Part shown: positions 1-64,000 of the stretch, in pieces
Position numbering within the stretch: the first letter of the stretch is position 1
Layout: each line of letters opens with the position of its first letter
NCBI RefSeq assembly: GCF_000614545.1
Contig: NZ_BAKW01000002.1
Location: 1-64,000 of the forward strand
Origin: Asaia platycodi JCM 25414
GTDB lineage: Bacteria > Pseudomonadota > Alphaproteobacteria > Acetobacterales > Acetobacteraceae
DNA length: 64,000 nt
Direction of reading: 5' to 3'
Notes under the pieces: model-generated
The model's database searches: none
What the model saw: only the letters and a program-made list of their open reading frames with translations
What the model was told of the DNA's origin: nothing
Program-made: the position numbers and the translations under genes

Positions 1-113
1 CGCAGCAGGAGAGGGAGGGGTGGGGAACGGCGAACGACCCATCGCGGCAGAATCCTTGAATTGAGAGGCTGGTGAAGCGTCAGCCGCGGGGGCCGGACGC
101 TCAGGGAAGAGCG

Positions 114-145
114 AAGCGCTGCCCGAGCCGGGGCAGTCGCTTTTT
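114..145 (+). terminator. Rho-independent terminator of an upstream gene
   Basis: CTGCCC (119-124) pairs with GGGCAG (131-136); the stem extends outward through GCG/CGC with one bulged T and is followed by five T residues at 141-145. It would end a plus-strand transcript entering from outside the window. A frame from base 2 stops at 62-64 and could be the tail of that gene, but 20 residues are too few to recognise. Confidence 0.45.
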
Positions 146-515
146 GACCATTACTGGCCGAAGCACCTGAAGATTGAGGAGCTGTATCTTCTGGTTTGCG
201 TCGTTTGAACAAGAGAACCCCGCTGCGCGTTCAATAAGGTGGCGGTTCGGGTGCCGCTGGCGGCTTGGGACGGGCGAGATACCATCGAAACGACACCCCA
301 TGTCCTTACCCGGCTTACACGTTAAGATGCGCAAGCGACAAGCCGATAAACGGCAGGTTTTCGCGGTTTTTGACCCTGACCGTGTCTTGTGTCATGGCCT
401 TTGGCGAAGAATGCCGAACCTGTCGTTCACGCAGCGTTACGATTGCCATTGATCGTGTTGATTTCATGGCGTGAATGGGGGTTCTTTCGCTTTAATTCAT
501 CTCTCTGGAGACTTC
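146..515. other. Intergenic stretch without a supported gene
   Basis: Short overlapping frames exist on both strands, but none shows a domain, a good ribosome binding site or natural composition. It probably carries the promoter of the kinase gene that follows; no convincing -35/-10 pair was found. Confidence 0.4.
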
Positions 516-1493
516 ATGACTGCGCCTGCTCTCGATCTGCTCTGCATCGGCAACGCTATTGTCGATATTCTGGCCCCGGTTTCCCAGGAGACGCTGACCG
601 CTCTCGGTTCGCCTCTGGGCAGCATGACCCTGATCGATGCCACCCAGGCCGCAGAAATCGAAGCGAAGATCACGCCCGAGCAGATCATGGGCGGCGGGTC
701 AGCCGCCAATACGGCTGTCGTTGCCGCGCGTCTCGGGACCCGCGTCGGTTATCTGGGCAAGGTCGCTGCCGATGAGGCTGGTCTTGGCTATGCCAGAGAC
801 CTGACCGCCCAGAACCTGCTTTACCCGTCCGTTCCGGTCGAGGCAGCCGATCGCCCCACCGCGCGCTGCATCATCCTCGTCACTCCCGACGGCCAGCGCA
901 CCATGCACACCTATCTTGGTATCTGCACCGAGTTCGGGCCGGAAGACGTCGATCAGGATGCCGTTTCCAGCGCCGCCGTGACCTATATGGAAGGCTATCT
1001 CTTCGACAAGGATCGCGCCCAGGCCGCCTTCATCCTCGCTGCCGAGACCGCGCACAAGGCGGGTCGTCGTGTGGCACTCACCCTGTCCGACACATTCTGC
1101 GTTGCCCGTCATCACGACGCTTTCCGTGCGCTGGTCGCCGGTCATATCGATATTCTCTTTGCCAACGAGGCCGAGATCTGTGCCCTTTACGGCACCGAAG
1201 ATTTCGACTCCGCCGCTTCTCAGGCTGGCGCGGATGCCTCTTTGGTCGTGCTGACTCGCGCCGAAAAAGGCGCCGTCATTCTCTCCGAAGGCCAGAAGCT
1301 CGTCGTGTCGACCGAGCCCGTGAAGGTTGTGGATACCACGGGCGCTGGCGATGCCTTCGCCGCGGGCTTCCTCGCCGGTCTCGCCAAGGGCCACAGCCTT
1401 GAGACCTGCGCCATGCTGGGTAACCAGTCTGCCGCCGCCATCATCACCCGCATGGGCGCGCGCCCCGCCGAGGATTTCGCTCTTAAGGCGTAA
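516..1493 (+). CDS. PfkB-family sugar/adenosine kinase
   Basis: A 325-residue cytoplasmic carbohydrate kinase of the ribokinase/PfkB family, probably an adenosine kinase-like enzyme that phosphorylates a nucleoside or sugar with ATP. The start at 516 is chosen because GGAG lies 8 bases upstream; a longer frame from 471 lacks a site. The N-terminus LLCIGNAIVDIL and the motif GGGSAANTA near residue 65 form the substrate pocket, and DTTGAGDAFAAGF near residue 275 is the PfkB signature 2 carrying the catalytic Asp. The coding frame is intact. Substrate specificity is inferred from general resemblance only; ribokinase- or fructokinase-like activity is not excluded. It is followed by a palindromic repeat element and then typA on the same strand. 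Confidence 0.85.
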   Translation: MTAPALDLLCIGNAIVDILAPVSQETLTALGSPLGSMTLIDATQAAEIEAKITPEQIMGGGSAANTAVVAARLGTRVGYLGKVAADEAGLGYARDLTAQNLLYPSVPVEAADRPTARCIILVTPDGQRTMHTYLGICTEFGPEDVDQDAVSSAAVTYMEGYLFDKDRAQAAFILAAETAHKAGRRVALTLSDTFCVARHHDAFRALVAGHIDILFANEAEICALYGTEDFDSAASQAGADASLVVLTRAEKGAVILSEGQKLVVSTEPVKVVDTTGAGDAFAAGFLAGLAKGHSLETCAMLGNQSAAAIITRMGARPAEDFALKA

Positions 1494-1500
1494 GGTCTTC

Positions 1501-1612
1501 ATGAGGCTCTGCCCCATTCCTCGCCAAAGGGCAGTCGCCCTTTGGAAAGCGGTTCGAATAAGGCGGGATGAAAGAGGCTCGCTGTTTTCCGGGGGGCGGG
1601 GCAGCGCCCCGC
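1501..1612. repeat. Palindromic GC-rich intergenic repeat (REP-like)
   Basis: The stretch contains AAAGGGCAGTCGCCCTTT (1526-1543, nearly identical to 10904-10921) and GGGGCAGCGCCCC (1598-1610, the exact reverse complement of 57510-57522). It lies between two same-strand genes and is one of several related elements in the window. Confidence 0.6.
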
Positions 1613-1818
1613 ATACCTTGCCTGCTGGAAGTCCAGATCCGTCAGTTAGGCACAATTTCACCTTGTGCAACCTGAAAAACCCGTCTTTTCGGAACCTTTC
1701 ATTGCACTCTGACGGGAAATTGTGCAGAACACGGCCAATCCGTCAGTCCCGGCTTTGTATCGTTCCAAGGGAGCGATCCGGCAGGGCATGACCCTGCAAG
1801 CCCGATCAGGACCGCTTC

Positions 1819-3642
1819 ATGGAAATCCGTAACATCGCCATTATCGCGCACGTCGATCATGGCAAGACCACCCTCGTCGATCAGCTTCTCAAGCAGTCCG
1901 GTTCGTTCCGCGAGAACCAGCACGTTGCAGAACGCGCCATGGACAGCAACGACCTCGAGCGTGAGCGTGGCATCACCATTCTTGCCAAGTGCACCTCGGT
2001 CGTCTGGAACGACACGCGCATCAACATCATCGACACCCCAGGCCACGCCGATTTCGGTGGTGAGGTCGAGCGTATCCTGAGCATGGTGGACGGCGCGATC
2101 ATCCTGGTCGACTCGGCTGAAGGCGCTCTGCCGCAGACGAAGTTCGTGCTGGGCAAGGCTCTGGCCCGTGGCCTGCGTCCGATCGTGGTCGTCAACAAGA
2201 TTGACCGTGGTGATGCCCGTCCCGACGAAGTGCATGAAGAGATCTTCGATCTGTTCGCGGCTCTCGGTGCCGACGAGCATCAGCTCGACTTCCCGATGCT
2301 GTACGCTTCGGGCCGTCAGGGCTGGGCCGATCTGGAAATGAACGGTCCGCGCAAGGATCTCGCCCCGCTGTTCGATCTGGTGCTGCGCCATGTGCCCACG
2401 CCGGGTCTGGACAAGGAAGCACCGTTCGGCATGGTCGCGACCATTCTTGAGAGCGACAACTTCCTGGGCCGCATCCTGACCGGTCGTATCGAGCAGGGCC
2501 GTGCGCGCCTCAACATGCCGGTGCGCGTGCTGCGTCCCGATGGTTCGGTTGTCGAAACCGGCCGTCTGACGAAGCTGCTGTCGTTCCGCGGCCTTGAGCG
2601 CGTGCCGGTGGAAGAAGCCGAAGCCGGTGACATCGTGGCGGTGGCCGGTCTGTCCGACGCTACCATTCCTGACACCATCGCCGATCCGGCGCTCGATGGC
2701 CCGCTGCCCTCGACCCCGGTCGATCCGCCGACCCTGTCGATGACCTTCCGCATCAATGACGGCCCTCTGGGCGGTCGTGAAGGCAAGAAGGTGACGTCGC
2801 GTCAGATCCGTGATCGTCTGTTCAAGGAAACCGAAGGCAACGTTGCCATCAAGGTGACCGAGAGCGCCGAGAGCGAAGCTTTCGAAGTGGCTGGCCGTGG
2901 TGAACTTCAGCTGGGCGTGCTCATCGAAATGATGCGCCGCGAAGGCTTCGAGCTGACCATCGGTCGTCCGCGCGTGCTTTTCCGCACCAACGAAGAGACC
3001 GGCGAGCGTGAAGAGCCGTACGAAGAAGTTCTGGTTGACGTTGACGAGCCCTATTCGGGCGTGGTCGTCGAAAAGATGTCGATCCGTAAGGGCGTGATGC
3101 AGGATATGCGTCCGTCGGGTGGCGACAAGGTTCGTCTGACTTTTCTGATCCCGTCGCGCGGCCTGATTGGCTATCACGGCGAGTTCCTGACCGACACGCG
3201 CGGCACGGGCATCATGAACCGTCTGTTCGCGGGTTACAGGCCCTACGCCGGTACGATCGACGGCCGTCGCAACGGTTCGCTGATCTCTTCGGAAGACGGT
3301 GCGACCACGCAATATGCGCTGTTCGCGCTGCAGGATCGCGGCACGATGTTCGTCGACGCAGGCGAGAAGATCTATACGGGCATGATCCTGGGCGAGCATT
3401 CGCGTGAGAATGATCTCGACATCAACGCCGTGCGTGAAAAGAAGCTGACCAACATCCGCGCCGCCGGCAAGGACGATGCCCTGCTTCTGACCCCGCCGCG
3501 CAAGATGAGCCTCGAGCAGGCAATTGCCTATATCGAAGACGACGAGCTGGTCGAAGTGACGCCGTCTGCGGTGCGTATCCGCAAGCGTTACCTTGACCCG
3601 AACGAGCGCAAGCGTATGTCCAAGGTCAAGTCTGACGTCTGA
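1819..3642 (+). CDS. typA: Ribosome-associated translational GTPase BipA/TypA
   Basis: A 607-residue translation-factor GTPase that binds the 70S ribosome and assists 50S assembly and stress adaptation. The G1 P-loop AHVDHGKTT lies at residues 10-18, the switch-I segment RERGITI near residue 50, DTPGHADF (G3) near 73 and NKID (G4) near 128. The C-terminal half carries the EF-G-like domains III and V and the BipA-specific end, including [18 protein letters not shown]. Length and order match the family exactly, and the frame is intact. It is followed by a strong terminator, so it is probably transcribed alone or with the kinase. Long open frames on the opposite strand here are shadows of this gene's codon bias. 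Confidence 0.97.
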
Positions 3643-3744
3643 TTCCTGTCGCTTATCCGACCGGGTGGCCTCACCCGGCCGGATAGAGGCACTTCAGGAC
3701 GGCGAAATCCATTCGTGAGCCAGTGTGAGCGGAGCGGATTTCAG

Positions 3745-3775
3745 AAAAAGGTCACCGGTAGCGGTGGCCTTTTTT
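3745..3775 (+). terminator. Rho-independent terminator after typA
   Basis: AAAAAGGTCACCG (3745-3757) pairs along its full 13 bases (one T-G wobble) with CGGTGGCCTTTTT (3762-3774) around a GTAG loop, and ends in a T run. It lies about 100 bases past the typA stop. Confidence 0.85.
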
Positions 3776-3963
3776 AATGAACATGTCGCGATTAAGGCGA
3801 ATATGCGCCTTTACCGTGCGATTACAGTCATTTTATTTAATTTCTTTCGAGACGATTTGAAAAAATACTGATAGCGTCCACGAGGTCATGAGTTCAGAGG
3901 GTCGGTTTCTTCGGCCTGCCTGACGCCTGTGATTATGTGAATTCGCTTTCTGGAGCTCGTTTC

Positions 3964-4254
3964 ATGCTCGTTTTCAATCGTCGCCTTCTCACCGGTGTTG
4001 CCGCTCTTGCCATGACGCTGAGCGTTCCTGCTTTCGCTCAGGACGCCGCTCCGGCTGCCCAGGCGCCTGCCGCTGCTGCACCGGCCGCTCCTGCTGCTCC
4101 GGAAGCCACCGCTCCGGCTCCGACGTCTGAAGCTGCTCCGGCGGCATCGACCGACGACAAGGCTGCCAAGCACAAGCATAAGGGCAAGCACAAGCACAAG
4201 CACCACAAGAAGGGTGCAGAAGCTGCCGCCGAGAAGGACGCTTCCGGCAACTGA
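3964..4254 (+). CDS. Small secreted Ala/Pro-rich protein with His/Lys tail
   Basis: A 96-residue protein with a clear Sec signal peptide (residues 1-25, cleavage after VPAFA). The mature part is an Ala/Pro-rich flexible segment (residues 27-62) followed by a basic, His-rich cluster KHKHKGKHKHKHHKKG at residues 69-84 and a short acidic end. The start at 3964 has GGAG 9 bases upstream. The gene stands alone between two strong terminators, so it is probably a monocistronic transcript. No family was recognised. Alternating Lys/His could bind transition metals, or polyanions such as DNA or acidic polysaccharide; both ideas are inference. Codon use matches the neighbours, so it appears native. Confidence 0.75.
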   Translation: MLVFNRRLLTGVAALAMTLSVPAFAQDAAPAAQAPAAAAPAAPAAPEATAPAPTSEAAPAASTDDKAAKHKHKGKHKHKHHKKGAEAAAEKDASGN

Positions 4255-4276
4255 TCGGTCTTGGGACTGGTTATGG

Positions 4277-4305
4277 AAAAGGGGCCGGAAACGGCCCCTT
4301 TTTTT
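4277..4305 (+). terminator. Rho-independent terminator after the small secreted protein
   Basis: AAAAGGGGCCG (4277-4287) pairs perfectly with CGGCCCCTTTT (4292-4302) around a GAAA tetraloop and runs into seven T residues. Confidence 0.9.
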
Positions 4306-4360
4306 GTGTGTACTATCTGGCTGGCGCTATGATGGCGGGTATTGAGAGGGTGTGGCGCTG

Positions 4361-5320
4361 ATGACCGTCGATGTAGATAAGATATTGCACGAGATATTCT
4401 TTCCCGACGAAGACGAGCAACGTGCCTCATTCAGGAGTGGTGCCAAGCGATTCGCCTATTATACGAGTGCGGATACCGCGATAAAAATTATCGAAAAAAG
4501 CGAAATCTGGCTGCGTAATGCGACAGTCATGAATGATTTTCTGGAAATCGAACACGGCCATCGATGCATCGACGCGCTGTGGGCGGGAAGCGAGGGCGAC
4601 AGGCTTCGTCAACTGATAGAGAAGATCGAACCGGGTGGTGCGGCTCAGCTATGGTCTTTGCTGACGGGCATTAGCCGGGACCGTTACGCTGGAACCTATA
4701 TCACATCTCTGACTGAACACGGGCAGAATGATTCTGAGAACGAATTTGGTAGATTGTCGATGTGGCGTGCCTATGGAGGCGACACGAACGCGTGCCTTGT
4801 TATTGATCCTGTCGTTATCAGAGACGAAAAGCGTAACGATGGACTATTTATAAGTCCGGTTCTTTATGAAAGCCCTAATGGCTTCATAAGGCGCTTCTCT
4901 AAAATCATAGATCGCATGAACGAAAATATCGGTATTATTCATAATATAAATATAATCGAATTATTATACAGTTTATTTACACATTTTTCGGTTCTCCTAA
5001 AGCATCCTGGCTTTCATGAAGAGAAGGAATGGAGAGTTTATACGGGTAAATACTTGTCACCGAATCATGAGATTCCTTTGGAGACCACGCTGGTTTCTGT
5101 TGGGGGCGTACCGCAAAGGATCGCAAAGGTTAAGTTCAAACACCTTCAAGACAGGCAGGGACAACCATTGAACGCTGATCGGATTATAGAAAGAGTGATC
5201 ATAGGCCCGTCGCCTTACGGTATCGTTCTCAAGGAGGCCATTGAAGCTGCTATGATAACAGCGAGTTTTGGCAATCAAGGTGATCGCGTTATCAATTCAG
5301 ATATTCCCCTACGTAGGTGA
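4361..5320 (+). CDS. DUF2971-type protein of unknown function
   Basis: A protein of about 319 residues resembling the DUF2971 family: the N-terminal pattern YYTSADTAIKIIEKSEIWLRNATVMND (written here as positions 36-62, key residues Y, T, W, N, D) followed by SMWRAYGG and a later EEKEWRVY. Members have no well-established biochemical role. GAGAGGG lies upstream; start at ATG 4361 is preferred, with an in-frame GTG at 4352 as alternative. Base composition is visibly more AT-rich than the flanking genes and codon use differs, which suggests horizontal acquisition. It stands alone after a terminator and ends next to a palindromic repeat. No transposase or attachment site was seen nearby. Confidence 0.7.
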   Translation: MTVDVDKILHEIFFPDEDEQRASFRSGAKRFAYYTSADTAIKIIEKSEIWLRNATVMNDFLEIEHGHRCIDALWAGSEGDRLRQLIEKIEPGGAAQLWSLLTGISRDRYAGTYITSLTEHGQNDSENEFGRLSMWRAYGGDTNACLVIDPVVIRDEKRNDGLFISPVLYESPNGFIRRFSKIIDRMNENIGIIHNINIIELLYSLFTHFSVLLKHPGFHEEKEWRVYTGKYLSPNHEIPLETTLVSVGGVPQRIAKVKFKHLQDRQGQPLNADRIIERVIIGPSPYGIVLKEAIEAAMITASFGNQGDRVINSDIPLRR

Positions 5321-5340
5321 CAGAGAAACAGCGCCAATGC

Positions 5341-5396
5341 TGGTTGGGGTGAAGGGGGCAAGCCCCTTCCGGGTTCAGGGCAGAGCCCTGAAGACC
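5341..5396. repeat. Palindromic intergenic repeat (REP-like)
   Basis: Two adjacent palindromes, AAGGGGGCAAGCCCCTT (5352-5368) and CAGGGCAGAGCCCTG (5377-5391), sit between convergent genes. The right half, CCGGGTTCAGGGCAGAGCCC, closely resembles 42931-42950. Confidence 0.55.
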
Positions 5397-5397
5397 T

Positions 5398-6655
5398 TTA
5401 CGATGTATAGCGATCCAGCGAGAGATCGAGCGCCGGAATATCCGTGCGCTTGCCGCTGATGCGATCGGCAAGAATGCGACCCGAACCGCAGGCCATGGTC
5501 CAGCCCAGCGTGCCGTGGCCGGTATTGAGCCAGAGATTGCTGTAACGGCCAGACGGCCCGATGACGGGAGTGCCGTCGGGGGTGCAGGGGCGCAGACCGG
5601 TCCAGTAACGGGCGCGGCTAAGATCGGCGCCGCCATACATCTCGTTGAACGAAAGTTCGAGCGTTTCGCGACGGTCTTGGCTCAGCTTGAGGCGCCAGCC
5701 GGTCAGTTCCGCCGTGCCGCCGATGCGGATGCGATCGCCAAGGCGTGTCATGGCTACCTTGTAGGTCTCGTCATTGACCGTCGAGGTCGGCACGCGGCTC
5801 TCATCGGTGATCGGTGCCGTGAGCGAGTAGCCCTTGACCGGATAGACCGGCAGATCGAGTTCGATCGGCTTGAGCAAACGAGGCGAGTAGCTGCCGAGCG
5901 CCAGCACATAGGCATCGGCGGTCAGGCGGCCAGCGCTGGTGCGAATGCCGTAAATGGCGTCGCTCGCTGCCTCGATGGCTTCGATTTCGGTGCGAAAGCG
6001 AAAGCTGACGCCCTTTTCAGCGGCCATGGCGGCCAGACGCTGTGTAAAGAGATACGCATCGCCCGATTCGTCGCCCGGCAGGCGCAGCCCGCCCTTGAGC
6101 AGCGCGCGCGCTCCCGACAGACCGGGCTCGTATTTCAGGACCTCTTCCGTGCTCAGAAGCTCATGCGTCACACCGCTTTCGGCGAGCAGACGCATGTCTT
6201 CATGAGCGTGTTCAACCTGTTTGTCGGTGCGGAAGAGCTGGATCAGCTTTTTGCCCATCATCATAGGTGATGCCGGTCGCGCGGCGCAGTTCGGCCTGAC
6301 AGTCGCGGCTGTATTCTGCGATACGCAGCATACGGCTCTTGTTGATGTCATAGGCATGATGCGTGCAGTTGGTCAGAAGCTGCGTCATGAAGCGCAGCAT
6401 CGGCGCATTGACGGCAGCGGCACGCACCACCAGCGGCGCGTGCTTCTGGAACATCCAGCGCGTAGCCTTCAGTGGCAGGCCGGGCATGGCCCAGGGGGTT
6501 GAATAACCCGGCGAGACCTGACCGGCATTGGCGAACGAGGTTTCAAGCCCGACTCCGGGCTGGCGATCGATAACCTCAACCTCATGGCCCTGTTCAGCGA
6601 GATACCAGGCAGTAGTGACGCCGATCACACCGGCGCCCATGACGATGATCTTCAT
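5398..6655 (-). CDS. dadA: D-amino acid dehydrogenase (frame interrupted)
   Basis: A membrane-associated FAD enzyme of about 419 residues that oxidises D-alanine to pyruvate and ammonia and feeds electrons to the respiratory chain. The N-terminal frame (6655 down) carries the dinucleotide motif [13 protein letters not shown]; the C-terminal frame (to 5398) has QLFRTDKQ, the substrate-domain core and the end motif [14 protein letters not shown], typical of DadA. The frame changes near 6257, at TATGATGATGGGC; alignment with the family fits loss of two bases (or gain of one). Its start overlaps the end of alr by four bases (ATGA), so the two form a catabolic alanine operon: alr makes D-alanine and dadA consumes it. 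The break is probably a sequence error. Confidence 0.88.
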
Positions 6656-7796
6656 TGTGAACTCTCAATGTATTCACGATGGAAGCGCTTTCCGAGACTG
6701 GTCAGCAGCTCATATCCGATCGTATCCAGCGCTGAGGCCAGATCGTCCAGCGGACGATGGGGGCCGATCAGCTCGAAACCCGTGCCGGGGGGCAAGTCCA
6801 GTTCCCCTAGCGCGGTAATGTCCAGCGCCATGCAATCCATCGAGATCCGCCCCACTACGGGGAGGGATATGTCTGGCCTTGCAGGCAGAACCGCGCTGGT
6901 GAAGCCACCGGCGCGACGATGAAATCCGTCGGCATAGCGACAGAGAGCGTGGCGATGCGCGTCTTCTGCGTTGCCACGAAGCGCGCACTATAACCGACTG
7001 CCGTGTCCGGCGCGATCCATCGATCCTGAACTAGCCCGCCCAGCATCGTGACGACAGCCTGCATCGGGTTGGGCAGAGGGGGAGTGGGGTTGCCGCCGTA
7101 GAGCGCATAGCCGGGGCGGACCAGATCGAAATGGAACGCCTCGCCCAGAAAAATACCGCTCGATGCGGCAAGGCTGGCGGGCAAAGCAGGCAGCTTGCGC
7201 TTCAGCGCTTCAAAACGCAGGCGCTGGCCCTCATTGCGTGGTGAGGTCGCATCGTCGGCGCAAGCGAGATGACTCATGACATAGGCGATGTCGAGCGCGT
7301 CCGGCAGCGCCTCGGCACAAAGCGTGTCGAGATCCTTGCCCGAGAGCCCGAAACGCGACATGCCGCTATCGAGCTGAAGCAGGCAGGGTCGTTTACGACC
7401 TGTCTCCTGACCCAGCGCCGCCCAGCGACGCGCCTGATCGAGGCTGTTCAGAACGGGAGTCAGGCCCGAAGCGGCAAGAACCCTCTCGCTTGCAACGGGA
7501 GGGCCGTTCAGGATGCAGATTGCCGCGTCGTCCGGCAGAAGCGGGCGCAGGCCGAGCCCCTCCTCGACGGTTGCGACAAAAAAGCGGCGGCACCCGGCCT
7601 GGTAGAGGGCAGGGGCGACACGCGCCACGCCGAGCCCGTAGGCATCGGCCTTGACCGCCGCGCCTACCGCTACGCCGCGGCCGACTTTCCGAGTCAGCAG
7701 TGTGTAGTTCTGCTTGAGGGCATCGAGGTCGATGCGTAACCAGCCTCCGGCGCGCTGTTTCGCGCCTGCTTCCACCTCGCTCTGCTGCACTGTCAT
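6652..7796 (-). CDS. alr: Alanine racemase (frame interrupted)
   Basis: A PLP enzyme of about 381 residues that interconverts L- and D-alanine. The PLP-binding lysine sits in [10 protein letters not shown] (residues 48-57). Near 6938 the frame breaks: restoring one G gives SVGYADGF, the motif before the C-terminal beta domain, and reading then continues to [15 protein letters not shown] and the stop at 6652. Missing one G of GG is the simplest explanation. It overlaps dadA by four bases, which suggests the catabolic (DadX) role, although it may also supply D-alanine for the cell wall, since no second racemase is visible in the window. Confidence 0.93.
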
Positions 7797-7853
7797 TCGG
7801 GTCCGGGTCTCTCGATCATTTCGAAATCATTCTAAACTGCCCCCTGCCATCGC

Positions 7854-8887
7854 TCAAGAGCCCGCGGGTACCCCCTTGCTGGTGGAATATTCGAAATGCA
7901 GCGCCTGATCGGGATGCACGATGGGATGGATGGCATGGGCGGCCATGGCCCTTCGCTGAATCCCTGCAGGATCAGCTTGAGTTTGCCGGGATAGGTCGCG
8001 ACGTCGCCGATGGCGAACACGCCGGGCAGGCTGGTTTCCATGGTCGAGGGGGTGACGGGCAGGGTGGTGCGTATGCTGTCGATATTCCAGGTGGCAATCG
8101 GGCCGAGATCGGTCGAAAGACCGTAGAAAGGCAGAAGCGTATCGGCCTCGATACGGCGCACCTGCCCTTCGAGATCGATCACATCGACCGCCGAAAGCGC
8201 GCCGTTTTCTCCCTCAAGCGCGTGAAGCTGATAGGGTACGACCTTCTCGATGCGGCCTTCGGCCACGCGGGTTTCGATCTGGGCCAGTGTCTCCGGCGCA
8301 CCACGAAAGCGGTCGCGGCGGTGCAGCAGATAGATCTTGTCGGCGATATCGGAGAGCGAGAGCGCCCAGTCGAGGGCGGAGTCGCCACCGCCCGCCACCA
8401 CGATGCGCTTGCCAGCAAAATCGGCGCGCTTGCGCACGTAATACTGAACGGCGCCACTTGCCTCGTAAGCATCGAGCCCGTCCAGCGGCGGGCGATTCGG
8501 CCCGAAGGCACCCGCACCGGCGGCTATGATGACTGCGCGTGCCGTCACCACATTGCCCTTGTCGGTTTCGAGCGTGAAATCGCCGCGCGTCCCGGAGAGT
8601 TTTTCGACCCGCTGGCCGAGCAGGCGCAGCACATCGAAGGGGGCGATCTGCGCATCGAGCGCCGCGATCAGCGCGCCACCCTCGATCGAAGGATGGCCCG
8701 GAATGTCATAGATCGGCTTCTCAGGGTAAAGCGCCGCACATTGACCGCCGATCTCTCCCAGCGCGTCGATCAGAACGCAGGAGAGTTTGAGCATCCCGCA
8801 TTCGAAAGCCGCAAAAAGGGCGGTCGGTCCTGCACCGATAATGGCGACATCGATATCGAGAGGAGTCTGGCCCATAAGCGCGTTCAT
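7854..8887 (-). CDS. Ferredoxin--NADP(+) reductase, thioredoxin-reductase type (frame interrupted)
   Basis: A flavoprotein of about 344 residues of the type-2 ferredoxin-NADP reductase family, moving electrons between NADPH and ferredoxin or flavodoxin. The FAD site IIGAGPTALFAAFE is at residues 16-29, GGQCAALYPEKPIYDIPG follows at about 47, the NADP site VAGGGDSALDWAL lies near 165, and FAIGDVATYPGKLKLILQGFSEG is the C-terminal FAD motif. Directly after FSEG the frame breaks near 7950; restoring one G in a GGGG run yields AMAAHAIHPIVHPDQALHFEYSTSKG and a stop at 7854, matching the family end. Without that base the frame runs to 7832 with unrelated residues. Confidence 0.9.
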
Positions 8888-9085
8888 TCCTGTCTGTTGC
8901 GTCCTGTGATCCTCCTAGCAGCTAACAGAAAGCGAGAGCCTCGCCCAGAGCCGGAACTGGAGCCAGACCCCGCCCTGCCGCAGCGTCTGACAGATACAGG
9001 CGCATTGCGTGTCACTCACACCTTTGATACGAAAGTCGCCAGCATCAAGAGTCGACAGATCCTGTCGGCGCCAACCTGCTCCCGG

Positions 9086-9152
9086 GCAAGGTGGTATCTT
9101 CGGTCTTGACCGAAGAGATGTGGCCGCTCCGGCAATCTCGGGACAAGCCACA
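9086..9152 (+). promoter_or_regulatory. Candidate structured leader RNA upstream of the threonine aldolase
   Basis: Two consecutive hairpins: TCTTCGGT (9097-9104) with ACCGAAGA (9109-9116) around a CTTG loop, then TGTGGC (9119-9124) with GCCACA (9147-9152) enclosing a 22-base loop with an inner TCC/GGA pairing. The end lies about 48 bases before the GTG start of the next gene. It fits no riboswitch class I could match by eye (glycine, SAM, TPP, FMN, guanidine and ZTP were considered). Confidence 0.3.
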
Positions 9153-9200
9153 CCCCCTTTTCGTTCGGAGCGTCTGTACGTCCAGAAAGGACTCTCTGCC

Positions 9201-10225
9201 GTGGCCCAGCAATTTGCCAGTGATAATTATGCCGGTATCTGTCCCGAAGTCTGGGATGTGATGCAGCAGGCCAATGCGGGTTCGGTTCCGGCTTATGGCG
9301 ACGATGAATGGACCAACCGCGCTTCTGACAGCTTCCGTACCCTGTTCGGTACGCAATGCGAGGTGTTCTTTGCCTTCAACGGCACAGCCGCCAATTCTCT
9401 GGCGCTCGCCTCGCTCTGCCAGTCCTATAACAGCGTCATCTGTTCGTCTTTTGCCCATGTCGAGACCGATGAATGCGGCGCGCCTGAATTCTTTTCCAAC
9501 GGCTCCAAATTGCTGGTGGCCCGCACCGATCACGCCAAGCTTTTTCCCGAAGATATAAGGGCGCTGGCGACCTGTCGCAGCGATATCCACTATCCCAAGC
9601 CAAAGGTCGTGACGATCACCCAGCCTACCGAGACGGGTGAGGTCTATTCGCTGGCAGAAATACGCGCGATTGCCGAGACCTGCCGCGAACTGGGGCTGCG
9701 CCTGCATATGGATGGCGCCCGCTTCGCCAATGCCTGCGCGGCTCTGGGCTGCACGCCTGCCGAGATGACATGGCAGGCCGGAGTAGACGTGTTGTGTTTC
9801 GGCGGCACAAAGAACGGCATGGCTGTCGGAGAAGCGATTCTGTTCTTCGATCCTGCACTCGCCGAGGGCTTCGATTATCGCTGCAAGCAGGCAGGGCAGC
9901 TGGCCTCGAAAATGCGCTTTATTTCGGCGCCCTGGGTCGGTCTGCTGGAGAGCGGCGCCTGGCTGCGTAACGGCCAGCACGGTAATGACAGCGCCCGGGC
10001 GCTGGCAGAGCGGATCACGGCATTGCCCGGACTTTCCCTGATGTTTCCGGCGCAGGCCAATGCCGTGTTTCTCAAGGCACCTGAAGCCGTGCTCGAAGGG
10101 CTGCGTGAGCGGGGATGGCGTTTTTACACGTTCATCGGCGGTGGCGCGCGTTTCATGTTCGCCTGGGATGCCGCATCCGTACGTGTGGCGCAGCTTGCTG
10201 CCGATATCGAGGCCCTTGCGCGTGA
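9201..10225 (+). CDS. ltaE: Low-specificity L-threonine aldolase
   Basis: A PLP enzyme of about 341 residues that cleaves L-threonine/allo-threonine to glycine and acetaldehyde. The PLP lysine is K204 in CFGGTKNGMAVGEA; GTAANSLAL (61-69) and HMDGARFANA (169-178) are also typical. Start GTG at 9201 follows AAAGGA. In the sequence as given, the frame continues past the expected end to 10514, adding some 97 residues that are out-of-frame reading of the next gene. Family length, and the fact that one restored base gives TGA overlapping the next start as GTGA at 10222-10225, indicate a lost G just before the stop. It is preceded by a structured leader candidate and diverges from the reductase gene. 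Confidence 0.9.
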
Positions 10226-10860
10226 GCCCTGCCACTCTTGCCAGCATTCATGCGCTCTCGGCGTCGACGCTGTCCGATCTGGACATGGCTGGCACGGCCG
10301 TGTTTGCGATTTCAGGCGCGCTGGTTGCTGCCAGGGCAAGGCAGAACATGATCACTTTCGCGTTCTTCGCCGCCATGACGGGCGTGGGTGGCGGCACGCT
10401 GCGCGATCTGCTGATCGGCGCACCTGTCTTCTGGATGCACGCCACAGCGCCGATTGCCGTCTGTCTGGGAATCGCCCTTCTGGTCTGGTTCACGCCCCAT
10501 CGGGTCTGGCATGAGCGCGCCATAGACTGGTTCGACGGGCTGGGCCTCGCCTCCTATGCCGTTTATGGCGCAGCAAAAGCGACTGCCTATGGCATTCCGT
10601 GGTTACCGGCGGCGATCATGGGGGTCGTTACTGCCTGTATGGGCGGTATTATTCGCGACGTTCTGGCCGATCTGCCGTCCATTGTGATCCGCCCCGAGCT
10701 CTATGTCACTGCTGCCGCCCTTGCTGCAGGACTGTACGTCGGTCTGGATGCTGTCGGCCTCTCTCCGATTGCAGCAGGTGCGATCGCCGTCGTGCTAGGC
10801 TTCTGCCTGAGAGGCTATGCCATTATCGGCAAGGTCGATCTGCCTGCTTATCGTCGGTAA
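10222..10860 (+). CDS. TRIC/UPF0126-family membrane channel protein
   Basis: A 212-residue inner-membrane protein with six to seven hydrophobic segments. It shows two copies of the family motif: MAGTAVFAISGALVAARA with GGGTLRDLL, then GVVTACMGGIIRDVL, which is the duplicated UPF0126 (YadS/YicG-like) fold now classed with trimeric intracellular cation (TRIC) channels. A role in monovalent cation conductance or transport of a small metabolite is inferred from the family. The GTG start at 10222 probably overlaps the aldolase stop by four bases, so the two are likely co-transcribed; one could imagine glycine or threonine transport, but nothing in the sequence proves it. Confidence 0.85.
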   Translation: MSPATLASIHALSASTLSDLDMAGTAVFAISGALVAARARQNMITFAFFAAMTGVGGGTLRDLLIGAPVFWMHATAPIAVCLGIALLVWFTPHRVWHERAIDWFDGLGLASYAVYGAAKATAYGIPWLPAAIMGVVTACMGGIIRDVLADLPSIVIRPELYVTAAALAAGLYVGLDAVGLSPIAAGAIAVVLGFCLRGYAIIGKVDLPAYRR

Positions 10861-10874
10861 TTGCTAGCGCGGCC

Positions 10875-11075
10875 GGATGCGGGGCGCTGCCCAGCTCTCC
10901 GCAAAAGGGCGGTCGCCCTTTCAAAACCCGGTTTCAGGATTATTGCGTCTCGACCCGCATGCCAAATACGAGACATGTGCGATCTGAAGTCGTGCGGACG
11001 CAAGTATGATGGAGCGAATGAAAGGGGCTTGCCCCTTTCGGGAGGAGGGGGGACTGGGCTGAGCCCTGCGCTTGC
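10875..11075. repeat. Cluster of palindromic intergenic repeats (REP-like)
   Basis: Contains GGGGCGCTGCCC (10881-10892), AAAGGGCGGTCGCCCTTT (10904-10921; 17 of 18 bases identical to 1526-1543) and a perfect 9-bp hairpin GAAAGGGGC/GCCCCTTTC (11020-11028 with 11031-11039), separating the TRIC gene from tsaE. Confidence 0.6.
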
Positions 11076-11113
11076 CTCTACCCATAGCGTGAGCCGGGCT
11101 TTACATTGTCGGT

Positions 11114-11548
11114 ATGAGCCAAATCGACCTGCCCGATCAGCCTGCCACTGAAGCTTTTGCCGTTCGTCTGGCGGGGCTGGCGCAGCCGGGCGATGTCATT
11201 GCGCTGCATGGCGAGATGGGCATGGGCAAGAGCGTTTTTGCCCGGGCTTTCTTGCGGGCGCTGGCGCAGGATCCGGCGCTCGAAGTGCCGAGTCCGACCT
11301 TTTCTCTGGTTCAGACTTACGACACTAGCAAAGGCGCTGTGGCGCATTTCGATCTGTGGCGTCTCGATGGGCCTGACTCATTATTCGAGCTGGGCTGGGA
11401 CGAGCTTCAGGAGGGCATCATGCTGGTCGAGTGGCCGGAGCGCGCCGAAGGTGAGTTGCCCGATCATGCGCTTCATCTGACCCTGACTCAGGGAAATGAA
11501 GAAGAGGCACGGAAAGTGACCATTACGGGATGGAGCGACCGGCTGTGA
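11114..11548 (+). CDS. tsaE: tRNA threonylcarbamoyladenosine biosynthesis ATPase TsaE
   Basis: A 144-residue P-loop ATPase that works with TsaB/TsaD in making N6-threonylcarbamoyladenosine at tRNA position 37. The Walker A-like motif ALHGEMGMGKSVFARAFLRA lies at residues 30-49, followed by the family signatures VPSPTFSLVQTY and HFDLWRL, and LVEWPERA near residue 104. The gene overlaps the start of addB by 19 bases, a gene order (tsaE, addB, addA, trxA nearby) common in alphaproteobacteria. The frame is intact. Confidence 0.95.
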   Translation: MSQIDLPDQPATEAFAVRLAGLAQPGDVIALHGEMGMGKSVFARAFLRALAQDPALEVPSPTFSLVQTYDTSKGAVAHFDLWRLDGPDSLFELGWDELQEGIMLVEWPERAEGELPDHALHLTLTQGNEEEARKVTITGWSDRL

Positions 11549-14523
11549 TTCTTGCGACTATCCCGGCAGACCGATCCTTTCTGGATGATGTGGCACGACG
11601 CTGGCTTGAGGGGGGCGCCGCGCAGGATGACGCCAATGCGCTGATTCTTGTGCCGGGGCGTCGCGCAGCGCGTAATCTCACCGAGGCGTTTCTGCGCTGT
11701 CTTGACGGCAAGGCGGCGTTGTTGCCACGCATTTTGCCTGTAGGCGATGTGAGCGAAGACGATCTGGCGCTTTCGGGTGTCGAGGCGTTTTCCTTTCCTG
11801 CTGCGGTCGATCCGCTGCGCCGCCTGTCGGTTCTGGCGGCGCTGGTTTTGCGCGCAAAGGGCGTGTTCAGCGCGGAGCTGACGCTCGAACAGGCATGGCC
11901 GCTCGCCTCCGCTCTGGCGGAGTTGATGGATGATGCCGAGCGCGTGGGGGTGGATCTGCGTAAGCGCCTTCCCGATGCCGCCGAGCCGCGCTTTGCCGAT
12001 CACTGGCACAAGACACTGCAATTTCTGCATATCGTCACCGAGGCCTGGCCCGCCTGGCTGAACGAAACCGGTCTGATGAATCCCGTGGCGCGTCAGGTGG
12101 CGGTGCTCAGGGCGCAGGCCGAACGCTGGATGCAGGCGCCGCCGCAGGGCAGGCTCTGGGCGGTCGGGTTTACCGATGGCATGTTTGCCGTCTGCGCCAT
12201 TCTTCGTGCGGTGCTTGACGCGCCTCAGGCTGCGTGATCCTGCCCGGTGTCGATCTCGATCTGCCTGAGACTCTGTGGGGAACCCTGCCGGAAAGCCATC
12301 CGCAATCGGGTTTCCGTCGTCTTATCGAGGATCTGGGCGTTTCCCGTGAAACCATCACCCTGTGGGATGATGGGGCGCCCCCACAAAATGCCTCTGCCCG
12401 CGAGGCCTTGCAGGGTCGTATCGCTCTGGCGGGTTTGATGATGCGGCCCATGGAGGGACTTTCGGCTTGGGGTGAGACTGTTGCGCCGCTGCCCCTGACC
12501 GGAATCACGCGTCTTGATGCCGCTGATCAGCAGCAGGAAGCGGCCAGTATCGCCATGATTTTGCGAGAGGCGGTTGAACGCCCCGGCAGAACCGCGTCTC
12601 TCGTTACGCCCGATCGTGCTCTGGCCCGTCGCGTTGCAACCGAGCTGCTGCGCTATGGCATTGTGGCCGATGACAGTGCGGGTGAAAGTCTTGCGCTCAG
12701 TCCTGCTGCTATTCTGTTGCGCCTTCTGACTGAAGCCGCCGCCGAAAATCTCGCCCCTGTGGCACTTCTGGCGCTGCTGAAACATCCGCTCGTGGCGCTG
12801 GGCAGCACGCCGGGCAATTGTCGCGCTACGGCGCGCCGTCTGGAACGCCTCGTTCTGCGGGGGCCTGCGCCTCCGCCGGGCATGAAGGGACTGCGACAGG
12901 CGCTGGACCGTCAGGACCAGAGCGAGGCCGAAAGTGCCGATCGCCCCGATCAGGCCGAACCGCTCGATCTGTTTCTCGACCGTCTGGACGCGGCGGTGTC
13001 GCCTTTGCTCGATTGCGGCGCCCTGCCTCTGCCGGCATTGCTGACGCGCCTCATTCAGGCGGCGGAAGCTTTGGCCAGCACGCAGGAGCAACCGGGTGAA
13101 GAGCGACTCTGGATGGGGGCAGAGGGTCATGCCCTGTCGCGCCATCTGGTCGGGTTGATGACCCATGGCGCCGTTATGCCGCCCCAGAGACTGGATGGGC
13201 TGCCTGCTTTCCTGCTGGCGTCCATGGCGGGAAAAATGGTGTTCGGCCAGCGCGTGCTGCAGGGGCGCGATGGTGAGGCCCTGCATCCACGCGTGTCGAT
13301 TCTGGGGGTGCTGGAGGCGCGTCTGCAATTTGCCGATCTGGTCATTCTGGGCGGGTTGAATGAAGGGATCTGGCCCCCTGCGACCGATCCTGGCCCCTGG
13401 TTGAGTCGGCCCATGCGCACACGCGCCGGTCTGCCCTCTCCCGAGCGGTTGATCGGTACGGCGGCGCATGACTTCACCACTGCCTTTCTCTCAGGTGAGG
13501 AAATCGTGCTTTCGAGCGCGGCCAGACGCGACGGTGCTCCTGCCGTTCCGGCGCGCTGGCTGGTGCGGCTCGATGCCCTGCTCGAAGGGCGGGGCCAGAA
13601 GCTGCCCGCTCATCCCGCCCTGATCTGGCAGGCGGCGATGGATCAGCCTGCAGGGCCGGCGCGCCCGGTACCACCGCCAGAGCCACGCCCGCCCGTTGCC
13701 TTGCGTCCGCGTCGACTGTCCGTGACCGAAATCGATGCCTGGCTGCGCGATCCTTATGCGATCTATGCGCGCCATGTGCTGAAGCTGAAGGCGCTCCCAG
13801 CACTGGAGGAAGCCGCTGATCGCTCCGATATCGGCGTCGTGGTTCATGATGGAATCGATCTCTGGCTGAAACAGGGGCAAAAAGGCGGCAACGCCTTGCA
13901 TGATTGTCTGCTTGCCGTGCTCGAAGCCCGTGAGCTGCGCCCGGCCCTCGCAGCGTGGTGGCGTCCGCGTGTGCTGCGCATTGCCGAATGGGTGTGTGAG
14001 CGCGAAGCCCAGCGCGAAAAACCGGCCCAGCTCAAGACCGAGCAGAAAGGCACGCTTACCTTGACCCCGCCTTACGCCCCGTTCCGCCTGACCGCACGTG
14101 CCGACCGGATCGAGATAGGGCGGGACGGGCGCGCTACGATCATCGATTACAAGACCGGCACTCTGCCAAGGTGAGCGATGTCGAAGCCGGGTGGAGTTCA
14201 CAGCTTGTGCTTGAAGCCGCCATGCTGCGTCTTGGCGGTTTTGCCGATCTGCCTGCGGCGGAAACCGCCTCATTGCTTTACTGGCGTCTGACGGGTGATC
14301 GTCATCGTGGCGAAGAACTCAGCGTGCCACGCAAGCCGGAAGATCTGGACCCTCTGATCGATTCCGCGCTCGACAGGCTGCGCCGACGGGTCGAGGTGTT
14401 CGACGATCCGAACACGGCTTATCGCTCTCACCCTCACCCCGATTACGTGCCGCGTTACAGCATTATGCTCATCTGGCGCGCGTTTCGGAGTGGAGTGCTG
14501 CGCGTGAGGAGGGCGGGGAATGA
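11530..14523 (+). CDS. addB: Double-strand break repair protein AddB (three frame breaks)
   Basis: The AddB subunit of the AddAB helicase-nuclease, about 998 residues, which with AddA resects double-strand breaks and loads RecA. The first frame (11530-12237) begins MERPAVILATIPADRSFLDDVARRW; the central frame runs 12234-14174, and the last from 14171. The RecB-type nuclease motif RADRIEIGRDGRATIIDYKTGT is near residue 860. Frames change near 12232 (one G lost: QAAVILPGVDL), 14169 (one A lost: TLPKVSDVEAGW) and 14460 (one G lost: YSDYAHLARVREWSA). With all three restored the gene ends at 14523, its TGA overlapping the addA ATG as ATGA. No other stops interrupt it, so it was almost certainly intact in the organism. 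Confidence 0.93.
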
Positions 14524-17500
14524 ACGATCTGGCAAAGCTGAACGCGCAGGTCATCGCCTCGGCTAATGACATCCAGAGACAGGCTTCCGATCCGCTGGCG
14601 TCGGTTTTCGTCTCGGCCTCGGCGGGAAGCGGCAAGACGAAACTGCTGATCGACCGCCTGCTTCGCCTGATGCTACCGGTTCTGATGCCTGACCCCGAAA
14701 CCGGGGCACCTGTATTGCTGCCGGGCAGCGACCCCGCACGTATCCAGTGTCTGACTTTTACTCGTGCGGCGGCGGCGGAAATGGCCAATCGCCTGCAATC
14801 CCGTCTGGGTCGGTGGGTGTCTCTTTCCGATGCGGCGCTCGACCGCGAATTGCATGGGCTCAGCGTGCCGGCCTCGTTTGAAACCCGTCAGGCGGCACGC
14901 GCCCTGTTCGTGCGTGTGCTCGATCTGCCGGGCGGCATGAAGATCGGCACGATCCATGCTTTCTGTCAGTCGCTTCTCAGGCGCTTTCCGCTCGAAGCTG
15001 CCATCAATCCGCATTTCACCCTGATGGAGGAGACCGATTCGAGCCTCGCTCTGGCCAATGCCATCGAGCAGACTCTGTCTCGTGCCAAGGGTGACGCCGC
15101 GATGGAAGCGCGTCTGACGCTTCTGGCTGGTCAGGTCGGGCTTGAAGATTATCTCGACCGCATCAGGGCGTTGCAGGGGCGTGTGTCGCGTCTGAGGCAG
15201 AGCTTCGCGCGCTGGCAGATCGAGCCGGGCGTTATTGAACGTGCTTATCGCAAGGCCTTCGGCGCCGAGGACGAAGTCGATCTGGCAGACCTCGAAGCGC
15301 AGCGCTGTGTTTCACCGCAGGAAGACGCTCTGCGTCGATGCGCGCAGGAGGCGCTACCGCTCGGCACGGCCACGATGCAGGCGACGCTGGGCAAGATGCT
15401 CGACGCGCTGTCCCGACCGGCTTCCGAGCGCGATCAGGCTCTGTGGAGCGATCTTTTCGTGACAGGCACCGGCACGCCACGCGCCGCACGTGCTTTCGTC
15501 CCTGCCGCCATTGCCCGCGACCGGCTTCATATCATGGAGGCTTTTACGGCCGAGGCCGAACGGCTCATTGCGCTGGATCGGGCGATTGCGGTGCAGCGTC
15601 TGATTGCGCTCAATCTGGCGCTTTTCGCCCTCGCTGCGCCGACGCTCGACCGTTATGCGCGGGACAAGACGCTGCGCGGTCTGGTCGATTATGACGATCT
15701 TATCGCCAGCACGCGTGATCTGCTGCGCGATCCGGGCGCCTCCTGGGTATTGTACAAGCTCGATGGCGGTCTCGATCATCTTCTGCTCGACGAGGTGCAG
15801 GACACATCTGCCGCACAATGGGAGATTGCTACGGCGCTGATCGAGGAATTCTTCGTGGGTGAAAGTGCCCGCGAGATGGAAGGCCGCCCGCGCACGGTCT
15901 TTGCCGTGGGCGATTTCAAGCAATCGATCTATGCGTTTCAGGGGGCCGATCCTCAGGGGCTGTTCGGCGCTCGAGACCGGTTTCGCGAGATGGTTCTCGG
16001 TGCGGCGCAGGATTGGCGTACGCCCGAAATCGGCGTGTCGTTCCGTTCTGTCACGCCTGTGCTCGATCTGGTAGATGCGGTCTTTAACAGCCCTCTTGCG
16101 GCGGACGGCTTGCGCGAGCCGGGGCGCGACTCCCTGCCGCCGCATCGCTCTGCCCGCCCCGGTCAGGGGGGGCGTGTCGAGCTCTGGCCCTTGGTGCCGA
16201 AAGACGAGAAAGACGCGATCGACGATCCCTGGGCGGCCCCCACCGGCAATGCCGGTCAGAGCCGCGCCCCGCAGAAACTGGCGGATACGCTGGCCCAATG
16301 GATCGCAGTGCAGATCGGCAAGCCGCCCCAGCCGGGCCAGGCGCCGCTTCGTGCGGGTGAGGTTCTGGTTCTGGTCCCGCGTCGTTCGGCTTTTCTGCGG
16401 GCGCTCATCCGCGCGTTGAAAGGGCAAGGCGTCGAAGTCGCTACGCTCGTCGGTGTCAGGCTGACCGATTCGCTGGCCGTGCAGGATCTGATGGCGCTGT
16501 GCCATGCGCTGCTTCTGCCGCAGGACAACCTGACATTGGCAGCCGTGCTGACCTCGCCTTTCGGCGGGGTCAGTGATGCCTCGCTGATGGATCTGGCCGT
16601 GGAGCGCGGTGAGCGTCCTCTCTGGACCGTTCTGCGCGAGCGCCATCTTGAGCGCCCGGAATGGCAGAGTGCGTGGGAGCGTCTTTCTGCGCTCCAGACC
16701 CGTATCGATTTCGCCACCCCCTATCAGATCCTGGCCGATGCGCTGGGCCGTCATGAGGGCCGCGCCCGGGCTCTGGCCAGGCTGGGGCCGGAGGCGGCGG
16801 AACCGCTCGACGATCTGCTTTCTGCCGCGTTACGTTTCGAGGCGCTTCATGCGCCGTCTATGCAGGGCTTTCTGCACTGGCTCGACTCCAGCAGTCTGAC
16901 GGTCAAGCGTGAAGCAGAAGCCGAGATCGATGCCGTGCGCATCATGACTGTACATGGTTCGAAAGGCTTGCAGGCCCGTCTTGTGATCCTGCCAGATATG
17001 ACGGGAGAGGTTCAGGCGAGACAAAGCTTCTCTGGACGCGCCAGAGCGGGCTCGATCTGCCGGTCTGGATGCCGGGCAGGGAACTGCCCTCCGCCCTTGG
17101 AGAAAAGCTCAAGGAGCAGGAAAAAGCTGCCGCTCAGGCCGAGCGCAATCGGCTGCTCTATGTTGCTCTGACACGCGCCAGCGACTGGCTGGTGGTGTGT
17201 GGCTGGGAGCCGAGACGCAAGCAGAGCGAGACCTCGTGGTATGCCCTTTGCGCGGCCGGGCTTGCCCAGCTGGGTGCCACGAATCATCCATTCGAAGGTG
17301 GCTGGGAGGGAGAATATCTGGTGATCGAGGCGCAGCCTGAAAGCGTGTCTCACACCCCCAGGGAGAGTGCGTCCGCTTTACCCGCGCCCATGCCCGCTCT
17401 TTTCGGCACGGCGCCTGGCTGGCACGCACTCCCTGCTCCGCATGAGGCGCCTCTAACCCGGCCTCTGGCGCCCAGCCGACCGGAGAACGCGTCTTACGGC

Positions 17501-18037
17501 GCGGCACCGCCGGCATTGTCGCCTCTGCAAATTGCCGCAGGGCAGGAGAGCGGGCGCAGGCGCGCGCTCGATCGCGGTACGCTCGTGCATCGTCTTCTGC
17601 AATGGCTGCCCGATCGTGATGAGGCGGACTGGCGATTTCTCGCCGAGGATTTTCTGGCACAGCCTGCGCACGGCCTAGCACCTGAAGAAATCGAGCGGCT
17701 GGTGACTCAGGTTCTGGCGGTTCTGAAGGATGAGACGCTCGCGCCTCTTTTTGCGCCTGGCAGTCTGGCCGAGCAGCCGATTACCGGGCTCGCTTTCGGT
17801 CAGGTCGTGCTCGGGCAGGTCGATCGTCTGCGTGTGACGGAAAACTGCGTCATGCTCTGCGATTTCAAGACGAACCAGTATCCACCCCGACCGGGTCAAG
17901 CCGTGCCTGCGGCCTATCAACGTCAGATGGCGGCCTATGGAGCGGTGCTCAGACAGCTCTATCCTGACCGCGAACTCGTCATGGCGCTGGTCTGGACAGA
18001 AGGCCCGACCATCAGCCTCGTGGAGACAGAGCAGTAG
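14520..18037 (+). CDS. addA: Double-strand break repair helicase AddA (one frame break)
   Basis: The UvrD-type helicase and nuclease subunit of AddAB, about 1172 residues. Walker A VSASAGSGKTKLLIDRL is at residues 31-47, TFTRAAAAEM follows near 80, DEVQDTSAAQWEI (Walker B) is near 425, FAVGDFKQSIYAFQGAD near 463 and the helicase motif VHGSKGLQARLVILPD near 810. The frame breaks close to 17003 (one base lost), after which WTRQSGLDLPVWMP and ERNRLLYVALTRASDWLVV continue. The C-terminal RecB-type nuclease domain has LCDFKTNQ and YQRQMAAYGAVL. It overlaps addB by four bases. Confidence 0.95.
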
Positions 18038-18230
18038 CGTTGATCGATACGGGCTTATCGCCGCAAAGAACTGGGGTCTTTGAAGAGCAGCGCCATGACG
18101 CGTCCATGATCCGGATTAGTTGCGACGGACCCATCGCTGCGGATTCGAGAGGTCAGAGCACGAAGGCGCTGTCTGTTTCCAACAGGCTCCTCAATGCGTC
18201 GTGGTTACAGGATCTGGCGGGACTCTTTCT

Positions 18231-18511
18231 TCAGCGGTGGTGACGATCACCGCCATGATTGCGACCGTCATCGCCGTGACGCTGGCCGCGATTGCCGCGC
18301 CTGTCGTCATAACGCTGGCGATAGCCGGGGCGACCGCCCCAGCCGCGACCGGTATAATGCGGTCCGACAGAATAACCGCCATTCCAGCCTTGGCGTCCCC
18401 ATCCTCCTGGATAGCGTAATAGCCGCCGCCATAACCATCATAGCTGCCACAGCCCGACAGGCCGAGGGAGGAGATCGCCGCAAGGGCGAAAAGGGCGCGC
18501 GCTTTTCTCAC
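18231..18511 (-). CDS. Small Gly/Tyr/Arg-rich lipoprotein (frame interrupted)
   Basis: A likely lipoprotein of about 93 residues. The N-terminus MRKARALFALAAISSLGLSGCGSYDGYGGGYYA has a lipobox (LSGC, Cys 21). Near 18415 the given frame turns into a hydrophobic, unnatural tail, while restoring one base yields a low-complexity Gly/Tyr/Arg/His sequence (YPGGWGRQGWNGGYSVGPHY...GDRHHR) ending at 18231, which agrees with the start of the protein. The GTG start overlaps the stop of the VOC protein as GTGA, so the two are co-transcribed. Function unknown. Confidence 0.55.
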
Positions 18512-19514
18512 CGGGGCACTACTCCTTCGAGCATATCCTTCTGGGATTCGATCACACCGAACACCGCACCTTCCGCGTCGGCCAGCACGGCAATCTGGGC
18601 GCCGTCACGATCGACATGGGTCGGGACAATCACCCGACCGCCCAGTTTCTGCGCCCGGTCAGCAACGTTCGCGCTGTCATCCACCGAGATGAACTGGACC
18701 CAGCGTGCCCAGTCCTGCGTCTCAGTGCCCGGCGGCAGCGTGTTGATGCTGGCGCGTTCCTTGTCCTGTGCGGTGAGCATGTAGTGCTGAGGGCTGTCAG
18801 CTTCAGGGGCGGCGACGATCTTGTAGTTGAACAAAAGCTGGTAATAGCCCGCAGCCGCTCTCGGAGCCGGAGAAAGCAGCGTTGCCCAGGACCAGCCATT
18901 CAGAGCCGGGTCGGTATCGCGGTCGACAGGATCGCCGGACTGGGCGCTGAGGGCGGCAAAGAGACCATGCTGCGGATCGGAAACGACCACCACCTGACCC
19001 AGACCAGCGATGGGTTTCGGGCCGAAGAGTGTCTTGCCACCCTGCTGCTTCGTGACACGGGCCACAGTCGCGGTGTCCGAGGTCGACAGGAACGGCATCC
19101 AGAAAGGCACGTCCTGCCCGGGGTGATCGAACTTATGCGCCACCATCATACCGATCGGCTGGGTGCCTAGCGTGATTTCGACACGCGGTGTCCTCCCATC
19201 GACGATAGGACGAAACCCCCAGCCGAACAGCGCGCCATAGAAGCGTTCTGCCTGAGCAAGATTGGGCGTGACCAGCATTGAAAACACTATCTTGCCCGGT
19301 AACAGGCGATGCGTGGCGGGTACTGTCAGAGGGTCGAATGTGCCTGGCGCTGGAGGAGGCACCACGGCAGGAGAGGGCAGGAGTTCCGGCGCATAGTTCT
19401 CAGGCGCAGGCGGCAAGGGCGCCAGCGTCGGCTGGGCCAGCGCGGCAGGCGCTGCTTTCAGGAGCTCGTGCTGCAAAGCACGGAAAGCCAGAATACGCGC
19501 GAAACATGACGCAT
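18508..19514 (-). CDS. Exported protein with two VOC (glyoxalase-like) domains (frame interrupted near start)
   Basis: About 335 residues with two vicinal-oxygen-chelate domains: the first begins GKIVFSMLVTPNLAQAERFYGALFGWGF, the second NGWSWATLLSPAPRAAAGYYQLLFNYKI. VOC proteins include glyoxalases and antibiotic-binding proteins and are usually cytoplasmic. Here an ATG at 19514 with AGAGG upstream gives MRHVSRVFWLSVLCSTSS; restoring one C near 19462 joins it to LKAAPAALA-QPT, a plausible signal peptide followed by a Pro-rich linker. Without that base the gene must start at TTG 19476. It is followed by a small lipoprotein gene overlapping by four bases. The ligand is unknown. Confidence 0.65.
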
Positions 19515-19692
19515 CAACAAGAGAACCTCTCTGGTAACGTGATGACCTTGCTGCATAAAACGTTTCGGAAAGAACTCTGTTTCTCGATGCGAGGCGATTC
19601 CTGCTTCACTAGCTCTTGAACGCTTTGCCTGAACTGCTGATATGACGTCTTGAGACGGACCCCGTCGGTCTGCATTGCGAATGGAGAACAGG

Positions 19693-20019
19693 ATGAGCGA
19701 CAACACCGTAGCTGTCAGCGACAGTGGTTTCGAAAAAGACGTGCTGCAGGCTGAAGGCCCTGTTCTGGTCGATTTCTGGGCAGAATGGTGCGGCCCCTGC
19801 AAGATGATCGCGCCTGCGCTCGATGAGATCGGTGGCGAATACAAGGGCCGTCTGACAGTCGCCAAGATCAACATTGACGAGAACCCCGAAGCCCCGACGC
19901 GTTTTGGAGTCCGCAGCATTCCTACGCTCATGGTCTTCAAGAACGGTGAAGTCGTGGCTCAGAAGACCGGGGCCCTGCCCAAGAGCGCACTCAAGGCCTG
20001 GGTCGACTCGGCTCTCTGA
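19693..20019 (+). CDS. trxA: Thioredoxin
   Basis: A 108-residue cytoplasmic thioredoxin that reduces protein disulfides. The active site WCGPC is at residues 32-36, preceded by VLVDFWAE and followed by the cis-proline region [16 protein letters not shown]. Start at 19693 is preferred (GGAG 6-7 bases upstream) over an in-frame ATG further upstream. Intact and of standard length. It converges on hpnK. Confidence 0.97.
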
Positions 20020-20027
20020 GTCGTCGG

Positions 20028-20053
20028 GAGAGCCTTCTGTAAAGGAGGCTCTC
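20028..20053. terminator. Hairpin between convergent trxA and hpnK
   Basis: An 11-bp stem GAGAGCCTTCT (20028-20038) with AGGAGGCTCTC (20043-20053) and a GTAA loop lies between the two convergent genes and overlaps the hpnK stop. It lacks a T run on either strand, so termination strength is uncertain. Confidence 0.45.
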
Positions 20054-20909
20054 AGGCGCGAGGCAGGGTATTTCCTGCCCAATCGCTCAGCATGATATCG
20101 GCTGAGCGCACGGCTTGGCGCAATTCGGGGCTTATCAGGGCGTCGAACTCGCCACGCTGGTCATATTCCGGCATCAGTCGCTGCAACAATGTGTTCTGTT
20201 CCAGCGCCGGGTGAAAATAAAGCTCGGACAGACCTTCAGGTAGATGCGGCATGAGTCCCGCGACCCGACCCGGTCGCATCTGGCCGCTCCAGGCCAGGCC
20301 GAAACAGTGGTCATTGGTTGTCATGCCCGCACGCACGATCTGATGGCGCAGCACCCCGCACCAGCGACGCAAGGCCGCGGCCCCCAGTGAATCGAAATGG
20401 GTCTCGGCGGCGGCAAGCGGCTCGGGCGGTTCGCAGGGCGTTCGCACATGACGCAGGCCGTAATGTAGTCCTGTTTCAATCATCATCCGCCCGACAGTGG
20501 GGTGGAGATGCATGTGCTTATGGGCATTGGCATGGTCGAGACGCAGGCCAGAGGCCATGAAAGACCGGAACTGGGCTTCGATCTCGCGTGACAGAGCGCG
20601 TCGGGCGGCAGGCCGGAAAAAATAGGACACCCCCAGACCAAGCTGGCTGGTGCCGAACCGGTCATCGGGGGTGGCAATGGCGCCGATCGTAGCACCCGGC
20701 AGAGCGGTATCACCCTCGATCACGACCAGATGCAGCCCGACACGCAGATCGGGCAGTCTCTTGGCACGGCGCACCGCATCGACGCTGGCGGGGCCAGCGA
20801 CCATGAGGCTGGCCGTCGAGAGAAGCCCGTCACGATGGGCAATCTCGATGGCCTCGTTGACCTCTTCACTCAGCCCGAAATCATCGGCCGAGACGATAAG
20901 ACGACGCAT
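20052..20909 (-). CDS. hpnK: Hopanoid biosynthesis deacetylase HpnK
   Basis: A 285-residue YdjC/CE14-type metal-dependent deacetylase. It is expected to remove the N-acetyl group from the GlcNAc head attached to bacteriohopanetetrol by HpnI. The N-terminus LIVSADDFGLSEEVNEAI carries the metal-binding Asp pair (residues 9-10), GLHLVVIEGD supplies a His, and LDHANAHKHMHLHP a His cluster near residue 127. It lies 6 bases downstream of hpnJ on the same strand, as in known hopanoid clusters. Intact. Confidence 0.92.
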   Translation of the reverse strand: MRRLIVSADDFGLSEEVNEAIEIAHRDGLLSTASLMVAGPASVDAVRRAKRLPDLRVGLHLVVIEGDTALPGATIGAIATPDDRFGTSQLGLGVSYFFRPAARRALSREIEAQFRSFMASGLRLDHANAHKHMHLHPTVGRMMIETGLHYGLRHVRTPCEPPEPLAAAETHFDSLGAAALRRWCGVLRHQIVRAGMTTNDHCFGLAWSGQMRPGRVAGLMPHLPEGLSELYFHPALEQNTLLQRLMPEYDQRGEFDALISPELRQAVRSADIMLSDWAGNTLPRA

Positions 20910-20915
20910 GAAAGA

Positions 20916-22339
20916 TCAGGCGGCGTTACGGTCTTTGAGGAACTGGAAGAACTCCACGCCCTCGCGCAAACGACGCTTCATCATCTGCGGGCTGCGCACC
21001 ATCTCGTTGACGATCGAGGCGATCTTCGGCGCACGGAAGTAGAATTTGCGGTAGAATTCCTCAACCGAGGCAAAGATCTCGGTATGCGACAGATGCGGGT
21101 AGTGCAGCGGGGCGATCTGCACGCCATGTTCGTCGATCAGCTCGGCTTCAGCCTCGTTGAACCAGCCATTCTCGGTAGCCTGCTTGTGCAGGGCCGTGCC
21201 GGGATAGGGCGCTGCCAGAGAGACCTGCAGCGTGTGCGGGTTGATCTCGCGGGCGAACTGGATGGTTTCCTGAATGGTCTCCTTCGTCTCGCCCGGCAGG
21301 CCGACGATGAAGGTACCATGGATCTTGATACCCAGCTTGTGGCAGTTCTTCGTGAACTCGCGTGCCGTTTCGACGCGCATGCCCTTCTTGATGTTGTGCA
21401 GAATCTGCTGGTTGCCGCTCTCATAGCCGACCAGAAGCAGGCGCAGCCCGTTTTCCTTCATGATCTTGAGCGTCTCGTAAGGCACGTTCGCCTTGGCATT
21501 GCACGACCACGTCACGCCCAGCTTGCCCATCTCGCGGGCAATGGCCTCGGCGCGGGGCAGGTCGTCTGTGAAGGTGTCGTCGTCGAACATGAACTCCTTC
21601 ACCTGCGGGAAATACTGCTTGGCCAGACGGATTTCCGCCGCCACATGCTCGGGGCTGCGCGTGCGGTAGCGATGGCCACCTACTGTCTGCGGCCACAGGC
21701 AGAACGTGCAGCGCGACTTGCAGCCGCGGCCCGTGTAGATCGAGATATACGGGTGCATCAGATACCCGATGAAGTAATCTTCGATCTTCAGGTCGCGCTT
21801 GTAGACTTCCGTCACGAAGGGAAGGCTGTCCATGTCCTCGATCATGCGCGGTCGCGATTGGCGATGATCTCGCCATCCTTGTTGCGCCAGGTAATGCCAT
21901 CCACGTCCTTGAGATCGCGGCCTTCGGCGATTTCCTTGATCGTGAAGTCGAATTCGTTGCGTGCCACGAAATCGATCGGGCCACCTTTGGCCATCGATTC
22001 GTCAGGCTGTACGGCAACCTTGGCGCCGACCATGCCGATCATCAGATTGGGATTGGCGTCTTTCAGCATCTGCGCGACGCGTACGTCGGAGGCGAAAGAC
22101 GGCGTGGAGGTATGCATCACCACCAGGTCGCGATTCATCACGTCTTTCAGGATCGGCTCCATGCCCATACGGGCCGGAGGTGCATCGATCAGACGCGATC
22201 CCTCGACCATGGCGGCAGGCTGTGCCAGCCAGGTCGGGAACCAGAAGGAACGAATCTCGCGCTTGGCCTGGTAACGCGAACCGGCTCCGCCATCGAAACC
22301 GTCGAATGAAGGGGGCTGAAGGAACAGCGTGCGCATCAT
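20916..22339 (-). CDS. hpnJ: Hopanoid biosynthesis radical SAM protein HpnJ (frame interrupted)
   Basis: About 474 residues, a B12-binding-type radical SAM protein. It is the enzyme thought to contract the amino-sugar ring of the hopanoid head group into the cyclitol ether. The N-terminal part (22339 down) has the cobalamin-like fold region VVMHTSTPSFASD and IGMVGAKVAVQPD; the radical SAM cluster is CKSRCTFC, just after YISIYTGRG. The frame changes near 21848, where restoring one base gives NRDRAMIEDMDSLPF. The resulting ATGA arrangement mimics two overlapping genes but the protein is a single family-length unit. Confidence 0.93.
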
Positions 22340-22448
22340 GGTGGTGAAAATCCTTGGGAAAACCGTCGGATCGCGAGATCCGCAAAGGTGAAGGGATCAG
22401 AAATTTCTGACGAATGCCCCAGCATATGAGGCCGAAACCCTAAAAAGT

Positions 22449-23636
22449 CTAATCTCCGGGCTCGACGGGGTGTATCGGCGGTGTAATCGGAGCGGTTCGA
22501 CGGATGTGAAGTGTCTGCCCACGCCACTCCACGCGCTGGCCTCTTGCGCTGCCAACCATGATGGCGGCTGACAGCCACTCACGCAGGGGAAACAGCCCGT
22601 AAACCGAAGGAGTAAGTCGACCGAGGCTGCGATCGATCATGAGCGCCGAAAGAACACGCACAGCCCAGACGCCGAGAAAGAACCAGAGCGCCCAGCGGGC
22701 AGGCCAGCAGCAGAGCAGTACGACGCTCGACCAGAAGAGCGGAAGCTGGATGGCAGAGAGCCCATACCCCACCGGCTCGACATTCTTGACCGTGCGTCCC
22801 CAGCGTAGCTCATGTTCGATCATGTTACCGGCAGAGGATTCTGCAACAGTGGTCCAGGTCATGCACGGCGCGAGAGCGATGGACTTGCCATGGGCGCGGA
22901 CATACTGGCCCAGAATGGCATCGTCGGCGACGTGGTCGGCCAGAGCCGCCAGTCCACCGACGCGATTAAGCAGAGAGCGTCTGAGGGCCATCGTGGCGCC
23001 GAGACAGTCCTGACGTCCGAGCAGGCGCGACATCATCACGCCCGGCATGAAATTATGATTGATCTGTGACGCAGCGAACTCCCTGACCAGCGAGGAAGAG
23101 GCCGGCAGACCGGCATAGAGCGTGGTGACGAGCCCTATGTCAGGCTGGGAGAGTGTCGCGACCACATCGCGCAGATAAGTGCGCTGTACATGAATATCCG
23201 AGTCGGAAATCACGAGAATGTCGTGTTTCGCCGAAGGATACATGTTGATGAGATTGGCGATCTTGCGGTTGGTGCCGTGCGTCGCGCCATCGATGATCAG
23301 CGTGATCTCGCGCTCGGGGTACTCGGCCATGAGACGCCGGACGATTGCAATCGCGGTGTCGTCCTGGCGCTGAACCCCGAAAACGATCTGGAATTCGGGA
23401 TAATCCTGTTCGCAGAAGCTGCGCAGTGCCTCCTCAAGGAGGGGCTCGTCGCCATGCAGGGGTTTGAGCACCGACACTGCAGGCAGCGGAAGATGGGATA
23501 TTTCGGCTTTGGCGGCGCGTCGTTTCTCGTTACGGCGAAAGGCGGCGATCAGACCCGCCCCGATAGCCGACTGTGCACAGCCTGCTACGGCAAGGCAGGC
23601 TGAGGCATAGCCAAGCCAGTTCAGAGCGAGAGCCAC
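22449..23636 (-). CDS. hpnI: Hopanoid biosynthesis glycosyltransferase HpnI
   Basis: A 395-residue membrane glycosyltransferase (GT2/GT21 type, like ceramide glucosyltransferase) expected to attach N-acetylglucosamine to bacteriohopanetetrol. An N-terminal membrane segment (5-32) precedes the catalytic domain with VSVLKPLHGDEPLLEEAL, the DxD-like ISDSDIHV near residue 143, and the acceptor motif HELRWGRT near residue 277 (the QxxRW-type motif). Two or three C-terminal membrane segments follow. Intact, upstream of hpnJ and hpnK. Confidence 0.93.
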   Translation of the reverse strand: MALALNWLGYASACLAVAGCAQSAIGAGLIAAFRRNEKRRAAKAEISHLPLPAVSVLKPLHGDEPLLEEALRSFCEQDYPEFQIVFGVQRQDDTAIAIVRRLMAEYPEREITLIIDGATHGTNRKIANLINMYPSAKHDILVISDSDIHVQRTYLRDVVATLSQPDIGLVTTLYAGLPASSSLVREFAASQINHNFMPGVMMSRLLGRQDCLGATMALRRSLLNRVGGLAALADHVADDAILGQYVRAHGKSIALAPCMTWTTVAESSAGNMIEHELRWGRTVKNVEPVGYGLSAIQLPLFWSSVVLLCCWPARWALWFFLGVWAVRVLSALMIDRSLGRLTPSVYGLFPLREWLSAAIMVGSARGQRVEWRGQTLHIRRTAPITPPIHPVEPGD

Positions 23637-23690
23637 GAGACCCCTTTTCCCTTCTCAGGGCATGCTATCTGGGGAAACTGGCCAAGCATC

Positions 23691-24363
23691 TTAATTATTC
23701 ATGAACTTTGCGGTCTTGCGGTTGAGCAGCGTCACCAGGCATCGGCGCCGCCGCGGGCCAGGGTTGAGCTGAAATCGGCACGTTGCGCCGCGACCTGGCT
23801 GATATGGCCGTTGAGCAGAATATCGACAATCCGATAGCCACCGCCCGAGGGCATCATCACATAATTGATCGCGGTCGAGGAATCGCTGCCATCGCCAATC
23901 GTGGTATTGACGATCGTGCTGCCGCCAGTCGGGGCGGGACGTGTGGTCGGGCTGACGGTAAACTTGGCGTCGCCGCCTTTCTTGAAGCTCGACACGTAGC
24001 GGGCGACGGTGAACTGGCGAAACGCCGTCAGCAGCTTGCTCTGTTCATCGGCCGAGAGCGTCGTGTAGCGCATGCCAATCGAATTGTGCAGGATGGTCGA
24101 GAGATCGAAGCTGCGATCAATGACAGGTGCCACGATCTGGCACGGGCTTCAGCCGAGCCGCTGGCTGGCGACTGGATCTGTCCGAGAACAGCATAAAGAT
24201 CGTTGATCGGTGTAACTGCAGCAGACTGGGCAAATGCCGGTGCAATCAATGCAGTAGAAGACAGTGCAGCAGGGGCAGAAAACAGGGCCATCAGTCCCAG
24301 AATAGCGCGCTTCGTGCGCACGATGCGGGCGGTTTCGGGCACTCTGCGGGTGAACTGTGTCAT
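23691..24363 (-). CDS. hpnM: Hopanoid-associated MlaC/Ttg2-type periplasmic protein HpnM (two frame breaks)
   Basis: About 224 residues, a periplasmic phospholipid/hopanoid-binding protein of the toluene-tolerance (MlaC) family. A signal peptide ends at PAFAQ near residue 46. The first break near 24141 is repaired by one base (ARIVAPVIDRSFDLSTILHNSIG); the second near 23735 by one C (GGADALVTLLNRKTAKFMNN), giving a stop at 23691. MSAD-EQSKLLTAF and ARYVSSFKKGG are recognisable family segments. As the first gene of the minus-strand hpn operon it likely serves outer-membrane hopanoid transport. Confidence 0.85.
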
Positions 24364-24861
24364 GCTGCGTCCTCAAATCTGTCCCGCTGATCGGGAGAGA
24401 CATATGGCTGAATCCGTACCCGGAAAACTGGGGTGTCTCGTATCAAAAACAAGTCATCCACGGCCCGACTGCGGCGGCTTATGTCTGACATAACGTTGAA
24501 AAGTGCAATCTTTCTGCCATTTTGCAATAACGAGGTCTGCGAATTCGCTCATCGTCCCGAGTGACGCAACAGGTTTCAGCTTAAAATTTGGTTAGTTATT
24601 ATCGATAAATGTCGCCAAAATGACACAGTAGGCGCTACGAAGCATCTCCGATGTTGAGGAGAGGCCTGTGCGCGGTGTATAGGCCACGTTTTACCATCCC
24701 GATTGTATCATTTTCAGTCTTGCACGCCGCCTCTTATTCCGGTGTTGTTTTTCGAAATCATATGACCAACGGGTCTTACGTATGACGGCGACGCGGTAAT
24801 CATGTCGGGCCTTTTCTGACACCGCGCCCGCATGTCATCTGGTGTAGGAGCATAGAGATAC
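24364..24861. promoter_or_regulatory. Divergent promoter region between hpnM and hpnH
   Basis: About 500 bases without a gene, noticeably AT-richer in the middle (24580-24620), separating the divergent hopanoid operons. It must hold promoters for both directions. GGAG lies 11 bases before the hpnH start. I could not identify a specific operator. Confidence 0.5.
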
Positions 24862-26048
24862 ATGGCCGTTCCATTGATGCAGGCCGTCCGTGTCGGACGC
24901 TATGTGGTCAAACAGCATATGCTGGGTCGCAAGCGCTATCCGCTCGTTCTGATGCTCGAGCCGTTGTTCCGCTGCAATCTGGCCTGCTCGGGCTGCGGAA
25001 AGATCGATTATCCGGCACAGATCCTGAACCAGCGCCTGAGTCTGCAGGAATGTCTGGATGCCGATGCCGAGGCAGACGCCCCCGTCATTGCCATTGCCGG
25101 TGGTGAGCCGCTTCTCCACAAGGAGATGCCCGAGATCGTCAAGGGTCTGACCGCGCGCAAGAAATACGTTTATCTCTGCACGAACGGACTTCTGCTCGAC
25201 AAGAAGCTCGACGATTACGAGCCCAATCCGTTCTTCTCCTGGGATATCCATCTCGACGGCGACAAGGCGATGCATGATTCGTCAGTCTGTCAGGAAGGCG
25301 TCTACGAGCGTGCCGTTGCCGCTATCCGTAAGGCGAAGGAGCGCGGCTTCCGCGTTTCCATCAACTGCACCCTGTTCGACGGCGCCCAGCCCGAGCGCGT
25401 GGCACGGTTCTTCGATGAGGTCATGGCGCTTGGCGTTGATGGCGTCATGACGGCTCCGGGCTACGCCTATGAGCGCGCGCCGGATCAGGAGCACTTCCTG
25501 AACCGCCAGAAGACCAAGCAGCTCTTCCGTGACATCTTCCGTCTCGGCAAGGGCAAGAAATGGCGCTTCACGCAGTCGCCGCTCTTCCTGAACTTCCTGG
25601 CTGGCAATGAAAACTATCATTGCACGCTTGGGGCAAGCCGCTCCGTACGGTGTTCGGCTGGCAGCGTCCCTGCTATCTGCTCGGCGAAGGCTATGCCAAG
25701 ACCTTCAAGGAACTGATGGACGATACGGCCTGGGATCAGTACGGCACTGGCGCCTACGAGAAATGCGCCGATTGCATGGTGCATTCCGGTTACGAATCCA
25801 CGGCCGTCATGGATGCGGTCAAGCGTCCCTGGCACATCGCCAAGGTTGCGCTGTTCGGCCCCGAGACCGAAAAGCCGATGGTCCCCGAGATCTCTCTCGC
25901 GAACCAGCGCAAGGCTGAATACAAATACGAGGCTCAGGTGGCCGAGCAGGTTACCCTGCTCGAATCACGCAAGCCGGCTCGCGGGCCGCGCGTGCGTGTG
26001 CACAAAGCCGAAGACAAGCCGGTCGAAGTGGCTGACGCCGCAGACTGA
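24862..26048 (+). CDS. hpnH: Adenosyl-hopene transferase HpnH (frame interrupted)
   Basis: A radical SAM enzyme of about 395 residues that joins a 5'-deoxyadenosyl group to diploptene, the first step of hopanoid side-chain extension. The 4Fe-4S cluster motif CNLACSGC is at residues 38-45, GKIDYP follows, and IAIAGGEPLLHKEM is the SAM-binding GGE motif. Near 25626 the frame breaks; one restored C gives NENYHCTPWGKPLRTVFGW and continuation to EKCADCMVHSGYE, the C-terminal family signature. It is followed by a strong terminator, so it is probably transcribed alone. Confidence 0.95.
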
Positions 26049-26144
26049 CACTTCGGATTCGAGGGCGTGAGCGCTCGGGAGAGCCGGGTAAAAGCCGCGT
26101 TCTCCGGCGCTCTGGTCAAACAGGGCGTGACAGTTTTATCCTGA

Positions 26145-26186
26145 AAAGGCGGACATACGATGTGTATGTCCGCCTTTTCTTTTTTC
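26145..26186 (+). terminator. Strong rho-independent terminator after hpnH
   Basis: AAAAGGCGGACATAC (26145-26159) pairs perfectly over 15 bases with the segment 26164-26178 around a GTGT loop, and a T-rich tract follows to 26186. It lies just before the start of the next gene, which shows that the true start of that gene is at 26202 rather than inside the hairpin. Confidence 0.93.
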
Positions 26187-26201
26187 CGAACGAAGGACTC
26201 C

Positions 26202-27492
26202 ATGCTCACCCCCATTCTGGTCATCTGTCTTCTCATTGCGCTGAACAGCATTTTCGCCATGGGCGAAATGGCGCTGATCTCGGCCAAGCGGCCGCGCCTT
26301 GCGGCGCTGGTCAAGCGGCAGGTGCGCGGGGCGGAGCGGGCGCTGCGTCTGGCGGATGAGCCGCATTCCTTTCTGCCGACCGTGCAGATCGGCATGACAC
26401 TGGTATCCATTCTCGAAGGCGCATTCGGCGGTAGTCAGATCGAAGAGGATCTGGCGCTTCTGATCCGTCGCAGCGATCTGCTGCGTCCTTTTGCCAATGA
26501 GCTTTCTATTGGCATCGTTGTGATGGGCATCACCTTCGCTATGCTGGTCTTCGGCGAACTGGTGCCCAAGCAGATTGCCTTGCAGCAGCCGGAAAAAATC
26601 GCAGCACGCCTTTCCTTTATTCTTTCAGCGCTGCTGACAATCTCGCGCCCTGTGGTGGCGCTGCTGAGCGGGGCTTCGTCGCTCGTTCTGCGTCTGTTCG
26701 GTGTCGGCGGTCTGACACGCGCGGCCATAACGGAAGAGGAGCTTCGTGCCATTCTGGCCGAGGGCGCGCAGGCCGGCGTGCTGGAAACCGAAGAGCGCAT
26801 CATGATCGAACGGCTGCTGCGTCTGGCCGACCGCCCCGTCCGCGCCATCATGACGCCACGCAACGAGCTGTTCTGGGTTGATCGTCATGCGAGCCGTGAT
26901 GCGCTGATCGTCAAGCTGCGTCAGTCGACCTATACGCGCATTCTCGTCTGCGAAGGCGATGTGGATCACCCGGTCGGCGTCGTTCTGGCCAAGGATCTCA
27001 TGGATCGCCTGCTTCAGGGGTTGCCCATCTCGATCGAGGCGGCGCTGCGCCAGCATTGTGGTGCCTGACAGCCTGACCGCGCAGGACATGATCGAACGCA
27101 TGCGTGGTGAGCGTCTGGGCATCGCTTTCGTGCTCGATGAATATGGTTCTTTCGAAGGGATCGTCACGCCGTCAGATATCTTCGAAGCCATTGTCGGTGA
27201 TGAGAACGCCGAAAAGAACAAGACCGAGCGTGAAAACCCGCAACGGCGAGACGAATATGTGCTCGATGGTTTCATGCCCGCCGATGAGGTGCGTTCGGTG
27301 CTCGATCTGCCGGATCTGCCCGCTGCTGGCAGCTATCACACGCTTGCCGGCGCCATTCTTGCCCTGCTGCGTCGCGTACCGGCCAAGGGTGACAAGGTGG
27401 TATTCGCCGGATGGCTGTTCGAAGTGGTCGAGATGGAACAGCGCCGCGTGACCAAAGTGCGCGCCAGCCGCCAGGTTCTGGCGGAAAATTAA
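26202..27492 (+). CDS. HlyC/CorC-family membrane protein with CBS pair (frame interrupted)
   Basis: About 430 residues. An N-terminal DUF21 (CNNM) membrane domain with three to four hydrophobic helices (LTPILVICLLIALNSIFAMGEM onward) is followed by a CBS pair (PVRAIMTPRNELFWVD, TRILVCEGDVDHPVGVVLAKDL) and a CorC/HlyC C-terminal domain. Members act in magnesium/cobalt efflux or membrane integrity. ATG 26202 has AAGGA 5 bases upstream. The frame changes near 27054; two bases missing (or one extra) links EAALRQ to IVVPDSLTAQDMIERM. Not to be confused with a haemolysin despite the family name. Confidence 0.9.
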
Positions 27493-27558
27493 ACTAAAGC
27501 CATTTGTCACCCGCTCTTTTGTAACACTATCGTTCTGAATGGATCGGGCGGGAGACAA

Positions 27559-28823
27559 ATGACAGGCTTGGGATCGGCGGGCGCAAAGCCGGGTTTTGCG
27601 TTTTTCCTCGGGCTGCGGGCCCGTTATCTGCTTCATGCCGGAAAAGCGCTGCTGGTGCAGCGTTGGATGTTGTTGATAGGGGGCGCACTGGCGTCGCCCT
27701 CCATCCCCTTCATGGCCATTTTTCTGCATCTCGGCCATTTATCCTTGCGGTGCTGGCGGGTCCGGGAGGTCTGAGGGCGCATTTCGTGGCAGTTTTGGCG
27801 GCCCAGGGCGTTTTTATCGCTTGGTCGCAAGGGCTGAGCGGCTTCGTGCGTGGCGGTAGTTTTCGCGCCTTTACCGATACCTTGCCCATTACGCCTCAGC
27901 ACCGACTGCAGATAACGGGGATACTTCTTGCGGCGCTCGATCTGCCGCTGTTCCTCCCATTCATCATCGGAGGTGTTCTGATCGGCTCGGCGTCGCTCTC
28001 GGCCCTTCCTCATTATGGTATGGCGTTGATCGTGTTCGTGGGGCTGGTCCTGCTCTTGCAGGCGGCGCTCGTCGAGCGTCTCTTCTCTCTCTGCGTCGCA
28101 ATTTTTCTGGCCAACTCCCTGCTCGCCGCCGGATGTATGACGCAGCCATTCTGGTCGGGGGCTCTCTGTCTGATTGGGGCCGCCGGGCTCGGTGTGGCTG
28201 GTTTCATTCTGGTCGGTCGCGAGCCTGGACTCACCTCTCTCTCGATATGGCTGGCTTCCCATCGGAGGGTTCCATCCTATGTCAGGGCAAAGCCTGTCGA
28301 CCGGCTCGCACGCCTCTCCCCCGTGTTGCGGCTGCAATTGCGCAGTTGGCTCGAACCGGGCAGCGGCGTTTCGGTGTTGTTGGTGATCGCCCTTTTTCTG
28401 CCGATCGGGTTATGGGTGTTGCTCTCGGTCTTTGCCTATGATGGACGCTCGATCCCGGTGATGATTGTCGGGATGGCACTCGTCGCGCAGTTCAGTCTCG
28501 TGCCTTTCGTTGTGCTCGACACCGCGCATCGCCGTGCGTCGCCCTTCATCAGGACGCTCCCCTTGCCGCGGTTTTTCTGGGTCAGGCGCGATCTGATACT
28601 CGTTCTGGCCGTCTTCGCCCCATCGGTTTTTTTCTTCTTGCTGCCTCTGTGTGTGCACGCGCTTGTTTCTCCGGTCGCGCTGGCTGCAATCGTGGTGACC
28701 TATGGTCTGCTGCTCTGTGCGATACGGTTGAGCCTGTGCATCGATACGCGTTGGCGGCCTATGGCCAGCATGGCACTGAGCATTCTCTGGGTCAGTTTCA
28801 TTCTGATGGAGGTGACGGCATGA
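27559..28823 (+). CDS. Polytopic membrane protein, probable ABC transporter permease (frame interrupted)
   Basis: About 421 residues with roughly ten hydrophobic segments and no recognised family signature. The given sequence changes frame near 27737; restoring one base joins FMAIFLHLG to FILAVLAGPGGLRAHF. Its stop overlaps the start of an ABC ATPase gene by four bases, which is the basis for calling it the permease of an ABC exporter-like system. Substrate unknown; position just after hopanoid genes and CorC allows but does not prove a role in envelope lipid transport. Confidence 0.6.
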
Positions 28824-29442
28824 CCGCCATTCTGCGCTGTTCCGACCTCTGTGTGGCTTATGGTGGTCGACCCGTTCTCTCCTCGGTCAGCCTGTCGCTC
28901 GATGTCGGGTTTCATGGCCTATGGGGGGCGAACGGTACCGGGAAATCGACCTTGCTGCGTGTGTTGTCCGGTACGGCAAAGCCCGATCATGGCGATGTCT
29001 GGATTGCCGGAAAGCATCTGACGCGCGATCCCGTCGCAGCACGGAAAGGCCTGGCCTATGTGCCGGACGAGGCGGCGGTCTATCCGTTCATGACCGGGCG
29101 CGATCTGATGGCGCTTTGCGCCTGGGCGCGCGCAGCGCCGGAAATAGCGCCTCATTGATAGAGGGGTTTGGCCTCACGCCGCATCTCGACAAGCGTTACG
29201 ATGCGCTGTCTCTGGGCACGAGGCGGAAAATGCTGATCGCTTCCGCCTTCATCGGCGAGGCGGCGGTTCTTCTGATGGATGAGCCTGCGAACGGCCTTGA
29301 TGCATCGTCTCGCGCGTTCTTCAGCGCGCTTCTGATCGAAAGATCCCGCTCAGCCTGCGTTCTGCTCTCGACGCATGACGGGGCGTTTCTCGAAGCGCAG
29401 GGGGCAACGATCATTCGTCAGGAGAGCCTCGGCGTCTCCTGA
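28820..29442 (+). CDS. ABC transporter ATP-binding protein (frame interrupted)
   Basis: About 207 residues, a short single nucleotide-binding domain. Walker A is GANGTGKST (residues 35-43), the signature is the divergent LSLGTRRKM in place of LSGGQ, and Walker B is VLLMDEPANGLD with the H-loop STHDGAF. The frame changes near 29147 (one base lost), between CAWARAAPE and SASLIEGFGL. It is translationally coupled to the upstream permease (ATGA overlap at 28820). The pair resembles ABC-2-type export modules; the cargo is unknown. Confidence 0.8.
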
Positions 29443-29457
29443 CGGTGACCGGCGCAC

Positions 29458-31461
29458 TCAGTGCCAGGTCACAGGCCGCGCGCTGGCGATTTCCTGCTCA
29501 TCGGCAAAGCGCGGCCATTGGGCGCGGGCCAGAGCATGGAGCGACGGTGCGGGCAGGCCCAGCTTGTCGGCGTAGATCCAGAGATAGGCGAAGGCATGGT
29601 GAACGTAGTCCCGCGTTTCGCCATTGGGCAGCAGCTCCATGAAGAGCAGCGGATCATGAATCTGAGCGGATTCGTTCGGTGCGCCGCCTTCCCAGCGTGC
29701 GATGGCACCCGGTCCGGCATTATAGGAGGCGAGGGTATGAATGAGATCACCTCCCTTGGGGGCCTCTTCGGAACGCTCTGACAGACCTGCAAGATACTGC
29801 ACATAAAGCTGGCCGATTTCGAGATTGACGGCCGGGTTGTGCAGCCGCCCTACCATGTCAGCGGGCACATTGATGATGGCAACACCATGAGAGTCGAGTG
29901 CAGGTTTGGGGCCGCTCACGAAGCTTGCGGTCAACGGGCGGATCTGCATCAGCCCATGTGCGCCGGCACTTGAAGACGCCTTGGGATCGAAATTGGATTC
30001 CAGACGGGTCAGCGCATAGACGAGCGCCGGGTCCATCTTGAAACCGTGGCGCGGAGCTAGTTGCGGTGTCGGGAACCCGGCCAGATGAGCGGGGCGACCA
30101 TCACGCGCAGCAAGAATTGTGGCAATCTGCTCGGACAGGTCGTGCAGCCCGGCGGCAGCGGCCACGAGTTGCACCGAATGGCACAGGGCCGTGTCCGAAG
30201 CGATGTCAGGCCACATGCGGCGCAGCAGGGCTTCAGCGCGAGAAGTTTCACCGATCTGAAGCAGGGCGAAGAGACGGTGCCCATGAGGCGTTGCGGCGAC
30301 CGCTTCGACATCGATTTCACCCATGACCGGGATTGGGTTCTGGAGCGCTGTCGTGTCGTCGGCGGAAATGCCTTCATGCCCGTCATTTTGTGCCGGATCC
30401 TGCCCGGAGGTCATGCCCGCATGATGCAGTCCCAGCATCTGTCGCGCTAGAATGCCGTAGAATGTGCCCGGCTCGGCTGCGGCGCGCTGCAGCAGGAAGT
30501 GGTCAGGGTTGGAGCATTGCCGAGATGGCGATGGGCACGCGAGGCCCAATAGGCGGAGGCAGCGCGCAGCTCGTTGGTGGTCGTGCCTGCGCGTGAGGCC
30601 TGTTCGAAATAGCCCAGTGCCTCGTGCAGTGCGCCCTGACGCCAGGCAGCAAGCCCTGCGACATACCCGGCATAACCGAGTTGATGCGCACTCTGGGTGA
30701 AGCCGTTATGGGCGGTTTGCAGCGCGAAGCCGGTTTCGCCCGCGCTGAGCATGCCCAACGCAATCTCTGCCTTGAGCTGGGCTGCATAGAGCGGTGTCAT
30801 GCCTGGGGTGGAATTCACAAGCTTGACGGCGCTCTGCCCACCCTTGAGCCCCCAGGAGAGACGTTCGCCGATCGTGCGATCGAGCAATGGGTTGCGATTG
30901 AGGATATGGGCCAGAGGATCGGGCGCGGAGGTCGCGTTTGCCGATGACACATCTGACGGCGCGAGCGGTGTGGGGAAGCTCTGCGGTGCTACGCTGCCTT
31001 TAGGACTGATCGCGATCAGCAGGCTCTGGACAGCACCCGCATCGGCCAGGCTCGAGAAGGTCTTGAGCACAGACGCAGCTGCACGGGCTCGGATGATAGG
31101 CGGGGTTGAGATAGCGTTCGGCGAGCAGGTCGCCGATCAGCACATTGTCATGGGCCGCTCGCGACCGGGCGATGGCGGTTTCGAAATCGCCGGAGCGCTG
31201 GGCGCGGAAAGCCTCTTTCAGAAGCGCAGCATCTGAGGCGGAAAGGGGATGGGGAAGACCATTCGAACCCCCGGGCGCAGAGGAACGCGGCGTAGCAAAC
31301 GCCGTTTCCTCGCTCTGGGTGTTGTCATGATCGGCAGGGTTGAGCGTCGATTTGCTTTCCTGGGCACGAAGCGGATTGAACGTCGCTCCCGCCACAAGCA
31401 CAGCGCACAGCATCAAGGCACGGGCGCTGTTACTCGACGCGAAATAAGAAATTCCTCGCAT
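29458..31461 (-). CDS. Soluble lytic murein transglycosylase (two frame breaks)
   Basis: About 667 residues, periplasmic. A signal sequence (31461 down: MRGISYFASSNSARALMLCAVLVAGATF) precedes a long alpha-helical superhelical U-domain with repeats, then the SLT (GH23) catalytic domain: LVYALTRLESNFDPKASSSAG with the catalytic Glu, GLMQIRPLTA, and LASYNAGPGAIARWEGG. It cleaves peptidoglycan glycan strands to 1,6-anhydro ends. Frames change near 31087 (two missing or one extra base: AYHP to ARAAASVLKTF) and near 30513 (one base missing: LGNA to NPDHFLLQRAAAEPGTFYG). The catalytic domain itself is intact. Confidence 0.9.
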
Positions 31462-31642
31462 GGTGGGGATGCTGGTATCCCCCCTTGCTCGATAAAGCAA
31501 GAGTGGCAAAAAAAGCACACCAAAGGAGTTCGCTATTCTATGATCGTTTCCTAAATTCTACCAGAGGGATATCGCCAAAAAACCGCATTTTTCGGCCCCC
31601 GAATCACTTTTTTTTCCATAGCTTTTGCGACGGGGGCTGTGC

Positions 31643-32427
31643 TCACGACGAAGCGAGCGATTCAGCCAGGAAAACGAGGTCTTTCCACATCTCCCGACGG
31701 GCTCTGGCGCTGGAAAGCAGCTGCTGCGGATGCTGCATGGCCAGCGCCTCTACCGAGCTGCCATCATCGAGTCGTAATGAGTGCCAGGCGCCGCGTGACC
31801 GGGCCATGCTCGCCTGCTCGTCCATCAGGAGGCGTAACGGGGTCAAGCCGAGCAGGACAAGCCTCGCGGGACGCGCCTTGATGATGGCAGCATTGAGAAG
31901 CGCCCGACATTCGCGGCTTTCGATAAGTGAGACGGCACGCCCACCGGGCGGGCGCCAGGGCAGGGCAGGTGCCTGGGAGAGGGTGGCGCGGTCGAGCCCG
32001 ATACTGGGAAGGATCATATCGAGCAGACGTCCGGTCTCTCCCGCAAAAACCTCGCCGGAGCGATCTTCATCGGCATCCGGTGCATCGCCGATCAGCATGA
32101 GCGTGGCACCGGTCACGATACGCGGGCGCACACTGGTCGAGGCTGTGCGCGCAAGGGCGCATTCTGGAAGGTTTCCACCCCCCAGGCCAGCGCAGCTTGC
32201 GGGTCGAACGGGGTTTGGCGCGGCTGTGCGGGAGGAGGAGCGTTCTCTCTCGCGGCGAGCGCTCGCGCCGGGCGCTGCCGCATGACCTGAGGCAGAGCGA
32301 GCGCGGCCGCGCGGTCAAGTCGAAGGGGTGCGATCTCGTCGAGCGCACAATCGACCCCCCAGTCCCGATAAAGGTCCAGCAGGGCGAGAATCTCGGATTG
32401 GTTCTGACCGGACAGGGAAAGGGACAT
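31643..32427 (-). CDS. Uracil-DNA glycosylase, family 4-like (frame interrupted)
   Basis: About 261 residues. The catalytic part has LMLIGDAPDADEDRSGEVFAGETGRLLDMIL, corresponding to the GExPGxxED...FxGxAGxLLD region of family-4 UDGs, and WRPPGGR; the C-terminal motif is MQHPQQLL where HPxxLL is usual. The N-terminal segment LALLDLYRDWGVD is typical of alphaproteobacterial members. The motif GDAPDADED departs from the usual GEAPG, so activity may differ. One base is missing near 32161 (FQNCALARTASTSV). It is divergent from the TPR gene that starts 51 bases away. Confidence 0.85.
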
Positions 32428-32478
32428 GGTTTCTTATCAGTTTGGTGTCTGAACGGGTTCAGTCTAGATTGTCACACG

Positions 32479-34283
32479 ATGCAAACCAAGCGCTCTCCGT
32501 CCCGGTTCGTCCTTCTTGCCTGTCTGGCCTCTGTCACCGGTGCGTCTGCTGCCAATGCCTCGGCCGCTGGACCTCAGGGCGGTGTGGCACTGATGGCCCC
32601 CGATTATTCGCTGACGGGCAGTCTGCTCGGCAGTATCGTCTCGGTGCAGCGCAATAATGTGAGCGATGCCGATCATGCCCTCTACGCGGCCGTGATGCAG
32701 GGTTACCGCGATCCCGATTTCGTGCTCATGGCCCTGCGTTTTGCCGCGATGGATGCTGGGCCTGACTCCGCCGCACGGGCAGTCACGCTTGCTAGGCTGA
32801 TGCCGCAGCAAAATCTGGCGCGCATTATTCTCGGCACGGCGGCGTTTCGCGACCGTCACTGGAAAAGCGCCGAGGGATTTTTCTCCCTCCACAGCAAGGA
32901 GACCGATGGCCTGCTGCGCATGGCAGGGCGCGGCCTGCGAGACTGGTGTCACTATGGGGCTAACCCTGCCAATGGGCAGGAAGATGATATCACGCTCTCG
33001 CAGGGGGCAATCGACCCGGTGACCTGGCTTGCGCTTTTGCAGCAGGCGCGCATCGCCTCGCTGCGCAACGAGGCGCGTACCGATAGTCTTTTCGCCCAGC
33101 TCGATCGCAGCGCCGCCGCCGTGCCGCCTCTGCTGCGGGTTCAGGCATTGCAATTCGAGGCGGACTGGCTCGCTTTTCGTCATCATGATGCCGAGTCTCG
33201 CCAGAAACTACAAAATGTCGGCAGCCTTCTGCCCGCTTTCCAGCTCGTCGCCGGGCGTCTGCGCCCGGGTCGGATCGGCAGCGATTTTTCTCCAAGTTGG
33301 GGGCTGGCAGAGTTCTATATCGGTGTCACCGCCCTTCTGGGCGATACGACAGCGCATGATGGCGGTAACGCCGGAGCGCCGAGCCCGGATGATGATAAGC
33401 TCAAGGATCTGCGTCAGCTCAAGATCCTCCTGTTGCGTCAGGCCCTGTTTCTCGACCCGGACCTGACGCTGGGCAAGATTCTGCTGGCCGAAGAACTGCG
33501 CAATGACGGCCAGCTCGACATGGCGCAATCGGCGCTCGATGGCGTAGCCGAGGACGATCCTCTGGCGCCGCTCTCGGACCATGCCCAGGCGCAGGTCGCG
33601 CTCAAGCGTCACGATCTGAATGCGGCGCTTCATGCGCTGGAGCGTGTGGTCAAGGCCAACCCGGATAACGCCGATATTCTGAACGAGCTCGGTGCGGTTC
33701 AGGACCAGCTCGGTCATTCCGAGGCCGCCATCGAGACGTTTACCCATGCGCTCAACCATGTGAGCGTAATGGAATCGCGTGTCTGGCCTCTGCTGCTGGG
33801 GCGCGCCATCGCCTGGGATCACCTCAAACGTCGCGACAAGGCCCAGGTCGATCTTGATCGCGCACTGGCACTGGCCCCTTCCGAGCCTGTCCTGCTGAAT
33901 TACGCGGGCTATTCGGATGTCGAACATAACGAGCGCCCTGAACAGGCTCTTCTGCTACTGCGTCGCGCCATGGATATGGCGCCCGACGATGCCGAGATAC
34001 GCGACAGCTATGCCTGGGCGCTGCTCAAGCAGAAGGGCGATCTGGCACAGGCGCTGCCTCTGCTTCTCTCTGCCGTCAATGCGGCGCCCGCCGATGCGGA
34101 GATCGCCTATCATCTGGCGTCGCCTACTGGTATCAGGGGCGTCAGCTGGAAGCGCGCGATCAGTGGAGCCAGGCGCTCAACAACAAGCCCGAGCCCGAGA
34201 CAAAGGTGCTGATCGATGCCGCCCTTGCCGGTGGGCCGGATCTGCCTGTCATGCGCGGGCGTGCCATTCCCTCGCCTCGATGA
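32479..34283 (+). CDS. Exported tetratricopeptide-repeat protein (frame interrupted near end)
   Basis: About 601 residues with a signal peptide (residues 1-29, cleaved near ANASA) and several TPR units in the C-terminal half, for example [34 protein letters not shown] and the last ones around residues 490-570. It probably acts as a periplasmic protein-protein scaffold. Near 34115 one G is missing: restoring it gives [23 protein letters not shown] and a TGA at 34281-34283 that overlaps the ATG of ispE as ATGA. TPR-ispE adjacency is common in alphaproteobacteria. Confidence 0.87.
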
Positions 34284-35184
34284 GTCCGTTGATGTTTTCT
34301 GCCTGTTCGCTGGCGCATGCCAAGATCAATCTGTTTCTGCACATTACCGCACGCCGCGAGAACGGCTATCACGAACTCGACTCTCTGGCCGTGTTCGCCG
34401 AGACAGCCGATGTGCTGACACTCGAAGCGTCCCGCCCTGTCGAACACGGCATGAGCCTTGCAATCGACGGACCTTTCGGCGCCGGGCTCGAAGCCGGGTC
34501 GGATAACCTTGTGCTGCGCGCCGCTGCGGCCCTGCGCGAAACCGCAAATCTGGCTGACAGCCTGCCTGCGTGGCAGATGCGGCTTACCAAAAACCTGCCC
34601 GTGGCTTCCGGTATCGGTGGCGGCTCGGCTGATGCTGCTGCCGCGCTGCGTCTTCTGGCGGCGGCCTGGCAGTGTGAAGATCTCGACCTTGCGCCGATTG
34701 CTGCATCGCTCGGGGCGGATGTGCCGGTCTGTCTCGCTCAGAAGACTCAGCGCATGCAGGGAATTGGCGAAGTTCTGGTCTCAGCCCCTCGCTTGCCGCG
34801 CTGTGCCATGGTGCTGGTCAATCCTGCGTTGCCGTGCCAACCCCCGCCGTTTTTCGCGCCTGGAAGGAGTCTGGTGTGCTGTTCCGTCAGGCTGCTTCGC
34901 TGCCCGGCCATTGGGATGACGTTAAGGGGATGGCCGCGAGCCTGAGATCAACTTCGAATGATCTGCAGGCTCCGGCGATTGCTCTCTTTCCTGTAATCGG
35001 TGAAGTCTTGAACACTCTGGAGCGTTCCGAATCCTGCCATTTCGCCCGCATGAGCGGGTCCGGAGCGACGTGTTTCGGCCTTTATGACGGTGTGGATGCG
35101 GCGCGTCATGCGGCAACGGCCTTGCGTGCTCATGGATGGTGGGCAGAAGCAGGGTGGGTTCAGATCGCAGGAGACCAGATCTGA
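34280..35184 (+). CDS. ispE: 4-diphosphocytidyl-2-C-methyl-D-erythritol kinase (frame interrupted)
   Basis: A GHMP kinase of about 301 residues, the fourth enzyme of the methylerythritol phosphate isoprenoid route, which also supplies hopanoid precursors. [22 protein letters not shown] (start), the ATP motif [17 protein letters not shown] and the C-terminal [13 protein letters not shown] are diagnostic. One base is missing near 34831, between LVNPALP and [12 protein letters not shown]. As the enzyme is essential in bacteria relying on this pathway, the break is most probably a sequence error. Translationally coupled to the TPR gene. Confidence 0.95.
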
Positions 35185-35256
35185 CCTTCTGAGCCGAGAC
35201 ATGGCCTTTTTCAGCCCGGCTGTTCTCGCGCGCCATCATGCTTTGGGCAATCTGAA

Positions 35257-35661
35257 ATGAGGGATCTTTCGGTCATGGGTGCAAGAATGCAGGTCATCCA
35301 GAAAGAGGATGGCACAGGCGCGACGCTCCGTTTTCTCGAAGGGAGCGGAATCGAGGGGGAGATCGACCTGACGCTCGATCAGCTCAGCCAGCTTATCACG
35401 AGCCTCGGTCGTGTGCGCTATGCTATGACGGCTAACCAGCCTCAGCCGCCGATCGGAAATGTGCCGTTTCTACCGGTATACAGCACGAACTGGGCGTTAC
35501 AGATCGATGCCCTTACTGAGGGGTCGACCCTGGCTTACCAGCACCCGGCATATGGACCGGTCGGACTGGTTTTCGCACCCGAAGATATCGAAAAACTGCT
35601 TAAGGGTCTCAAACAGCATCGAGCGCTGATGGCAGCCAATACCTCCCGCCAGCCGAGTTAG
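35257..35661 (+). CDS. Hypothetical protein
   Basis: A 134-residue protein (or 128 from ATG 35275) of unknown function, intact, without signal peptide or membrane segment. It is soluble and mixed alpha/beta in composition, with the segment LTLDQLSQLITSLGRVRYAM and a proline-rich PQPPIGNVPFLP. No family recognised. It follows ispE on the same strand after 72 bases. Confidence 0.6.
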   Translation: MRDLSVMGARMQVIQKEDGTGATLRFLEGSGIEGEIDLTLDQLSQLITSLGRVRYAMTANQPQPPIGNVPFLPVYSTNWALQIDALTEGSTLAYQHPAYGPVGLVFAPEDIEKLLKGLKQHRALMAANTSRQPS

Positions 35662-35736
35662 ACGGAATCTGCCTTGGAGCAATGCCCGGTCCGGTGGTCT
35701 TTTCCCCGGATAGAAAGCCGCGCACGCAGGATCTTC

Positions 35737-37212
35737 TTATATCGGGAGGTCGAGAGGCTCACCGTAGACATGGACCTTTTCCAGGTGAAGAATGGTCTTC
35801 TTCAGCGTCGTAATCTTGATGAAGCGGCAGGTGACATCAGGGTAGAGATCAATTTCCAGAGGTTTGCCGTCGCTACCGCCGAATTGACGCTGTTGCACAT
35901 GAAGTAGTGACCAGTCGGTGCTGTCGGTTGAGCAATAGACGCGCAAGGGAAGGCATCTTCTGGCAACGATCTCGTTATCGCATCTGTTAAAAATACTGAC
36001 GTGATCGATCTTGTGGAGACTCAATAGATCGATAATCAAGAACGGACTCTGTTCGTCCGCAGTATGAAAAGCCATGAGATCCGTTTTCGACGCATTTATG
36101 GCATTCAAAGCCTGCTCTTCAGCGGAGTTTCCGGCGGCATATTCTGTATGCGAACTGATGATGGCTTTCTTGTCGTGCGACACATTGCGATACCGCCCTT
36201 TCTTGTAGGGAGCCGGTGATCGTCCTTCCCAGAGGCCGATTGTCATATAATGATGATGGGGGTCAAAGCAGAGGCCATTGGCGATCTGATAGCCGCAATC
36301 GGGATTCATATTGAGATACCAGAAATCATCGATCTGGAATATTTTCTGCATGGGCGGCTTTTCTGAAAAACGCCGTTTGATTGCGTCAACTTCATCAGCG
36401 GATATCGCGTCGATATAGGCGTCGATCCCCTGGTTGAAGGCGATCTGCCGCCCCTCCACCAGGGCGTAGGAATAAGGAAGGACGTGATATTTGTATCGTG
36501 CATCCTGTGTTGGCAGGAGATCGATCTCTCCGAGAAATGAGGGAACACTGAAAAATCCCCAGAGCTGGGTATAGATATTTTCTGCCTCGGAGAGCCATGA
36601 GGAAATGAATGAAAATGTGCTGATGCCCATGACAATATTATGAGCAGATCTGATGAGGTCGAAATCCCGTTGTGGAGAGACGTGGTCCAGGAAGCGCGCT
36701 TCAGGGAAGGCCTGTCGGAGCATCCTGCAATATAGACTGTCATCCACCTGACCCATAAAGACAGGATTCAGATTGGTTTCTTCTATGATCTTCTTGTAAT
36801 AAGATATAGGTAATAAAGGGTATTGAGAGAATCCAAATATCAATTCTCCACATCTTATATTGATGACGAGGTCGTCTTTATCAACAGCGACAGGATGAAT
36901 GATCGGAAAGAGTCTGCGGTAATGATCCGCATTCTTCATTAGAAAATGTTTTTGCAGATAACCGTCGAAGACGACCAGATCAGGCTTGTATTGCTCTATT
37001 ATTGCAATCACCTCTTCTTCAGAGGAAAAGAAATCGTTTATGTGGAGTGTACGATAGGGCGACTCATCTATGTCGGGGGTGGTGAGGCCATATTCATCAA
37101 GTTTGACATTGAATATCGTGGACTCTGGCCAATGTTTAGAGATTTCATTTGCGGATATATACTGTATTATTCTATTGCCTATATTTCCATGACTCCTGAT
37201 CTTGAAGATCAT
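35737..37212 (-). CDS. Glycosyltransferase-like protein with C-terminal discoidin (F5/8 type C) domain
   Basis: About 491 residues. The N-terminus MIFKIRSHGNIGNRIIQYISA recalls GT11-type alpha-1,2-fucosyltransferases (GxxGNxxFQY), and residues 115-215 contain LVINIRCGELIFG. A central segment, YLNMNPDCGYQIANGLCFDP...HYMTIGLWEGRSP, matches the YLxxNPDVxxAGxDPxxHYLxxGxxEGRxP unit found in some polysaccharide glycosyltransferases. The last 140 residues look like a discoidin/F5-8C carbohydrate-binding domain (FLIIDLLSLHKIDHVSIFNR, LRVYCSTDSTDWSLL, CRFIKITTLKKTILHLEKVHVYG). Start 37212 has GGAGA 7 bases upstream. The gene is markedly AT-richer than its neighbours, which suggests transfer. Family assignments are by eye. 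Confidence 0.7.
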   Translation of the reverse strand: MIFKIRSHGNIGNRIIQYISANEISKHWPESTIFNVKLDEYGLTTPDIDESPYRTLHINDFFSSEEEVIAIIEQYKPDLVVFDGYLQKHFLMKNADHYRRLFPIIHPVAVDKDDLVINIRCGELIFGFSQYPLLPISYYKKIIEETNLNPVFMGQVDDSLYCRMLRQAFPEARFLDHVSPQRDFDLIRSAHNIVMGISTFSFISSWLSEAENIYTQLWGFFSVPSFLGEIDLLPTQDARYKYHVLPYSYALVEGRQIAFNQGIDAYIDAISADEVDAIKRRFSEKPPMQKIFQIDDFWYLNMNPDCGYQIANGLCFDPHHHYMTIGLWEGRSPAPYKKGRYRNVSHDKKAIISSHTEYAAGNSAEEQALNAINASKTDLMAFHTADEQSPFLIIDLLSLHKIDHVSIFNRCDNEIVARRCLPLRVYCSTDSTDWSLLHVQQRQFGGSDGKPLEIDLYPDVTCRFIKITTLKKTILHLEKVHVYGEPLDLPI

Positions 37213-37697
37213 AACAATATCTCCGAATAACATATTTTTGAAAGATTTCAGGATGAATAGATCGTATTTTTACTTGTAATTTGTCAAGTTTGACACTGCC
37301 CTAAATGACTGTTTGCGCGGCACGTAGGAAAATTATCAGGTCCCTTCGAGGTCGAAATCACGACGATCTGCGCTGGTTCCGAGAGGAATTCGTCTATTAT
37401 TCCGAAATATTCACTATATCGCGACGCAATTCCCTTCTGTTGTCACGATACAGCGTGACGAATAGAGAGTCTGTATTGTCTTGCTGTGGCTGGCCGTCCT
37501 GTGTCCTTGTGTCAAGGATAATGACGTCCTCGGTTCTTGTGCCGCGAGACGACTCTGTCTGGCGATGAGGGCTTTTCATGCCTTCCAGAAGGTGCGGCAG
37601 AATGGAGCAGACGATCATCCTGCTTTGCCTTCGTGAGTCTGTCCTCATGGGCCGAGGGCAGCAGAACGAGAACCTGTTGGTGCCTGTGATGATCGTG
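37213..37697. other. AT-richer non-coding stretch upstream of the glycosyltransferase
   Basis: No credible gene; small frames on both strands lack family features. A hairpin GTCACG/CGTGAC (37442-37447 with 37454-37459) is present. The stretch shares the lower GC of the adjacent glycosyltransferase gene and probably carries its promoter. No transposase remnant was recognised. Confidence 0.4.
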
Positions 37698-37720
37698 TCG
37701 AGGTGATCGCGTCACCTCGA
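37698..37720. repeat. Perfect 9-bp inverted repeat
   Basis: TCGAGGTGA (37698-37706) and TCACCTCGA (37712-37720) with a TCGCG spacer, 20 bases beyond the stop of the short-chain dehydrogenase. There is no T tract, so it may be a weak terminator or a protein-binding site. Confidence 0.45.
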
Positions 37721-37740
37721 TATGGGGGGGCAGAGCCTGT

Positions 37741-38741
37741 TCAGACTCTTCGGCGTATTGCTGCCCAGCCAAGCATTAATGCAGCTACGGATAGAACCGT
37801 TGCGCTGAAGCCGATCCGCCTTGGAATTGTCAGCAGCAGCGGCTTGCGCCCCTGATCGCGCAGGGGAATTCCTTCATAGGGTCCATGGGCGGCATAAGCG
37901 CCGGGCTGGCTTTCAACAAGCGTGTCGGTTTCTGTGTCGGCCTTGCCCGACGCGTATTGGGCAGTGATACCTTTTCTGGCGAGATAGCGATCGCGCAGCG
38001 AGGGGGCGACGCCATTGATCAGGCTCGGCAGGATCGACGACGCACCGACCCAGATATCGCGATGATGGCCCAGTACGGCCTGGCAGATCGCATGGGCGGC
38101 TACTTCGGCTCATAGATACGACCGCTGGGCTTGAGCGCATGGCCCGAGCGATTGCGGCTCCAGCCCAGACGCGGGGTGTTGATGGAAGGAAGATGCACGA
38201 CAGTCAGATCGATGCGGTCGGATAGCGCCCTGATTTCCGGGCGCACGCTGTCGCAGAACGCGCTGATTGCGGCATGGGCGCCGTTTATGGCGGCCTGAAG
38301 CGGCAGACCGCGCAGCGGATGGGCAAGTCCGAGATTGACGATCGTGCCGCTACCGCGTCGGCGCATGCAGGCCAGCGCCGCCTGGGTGCCGAAAACAGAG
38401 CCGAGATAGGTCACGTCAGTCACGCGTCTGAGCGTCTCGGCATCGAGCGACAATACCGGCCCGATAGCCGTCACACCTGCTGCGTTGATCCATACCGTGA
38501 TCGCGCCGAGCTCGCGTTCAACGCGCTCAGCAGCGTCGGAAACGGCTTGTGCATCCGAGATATCGACCGGCAGGACGAGCGTGCGTATGGCGTTTGCTTC
38601 GAGTTCAACCGCAGCATCCTGCAGGCGCTGCTCGTTACGGCCCATGAGGGCAATGTCGAAACCATAGGATGCCAGCATACGCACCGTGGCACGCCCGATA
38701 CCGGCTCCGGCGCCTGTGACGACGGCAATCTGGTTGGGCAT
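37741..38741 (-). CDS. Short-chain dehydrogenase/reductase with C-terminal membrane anchor (frame interrupted)
   Basis: About 333 residues. The NAD(P) motif TGAGAGIGRATV lies at residues 9-20, and INAAGVTAIGP is the NNAG-like motif. The SDR catalytic Tyr-x3-Lys is replaced by a region NGAHAAISAFCDSV, so catalysis is uncertain. The given frame stops at 38100; restoring one G near 38107 gives YEPEVAAHAICQAVLGHHRDIWVG and a tail ending in a hydrophobic segment (TVLSVAALMLGWAAIRRRV) at 37741. Start at 38741 has AGGA upstream; 38756 is an alternative. Substrate unknown. Confidence 0.8.
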
Positions 38742-38761
38742 GGCGGCAATCCTCATACAAT

Positions 38762-39372
38762 CTACAGTAGGGTGACAGCCAGAATGCCAGCGATAATGAG
38801 AAAGAGAAAGCCCGCCATGACCAGCGTCAGGCGACGCTCGATGAAGTCCTTGATCGGCGCGCCGTAGAACCAGAGCAATGTTGCCACCAGAAAGAACCGC
38901 GCACCACGTGTGACGAGGCTGGCCGCCAGAAACGGCAGAATGGCGAAATGCGCTGCGCCAGCGGCAATGGTGACGATCTTGAACGGAATGGGGGTCAGGC
39001 CCTTGAGCAGGATGATCGCCACGCCGTAGTGACGGAATTTGTCCTGCAGCATCGCAAGGCTGTGTTCGGCATGATAGAAATGCACGATCGGTAGTGCGAC
39101 ATGCTGTAGCAGAACCGCGCCGATCACCCAGCCCAGCATGGCCCCCGAGACGGAACCGATCGTGCAGATTGCTGCAAGCCTGAACGCTCGCTCACGCGCC
39201 GCCAGCACCATCGGATCAGCATCAGATCGACCGGAATGGGAAAGAACGAGGCCTCGGCAAAGGCGACAGCAAACAGCCACCAGCTGGCATGAGGCGAGGC
39301 CGCCAAAGCGAGTGTGCGACGATAAAGCGGCTGGAACACGAGCAGGCCTCCGGCAATCAGGAAGTCCGTCAA
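38762..39372 (-). CDS. YqaA/DedA-like (SNARE-associated) membrane protein (frame interrupted)
   Basis: About 203 residues, polytopic, of the VTT/DedA superfamily (YqaA-type). ASFFPIPVDLMLIPMVLAARERAFRLAA is restored when one C is added near 39216; IGSVSGAMLGWVIG, KGLTPIPFKIVTIAAG and ASLVTRGARFFLVA follow, the last matching the family's conserved RxxRF motif. These proteins affect membrane energetics and lipid flipping. It is adjacent to the upstream ynfA-type gene on the same strand. Confidence 0.85.
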
Positions 39373-39388
39373 TGACCCAGGCCGCTCC

Positions 39389-39715
39389 TTATGTCGAGCG
39401 CGGCGCCCAGAGAATCAGTGCCGCACCGCACAGGCAGATTGCAGCACCTGCCAGCTCCCACCGGTCGGGGCTGCGTCCTTCGAACACGCGCATCCAGATC
39501 AGCGAGGCGGTAATGTAGACACCGCCATAGGCCGCATAGGCCCGGCCCGCACTGTCGCTGTCGACCCGTGTCAGGATGAGCGCGAAAAGCGTCAGACTGA
39601 ACAGACCGGGGATGATCCACCAGACGGAACGCTCCATGCGTAACCACGCCCAGAAGGCGAAGCAGCCGGCGATTTCAGCAAAGCCAGCCGCGATATAGAA
39701 AAAAAGGGTTAGCAT
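39389..39715 (-). CDS. YnfA/UPF0060-family inner-membrane protein
   Basis: A 108-residue protein with four hydrophobic helices, exactly the family length. Signatures are [22 protein letters not shown] at the start, [21 protein letters not shown] in the middle, and [18 protein letters not shown] at the end. YnfA proteins belong to the small-multidrug-resistance-like superfamily; physiological substrates are unclear. The ATG at 39715 fits the family start; longer in-frame extensions upstream are not supported. Confidence 0.9.
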
Positions 39716-39933
39716 CGTTGCGTCCAGAATCGGGTTTTCGAAGGCCGTCATGGAATCACAGAAACAAAGGTGTGGCCACTTCAGGCGCGCCACCGGTCGC
39801 GTGAGGACGTGAAAGCATGAGTGACGCGCTTTCGGGTGCAGAAAAATGGATCGGGCGGTTTTCCTGTCCCCGCCCTTATGAGTCTGAATTCTTCTAGGCG
39901 TCTCTTTTTGCAAACGGCCATTCGCTCGGTAGG

Positions 39934-40221
39934 ATGATCACCGAGCGCGCACCGGTCATTACATCTCACTCCGCATTCTTTATTTCAACAGGCATCGGAA
40001 CGCGGCAGGGGCGGTCTCTGGATTTTCGCAAAATCTACCAGACCGGTCGGCGACATCATGACGCGCTTTATGAGGGAATCCTCAACGCGGCAGGCGACGA
40101 GATTGCCGGGCACTGGGTTATCCCGGGCGACTGGAGTGGGTCATTCCTGATGATCAGGCGCAAGGTGATAACGACCTTGCAGGTTACCGAAGTGGGTGAT
40201 CGAGCGGAGTCCAACTGCTGA
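39934..40221 (+). CDS. Small conserved hypothetical protein, N-terminus uncertain
   Basis: A 95-residue frame whose C-terminal two thirds ([31 protein letters not shown]) resembles a small conserved beta-strand domain seen in uncharacterised proteins (pattern GEWxIPGxWSGxFLMIR). The N-terminal 30 residues look unrelated and may be wrong start or frame. No signal peptide. Nothing is known of its role. Confidence 0.45.
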
Positions 40222-40303
40222 ACTTTTCAACCGAGATCGATCATTGCTTTATGGGGCGTTCTGTATAAAACACACAGAAATCGTTGAATGCGTCGAGACT
40301 GGT

Positions 40304-40326
40304 TATAATAACGATCATTGATCGTT
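40304..40326 (+). promoter_or_regulatory. Promoter -10 with overlapping 17-bp palindromic operator upstream of metQNI
   Basis: A TATAAT box (40304-40309) is directly followed by the perfect palindrome AACGATCATTGATCGTT (40310-40326). The core CGATCATTG recurs at 40238-40246. Position relative to the start of metQ (40 bases downstream) suggests repression of the methionine transporter. The -35 region is not clear. Confidence 0.5.
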
Positions 40327-40365
40327 TAATCTCCTGCCTCGCGCCAGGAACCGGGTGTCTCTCTC

Positions 40366-41180
40366 ATGTCCTTCGCTTCGCTGCCGCGTCGTACGGTGTT
40401 GTCCACGCTTCTTGCTACGCCTATGGCACTGGGGCTGCGCTCTGCCCGCGCGGCCGACAAGCCTATCCGCGTCGGTATCATGGCGGGGGAAGATGAGGAT
40501 ATCTGGCGTCTTGTCAGTCAGAACGCGCAGAAATCCGGCCTGACGCTCAAGATCGTCACGTTTTCCGATTATTCGACGCCGGACGAAGCGCTCGCGTCGC
40601 ATGATCTTGACGCAAACTCGTTCCAGCACATGCCTTTCCTCAAGGCCCAGAACGAGGGTCACGGGTTCAAGATCGTGCCTGTGGGCAATACCTATGTCGC
40701 GCCGATCGGGCTGTATTCGCGCAAATGGAAAACGCTTGCCACCCTGCCGAAAGGCGCGGTGATCGGTGTGCCGAACGACCCCAGCAATGAGGGGCGTGCG
40801 CTCCTGCTGCTCCAGTCGCTCGGCTTCATCAAGCTCTCGCCCTCGGCTGGCCTGCTGCCTACACCGCTCGACATCACCGAGAACCCGCATGATTTCACCA
40901 TACGTGAGCTGGATGCCGGTGTGGTGGGGCGTGCGCTGCCAGATCTTGATGCCGCTGTGGTCAATACCGACTGGGCGCATAAGGCCGGGTTGATGTCGTG
41001 CATGAGCGTCTGGCCCGTGAAGGGGTCAAGGATAACCCCTATATCTGCGTGATTGCCGTCAATAGCGACGATTCCCAGGCACCCTGGGTCAAGCCGTTGG
41101 TGAGCGCCTATCAGCAGCCGAATATCCGTCAGGCTCTGATCGATGTTTACGCCAATACCGTGATTCCTGCCTTTCCATGA
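40366..41180 (+). CDS. metQ: Methionine ABC transporter substrate-binding protein MetQ (frame interrupted)
   Basis: About 271 residues, NlpA family. The N-terminus [26 protein letters not shown] is a signal peptide with a twin-arginine-like start and no lipobox Cys, unlike the lipoprotein form in E. coli. Family motifs: [27 protein letters not shown] and [21 protein letters not shown]. The frame changes near 40990 (one base lost, TDWAHKAGL to [11 protein letters not shown]). The stop overlaps the metN start. Confidence 0.92.
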
Positions 41181-42207
41181 GTCTTCTAGACGTTTCGGAT
41201 CTCTCCTGCCGTTTCGGGTCGCAGACCGCGCTGAGTGCTGTCAGTTTTCAGGTTGAGAAGGGCGAGATCGTCGGGGTGATCGGCAGCTCGGGAGCGGGCA
41301 AGTCTACGCTTCTGCGCTGCCTTTGCGCGCTCGAACGCCCAACCGAAGGGCGCATCCTGCTCGATGGTGCCGATCTCACGCAGCTTTCCGAGCGCGAGCT
41401 TGTAGCCGCGCGTCGACAGGTCGGGCTGGTTTTTCAGCACTTCAATCTGCTAAATTCCCGCTCGGTGGCTGCCAATATTGCTTTGCCACTCGAAATCGCC
41501 GGCTGGTCAAAAGCCCGTATCGCCGAACGCGTCGAGGAATTGCTGATTCTCGTCGGGCTTGAGAAACACGGTCACAAGCGCCCGTCCCATCTCTCAGGCG
41601 GTCAGAAACAGCGTGTCGGGATTGCGCGTGCCATTGCCAATTCGCCGTCGCTGCTGCTTTGCGACGAGGCGACTTCTGCGCTCGATCCGCATACGACCGC
41701 CTCCATTCTGGAACTGCTGGCCGATATCAATCGCACGCTCGGCCTCACCATCATTCTCATTACCCATGAGATGGAAGTTGTGAGGCGTTTCGCCCATCGC
41801 GTTCTGGTGCTCGACACGGTGCGCTCATCGAGAACGGCAGCATGGCCACGCTGATGCGTGACAGCCGGGGCGATCCAAGGCTTGAGCGGTTGCTGGCTGA
41901 TACGCGACCTATTTTGCCTGAATCGATCAGGCACCAGCTCAGCGCTGATCCCATTCAGGGCGGTCTGACGCTCATGCGGATCGTGCTTGGCCCTGAGGTC
42001 GCGAAAATGCCTTTTCTCTCTCTTCTCACCACGAAATTCGATCAGCAAATCACGCTGGTTCAGGGCGGCACCCTCTCTTGCGGAGGCGATCTCCTGACCG
42101 ACATGATCCTGGCATTTTCTGCCCCCGTGACCGAGCCTCTCGGTGCGTTTCTCGATCAGCAGACCCATGTGATGGAGGTGCTCGGTTATGTACCGTCTGA
42201 TCGCTAG
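41177..42207 (+). CDS. metN: Methionine ABC transporter ATP-binding protein MetN (frame interrupted)
   Basis: About 343 residues. Walker [10 protein letters not shown] (38-46), signature [14 protein letters not shown], Walker [15 protein letters not shown]-loop ITHEM. The C-terminal part (residues 275-343) looks like the NIL/ACT-type domain through which intracellular methionine inhibits transport. One G is missing near 41818; restored, [17 protein letters not shown] is read. It overlaps metQ by four bases and metI by 20. Confidence 0.94.
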
Positions 42208-42837
42208 ACTTATTGCTGAATCGACGCTTCAGACCGTCGAGATGGTCGCAGCGTCGAGCTTCATCGCTGTGCTCTTCGGCCTGCCTCTGGCAGTACTCAT
42301 GATCGCGACCCGCCGCGTCGATCTTTATGACCTGCCCTGGCTGGGGCGCCCCATCGGCTGGGTGATCGACGTATCCGCGCCATTCCGTTCATTATTCTGC
42401 TGGTGCTGCTGATTCCCGTCACGCGCTTCATCGCAGGCACGTCGCTCGGCACCCTTGCCGCTATCGTACCGCTCTCGATTGCAGCCATTCCCTATTACGC
42501 GCGTATTGCCGAAATCTCGCTGCAGGAGATCGAGCCGGGTCTCATCGAGGCCGTGCGCGTCATGGGTGGCACACGCTGGATGGTCATTCGTTACGTCCTT
42601 ATCCCCGAAGCGCTGCCCGGCCTCCTCTCCGGTCTGACCGTTACCGCCATCACCCTCGTCGGAGCCTCTGCCATGGCAGGCGCCATAGGCGCCGGTGGGT
42701 TGGGCGACCTCGCCATTCGCTACGGCTATCAACGCTTCAACACGACCATCATGTTAGCTGTGGTTGCGGTGCTGATTTTGCTCGTGGGCGTGATTCAGGG
42801 GGCCGGAACGCTCGCTGTCAGAGCTGTGCGACGATAG
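42188..42837 (+). CDS. metI: Methionine ABC transporter permease MetI (frame interrupted)
   Basis: About 216 residues with five membrane helices. The cytoplasmic EAA-like loop is EPGLIEAVRVMGGTRWMVIRYVLIPEALPGLLSG and the end GAIGAGGLGDLAIRYGYQRFN is diagnostic for MetI. The frame changes near 42373 (one base lost; WVIDVIRAIPFIILLVLLIP restored). Last gene of the metQNI operon; a palindromic repeat follows. Confidence 0.94.
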
Positions 42838-42840
42838 GTA

Positions 42841-42954
42841 GATGGGGCTCTGCCCCAAACCCCGCCAGAGGCTTGCCTCTGGACTCGCTTTGTCTGTGTT
42901 GAAGCGGGGTGCAGGGGCCGAGGTCCCTGCCGGGTTCGGGCAGAGCCCGAGACA
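42841..42954. repeat. Palindromic intergenic repeat (REP-like)
   Basis: Contains GGGGCTCTGCCCC (42844-42856), AGAGGCTTGCCTCT, CAGGGGCCGAGGTCCCTG and CGGGCAGAGCCCG. It lies between convergent metI and the histidine kinase gene and resembles the elements near 1501, 5341 and 57510. Confidence 0.6.
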
Positions 42955-42956
42955 CG

Positions 42957-44543
42957 TTAAATCGGCAGAATGACGCTTGCCCGTAGGCCGCCTTCAGTGC
43001 GGTTGCTCAGCGTGACGTCACCGCCCTGACCGCGCAGGGTGGAGCGGGCGATGGCAAGGCCCAGCCCGGTACCGCCGGTTTCGCGGTTGCGGCTGGTTTC
43101 GGCGCGGACAAAGGGTTCGAACATGCGTTCGAGATCTTCCGGCGGCAGGCCGGGGCCACTGTCATCTATGCGGATGCAGACGGATTTTTCCTGATCGGGC
43201 CCGCGCACGCAGGCGACGCTGATCGAGACCGAGCCGCCATATTTCAGGGCATTCATCACCAGATTGGTCAGGGCGCGTTTCAGGGCCAGAGAGCGCGCCT
43301 TGATGCGGATGGGCGCCTGTGGCGGCTCATAGCTGACGTCTTCGGCAAGATCGGGGCGTGCCTCGGCGGCTTCGTCGGCGACTGTCTGCAGCATGGCGCT
43401 CAGATCGAGCGCGGTCATCGGCTCCAGTGTCGAGCTGTCGCGGCCGAAGGCGAGGGTGGCGGCGACCATGCTCTCCATTTCGTCCAGATCGGCCAGAAAC
43501 TTGTCGCGCAATTCGTCATCGTCGATGAACTCAGCGCGCAGCTTCAGGCGGGTAATCGGGGTACGCAGATCATGACCGATGGCTGTCAACATGAGTGTGC
43601 GGTCGGTCACGAAACGCCGGATGCGGGCAGCCATGGTGTTGAAGGCGACGGCTGCCTGACGGATTTCGGTCGGGCCAGCTTCAGGCAAAGGCTGGGCGTG
43701 TACGTTGCGCCCAAGCGCCGTGGCCGCATTGGCCAGCGTTGCGACAGGCGCGATAAGGCGATGCGAGCCCCACAGAATGAGCCCGCCACCGCAGATAGTC
43801 ATGAGGGCGAAGGAGATCATGAAAGTGGGCGAGCCGAACGGATTGGGTGGCCGCACCGTGTAGCTCATGACCAGCCAGCGATGATCGTCGGGCATCTGGA
43901 AAGACAGGGCATAATGCCGCGTGCTGGGCTTGTGGCCGATAATGACTCGCTCGGGGCGCAGCCTCGCAGGTAGCATGCCGATACCCGCCAGTGGCGGTGG
44001 CATGAAACCCTGGTTTCGCCGCTCTTCGGAGGGAAAACTCTCACCACCACTCGAAGGGGGCGCGCCGCCTTCGAAGGGGAATGGCGGATGGCCTTCACCA
44101 CCCGGAAAATCACCGGGACCGCCGCCAGGGGGAGGTCCACCGAAATTGGGTTCTTCCTGTCCGCCGGGCGGTCCGCCGCGCATCATCGGGTTCATGCCGA
44201 AGGGGAGCGGAATGAAAGCACCGGGAAGATGGGTATCGGGCTTGTTGTCGAAAATGATCTTGAAGTTCGACGGCACCTCGATCGCGGCTAGGCCGGCCTC
44301 GCGGTCGGAAGGGGGTAGCTCGACCAGAGTATGATAGATCGAAAAGGCGTGATGCTCGTTCTCATGCATCTCGGCCCTATCGGCGATATTGAGGTGATCA
44401 AGGGCGTGAATAGTCAGGCCGGCGGCCTGAACCACGCAGAGCCCCGCGATCAGAAGCAGATTGGTGCGCGCTCTCAGCGAGCGCGGCAGCAGATGCATCA
44501 CAGCGTTAGAGGCGTTCGACATCGGCGGCGAGAACATAGCCAC
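42957..44543 (-). CDS. Sensor histidine kinase (EnvZ-like) with Pro/Gly-rich periplasmic segment
   Basis: 528 residues, intact. A first membrane helix (about 28-46) and a second (about 241-258) bound a periplasmic domain that includes a roughly 70-residue Pro/Gly-rich, low-complexity stretch (residues 118-187). HAMP region follows, then the H-box AIGHDLRTPITRLK with phospho-accepting H324, N-box LVMNALKYGG, G1 IDDSGPGLPPEDLERMFEPF and G2 GGTGLGLAIA. Layout matches EnvZ/CpxA-type kinases. It partners with the response regulator immediately upstream; start codon could be 44543, 44522 or 44498 and overlaps the regulator's end in the first two cases. Signal unknown. Confidence 0.92.
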   Translation of the reverse strand: MAMFSPPMSNASNAVMHLLPRSLRARTNLLLIAGLCVVQAAGLTIHALDHLNIADRAEMHENEHHAFSIYHTLVELPPSDREAGLAAIEVPSNFKIIFDNKPDTHLPGAFIPLPFGMNPMMRGGPPGGQEEPNFGGPPPGGGPGDFPGGEGHPPFPFEGGAPPSSGGESFPSEERRNQGFMPPPLAGIGMLPARLRPERVIIGHKPSTRHYALSFQMPDDHRWLVMSYTVRPPNPFGSPTFMISFALMTICGGGLILWGSHRLIAPVATLANAATALGRNVHAQPLPEAGPTEIRQAAVAFNTMAARIRRFVTDRTLMLTAIGHDLRTPITRLKLRAEFIDDDELRDKFLADLDEMESMVAATLAFGRDSSTLEPMTALDLSAMLQTVADEAAEARPDLAEDVSYEPPQAPIRIKARSLALKRALTNLVMNALKYGGSVSISVACVRGPDQEKSVCIRIDDSGPGLPPEDLERMFEPFVRAETSRNRETGGTGLGLAIARSTLRGQGGDVTLSNRTEGGLRASVILPI

Positions 44544-45225
44544 CGCCGCGCACAGTCTTGATCATCTGCGCGTTGCGCCCGTCATCCTCCAGCTTGCGGC
44601 GCAGGCGACTGACGGCCACGTCGATGGCACGATCAAACGGACCGGCCTGCCGGCCACGCAGCAATTCGAGCAGCATGTCGCGGGTCAGAACACGGTTGGC
44701 ACGCTCCAGAAACGCCAGAAGCATGTCGTACTCGCCGCCGGTCAACGGAATCTCGGCGCCTTCAGGGTTGAGCAGGCGGCGACGGGCCGGTTCCAGAGTC
44801 CAGCCCGAAAAGCGGATCGTGCGGGAATCGGCAGAAAGCTTTTTGTCCGAACTATCGGCCGTGCGGCGCAGAACGGCACGGATACGTGCCAGTAATTCTC
44901 GCGGGTTGAAGGGCTTGGCCACATAGTCATCAGCGCCGAATTCGAGGCCGATGATGCGGTCTGTTTCATCGCTCATGGCGGTCAGCATGATGATGGGTAC
45001 ATTATCCTGACTGCGCAGCCAGCGGGCGATATCCAGCCCGCTTTCGCCCGGCAGCATAAGGTCCAGCACCACCAGCTGATAATGGCCGGCAGCCCAAGCG
45101 CGTCGGGCTTCGCGCCCGTCGCGTGCGGCTGTCACGCGGAAATGGTTGCGCTCCAGAAAGCGGCAGAGCAGCTCTCGGATCTCGCGGTCATCATCAACGA
45201 TCAGAAGGTGCGGGTTCGTATCCAT
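44506..45225 (-). CDS. OmpR/PhoB-family response regulator
   Basis: 239 residues, intact. Receiver domain with VDDDREIRELL and phospho-acceptor Asp in VLDLMLPGESGLD (about residue 56), conserved Lys in YVAKPFNPRELLARIRAVLRR; winged-helix DNA-binding domain with LLRGRQAGPFDRAIDVAVSRLRRKLEDDG and MIKTVRGGGYVLA. Co-transcribed with the histidine kinase; together they form an OmpR-EnvZ-type system. Targets cannot be deduced. Confidence 0.94.
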   Translation of the reverse strand: MDTNPHLLIVDDDREIRELLCRFLERNHFRVTAARDGREARRAWAAGHYQLVVLDLMLPGESGLDIARWLRSQDNVPIIMLTAMSDETDRIIGLEFGADDYVAKPFNPRELLARIRAVLRRTADSSDKKLSADSRTIRFSGWTLEPARRRLLNPEGAEIPLTGGEYDMLLAFLERANRVLTRDMLLELLRGRQAGPFDRAIDVAVSRLRRKLEDDGRNAQMIKTVRGGGYVLAADVERL

Positions 45226-45301
45226 AAATGTAACATTGGTCCGAATCGCTCTCGCGCCACAAGGGGGTGTTTCACTCCGTCACAAGTTGCGAAACCCTGT
45301 C

Positions 45302-46357
45302 TCAATCGAGCCAGGGAGGGGTCGGAAGGTTTTTCGCCCGCAGAAAGGACGGATTGAAGATCTTGGACTGATAACGCGCACCGCCATCGCAGAGGATTGT
45401 TACAATCCGATGCCCCTGTCCGAGTCGTTTTGCCACGCGAATCGCGGCAGCCACGTTGATTCCGGCTGAGCCGCCGAGCGAGATACCCTCACGATCCTGC
45501 AGCGAGAAAATCTGCTCCAGCGCCTCGGCATCGGGAATGCGCTCGGCATCATCTATGGTGATCCCCTCCAGATTGCCCGTCACGCGCGACTGCCCGATGC
45601 CTTCGGTGATCGAACCGCCCGAAACGCTGAGATCGTTTGATTTGACCCACCCATAAAGCCCCGACCCTTCAGGATCGGCCAGAACGATTTCGGGGCGCTT
45701 GCGGCCCGCTTTTTCTGCCAGTTCGCCCAGGCCAAGAGCAACGCCAGCCAGCGTGCCGCCTGTGCCGCAGGCGCAAGTGAAGGCATCGACCTTCCCGTCG
45801 AGCTGGTTCCAGATTTCGAGCGCCGTGGTGGCGCGATGGCCCTCGCGATTGGCGGTGTTATCGAACTGGTTGGCCCAGACGGCATTCTCGGTTTCTTCGG
45901 CGATGCGGCGCGACACATGAACGTAATTGCCCGGATCGCGGAACGGCTTGGCAGGCACCAGACGCAGATCGGCGCCGATCATGCGCAGGAAGTCGATTTT
46001 CTCCTGACTCTGCGTCTCAGGCATGACGATGATGGTGCGGTAGCCGCGTGCCTTGGCCACGAGGGTAAGCCCGATGCCGGTATTGCCCGCTGTGCCTTCC
46101 ACAATCACGCCGCCCGGCTTGAGCGTGCCGCGTGATTCGGCGTCGAGAATGATTGCGAGCGCCGCCCGGTCCTTGACCGAGCCACCCGGATTCATGAATT
46201 CCGCCTTACCGTAGATGTCGCAGCCCGTCGCTTCGGAGGCGAGCTTCAGACGGATGAGTGGGGTGCCCCCGATCGCGCCGATCATGCCGTTGGAAGGGCT
46301 CTGCCATCCGGGAGCTTTGCCCGAGAAAAGCGGAGAATTCGGGGTCTGCGTGGTCAT
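45302..46357 (-). CDS. cysK: Cysteine synthase A (O-acetylserine sulfhydrylase)
   Basis: 351 residues, PLP-dependent, making L-cysteine from O-acetylserine and sulfide. The PLP lysine lies in YGKAEFMNPGGSVKDRAA, GTAGNTGIGLTLVA forms the substrate-binding loop, and CACGTGGTLAG the phosphate cup. The length exceeds that of typical CysK (about 310-325), with a C-terminal extension FNPSFLRAKNLPTPPWLD that resembles CysK-type proteins with cystathionine-beta-synthase-like features. Start MTTQTPN at 46357 chosen; 46363 possible. Divergent from a rhodanese gene, which also handles sulfur. Confidence 0.92.
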   Translation of the reverse strand: MTTQTPNSPLFSGKAPGWQSPSNGMIGAIGGTPLIRLKLASEATGCDIYGKAEFMNPGGSVKDRAALAIILDAESRGTLKPGGVIVEGTAGNTGIGLTLVAKARGYRTIIVMPETQSQEKIDFLRMIGADLRLVPAKPFRDPGNYVHVSRRIAEETENAVWANQFDNTANREGHRATTALEIWNQLDGKVDAFTCACGTGGTLAGVALGLGELAEKAGRKRPEIVLADPEGSGLYGWVKSNDLSVSGGSITEGIGQSRVTGNLEGITIDDAERIPDAEALEQIFSLQDREGISLGGSAGINVAAAIRVAKRLGQGHRIVTILCDGGARYQSKIFNPSFLRAKNLPTPPWLD

Positions 46358-46429
46358 CTGCATTCCATCCTATACGTCTGCGGTTTGAGAGTTTAACGTC
46401 GCGACATGTAAAATAAATGAGGAAAAACG

Positions 46430-46831
46430 ATGGTCGACTGTATTTCAGCGCGCCAGGCATGGGAAGTTCTGGGCGCCGACAGGGAGGCAGTTCTGGTCGA
46501 TGTACGCACGCCCAATGAGTGGCAGACGGTCGGCCTGCCCAATCTGAGCACGCTCGACAAGGAAGTGATCGCATTGAGCTGGGACCCTTATGATGCCGCC
46601 GGGTTTGCTCAGGCGCTTCGCGACGCGGTGCCCTCTCTGACGACCCCGATATTGTTTCTCTGCCGCTCTGGCGTGCGCTCGCAGCAGACGGCGGAGCTTG
46701 CTGCTCATCTCGGTTATGAGAAAAGCGTCAATATCGTTGAAGGTTATGAAGGCCCGCCTGATGCTACGGGACAGCGTGGGCGTGTCTGCGGCTGGCAGTT
46801 TCAGGATCTGCCGCTGTTCTTTCCCGGTTGA
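46430..46831 (+). CDS. Rhodanese-like sulfurtransferase
   Basis: 133 residues, a single rhodanese domain. The active-site loop is FLCRSGVRSQQTA with the catalytic Cys (about residue 83), and LVDVRTPNEWQTVGLP is the N-terminal CH2-type motif. Intact. It transfers sulfane sulfur in cellular sulfur handling; partner unknown. It diverges from cysK and ends 5 bases from the convergent bioC-bioD gene. Confidence 0.9.
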   Translation: MVDCISARQAWEVLGADREAVLVDVRTPNEWQTVGLPNLSTLDKEVIALSWDPYDAAGFAQALRDAVPSLTTPILFLCRSGVRSQQTAELAAHLGYEKSVNIVEGYEGPPDATGQRGRVCGWQFQDLPLFFPG

Positions 46832-46835
46832 GCCC

Positions 46836-48221
46836 TCAATACCCCTGTAGACGCAGCACTCTGACGAGTTTTTCGGCCTCGATGGCGACACGCTCTGGCG
46901 TGACATCATCGAGAAGCGGGATTTCGGCCAGCACGCTGACGTTGCCGAAGCGTTCGATTGCGGCGCGATTGCCCGCATTCGGTGTCCCGCTCATCACAAT
47001 ACCTGCCACGACGATGCCACGCTCACGCAGGGCGGCGAGGCTGAGCAGCGTGTGATTGATGGTGCCGAGTCCGCTGCGACAAACAAGAATGACCGGAAGA
47101 TCGATCCCGGCCAGCCAGTCGATCAGCAGCGTGTCATCATTGAGCGGCACCATCAGCCCGCCTGCACCTTCCACGACCAGAGGCGTGTTGGTGTCGGGCA
47201 GCGCAAGTCTGTCGAGTGCGACCGTTACATTTTCGAGCGCGCCCGCGTCCTGAGGTGAAAGCGGAGCCTGAAAGGCATAGGCCGGAGAGATGATACGCTC
47301 CGGCGTCAGCCCCGCCAGTGTGATCACACTTGCCGTGTCGCCGGCTTCTTCACTCAGTCCGGTCTGGAAGGGTTTCCAGTAGGTGGCTCCGAGCGCTTTG
47401 GTGAGAATGGCAGAGACGAGGGTCTTGCCGATACCTGTGTCGGTGCCGGTAACGAAAAACTGCGGCTGTTTCACGGCAGAGCCGAAAGCGACCTGATAAT
47501 CCATGCTGTCTGCGTTCCTGTCGAAATGCTCCATGACCCGACGCAGATCGCGTGCGGGCAGAGGCGTGCTGCCGGTTCTGGGGGCGGTCGCGCCAATCGC
47601 TTTCAGATCGAGCAGAAACTGCCGCGCCGACCCGACCGGGTCGCTTAGCGTCGTGATACGCCATTGGCCCCGAAGCGTTGGGGGCCATTCGGCCTGCAAG
47701 TTGTCGAGCGTCGGATAATCTGGAAAGCCGCAGGGAAGACCGAGTGCCTCGCAGGAATTGCGCCATTGGGCGAAGCTGCCGCGCGCAAGCGTCGTGACCT
47801 CGATCCTGCCGCCCGGCGCCAGCAACTGGCCCAGACGTCGAAACGCTGCCTGCCGATCGGTAAACCATTGCAGGCAGAAGCTGGAGCAGATCAGGTCGAA
47901 AGGGCCATCCAGCGTCGGCGTCTCGGCGTCCATCACGTGAAATACCGCATCCGGCACGGTTTGACGGGTACGTTCGACCATCCGCGGAGAAAGATCGATT
48001 GCCGTGATCTGCACATGCGGGAAAAGCCTGCGCAGGGCGCGAGTCAGTATCCCCGTTCCGCAGCCGAGTTCGAGAATGCGCTTTGGCGCGCGGCGATCCG
48101 CATAGAGCGACGCCAGCTTGTCGGCGAGGGCGGATGCGGCGATGGCCTGCACGCGCGCTGCCCTGTCATAGAAATCGGCGCCGTCGAATCGCGACGCAAT
48201 TGTGCTGCGTGCGTCGGTCAT
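46836..48221 (-). CDS. Apparent BioC-BioD fusion (malonyl-ACP methyltransferase and dethiobiotin synthetase)
   Basis: 461 residues in one frame. Residues 1-250 are BioC: SAM site ILELGCGTGILTRA (49-62), AIDLSPRMVERTRQ, SSFCLQWFTD and LAPGG; the end YQVAFGSAVKQP aligns with the usual BioC C-terminus. From about residue 250, FFVTGTDTGIGKTLVSAIL begins a complete BioD with P-loop, KPFQTGL and VVEGAGGLMVPLND. BioC methylates malonyl-ACP to begin pimelate synthesis; BioD closes the ureido ring. There is no linker between the parts. A GTG at 47474 could start a separate BioD. The stop and start overlap the esterase gene by four bases. Confidence 0.85.
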   Translation of the reverse strand: MTDARSTIASRFDGADFYDRAARVQAIAASALADKLASLYADRRAPKRILELGCGTGILTRALRRLFPHVQITAIDLSPRMVERTRQTVPDAVFHVMDAETPTLDGPFDLICSSFCLQWFTDRQAAFRRLGQLLAPGGRIEVTTLARGSFAQWRNSCEALGLPCGFPDYPTLDNLQAEWPPTLRGQWRITTLSDPVGSARQFLLDLKAIGATAPRTGSTPLPARDLRRVMEHFDRNADSMDYQVAFGSAVKQPQFFVTGTDTGIGKTLVSAILTKALGATYWKPFQTGLSEEAGDTASVITLAGLTPERIISPAYAFQAPLSPQDAGALENVTVALDRLALPDTNTPLVVEGAGGLMVPLNDDTLLIDWLAGIDLPVILVCRSGLGTINHTLLSLAALRERGIVVAGIVMSGTPNAGNRAAIERFGNVSVLAEIPLLDDVTPERVAIEAEKLVRVLRLQGY

Positions 48222-48850
48222 GAGGCCGCTTTCAGGATCTCGGCAATAAGGTCGGCGCAGGCGTGAGGCGCGGTGACTGGCAGGAGATGCCCGCCTTCCA
48301 TCACGTGACGCGTCGCTTCGGGAAAGCTGGCTTCATGCATGGCTGTCGACACCAGCTCGTCCTGTGCGCCATGGATGGCGGTCAGGGCGCGACCCCATTG
48401 ACGCGCGGCCTCGCGTCCGTCCGCTTCGAGGAGGTCGGTCAGCCCGGTTTCGAGCACCCGTTTATCGAGCGCGGTATCGCAAGGAAGGAAAGGCTCGAAT
48501 TGCTGCCTGAACTGCGTGACGGTTTCTTCCGCCGCGCTGGCGAGGCGGCTGCGCATGCGTGCGAGTACCCGTTTCGGAATGCCCGGTGCGAAATCCTCCG
48601 ACTGGCTGAAGCGTGAGAAGCCATTCAAGGCGATGATTCCCCGGCATCGGGGTAGGTGGCGGGTCAGCGCCCAGAGCACCCCGGCGGAGTGGCCGATCAG
48701 GAAAAACGGGTCTTCAGGCAACGCCGTGACAGCAGGAGCGCCGCCATAACCACGTTCCACAAACACGGCGTCAGGCTGGCCCAGGGCCTGATAGAGGGGG
48801 CGCCAGAAGGCTGCGTCGAAGCTCCAGCCATGAGCGAAGACGAGTCTCAT
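48218..48850 (-). CDS. Alpha/beta hydrolase, probable pimeloyl-ACP methyl ester esterase (BioH-like)
   Basis: 210 residues. Nucleophile elbow GHSAG (residues 53-57, Ser55), oxyanion region FAHGWSFDAAFW at the start, and a C-terminal GGHLLP supplying the likely catalytic His; HGAQDELV may supply the Asp. Sits between bioF and the bioC-bioD gene with four-base overlaps on both sides, so it probably removes the methyl group from pimeloyl-ACP. It is shorter than E. coli BioH (256) and diverged, so it may be one of the non-orthologous esterases that replace BioH. The role is inferred from context. Confidence 0.75.
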   Translation of the reverse strand: MRLVFAHGWSFDAAFWRPLYQALGQPDAVFVERGYGGAPAVTALPEDPFFLIGHSAGVLWALTRHLPRCRGIIALNGFSRFSQSEDFAPGIPKRVLARMRSRLASAAEETVTQFRQQFEPFLPCDTALDKRVLETGLTDLLEADGREAARQWGRALTAIHGAQDELVSTAMHEASFPEATRHVMEGGHLLPVTAPHACADLIAEILKAAS

Positions 48851-50031
48851 GCCGGGATTTGCTGTCTGGCTGCAACGACAGCCTCGGCCAGACGCTCGAC
48901 GGCTGCGCAGTCATGGGTGGCGCTGAGGGCCAGACGCAGCCTGGCTGAGCCGGGCGGCACAGTGGGGGGCCTGATCGCAATGGTCAGAAGTCCCTGTTGC
49001 TCCAGCCTGCTTGCGACAGCGAGCGTCGCTGTTTCATCGCCGAGAATGACGGGGACGATCTGGGTGGTCGACAGCCCCGTATCGATTCCGGCGCTGTTCA
49101 GTCTCTCGCGCAGCCGCAGGGCGTTCTGTTGAAGCGCCTGTCGTTGCGGGTCGAGACCGGGCACGAGTTCAAGCGCGGCATCCATTGCGCCCAGCATCGG
49201 GGGCGATGGCGCGGTGCTGTAAATGAAGCCCGAACTCGTCGTGATGAGCCAGTCGCAGAGCGCACGCGATCCGACGATATAGGCTCCCATGCCGCCAAGT
49301 GCCTTGCTGAACGTGCCCATCACGAGATCGACTTCGTGGCCGTGGGAGAGGCCGCGCCCCTGCGGACCGAGCACCCCGGTCGCATGAGCTTCATCCAGAT
49401 AGAAAAAAGCGTCATAACGCTTTGCGAGAGCCGAAAGCGCGGCAATATCGGCAGTGTCGCCATCCATCGAAAACACGCTTTCCGTCAGGATGAAGCGCAT
49501 ACCCGGCAGATCGGCATGACGCTTGAGCAAAGTTTCGAGATGGTCGAGGTCATTATGACGAAACCGGATCTGCTTGATGCCTGACGCAGCGCAGCCCTGG
49601 TGCATGCTGGCATGATTGAGCTTGTCGCAGAAAACGAGCGGTATCTCGCCGGTCTGCTCTTTGGCGAGGCGGAACAGCGCAGGCAGGACTGACGCATTGG
49701 CCTGCCAGCCCGACGCGAAAAGAAGCGCGGCTTCGGTGCCCTTGAACCGGGCCAGACGCGTTTCGACCTGCTCATGAAGGTCGAGCGTGCCGGAAACCAG
49801 TCGCGAGGCGCGCGCTCCGGTGCCGTGGCGCATGGCCCAGTCTGCGGCACGCGTGCGTAGCAATTCGTGGCCCGAGAGGCCGAGATAGTCATTGGACGAG
49901 AAATCGAGAATGGCCTGCCCGTTACGCAGTACCTGATCGGGCGTGCGTTGCAGGGAGCGTAATCGACGGCGCAGGGCGCGTGCCTCAAGAGAGTCGAGGG
50001 CCTGTCTGAGAAGCGGATCGAAACGCGTCAT
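48847..50031 (-). CDS. bioF: 8-amino-7-oxononanoate synthase
   Basis: 394 residues, intact PLP enzyme of the alpha-oxoamine synthase family that condenses pimeloyl-ACP with L-alanine. LDFSSNDYLGLSGH, GTGARASRLVSGTLDLHEQVE, and the PLP Lys in MGTFSKALGGMGAYIVGS are diagnostic; DEAHATGVLGPQGRG precedes it. The stop overlaps the esterase start. The operon is SDR, bioF, esterase, bioC-bioD. Confidence 0.96.
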   Translation of the reverse strand: MTRFDPLLRQALDSLEARALRRRLRSLQRTPDQVLRNGQAILDFSSNDYLGLSGHELLRTRAADWAMRHGTGARASRLVSGTLDLHEQVETRLARFKGTEAALLFASGWQANASVLPALFRLAKEQTGEIPLVFCDKLNHASMHQGCAASGIKQIRFRHNDLDHLETLLKRHADLPGMRFILTESVFSMDGDTADIAALSALAKRYDAFFYLDEAHATGVLGPQGRGLSHGHEVDLVMGTFSKALGGMGAYIVGSRALCDWLITTSSGFIYSTAPSPPMLGAMDAALELVPGLDPQRQALQQNALRLRERLNSAGIDTGLSTTQIVPVILGDETATLAVASRLEQQGLLTIAIRPPTVPPGSARLRLALSATHDCAAVERLAEAVVAARQQIPA

Positions 50032-50093
50032 GCCCTGTCCCTGCCGTCGTGACCCGCCCTTGTCAATTGCGCGTTATGACGCCCTGTGCTGCC

Positions 50094-50968
50094 TCAACGC
50101 CCCATGGCCTTGCGATAGCCGCGCCGCCCAAGAAGGCTGAGCAACGGCAGGGAGAGCCGTAGCAGGCAGGGTGCCAGCATGCAGAACCGCCCGAAAATGC
50201 ATCGATGGCGGGCAGAAACCGCTCCTCCCGGTGCCGGGTGAGCTGATCCGTTACGGCCTTGGCGACCAGATCGGGATCGAGCGGCGTGCTGACATAGTTC
50301 AGCATCGATCCGCCCTGCTGCATCTCGCGGATGAGCATATCGGTCTGTACGGCGCCGGGAAAAACGGAACTGACCAGAATGCCGCGTGGACGAATTTCCT
50401 GGGCGAGTGACAGGGCAAAACTGCGCAGCCCGGCCTTTGCGGCAGCATAGACGGCACTGTCGGCCAGCGGCATGACGGCCGCCATCGAGTTGACGAAAAC
50501 AATACGGCTCTTCTCCGGACCATCGACCGTCTGCATCAAAGGCAGCATCAATCGTGTCAGTAGAACCGGAGCGCTCAGATTAAGCGCGATCTGATCGGCT
50601 ATGGCGCGCTCATCGGTCTGGGCGACCGGTGATGGCGCGATCGTGCCTGCACAATGAATAACGGCAAAAACAGGTTCGCGGCTTTCGCCAATCAGAGCAG
50701 ACGCCTTATCCAGCGCGTCGGGTGAGCCGAGATCGCAGGGGAGATGCATGAAGCCATCGTGCTCGATTGGCGGAGCAGAACGGCAGAGAGCGATAACCTG
50801 ATAGTCCAGGGCCAGCAGACGCTTCGCGATCAGGATGCCAATCCCTCCCGACGCACCGGTCAGAACCACGCGCTTCCGATTCCGGGATAAAGCATTCAGG
50901 CTATGTCCGGTCTCGCGAGGGAAAGAAGCCGCGAGAGGAGTGCCCGGCAGGGGGGAGGAAACCGTCAT
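50094..50968 (-). CDS. Short-chain dehydrogenase/reductase upstream of bioF (frame interrupted near end)
   Basis: About 291 residues. NAD(P) motif LTGASGGIGILIAKRLL, active-site YAAAKAG with the Tyr-x3-Lys pair in VYAAAKAGLRSFAL, preceded by NSMAAVMP. One base is missing near 50197; restored, it reads FSGxFCMLAPCLLRLSLPLLSLLGRRGY with a hydrophobic tail ending at 50094, so it is likely membrane-anchored. First gene of the biotin operon region (62 bases before bioF); a role in biotin synthesis is not established and may be coincidental. Confidence 0.8.
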
Positions 50969-51104
50969 ACGTTTCGTCTTACCCCTGAAATTCGGCTTGA
51001 GACATGCGAATTCGGTACGACTTAGTCTTTTTTAATCTCAGTTTCTCTTGCCCTCTGACCTGTCGGCGCAGAGGGCTCCGGTTCGGAACAAGAGATTGAG
51101 GCGA

Positions 51105-51533
51105 TCAGTTCAGACGGCCGAAATTACGAAAATCCTGCTTCGTCTTGTCAGAAAGCGCCTTCATACGCTCGTGTTGTGCCTTCTGATCCGCACGGAGCTG
51201 ATCGATTTTCTGCGTGCGATCCTGTGTGAGCTGGTTCAGTTTGTTCTTCTGATCGTCAATCTTGCCCTGAATTTTCTCGCGCTCCCGCTCCGGAGCGTTG
51301 GTGTATTTGTCGCGCAGATCATCGATCTTCTTCTGGCGTGCCGCCGAGGCGTCGCGATTTTTCTGCTGCCAGTTCTCTGCGCGCTGATTCAGGCAGTTTT
51401 CCTTATTGGCCAGGCGGCCAATCATATCGGTTCTGGAAGTATTGTTATTGCACCCCGAAGTCTGTGCATGGGCCAATGGGATGGAAAGCAGAGTTGCCAG
51501 CGTCATGGCGGAGAAAAAACGAGTGTTGGTCAT
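51105..51533 (-). CDS. Exported coiled-coil hypothetical protein
   Basis: 142 residues with a signal peptide (1-23, cleavage after AHA) and a highly charged, Gln/Lys/Asp-rich helical body (RQKKIDDLRDKYTNAPERER and NKLNQLTQDRTQKIDQLRADQ), likely a long periplasmic coiled coil. Family not recognised. The frame is intact. It may resemble small periplasmic chaperone-like or YbgF/OmpH-like proteins; this is only a guess. Confidence 0.65.
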   Translation of the reverse strand: MTNTRFFSAMTLATLLSIPLAHAQTSGCNNNTSRTDMIGRLANKENCLNQRAENWQQKNRDASAARQKKIDDLRDKYTNAPEREREKIQGKIDDQKNKLNQLTQDRTQKIDQLRADQKAQHERMKALSDKTKQDFRNFGRLN

Positions 51534-51614
51534 GATGCCTCTCTAATAAATACTGATGGCGTATTTTAGATGATCTCAATGTGTCGAATATGCGGCGTAA
51601 AAGACAGATTTCTA

Positions 51615-52693
51615 TCAAGATTTCCGGTTCTTGATCGAACGCTCACGCATTTTCTGCAGCAACTGGCGTGCTGTGACGAGATCAAATTTTCGCGCCTGTT
51701 CGCGCCCACGGGCCATGTATTCCGCCCTGAGTGCCGGGTCGCCGATCAAGCGCAGCAGCGCGCGCTCAAGAGCATCGCCGTCATCGGGCAGGGCGAGAAG
51801 GGCCGCATCTCCGACCACTTCCGGCAAGCCCCCACGAGGTGAGGCAATCACCGCAGCGCCGCTGGCCATGGCTTCGAGTGCGGTCAGGCCGAAAGGTTCG
51901 GGCCAGCGGCTCGGCACCACCACGATCGAGGCAGCAGCCATGGCTTCGAGTACCTGATGATGCATCTGATAGCCGCACAGCGTGATACCCGCTGCACGGG
52001 CATTGGCTTCGACCCGATCGACGAAGGTCGTGCGGGGCGAATTGAAGCGAAACCGGTCGGCACCGATCATGATCGCACGCCATTCCGGCGCCTGTGCGCT
52101 GATGGCCGCCCAGGCGCGCACAAACGCATCGGCGCCCTTGTCGGACACCATGCGCCCGGCAAACAGAACAAGCTTCGAGCGTTCTGCCGGCGGCTCGGGC
52201 AGGGCCGAAAGATCGAGCAGTTCGGCATGACCGTGACGGGGCCGTCATCCAGATCTTCCAGAAACCGGCGGCGCAGCCAGAAAGAGACAGTGAAGACGCG
52301 CACACGCTGCATCAATTCCTGTCTCTGGCGGGGACGTTTGGCGCCGTGCATGTCCTGCGGGTCGTTATGCAGGATGAGATGAACGGGAATACCGCACCGG
52401 CTCAGGGCATTCGCGAGGGCAGGGCGGTTATGCACCTCGATGAGATCGGGCTTGTGCCGACGGATCTCGCGCTGGCAGGCGATGCGATAGCGCGTGCCGT
52501 CGCGTCTCCAGCGATGCAGCCCCCCTGGTTCGGTAATGGCGAAAAACTGCCCGCCCGGCAAAGGCGTGCCCGTGACCTCGGTGCCGATGACGATATCGTC
52601 GGGTGTGGCGAGACGCGACACCAGAAGAGCGATGGCGCCCGCCCGGTCTGGCGCATAGCCTTCCCGGCGGGGGAGAACAGTCAGAACTCTCAT
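51615..52693 (-). CDS. Glycosyltransferase family 4 protein (frame interrupted)
   Basis: About 359 residues. The N-terminal domain starts MRVLTVLPRREGYAPDRAGAIALLV and includes DLIEVHNRPALA; the C-terminal GT-B domain carries LFAGRMVSDKGADAFVRAW and the E-x7-E nucleotide-sugar motif PSRWPEPFGLTALEAMASG. One base is missing near 52223 (VTVMPNCLDLSALPEPPAERSKLVLFAG). Its role in surface polysaccharide is inferred; the acceptor is unknown. It follows the NUDIX gene, 4 bases apart. Confidence 0.85.
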
Positions 52694-52697
52694 GGTG

Positions 52698-53330
52698 TCA
52701 GTCGTAATCCGTCGCCAGTTCGGGGCGATCGTAATGATCGAACATGCGTGTGAGCTGATGCGGCTGGAGGCGACCGAGAGAGAGATCGGTCGGCAACGCG
52801 TTTCGATCGAACCAGCCGATGCCGGAGGTTTCAAGATTATCGATCGTTGCCGTGCCCCCTGTCAGGCGACAGACATAAAAGACTTTGGCGCAGCTGAAGA
52901 GATCGGGCGGGTGACCCTGTTTATCACGGTCCCATAGCGCGGCCAGCTTGACGATTTCGGCGGTATAGCCACTCTCCTCCAGCACTTCCTTGAGCGTGTT
53001 CTGGGCTGTAGTGAGATTCACTTCGGCCCAGCCTCCAGGCAGCGTCCAGCGGTCCTGATCGATCGCCTCGCGCACCATCAGGATCTCACCTTTTTCGTTG
53101 AAAACGGCGCCGCGCACGTCGATCTTGGGCGTCGCATAGCCGCGCTCGTTTTCCAGAAGCGCCATAACGGGCTCGGGTGTCGTGTCGCTCAGGGCGGCAA
53201 GCATGTTCGATGAAAGCAGGCGGAGCTGTTCGTAGCGTTCACGATCATAGGGATTCTGGCAGAAGGTGAGACCATTCTGGGCGATTGCCTGTACGTCCCT
53301 TGCCCAAACCAGCCATTGCGGTGCGCTCAT
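52698..53330 (-). CDS. NUDIX hydrolase (YjhB-like, N-terminal helper domain)
   Basis: 210 residues, intact. The N-terminal region (WLVWARDVQAIAQNGLTFCQNPYDRERYEQL) is the NUDIX_N-type domain, followed by the NUDIX box in LPGGWAEVNLTTAQNTLKEVLEESGY, whose REUxEExGU part reads KEVLEESGY and the first Glu is replaced, as in other members of this subgroup. It hydrolyses a nucleoside-diphosphate-linked compound; the substrate is not predictable. Co-directional with the glycosyltransferase. Confidence 0.88.
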   Translation of the reverse strand: MSAPQWLVWARDVQAIAQNGLTFCQNPYDRERYEQLRLLSSNMLAALSDTTPEPVMALLENERGYATPKIDVRGAVFNEKGEILMVREAIDQDRWTLPGGWAEVNLTTAQNTLKEVLEESGYTAEIVKLAALWDRDKQGHPPDLFSCAKVFYVCRLTGGTATIDNLETSGIGWFDRNALPTDLSLGRLQPHQLTRMFDHYDRPELATDYD

Positions 53331-53551
53331 CCCGAGGTCCTTCTACTCAAGTCTCAATATAGACCGGATCGGTGCAGTCGTAAAACACTCTCCCGGCCTC
53401 CGCGATGTGTTCTGAGCGCACGCGTCTCATGTCAGAACCATGAAGACTTTGCGCGCAGAACAGGAAAGAACGTGCAGATAACTTGAGTCCTGCCCCCTTA
53501 TTTGCCACATGAGAGCCCTCTGATCCTGACGCCCGAAAGACGGATATTCAC

Positions 53552-54655
53552 GTGAAAATCAACGGCACGCCCTATCGCAGCGTCTGGCGCGACGCACATG
53601 ACCCCAAGCTGGTGCATATTTTCGACCAGACGAAACTGCCCTGGACACTCGATATTCTTGCGCTGCGCGACGAGGCGCAGGTAGCGCATGCCATACGCAG
53701 CATGCAGGTGCGCGGCGCGCCGCTGATTGGTGCCGTCGCTGCCTATGGGCTCGCTTTTGCATTGCAGAAGGACGCGTCGGACAAAGGGCTGACCGAGGCT
53801 GCTGCTATGCTGGTCGAGACGCGCCCGACTGCCATCAATCTGCGCTGGGCCATCGAGCGCATGGTCGCTCATCTCCGCCCGGTTGCTCCCGACTCACGCG
53901 TGGCTGCTGCCTATGAAGAGGCCGATGCGATCTGCAATGAAGACGTGCAGGTCAATGAATCCATCGGGCGTCATGGACTGGAGCTGTTTCGCACCCTCTG
54001 GGAAAAGCGCCGCCCCGGCCAGGGGCGTCTGAATATCCTGACTCATTGCAATGCAGGCTGGATTGCGACTGTCGACTGGGGCACCGCTCTGGCCCCCATC
54101 TATATGGCGCATGATGCCGGTCTGCCGGTCCATGTCTGGGTGGACGAGACCCGCCCGCGCAACCAGGGCGCCTTGCTCACCGCGTGGGAGCTGGGCGCGC
54201 ATGGCGTGCCGCATACGCTGGTGGCCGATAATGCGGGCGGCCATCTGATGCAGCATGGCGAGGTCGATCTGGTGATCGTGGGCACTGATCGCGTCACACG
54301 TCAGGGCGATGTCGCCAACAAGATCGGCACCTATCTCAAGGCGCTTGCGGCACAGGATAACGATGTGCCGTTCTGGGTGGCGCTGCCCTCTTCCACCATC
54401 GACTGGCGTGTTACCGATGGCGTGAAGGAAATTCCGATCGAGGAGCGCTCGGGTGAGGAAGTGACTTATGTGCACGGCCTCGACGAGCAGGGGCAGGCAG
54501 CGCGTCTGCGTGTCACGCCGCAGGGCACGAAGGCCGCCAATCCGGCATTCGATGTGACTCCGGCCCGGCTGGTCTCGGGGCTTCTCACCGAGCGCGGGCG
54601 TTGCGATGCCAGTGCCGAAGGTCTGGCTACCCTGTTTCCCGATCTGGCAGGCTGA
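53552..54655 (+). CDS. mtnA: S-methyl-5-thioribose-1-phosphate isomerase
   Basis: 367 residues, intact. Converts methylthioribose-1-phosphate to methylthioribulose-1-phosphate in methionine salvage. Motifs RGAPLIGAVAAYGLA (substrate loop), ILTHCNAGWIATVDWGTAL with the catalytic Cys, and VIVGTDRVTRQGDVANKIGTY with the catalytic Asp. GTG start at 53552 with a weak ribosome site. No other salvage genes are visible in the window. Upstream 220 bases hold no recognisable SAM riboswitch. Confidence 0.94.
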   Translation: MKINGTPYRSVWRDAHDPKLVHIFDQTKLPWTLDILALRDEAQVAHAIRSMQVRGAPLIGAVAAYGLAFALQKDASDKGLTEAAAMLVETRPTAINLRWAIERMVAHLRPVAPDSRVAAAYEEADAICNEDVQVNESIGRHGLELFRTLWEKRRPGQGRLNILTHCNAGWIATVDWGTALAPIYMAHDAGLPVHVWVDETRPRNQGALLTAWELGAHGVPHTLVADNAGGHLMQHGEVDLVIVGTDRVTRQGDVANKIGTYLKALAAQDNDVPFWVALPSSTIDWRVTDGVKEIPIEERSGEEVTYVHGLDEQGQAARLRVTPQGTKAANPAFDVTPARLVSGLLTERGRCDASAEGLATLFPDLAG

Positions 54656-54767
54656 CATGGTGTGAAGAGGGCGGCACTTGACCGAAGGGCCGCTCTCGTT
54701 CCTATCTCGTTTTCATGAACCGGCGCTGTTTGGCGCTCGTTATGCGTTTGAGGAATAGGAACAAATC

Positions 54768-55724
54768 ATGGGCGCCGGGCTGACTTCTTCATCATCAACA
54801 CGATCGCATCGATCCGTTTCGACGCTCGGCCTCGTGCTGGCTGGCGGGTCGGCTCTGATGCTTTCAGGATGTTCGTCAACGACCCCGCCCGTCGCGCGGG
54901 GCGCGGCGCAGACGCCGCTGGCGCAATATGCCAATGGCCGAACCGGGGCCTATGGCTATGACGGGCATGTCCCCGATTTTGCCTCGCGCAATTTTGTACC
55001 CTTCAATCGTCAGGATGTCGTGGCGATCGCCATGCGTGAGTGGCGGATGTTCGGCATGCCGGTGAGCGATGACGACCCGGAAGAACGCCCCGACGCCAGT
55101 GTCCCGTCGCTCAAGCCGGAGCGTATTCCCGGTTTGTGGCAGCGCGTGGGTGAATATTGGTGGATCGGTCAGGACCCCTATGAGACCGAAGTCTCGTGGA
55201 GCGGTAAATACAATGCCGACGGCCAGCTCTTCCGTCCTGAAAACGACGGGCATTACGCCTGGTCTGCCGCGTTCATCTCTTATGTGATGCGCGTGGCCGG
55301 AGCGAATAACCGCTTTCCCTATTCGCCCAACCACTCGACCTATATCAACGCCGCCGCTTCGGGCCAGTCGACCGGGCTACGCGCTCAGGACCCAAAAACC
55401 TATGTGCCGCAGCTTGGCGACCTGCTTTGCGTGGGTCGAGGCAAGAGCCGCAGCGTGACCTTTGCCATGCTCCCGACCTCCTATGGCTTTCCGTCGCATT
55501 GCGGCATTGTGGTGGCAACGCATCAGAATGCGCCGCCTTTCGGCAATGAGCTGAGCATTATCGGTGGCAATGTGGACGATACAGTGTCGCTCACCCATGT
55601 GCCGACCGATTCGAACGGCGCGCTGGCCACATCGGAGGGGCAGTTCTACGATACGCGCTATCCTTGGTGCGCCGTGCTTCAGGTACTCTATGATGCCGAT
55701 CGCGAGCCCGATAGCGGCCAGTAA
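54768..55724 (+). CDS. DUF2272-type lipoprotein
   Basis: 318 residues with a lipoprotein signal: a hydrophobic stretch LGLVLAGGSALMLSGC with lipobox LSGC (Cys 36). The body matches DUF2272 proteins: YWWIGQDPYETEVSWSGKY, YAWSAAFISYVMRVAGA, HSTYINAA, YVPQLGDLLCVGRGK and HCGIVVATH. The family resembles CHAP/NlpC-type hydrolase folds; Cys and His residues of the type seen in peptidoglycan amidases are present, but activity is unproven. Only 11 bases separate it from bioA. Confidence 0.82.
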   Translation: MGAGLTSSSSTRSHRSVSTLGLVLAGGSALMLSGCSSTTPPVARGAAQTPLAQYANGRTGAYGYDGHVPDFASRNFVPFNRQDVVAIAMREWRMFGMPVSDDDPEERPDASVPSLKPERIPGLWQRVGEYWWIGQDPYETEVSWSGKYNADGQLFRPENDGHYAWSAAFISYVMRVAGANNRFPYSPNHSTYINAAASGQSTGLRAQDPKTYVPQLGDLLCVGRGKSRSVTFAMLPTSYGFPSHCGIVVATHQNAPPFGNELSIIGGNVDDTVSLTHVPTDSNGALATSEGQFYDTRYPWCAVLQVLYDADREPDSGQ

Positions 55725-55735
55725 GGCAGCCTTCA

Positions 55736-57010
55736 ATGAGCACTGAAACCCTGCCCGATCTGCCGCAGATCTGGCTGCCCTATACCCAGATGAAAACCGC
55801 GCCGACGCCTCTGGTCGCCACGCGCACCGAAGGCACGACGATTGTGCTGGAAGACGGGCGCGAGCTGGTCGATGGCATCGCCTCGTGGTGGACGGCCTGC
55901 CATGGCTATAACCATCCGCATATACGCGCTCGTGTCGGCGCGCAGCTTGAGCGTATGCCGCATGTGATGCTCGGCGGTCTGGTGCATGAACCGGTGAAAG
56001 AGCTGGCGCGTCGTCTTGCGGCCCTCTTGCCGGGCGATCTCGACCATTGCTTCTTTACCGATAGCGGCTCGGTCGCGGTCGAAGTCGCCATGAAAATGGC
56101 GATCCAGTACTGGATCAATCGCGGGGTGCAGGGGCGGAAAAAGCTGCTGTCTTTCCGTGATGGCTATCATGGCGACACGCTGGCCACGATGTCGATCTGC
56201 GACCCTGAAGAAGGCATGCACAGCCTTTTCGCCGGGGCTTTTCCCGAGCAGGTGCTCGCCGATCTGCCACGCGATGAGGCGGGTATCGACGCGCTCGACG
56301 CGCTTCTGGCCCAACGCGGTCAGGAGATTGCGGCCATCATCCTCGAACCGCTGGTTCAGGGGGCGGGCGGCATGATCTTTCACGCGCCCGATGTGCTGGT
56401 TCGTCTGCGTGCGCTCGCCGACAAGCATGATGTGCTGCTGATTCTCGATGAGATCTTCACCGGATTCGGGCGCACCGGCACCATGTTTGCCTGTGAGCAG
56501 GCCAGAATTGTTCCCGATATTATCACGCTTTCCAAGGCGCTGACCGGTGGCACCATGGCGCTGGCGGCCACCGTGGCGCGCCGTCATGTGTTCGAGGCCT
56601 TTTTGTCGGATTCGCCCATGGCCGCGCTGATGCATGGGCCGACTTTCATGGCCAACCCGCTCGCCTGTACGGCGGCATGCGCCTCGCTGGAGATTTTCGA
56701 GCGTGAGCCCCGTCTCGTTCAGGTGGCTGCCATCTCGCGTCAGCTTTGCGAAGAACTGAAGCCCTGTCGCACCCTGCCGGGCGTGCGTGACGTGCGCGTT
56801 TTGGGCGCGATTGGCGTGGTCGAACTCGATTCCATCGATGACATGAACCGTCTCAAGGCCGCGCTCGTCGCTTGTGGCGTCTGGGTGCGCCCATTCCGCC
56901 ATATCATCTATCTGACGCCAGCCTTTACGATCGTCCCCGACGCTCTGACCGTGCTCACAAGCGCCATTCAGAGCGTCATTCGCGAGGGCGCGTTTCGCAA
57001 GTGCGCTTGA
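55736..57010 (+). CDS. bioA: Adenosylmethionine--8-amino-7-oxononanoate transaminase
   Basis: 424 residues, intact PLP aminotransferase making 7,8-diaminopelargonate from KAPA and [22 protein letters not shown] at the N-terminus, [30 protein letters not shown] and the PLP Lys in [19 protein letters not shown] are typical; [12 protein letters not shown] precedes the end. It is separate from the bioF cluster (5.7 kb away) and on the opposite strand, so the biotin pathway is split between two loci. Confidence 0.95.
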
Positions 57011-57032
57011 ACTTCCAGCAAGGAACTGTGCG

Positions 57033-57497
57033 ATGAGCCTCGTTCTCGTCCCGCCTTTCACGCATGACACGGCACGCCAGAAAGTGCGCTGCGCCGAAAA
57101 TGGCTGGAACAGCCGCAACCCTGAGCAGGTTGCTTTGGCCTATAGCCCCGACAGCGTCTGGCGCAATCGCGACGTCTCTCTTCAAGGACGCGACGCGATT
57201 ATCGCGTTTCTGCAGGAGAAATGGGCCAGAGAACATGATTATCGCCTGATCAAGGAGTTATTCGCCTATGACGCTGCGCGTATCGCCGTGCGCTTCGCTT
57301 ATGAATGGCACGACGCTGCCGGTCAGTGGGTTCGCTCCTATGGCAATGAAAACTGGGTATTCGATACCGAAGGCCTGATGGCGCGTCGTATGGCCTCGAT
57401 CAACGACGTGCGCATCGCGGAAAAAGATCGCCTGTTTTTCTGGCCACAGGGTACGAGACCCGAAAACCATCCGTCCCTGAGCGAACTCGGTCTCTGA
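57033..57497 (+). CDS. DUF1348/SnoaL-like protein
   Basis: 154 residues, intact, nuclear transport factor 2-like fold. The family stretch is [46 protein letters not shown] and [13 protein letters not shown]...[13 protein letters not shown], matching the DUF1348 family. Function unknown. 22 bases after bioA, same strand. Confidence 0.87.
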
Positions 57498-57504
57498 GGG
57501 GTGA

Positions 57505-57612
57505 TTTGCGGGGCGCTGCCCCGCCCCCCGGAAAGGGGCGAGCCCTTTCATCCCGATTGAGGGTATCCAGAGGGCGACGGCCCCTTGGGTGTGGGATGAG
57601 GCAAAGCCCCAT
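57505..57612. repeat. Palindromic intergenic repeat (REP-like)
   Basis: GGGGCGCTGCCCC (57510-57522), AAAGGGGCGAGCCCTTT (57532-57548, with one mismatch) and further short palindromes lie between convergent genes. GGGGCGCTGCCCC is the exact reverse complement of 1598-1610. Confidence 0.6.
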
Positions 57613-57621
57613 GAAGCCCGC

Positions 57622-58154
57622 TCAGTTCAGTACAGCGCAGGCGATACGCGCACCAGCGCCGCCGATGGGCTGGGTGGTGTAATCGTCGGGGCTCGTATGG
57701 ACGATCAGAGCCGAGCCATCGGCGTCTTTGAGCGCGGGGCGGCCATCGGCGCCGTGAAGGGAAACAAGGTCGAATAGAGTTCGACCGTCGCGGTGCCATC
57801 CTTGGCGACGTAAAGATTGGGCAGGTCGCCTGCATCGGTAGCATTGGGCGTAAGCAGGCCGTGCAGGACTGGGGTGACGGCGTGCACATGGCCACCGGCA
57901 CTGGTGAATTTTGGCGGGGTACAGCTGCCTTTTTCATGAAAATGCATGCCGTGCCAGCCGGGGGCAAGGCCTTCGGCAACGATGTGCAGCAGCACGCCCT
58001 TCGGGGCGTCGGTCACGGTCACGGTGCCATGGGGCTTGCCATCGGTGCCAAGCAGCGTGCCCCCCGCCGTATCGGCGGCATAGGCATGCGAGGAGGCAGT
58101 GACAGCCAGAGCGAGAGAAAAGAGCGAAAGGGTATTCTTGAAAACTGCGCGCAT
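57622..58154 (-). CDS. sodC: Periplasmic Cu/Zn superoxide dismutase (frame interrupted)
   Basis: About 177 residues; signal peptide (1-26, cleaved near SHAYA). HGMHFHEKGSC provides copper-binding His and the disulfide Cys; SAGGHVHAVTP, GDLPNLYVAKDGT follow. One base is lost near 57772: restored, LVSLHGADGRPALKDADGSALIVHTSPDDYTTQPIGGAGARIACAVLN appears in the correct frame and ends at 57622 (residues given in part). The final GGAGARIAC contains the catalytic Arg and second disulfide Cys. It converts superoxide to hydrogen peroxide in the periplasm. Confidence 0.92.
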
Positions 58155-58380
58155 GAATCGGGCCTTTTACAGACGGCGTTGAGCGGAGCCTGATAAAATT
58201 ACATCGGAACGATCGAAGCTTGCCTGAGCTGAGAGCGCTTCGCAACATCGAGAGCGATCTGGGTCGCTTCCTTTCTGGAACGTATGAACGGCAAAAGGTT
58301 TTGTCTCGCGAGTAGACGGAAAACACGGACAACAACGATAGGCTCGCGGGCGCTGTCTGTGCCCAGGAAGGAAAGACGAC

Positions 58381-58620
58381 ATGCTTGAACTCAGGCCTGG
58401 CTGCGAATGCTGCGATCGCGATCTGCCCCCCGACACGGATCAGGCGATGATCTGCTCGTTCGAATGCACCTTCTGTCGGGATTGCGCCACGATCAGGCTC
58501 GACGGGTTCTGCCCTAATTGTGGAGGCGATCTCGTCAGGCGACCGGTAAGGCCTTCCCGGTATCTCGCGCGTGCACCGGCCTCGACGCGGCGGGTTTTCA
58601 AGCCGCTCGGCTGCGCGTGA
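58381..58620 (+). CDS. DUF1272-type small cysteine-rich protein
   Basis: 79 residues. The family pattern is complete: MLELRPGCECCDRDLPPD, then CSFECTFCRDCA and CPNCGGDLVRRPVRPS, i.e. eight Cys arranged as zinc-binding pairs. Conserved in bacteria, function unknown; probably a zinc-binding regulatory or redox-linked protein. It diverges from sodC. Confidence 0.9.
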   Translation: MLELRPGCECCDRDLPPDTDQAMICSFECTFCRDCATIRLDGFCPNCGGDLVRRPVRPSRYLARAPASTRRVFKPLGCA

Positions 58621-58780
58621 GGAGCGTAGGCGCTTAAAACCGATTTTCGTGACGCTCCTGTCGGGCTTTCGATAGGCTCATGGCTGCAGCGATTTGCAGA
58701 GACAGGTAGCCGCCCGTTTCAGTAGCTGTCATGTGTGCGGCTCGTGCTGCCCGGTGATGAAATCCAGGGATTGAAATAAG

Positions 58781-59897
58781 ATGGCTGGAAACGCGTCTGG
58801 TGGTTCTGGGGGGCTGATACGCTGGCTGGGGGTCGTGTCTCTGCCTGTCGCACTGGCCGTGGGGTTTGCGGCTGCGGCGGGCTGGCTCAGCCCGCATCGC
58901 GTGACGCCGGACACGTTGCTTGCCGCGCTTCAGGGCGTCGATGGCGCGCATCCGGGATTTCGACGCAATCACGCCAAGGGCGTCTGCGTGGCGGGCTGGT
59001 TTGAAGGCAATGGTCAGGCAGCGTCTTATTCTTCCGCTTTTGCCTTCGATACGAAGCGTGTGCCGGTGATTGGGCGTTTCGCGCTGGCGGGAGGCATGCC
59101 CTATCAGGGCGATGCGCCTGGCAAGGTGCGCAGTATGGCCCTCGCGTTGAAAGGGCCGGGTGGGCAGGAATGGCGCATGGGGCTGAACGATATCCCGGTC
59201 TTTCCTGTCAGCACACCGCAGGAGTTTCAGGCGTTGCAACAGGCTGTTCGCCCAGTGGCGGGAACGGGTAAACCCGACCCGCTGGCGATCAGGCGTTTTC
59301 GCACGGCGCATCCCTGGCTGGCCTCGGCAGGCAAGGCACTGGCAGAGCGGCCGATCACGTCGGGTTTTGAAAACGACACTTATCGCAGCCTCGACAGCTT
59401 CGTGCTGCATGGCGTCGATGGGCACAGCACAGCCATGCGGTTTGCAATGGTGCCGGAGGAGCAGAAATTTGCCGATTTGCCGGGCAGGGGGGAGAACGCG
59501 TCATTCGATCAGCTCAATGAAGCGATCTCGGCCCATCCGTTACGCTGGACCCTGGTGCTGACACTAGCGGGAGCAGGCGATGCGGTGAGCGACCCGAGCC
59601 GGATCTGGTCAGATAAGGACCAGCAGATCACCGCGGGTACTTACCTTGACCCGTCTTGCGAGCGAGACAGGGGGTGATTGCACGGGCATCACATTCGATC
59701 CGCTGGTCTTGCCCGAGGGGATCATGGCCTCCGACGATCCGGTTCTTCAGGCGCGCTCGGCTACTTATATGCGTTCTTTCGGCGAGCGCTCGCGGGAAAA
59801 ACGACCTGTCCCCGCTTACGATCCGGCTGTCGTGCCCGGTCTGGAACCCGGTGCGAAAACCGGCTCAGACAGTGTCTCGCCGGAGAAAGCCTCATGA
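58781..59897 (+). CDS. Membrane-anchored catalase-family peroxidase (frame interrupted)
   Basis: About 372 residues; a hydrophobic N-terminal anchor (residues 14-35) is followed by a shortened catalase-type heme domain: GAHPGFRRNHAKGVCVAGWFEGNG, with His and Asn equivalents, FALAGGMPYQGDAPGKVRSMALAL, and the proximal region ITFDPLVLPEGI. Catalase-family peroxidases of this size lack the C-terminal regulatory domain. The frame changes near 59639 (two bases missing or one extra), restoring TLTRLASETGGDCTG. Its TGA overlaps the cytochrome b561 start as ATGA, which points to a coupled electron-transfer pair. N-terminal topology places the heme domain in the periplasm. Confidence 0.85.
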
Positions 59898-60472
59898 ATC
59901 CGATCGTGTTTTTCGCGCGTTCCTCGCGTGTGTTGCACTGGCTGATGGCAGTGTTGATTCTGGTGATGCTGTTTGTGGGCGTGTTCATGGCGGCGAGTGT
60001 CGGGCCTGCCTATCATGCGCTCGTCGGGTTTCACCGTCCTCTCGGGATCGCCCTGTTGGCGCTGGTCGTCCTGCGTCTGATCAATCGTTTCTTTCATCGC
60101 CCACCCACCTTGCCGATCGATTTGCCGCCGCTCATGGTGTTTGGAGCCAAGGCCTCGCACTGGGCGCTCTACGCGCTGATGATGGCGCTGCCTCTCATAG
60201 GGTGGGCCATGCTTTCTGCAGGCGGGTATCCGATCCCGCTTTTCGGTAACGACGTGCTGCTACCCCCCATTTTGCCTCACGACGCAGCTTTATGGGGCTG
60301 GCTGCGCCTTGCCCATACGGTTCTGGCTTTTGCCCTTTTCGCGCTGATCATGGCGCATGGCGGGGCCGCTTTGTTTCATTTTCTGATCTGCCGTGACAGC
60401 GTCCTGCAAAGCATGGTCGGCGCCGGTTCAGTCTCCCCGACGAAGAGCGTCTCGCCTCGCGTGACTGATTGA
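59894..60472 (+). CDS. Cytochrome b561-type membrane protein
   Basis: 192 residues with four membrane helices; the first is preceded by SSRVLHWLMAVLILVM, containing a heme-ligand His, and further His occur at HALVGFHRPLGI, ASHWALYALMMALP and LAHTVLAF. Member of the YodB/CybB-type quinol-oxidising b561 family. Coupled by a four-base overlap to the peroxidase gene, to which it may deliver electrons from the quinone pool. Intact. Confidence 0.9.
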   Translation: MNPIVFFARSSRVLHWLMAVLILVMLFVGVFMAASVGPAYHALVGFHRPLGIALLALVVLRLINRFFHRPPTLPIDLPPLMVFGAKASHWALYALMMALPLIGWAMLSAGGYPIPLFGNDVLLPPILPHDAALWGWLRLAHTVLAFALFALIMAHGGAALFHFLICRDSVLQSMVGAGSVSPTKSVSPRVTD

Positions 60473-60807
60473 GCGCCTAAATCGTGCAGAGGAGCCTTAT
60501 GGCTCGCTCTGTTCGATCGGTATGGTCGGCCCCCCTTCGGCTCTGGCCACCGATGTTGATCAGTCGCATACCGATGCGGCAGATCGTGTTTGCGTCGGTG
60601 TGGCTCCGGTAAAGGCGCCTTCGTACGATCGGCCCGATGCGGCGCAAACAGAGCTGTGAACAGGCTGCAAGAGCGAGGTGCTGTAGTGAAGGCATTATCC
60701 TGATCGTCGATCCGACAAACGCCGGGCGATGCACCTATGCCGGCATGATGCAGCAAGAAGATCGGAGGTTTCGGAGCTGTAGCGGCATCGATCTACTGCG
60801 CCGGGCA
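60473..60807. other. Intergenic stretch with no supported gene
   Basis: A 45-codon plus-strand frame (60522-60659) starting MVGPPSALATDVDQS has fairly natural composition but no good ribosome site or recognisable homology, and other frames are shadows. I do not annotate a gene here. Confidence 0.35.
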
Positions 60808-60833
60808 TAAAAAAAGCGGCCCGAAGGCCGCTT
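60808..60833 (-). terminator. Rho-independent terminator of the minus-strand exported-protein gene
   Basis: AAGCGGCC (60814-60821) pairs perfectly with GGCCGCTT (60826-60833) around a CGAA loop; on the minus strand the stem is followed by seven T residues (A run 60809-60815). It lies 26 bases past the stop of the gene at 60860. Confidence 0.9.
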
Positions 60834-60859
60834 CTTTCCGATAACCGAAAGCCTGGTGA

Positions 60860-61318
60860 TCAGTCTTCGATCTGGAACGACAGACCCTGACCGCCAGCTG
60901 CCAGATGAGCACCGCGCGTGGCCGTGGTGATCTTGATCTTCACGCCATTGCTGTTGCTCAGAATCGCGCCGCCGATTCCGCGATCGAGCGTGGCATCGCC
61001 ATTCAGCGCACCATAACCGCCGTCGAAATCGTGCAGGTTCTTGAGGTTGTAGACGATGCCCGTGGCTTCGATCTTCGAGAAGCCGACAGCGGCGATATTG
61101 CCGCCCGAGATCTTGAAGCGATAGGTCTTGTGACCATAGGTCAGCGTGCCCTGGCCCCAAGTATAGCCGATGCCCACATCAGCCGATTTGGCGGTGAGGG
61201 TAATATGGCCGACCGGCGTGCCAAGGGCGTCGGGTGCGGCATGCGCTACGGGCATGACGGCCAGAGCGGCTGCAGCGAAGGTGGAAGCGGCAAGTGCCCG
61301 GCGGGTAAATGAGCGCAT
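60860..61318 (-). CDS. Conserved exported protein, family uncertain
   Basis: 152 residues with a signal peptide (1-27, cleavage after AHAA). The mature part is beta-rich: SADVGIGYTWGQGTLTYGHKTYRFKISGG, VGFSKIEATGIVYNLKNLHDFDGGYGAL and a Gly-rich end. This pattern recalls periplasmic proteins of alpha- and betaproteobacteria that I cannot place in a named family. Start at 61318 has GAGAGG upstream. Own terminator; monocistronic. Confidence 0.75.
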   Translation of the reverse strand: MRSFTRRALAASTFAAAALAVMPVAHAAPDALGTPVGHITLTAKSADVGIGYTWGQGTLTYGHKTYRFKISGGNIAAVGFSKIEATGIVYNLKNLHDFDGGYGALNGDATLDRGIGGAILSNSNGVKIKITTATRGAHLAAGGQGLSFQIED

Positions 61319-61432
61319 CTGAATTGTTCCTCTCAAAAAGGGAATGCGTTGTGCAGCGTTAACTCACCGCATCAATTTTCGTTCCCGACTTGGCCTCAGA
61401 TCGCGAGGCAGTGAAAACCAGGCCCGGAGCGC

Positions 61433-62428
61433 CTAGCCGCGTTGCGGCGGCGCCATGAAATCGGGCTCGATCGGGTCGGGAACATGGGCGCGCAGAATGG
61501 CCTCGATTTCGTTCCTATCCTGAGCGCTTAACTCCCAGCCAAAGGCGTCGTCGATCCCTTCGATCTGTTCGGGCTTGCGTGCGCCCCAGAGCGCAACAGT
61601 TGGCCCCTGATCGAGTACCCAGCGAATGGCGAGGGGCAGCATCGACTTGTCATGGCGGGCGGCAATGGCCTTCAACGCCTCGACAGCTTCCAGATAGCGG
61701 TCAAACACCGGCGGCTGGAATTTCGGATCGCTGCTCCTCAGATCATCTTCCGCAAAGCGCGTCTCACGGGTCATTTTCCCAGCCAGAAGCCCACGACAGA
61801 GCGGGCCATAGGCCATCACGATTGCGTTATGTGCCTTCGCATAGGGCAGGATATCGCGCTCGGTGGTCACGCGTTCAAACAGATTATAAGGCGGCTGGAT
61901 CGTGCTGATTGACGTGATTGCAGCGAAGCTTTCCATATCTTTTACGGAAAAATTGCTGACACCGATCGCCCTGATCTTGCCTTCCTGTCGCAGTTTTTCC
62001 AGCTCATGAGCCGTTTCTTCGACGGGAGTTTTGCCGTCTGGCCAATGGACCTGCTCCAGATCGATCACGTCGGTTTTCAGGCGACGCAAAGAATCTTCGA
62101 CTTCTTTACGCACACGCTCGGGGCGGCTGTCTCGATAGACTTTATGATCGTCTGTCCAGGCCAGGCCAAGCTTTGTCGCCAGCACGACGTCCTTGCGTCT
62201 ACCGCCTTCCAGCGCGCGACCGATGACTTCTTCACTATGGCCAAAGCCGTAGACCGGGGCCGTGTCGATGAAGTTGATTCCGTTATCCAGAGCGCGGTGA
62301 ATGGTGCGTATGGCGTTGTCGTCATCGGGGCCGCCCCACATCCAGCCGCCAATCGCCCAGGTGCCGAGGGCGATGCGAGTCACGGGTTTGTCGAGGCCCT
62401 TGATGGTAATCCTGTCTGCCGTCTTCAT
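61433..62428 (-). CDS. Aldo/keto reductase
   Basis: 331 residues, intact, NADPH-dependent oxidoreductase of the AKR (YajO/YhdN-like) superfamily. Catalytic Asp/Tyr in INFIDTAPVYGFGHSEEVIGRAL, Lys in VVLATKLGL and His in LEQVHWPDG, SNFSVKDM, and the cofactor loop near LLAGKMTRE. Start at ATG 62428 agrees with the family; longer upstream in-frame extension is not supported. Possibly a sugar or aldehyde reductase. Confidence 0.9.
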   Translation of the reverse strand: MKTADRITIKGLDKPVTRIALGTWAIGGWMWGGPDDDNAIRTIHRALDNGINFIDTAPVYGFGHSEEVIGRALEGGRRKDVVLATKLGLAWTDDHKVYRDSRPERVRKEVEDSLRRLKTDVIDLEQVHWPDGKTPVEETAHELEKLRQEGKIRAIGVSNFSVKDMESFAAITSISTIQPPYNLFERVTTERDILPYAKAHNAIVMAYGPLCRGLLAGKMTRETRFAEDDLRSSDPKFQPPVFDRYLEAVEALKAIAARHDKSMLPLAIRWVLDQGPTVALWGARKPEQIEGIDDAFGWELSAQDRNEIEAILRAHVPDPIEPDFMAPPQRG

Positions 62429-62531
62429 GATTTTGCTCCATTCAGAAATGGTGACATCGCGTTCCATACGGTTGCGCAGGGTGATCGTTGCCTCACTTGC
62501 GCCTGTGCAGCGACGAGGCATCACCGTTTTC

Positions 62532-63874
62532 ATGACCAGAACCGATCGTTTTATGCCTGTGCTTGATCATCTCGGCCTCGGGATGACGCTGCTTTTGCCG
62601 GTTTTTCTGACCCACGGCCGGATCTTTTCGGAGATCACGATGGATCTGCTGGCGCTTGGTCTGCTGGCGCGCTCCGCATTGGGGCTGGGTTGGGGCTGGG
62701 CGCGTCAGTTCTGGGTGCGTTTGGCCCTGCTCTGGTGGGGATGGCAGATCGTGTGTTCTCTGCCTCATATCGGGCTGGGCTCATCCCAGGCGCTGACACA
62801 GGCCGTGCTGGCCATCCGTTTTCCGCTCATGGCGGTGGCCTTGCAGGTCTGGACGCTATCGACGGGCAAGGCGCGCCGGGCCATGGCCTCGGTGCTGGTC
62901 GCGTGCTGCCTCTATTTCGTGCTGCAATTCGTCGTTCAGGCGGTGTTCGGTCACAATCTCTTCGGCTATCCGCGCTATATCGACGGTACGCTGACCGGCC
63001 CCTATGCCCATCCGCGCGCTGCGGCGCCCTTTTCGCGTCTCGTTCTGCCCGTCATGATGCTCGGCTGTGCGTGGCTCGTCGCCCATGCTGGTAAAAGTGG
63101 GGTGACAGCCGATCGTACCGCAAGGTTGCGCGGTTTTCTGGCCATGAGCGTTTTGGCTATCGGTGTGGTGGCGGTGATGGTTCTTGCGGGCCAGCGTATC
63201 CCCATGGCTTTGACGGTATTGGGCATGGCCGTCTGTGCGCTGTTTTATCGTCCGCTGCGTCCCGCTGCGTTGGCTGCCCTATGCAGCTGCCGGTACTGGT
63301 GCTTCTCGCGAGGCTTTTCGCGCCACAGGCTTTTCATCACCTTGTCATTCTGGCGGCGCAGCAGCTCTCCCATTTCTGGCAGTCGCATTACGGTCTGGTT
63401 TTCACCCGAGCGGTTGTCATGGCACAGGCCCACCCTGTTACCGGACTTGGTTATGATGCATTCCGCCACGCCTGCGCGAATCCGGCCTATCAGCATGGTC
63501 TGCCCTGGCTCAGCGCGGCGCAGGACGGCGGCGGCACAGGCATATGCGTGCAGCATGCACATAATCACTACTTGCAGGCTCTGACCAATGCCGGGCTGCC
63601 GGGGCTGTTCCTCTTCGGAGGGCTCGTTTTTGCGTGTCTGCGGGCGCTCTGGCCCGTGCAGGGCACGCATCACGCCTGGCGTATCGGGTTGTTCGCCGCT
63701 TTTTTCGTGCAGGAATGGCCATTGGCGTCTGCCAGCGACTTCCTCAATCTGCCACTGGGTGGCTGGGCCTTCATGTTGCTCGGTGTGGGGCTGGCGGAGG
63801 CCATGGCGTGCGCTGCCTCTGTTCCTCCCTCGTCTGCCACCCTATATGCTGAGCCCATAGCAACCCTTCGCTAG
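62532..63874 (+). CDS. O-antigen ligase/polymerase (WaaL/Wzy-type) family membrane protein (frame interrupted)
   Basis: About 447 residues with ten or more hydrophobic helices. The Wzy_C periplasmic loop is recognised in [18 protein letters not shown] and in [24 protein letters not shown], which contains the conserved His/Asn signature. The frame changes near 63281 (one base lost; [18 protein letters not shown] restored). It likely ligates or polymerises a surface polysaccharide. Start at 62532 is best guess; 62553 also possible. The gene is divergent from the aldo/keto reductase. Confidence 0.82.
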
Positions 63875-63888
63875 CACCCGGAGTGCCG

Positions 63889-64000
63889 ATGTCAGAGACC
63901 AAGATTCCCGTCACCGTTCTCACAGGCTTTCTCGGTGCCGGAAAAACCACGCTGCTCAACCATATTCTCGCTACCGAGCATGGGCGCAAATATGCCGTGC
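63889..64000 (+). CDS. CobW/G3E-family GTPase, partial at window end
   Basis: First 37 residues of a G3E GTPase (CobW/YjiA/ZNG-type metallochaperone family): [21 protein letters not shown] carries the P-loop. GGAG lies upstream of the ATG. The gene runs off the window. Family members insert zinc, cobalt or nickel; which metal cannot be told from this fragment. Confidence 0.85.

Follow-up and report, generated by a model that had tools for sequence, protein, structure and literature searches.

Family GT11 of CAZy consists mostly of alpha-1,2-fucosyltransferases, with a motif I that reads H-x-R-R-x-D/E, and the F-type lectins correspond to family CBM47. GnT-IVa is an enzyme of the Golgi. In the mouse protein (MGAT4A), as described in PMC9296478, a C-terminal CBM32-like lectin binds the product, prefers the GlcNAc-branched product over the acceptor, and is needed for full activity. 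For bacteria, PMC5712786 credits Bishnoi et al. with finding F-type domains fused to enzymes, among them glycoenzymes and methyltransferases. The described lectin-bearing transferases among the literature matches listed are animal enzymes, in which the lectin affects which chains get made. In full-text literature searches for lectin- or discoidin-bearing transferases, titles and the starts of abstracts revealed no GT11/F-type-lectin fusion, although an earlier mention is possible. The original prediction that this layout has no characterised example was too strong in general in view of mouse GnT-IVa (PMC9296478), but it stands for GT11-type and bacterial lectin-transferases among the matches listed.

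Here we describe a gene in a stretch of 64,000 nucleotides from Asaia platycodi JCM 25414 (the window). We read it, with a probability of roughly 0.5, as the gene of an active inverting transferase that would use a GDP-hexose to modify a surface glycan, that would carry an F-type-lectin-like reader, and that would have been acquired horizontally as a single-gene islet.

The gene and its insertion site

From the first ATG at 37233, the frame is unbroken down to 35737 (498 aa). A start at 37212 is preceded by GGAG and agrees with the homologue starts, and gives the protein of 491 residues that had been proposed (Table 1). As anticipated, a transferase is joined to a carbohydrate-binding-type domain, a predicted GT-B domain being followed by a predicted F-type-lectin-like domain. 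The YLxxNPD...EGRxP unit expected between them is present as YLNMNPD...EGRSP. In the model it falls into helices 296-302, 304-311 and 318-326, and the stretch has weak matches in other ORFs of relatives. An NCBIfam search assigned the protein to no family. The Kyte-Doolittle value does not exceed 1.18 over any 19-residue stretch, and the protein appears to be cytosolic. Row set A1 comprised the window protein and 28 of 29 stretches.

Table 1. The fusion gene, its domains and its surroundings (positions in the window)
Feature	Position	Strand	Remarks
Islet	about 35662-37740 (2.1 kb)		inserted where two genes converge; GC 0.474; DNA comparison
GT11-like/F-type-lectin fusion gene	35737-37212	-	491 aa; frame intact
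Predicted GT-B domain, residues 1-240	36493-37212	-	fucosyltransferase superfamily, GT11-related; profile comparison, model, fold match
Helical unit YLNMNPD...HHHY...GLWEGRSP, residues 299-333	36214-36318	-	between both domains
Predicted F-type-lectin-like domain, residues 340-486	35755-36195	-	triad H383, R410, R419
Upstream islet part	37234-37740		GC 0.499
Left flank gene	35257-35661	+	conserved, without Pfam name; left insertion edge
Right flank: SDR gene and VTT-domain gene	37741-39280	-	right insertion edge

A GC profile bore out the predicted AT-richness of the gene and of about 500 bases upstream, with 0.461 in the coding sequence and 0.499 upstream, against 0.604 in the whole window. 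No gene was recognised in the upstream part. Between 35600 and 37800, promoter-like and terminator-like elements are near the shuffle level (3 vs 3.2 and 3 vs 1.7, respectively).

The site was compared in nine Asaia genomes, the source genome and eight relatives. In G004, the closest relative, matches to the flanks stop at window position 35661 and restart at 37760, with a gap of 15 bases in that genome, and in the remaining seven the two flank matches are separated by 98-204 bases. Since the flanks are only 15-204 bases apart in the eight relatives, the islet is a clean insertion, and its extent nearly matches the interval 35737-37740 of the original prediction. The sister strains, proposed as a check, all lack the gene at this site (0/8), and none of the eight has a fused match elsewhere in its genome; a GT11-like gene that is not fused occurs in one of them (G008). 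We take the islet to be an inserted, probably horizontally acquired piece of DNA with a single gene. No other glycan gene was recognised beside it, and the same was found by eye for the G092 locus.

The transferase domain

The GT11-like N-terminus that had been proposed is seen by Pfam below threshold: the GT11 model (PF01531) gives 17.5 bits for the window protein and 18.5 bits for the domain alone, against a cut-off of 23.9. Eight of ten scanned relatives match GT11 at E <= 0.1, one of them reaching the cut-off. With hhalign, the window family aligns to a GT11 profile built from 12 Pfam-positive proteins (A5, 12 of 16 GT11 loci) with Prob 99.0 and E 4.5e-18, columns 2-240 against 3-293, and the alignment pairs GNIGN with GGLGN, NIRCGE with HVRRGD, and STFSF with NSSFSW.

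The domain has the motifs GNxGN..QY (9-18), N-I-R120-x-G-E, D183-F184 and S198-T-F-S. In the transferase-domain alignment (A4, the window protein and 68 of 77 transferase stretches), R120, D183, F184 and S198 are invariant in 69 of 69 rows. Motif I has an acidic residue (E/D) in 67 of these rows and His in five. The window protein reads N-I-R-C-G-E and departs from the GT11 pattern, shown by 12 of 16 Pfam-positive GT11 loci, in that N118 replaces the His; after STFS, F stands where GT11 has W.

Because a fold search with the whole model had covered only the lectin part, the transferase domain was modelled and searched separately. Its model has a pLDDT of 92.2 and the predicted fold is that of a GT-B transferase. 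Neither outcome named as refuting the original prediction (an N-terminus lacking a GT fold, or even GC with presence throughout the genus) came about. The best structural matches (VIA) are AtFUT1 (Z 10.6, 217 residues, 3.7 A), POFUT2 (10.5, 226, 4.6 A), NodZ (10.4, 203, 3.5 A) and FUT8 (10.1, 227, 5.0 A). Fucosyltransferases (AtFUT1, POFUT1/2, NodZ, FUT8) account for 38 of the 50 listed matches, with Z 8.9-10.6, and occupy ranks 1-26. At 9.7 and 9.2, respectively, a plant NDH subunit and a GT9 protein are only about 1 to 1.5 Z units below the best fucosyltransferases, and heptosyltransferases are lower still (7.7-8.6). Foldseek alone ranked the heptosyltransferase 1psw first (2.5e-4) and AtFUT1 second, and a PDB sequence search with the transferase part returned nothing credible. 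Profile and model together identify the N-terminal part as a predicted GT-B domain of the fucosyltransferase superfamily, distantly related to GT11.

The lectin-like domain

The F5/8-type-C assignment of the C-terminus holds in Pfam (36 bits, cut-off 28.2), but the domain is specifically F-type-lectin-like. The generic discoidin label was therefore replaced, because F-type lectins head the fold matches as well as those of the family profile. A PDB search with a profile of 28 domains including that of the window (A3, 28 of 43 distinct lectin-type domains, with near-copies, fragments and short ones left out) gave F-type lectins as its six best matches (3.4e-38 to 1.8e-14), with FBP32 leading at 3.4e-38 and neuropilin trailing at 8.5e-13. 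The window sequence alone reaches the F-type lectins of the PDB only at E 1.1. The lectin part of the model matches FBP32 (3cqo) with Z 20.0 over 140 residues at 1.9 A (VIA). On profile and model, the C-terminal domain is predicted to be F-type-lectin-like.

H383, R410 and R419 occupy the triad columns of the aligned F-type lectins. Across A3, the His is present in all 28 domains, the first Arg in 27, and the second Arg in 27 (Lys in the other); all 13 fusion rows, that of the window included, retain the triad His-Arg-(Arg/Lys). The strict motif given in PMC5712786, HX24RXDX4(R/K), is not found, the window protein reading H-X26-R-X-D-X5/6-R; by our own count, the eel lectin row also has 26 residues from His to Arg. 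The domain further has FLIID in place of WWxVD, and thus no WW core, and NAINAS in place of the calcium motif hhDGx. At the calcium-motif position the 12 other fusion rows have DG (six) or NG (six), so that the window protein is the sole fusion row without [DN]G, and among the 13 it is also the only one that lacks the second W, which is present in 27 of 28 domains overall. With these two replacements, the domain may bind sugar weakly, in an altered way or no longer at all. In the tree of the 28 lectin domains branches are long, that of the window (2.6) being unplaced, and the fusions require four label changes.

The fusion family

A fusion unique to this strain was ruled out by colinear homologues, which were recovered by genome search and by an alignment-based scan (an earlier single-protein scan for fusions had found none). 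Counting that of the window, at least 14 colinear fusions were found, plus one frame-broken plasmid copy, and homologues align with the window protein at 33-35% identity over nearly its full length. The fusion is thus no one-off: other Acetobacteraceae and Mesorhizobium have the family as well, and its hosts altogether are Acetobacteraceae/Acidocellaceae, Mesorhizobium and MAGs. In the midpoint-rooted tree of transferase domains, the 14 fusions and one relative lie on one side of a branch with 100/100 support. The lectin is attached in 14 of these 15 members; in the remaining one (L026) no lectin domain is detectable. Transferase genes adjoin the fusion gene in three genomes (G217, G177 and G132).

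AT-richness as a general family trait holds only in part. Of the 14 fusion loci, 10 have a gene poorer in GC than the flanking DNA (Wilcoxon p 0.03), the exceptions being L068, L071, L074 and L075, of which the last is cut by a contig end; in L067 the difference is 0.001. Among 79 domain-holding loci, made distinct by a hand-made list, the gene is GC-poorer in 51, with a median difference of -0.015. The domain is held by at least 49 genomes, read by hand from the listed matches with at most three candidates scored per genome.

The donor sugar

The source genome has a Gmd above cut-off, which was found in none of the eight other Asaia genomes, and the reductase next to it matches the GDP-6-deoxy-D-mannose reductase 6x3b at 3.7e-48. 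A GDP-mannose pyrophosphorylase is present as well (656.6 bits). GDP-L-fucose synthase reaches at best 39 bits in the source genome, against a cut-off of 500 and with all 15 candidates scored, and it is above cut-off in none of five other fusion-bearing genomes. GDP-L-fucose is weakened as the obvious donor; the absence of a strong synthase is weak evidence, because the assembly is only 86% complete.

The family searches for Gmd and Fcl scored at most five candidates per genome, at E <= 1e-80 and 1e-60. Among the 49 listed genomes with a GT11-like domain, three have GDP-L-fucose synthase and 31 have Gmd. Since a strong Gmd is missing from the other 18, a Gmd-derived donor cannot serve all 49. 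Gmd is somewhat enriched in the listed holders (31/49 vs 156/348, Fisher p 0.021, uncorrected for kinship), and of the six listed full-fusion genomes three have a strong Gmd and none the synthase. Candidate donors are GDP-D-rhamnose and other GDP-hexoses.

Discussion

The preferred reading builds on computed results (the order of the domains, their predicted folds, the kinship with fucosyltransferases, the invariance of Arg120, the lectin triad, the clean insertion, and the position of the fusions together in one part of the tree) and adds to them the role of an active, inverting transferase, which we infer. The GT-B transferase would move a sugar in the cytosol from a GDP-hexose onto a surface glycan, which could be O-antigen, capsule or exopolysaccharide. 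The favoured donor would be a GDP-6-deoxyhexose, in the source genome GDP-D-rhamnose made via Gmd and the reductase. The lectin-like domain would bind a residue at the non-reducing end, either on the acceptor or on a glycan already modified, and would raise the local concentration or steer repeated additions, as the lectin domains of GnT-IVa and the GalNAc-transferases do. The original suggestion that the domain would hold the glycan acceptor is plausible. In this role the gene would modify the cell-surface glycan in a strain-specific way. As a tentative extension, which we consider doubtful, the fusions could form a distinct, transmissible bacterial family in which an enzyme of the fucosyltransferase superfamily carries its own fucolectin-type reader of the 6-deoxyhexose that it adds or extends, a self-guiding "write-and-read" device, with genes that pass from one alphaproteobacterium to another on small islets, which are often AT-rich.

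There is an appreciable, though less than even, chance that the donor is not a GDP-6-deoxyhexose (it could be GDP-mannose or a UDP-sugar) and that the likeness to fucosyltransferases reflects structural ancestry only. The scarcity of GDP-L-fucose synthase and the patchy occurrence of Gmd, both among all listed holders and among the full fusions, would fit, as would the missing His of motif I, the heptosyltransferases in the fold list and the GDP-mannose pyrophosphorylase. Against this speak the run of fucosyltransferases at the top of that list, the enrichment of Gmd in holders (with the same reservation about kinship), and the strong Gmd that only the source genome has among the nine of Asaia. 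There is a slightly smaller chance that, next to the same transferase, the lectin-like domain serves only for structure or dimerisation, or is decaying, and binds no sugar here. This would fit the loss of the second W and of [DN]G, the long unplaced branch and the lectin-less L026; moreover, the structural matches include IFT25 (2yc4, Z 15.2), in which a partner protein fills the matching pocket, as stated in PMC9296478. However, a triad kept in every fusion row is unexpected for a purely structural module, and the domain is attached in nearly the whole group.

A phage or plasmid seroconversion gene, which remodels the O-antigen to block infection, is distinctly improbable. The gene is a single, AT-rich, strain-specific glycan enzyme gene, a fused relative is located on a mobilizable plasmid of G. 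oxydans near other transferase genes, and the G132 copy adjoins a transposase gene. However, 50,697 phage records contain no match at E <= 1e-5, and at the insertion site there is no tRNA, no convincing flanking repeat (the repeat pairs are short and of chance type only), and no integrase among the scanned neighbouring genes. Least of all do we expect the gene to be an artefact of assembly, or to be recently acquired and non-functional. The frames of ispE, SDR and nlpA next door are broken in this incomplete assembly (the SDR frame, with its stop codon at 37741-37743, at about 38103), and the sequence is therefore error-prone. In contrast, no break interrupts the 498 codons of the gene, which is colinear with its homologues; the islet lies within a contig of 260 kb and has matches to relatives on either side, and there is no second copy in the genome.

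In a small, apparently soluble bacterial family of two parts, the role of the lectin would be testable by simple domain removal. Such a family would suggest how single-gene islets change surface glycans in acetic acid bacteria and in rhizobia. The pairing of a fucosyltransferase fold with a fucolectin fold could be of use in glycan engineering.

With respect to its catalytic part, the protein is most similar to CAZy GT11/PF01531, with which it shares the GN..GN..QY N-terminus, the Arg and the acidic residue of motif I, STFS...WL, and the profile match. It differs from GT11 in its score below the Pfam cut-off, in the Asn of motif I, in the added helical unit and lectin-like domain, and in a genome in which GDP-L-fucose synthase was not detected. 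The lectin-like part resembles the F-type lectins (eel agglutinin AAA, FBP32, lectinolysin and the fucose-binding module of S. pneumoniae) in fold (Z 17.5-20.0), as best sequence matches of the family profile, and in the aligned His-Arg-Arg triad. Unlike these, it has its second basic residue preceded by two additional residues, shows neither a WW core nor the DG calcium motif in this copy, and is fused to a transferase, probably in the cytosol. Mouse GnT-IVa is similar in combining a transferase with a C-terminal CBM32-type lectin that supports catalysis (PMC9296478), but it is eukaryotic, transfers GlcNAc, and has a catalytic domain that is supposed to be GT-A. In the polypeptide GalNAc-transferases (GT27 with a ricin-type CBM13), a lectin likewise guides the transferase on already glycosylated substrate (same source), whereas both domain folds are unrelated and the enzymes are eukaryotic. 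Finally, GT2_4/GT92-like and GT61 proteins of Acetobacteraceae have a catalytic domain from another family, but share with the fusions the organisms and the lectin-type domain family (A3); chimeras such as L027 also occur.

An inserted gene for a predicted transferase-lectin fusion

By DNA comparison, the islet is an insertion. In a search of window 34500-39600 against 9 genomes of the genus, the flanks, a conserved gene on the left and SDR and VTT-domain genes on the right, are present in all eight relatives and the islet in none; the universal presence that would have spoken against the original observation is not seen. In the closest relative, flank homology ends at window 35661 and restarts at 37760, with 15 bases between. 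The position of the SDR stop sets the right border of the inserted stretch. In the other seven congeners, 98 to 204 bases separate the flank matches, a gap that may take in diverged gene ends. No tRNA was found anywhere in the window, no convincing flanking repeats at the islet, and no second copy of the islet gene in its own genome.

The low GC content of the islet is also borne out, with 0.461 for the gene and 0.499 for the 507 bases upstream, versus 0.604 for the window. The reading frame is unbroken. Its start at 37212 is preceded by GGAG, coincides with the beginning of the homologues and gives 491 residues; residue positions in this text are counted on that form. Three nearby genes have frames that are broken in the assembly and open in the best relative (L048); these breaks are probably draft sequence errors.

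Coordinates of features in the window and at other loci
Location	Position	Strand	Feature
Window	34828-34855		ispE, broken frame
Window	about 35662-37740		Inserted stretch
Window	35737-37233	-	Open frame, 498 codons
Window	36214-36318		YLxxNPD...HY...G..EGRxP unit
Window	37741-37743		SDR stop
Window	about 38103		SDR, broken frame
Window	about 40990		NlpA-type lipoprotein gene, broken frame
Own genome, L065	2869-4109		Lectin-like domain behind GT2_4/GT92-like-looking sequence (by eye), frame broken in draft
Own genome, L066	1015-2525		As L065
Own genome, L145 (G000:C26:54000-73000)	7444-9360		Gmd and GDP-6-deoxy-mannose reductase pair
L006 and L017	G021:C1:795000-798500		Three neighboring genes, each hydrolase-like domain (by eye) then lectin-like domain
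Relative, L166	2-2437		Long ORF with the YLxxNPD unit or similar

The transferase domain

On its predicted model and its profile, the N-terminal domain belongs to the fucosyltransferase superfamily by fold and is related to GT11, while lying outside GT11 by Pfam's rule. The GT11-like N-terminus originally proposed is thus upheld, though the Pfam Glyco_transf_11 score is below the cut-off (17.5 versus 23.9 bits): over columns 2-240, the profile of 69 transferase domains matches that of 12 GT11-scoring proteins (probability 99.0, E 4.5e-18). Arg120, Asp183, Phe184 and Ser198 are unchanged in all 69 domains, and in the window protein Asn takes the place of the motif I His of GT11. Structure prediction supports the GT fold: folded alone, the domain has a mean pLDDT of 92.2, and fucosyltransferases fill 38 of the 50 VIA rows, including the first 26. 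Judged by the scores of the other proteins in the rows, their ranking is clear, but the margin is just about one Z unit. Foldseek alone places heptosyltransferase 1psw first (E 2.5e-4) and AtFUT1 second (6.8e-4). The YLxxNPD...EGRxP unit, or a similar one, recurs in GT11-like proteins; no Pfam model matches it in the window protein.

Structural matches of the two domains
Domain	Match	Z	Residues	Å
Transferase (VIA)	AtFUT1	10.6	217	3.7
Transferase (VIA)	POFUT2	10.5	226	4.6
Transferase (VIA)	NodZ	10.4	203	3.5
Transferase (VIA)	POFUT1	10.2	212	4.5
Transferase (VIA)	FUT8	10.1	227	5.0
Transferase (VIA)	Plant NDH subunit	9.7		
Transferase (VIA)	GT9 protein	9.2		
Transferase (VIA)	Heptosyltransferases	7.7 to 8.6		
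Lectin-like	FBP32 (best)	20.0	140	1.9
Lectin-like	Lectinolysin	about 18		
Lectin-like	S. pneumoniae fucose modules	about 18		
Lectin-like	Eel agglutinin	17.5	145	3.4

The lectin-like domain

The C-terminal domain had been labeled F5/8-type-C. Such a domain is present, but the discoidin label is too generic, as F-type lectins rank first both by fold (full-length model, mean pLDDT 89.3) and by a profile of 28 lectin-type domains. Against the PDB, the same six F-type sequences lead the profile matches (3.4e-38 to 1.8e-14), with neuropilin and coagulation factors behind them (8.5e-13 and weaker); the window sequence without the profile matched an F-type lectin at just E 1.1. The fucose-binding triad of F-type lectins, as described in PMC5712786, is largely conserved in the alignment (His in 28/28; Arg in 27/28; Arg at the third position in 27/28, with Lys in the remaining one) and corresponds to H383, R410 and R419 here. 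In the window copy, the WW core has become FL and the calcium motif NAINAS, at a place where the 12 other fusion rows have DG (6) or NG (6). These alterations would count against full function of the domain.

Relatives and possible origin of the fusion

The fusion is not a one-off layout. Among the 397 genomes of the bacterial family, its own included, at least five others have a colinear full-length homologue with 33-35% identity. An alignment-based scan of named genomes gave 71 loci, with both domains in one frame in 12; in one of these (L079) the lectin-like domain leads, and another three share their contigs with fusion loci from the family search. Holders include Mesorhizobium sophorae, M. 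intechi, Mesorhizobium sp. WSM4311, Acidocella sp. KAb 2-4, Acidiphilium iwatense, Acetobacter estunensis and several MAGs. None of the eight congeners was found to carry the GT11-like fusion. When the tree of the 69 transferase domains is rooted at its midpoint, 14 colinear fusions and L026, a relative without detectable lectin domain, lie on one side of a 100/100 branch, and the window branch is long (1.2). The topology is consistent with a single fusion, one loss and later spread, which would have reached Phyllobacteriaceae.

The lectin-type domain has other partners, and matches to it occur in all eight other genomes of the genus. It is joined to GT2_4/GT92-like domains, in L005 together with GT61, and in L006, L017, L020 and L139 to proteins resembling, by eye, alpha/beta hydrolases; L020 and a G. 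sphaericus plasmid (L139) encode proteins similar to those of L006/L017. L027/L079 is a single 994 aa open frame with GT2_4/GT92-like, F-type-lectin-like and GT11-like domains. Further chimeras combine GT61 and GT11-like (L030), GT11-like and methyltransferase (L032), and GT11-like, lectin-like and GT2 domains (L070).

Possible donor and role

Strong Gmd occurs in one of the nine genomes of the genus, the window's own (437.7 bits, cut-off 415). The gene after it matches GDP-6-deoxy-D-mannose reductase 6x3b (3.7e-48) and reaches 39.2 bits on the GDP-L-fucose synthase model (cut-off 500); a GDP-mannose pyrophosphorylase gene and a short ORF resembling export ABC ATPases are near. GDP-D-rhamnose is thus a possible donor in this genome. 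GDP-L-fucose synthase above cut-off was found in none of this genome, the other eight of the genus and the five other fusion holders. Across the 397 genomes, it is present in 3 of the at least 49 listed domain holders versus 37 of 348 others. On these results, L-fucose is not the obvious donor. Strong Gmd is present in 31 of these at least 49 holders versus 156 of 348 others (Fisher p 0.021, kinship ignored), and some relatives must use other donors.

Since the best 19-mer hydrophobicity of 1.18 is below membrane-helix level, the protein is probably cytosolic. There, on the favored reading, a GT-B transferase would decorate a surface-glycan precursor, and the lectin-like domain would bind the acceptor or its own product. 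Homologues in three fusion holders (G217, G177, G132) adjoin other transferase genes, and a broken-frame copy on a G. oxydans plasmid is near two; this gene context favors a function in glycan assembly. The copy in the window is alone, without transferase neighbours, as is, by eye, the copy in G092. That the lectin-like domain holds the acceptor, as originally suggested, is a hypothesis.

The reported finding is borne out and is a little better than first described: the fusion is a variant of the known "transferase plus lectin" theme in which the partner is of the F-type-lectin kind and the relatives form a defined set. A studied parallel is GnT-IVa, a transferase with a C-terminal lectin. According to PMC9296478, this CBM32-type lectin shows a preference for the product, and activity falls to about 62% when its sugar site carries a point mutation.
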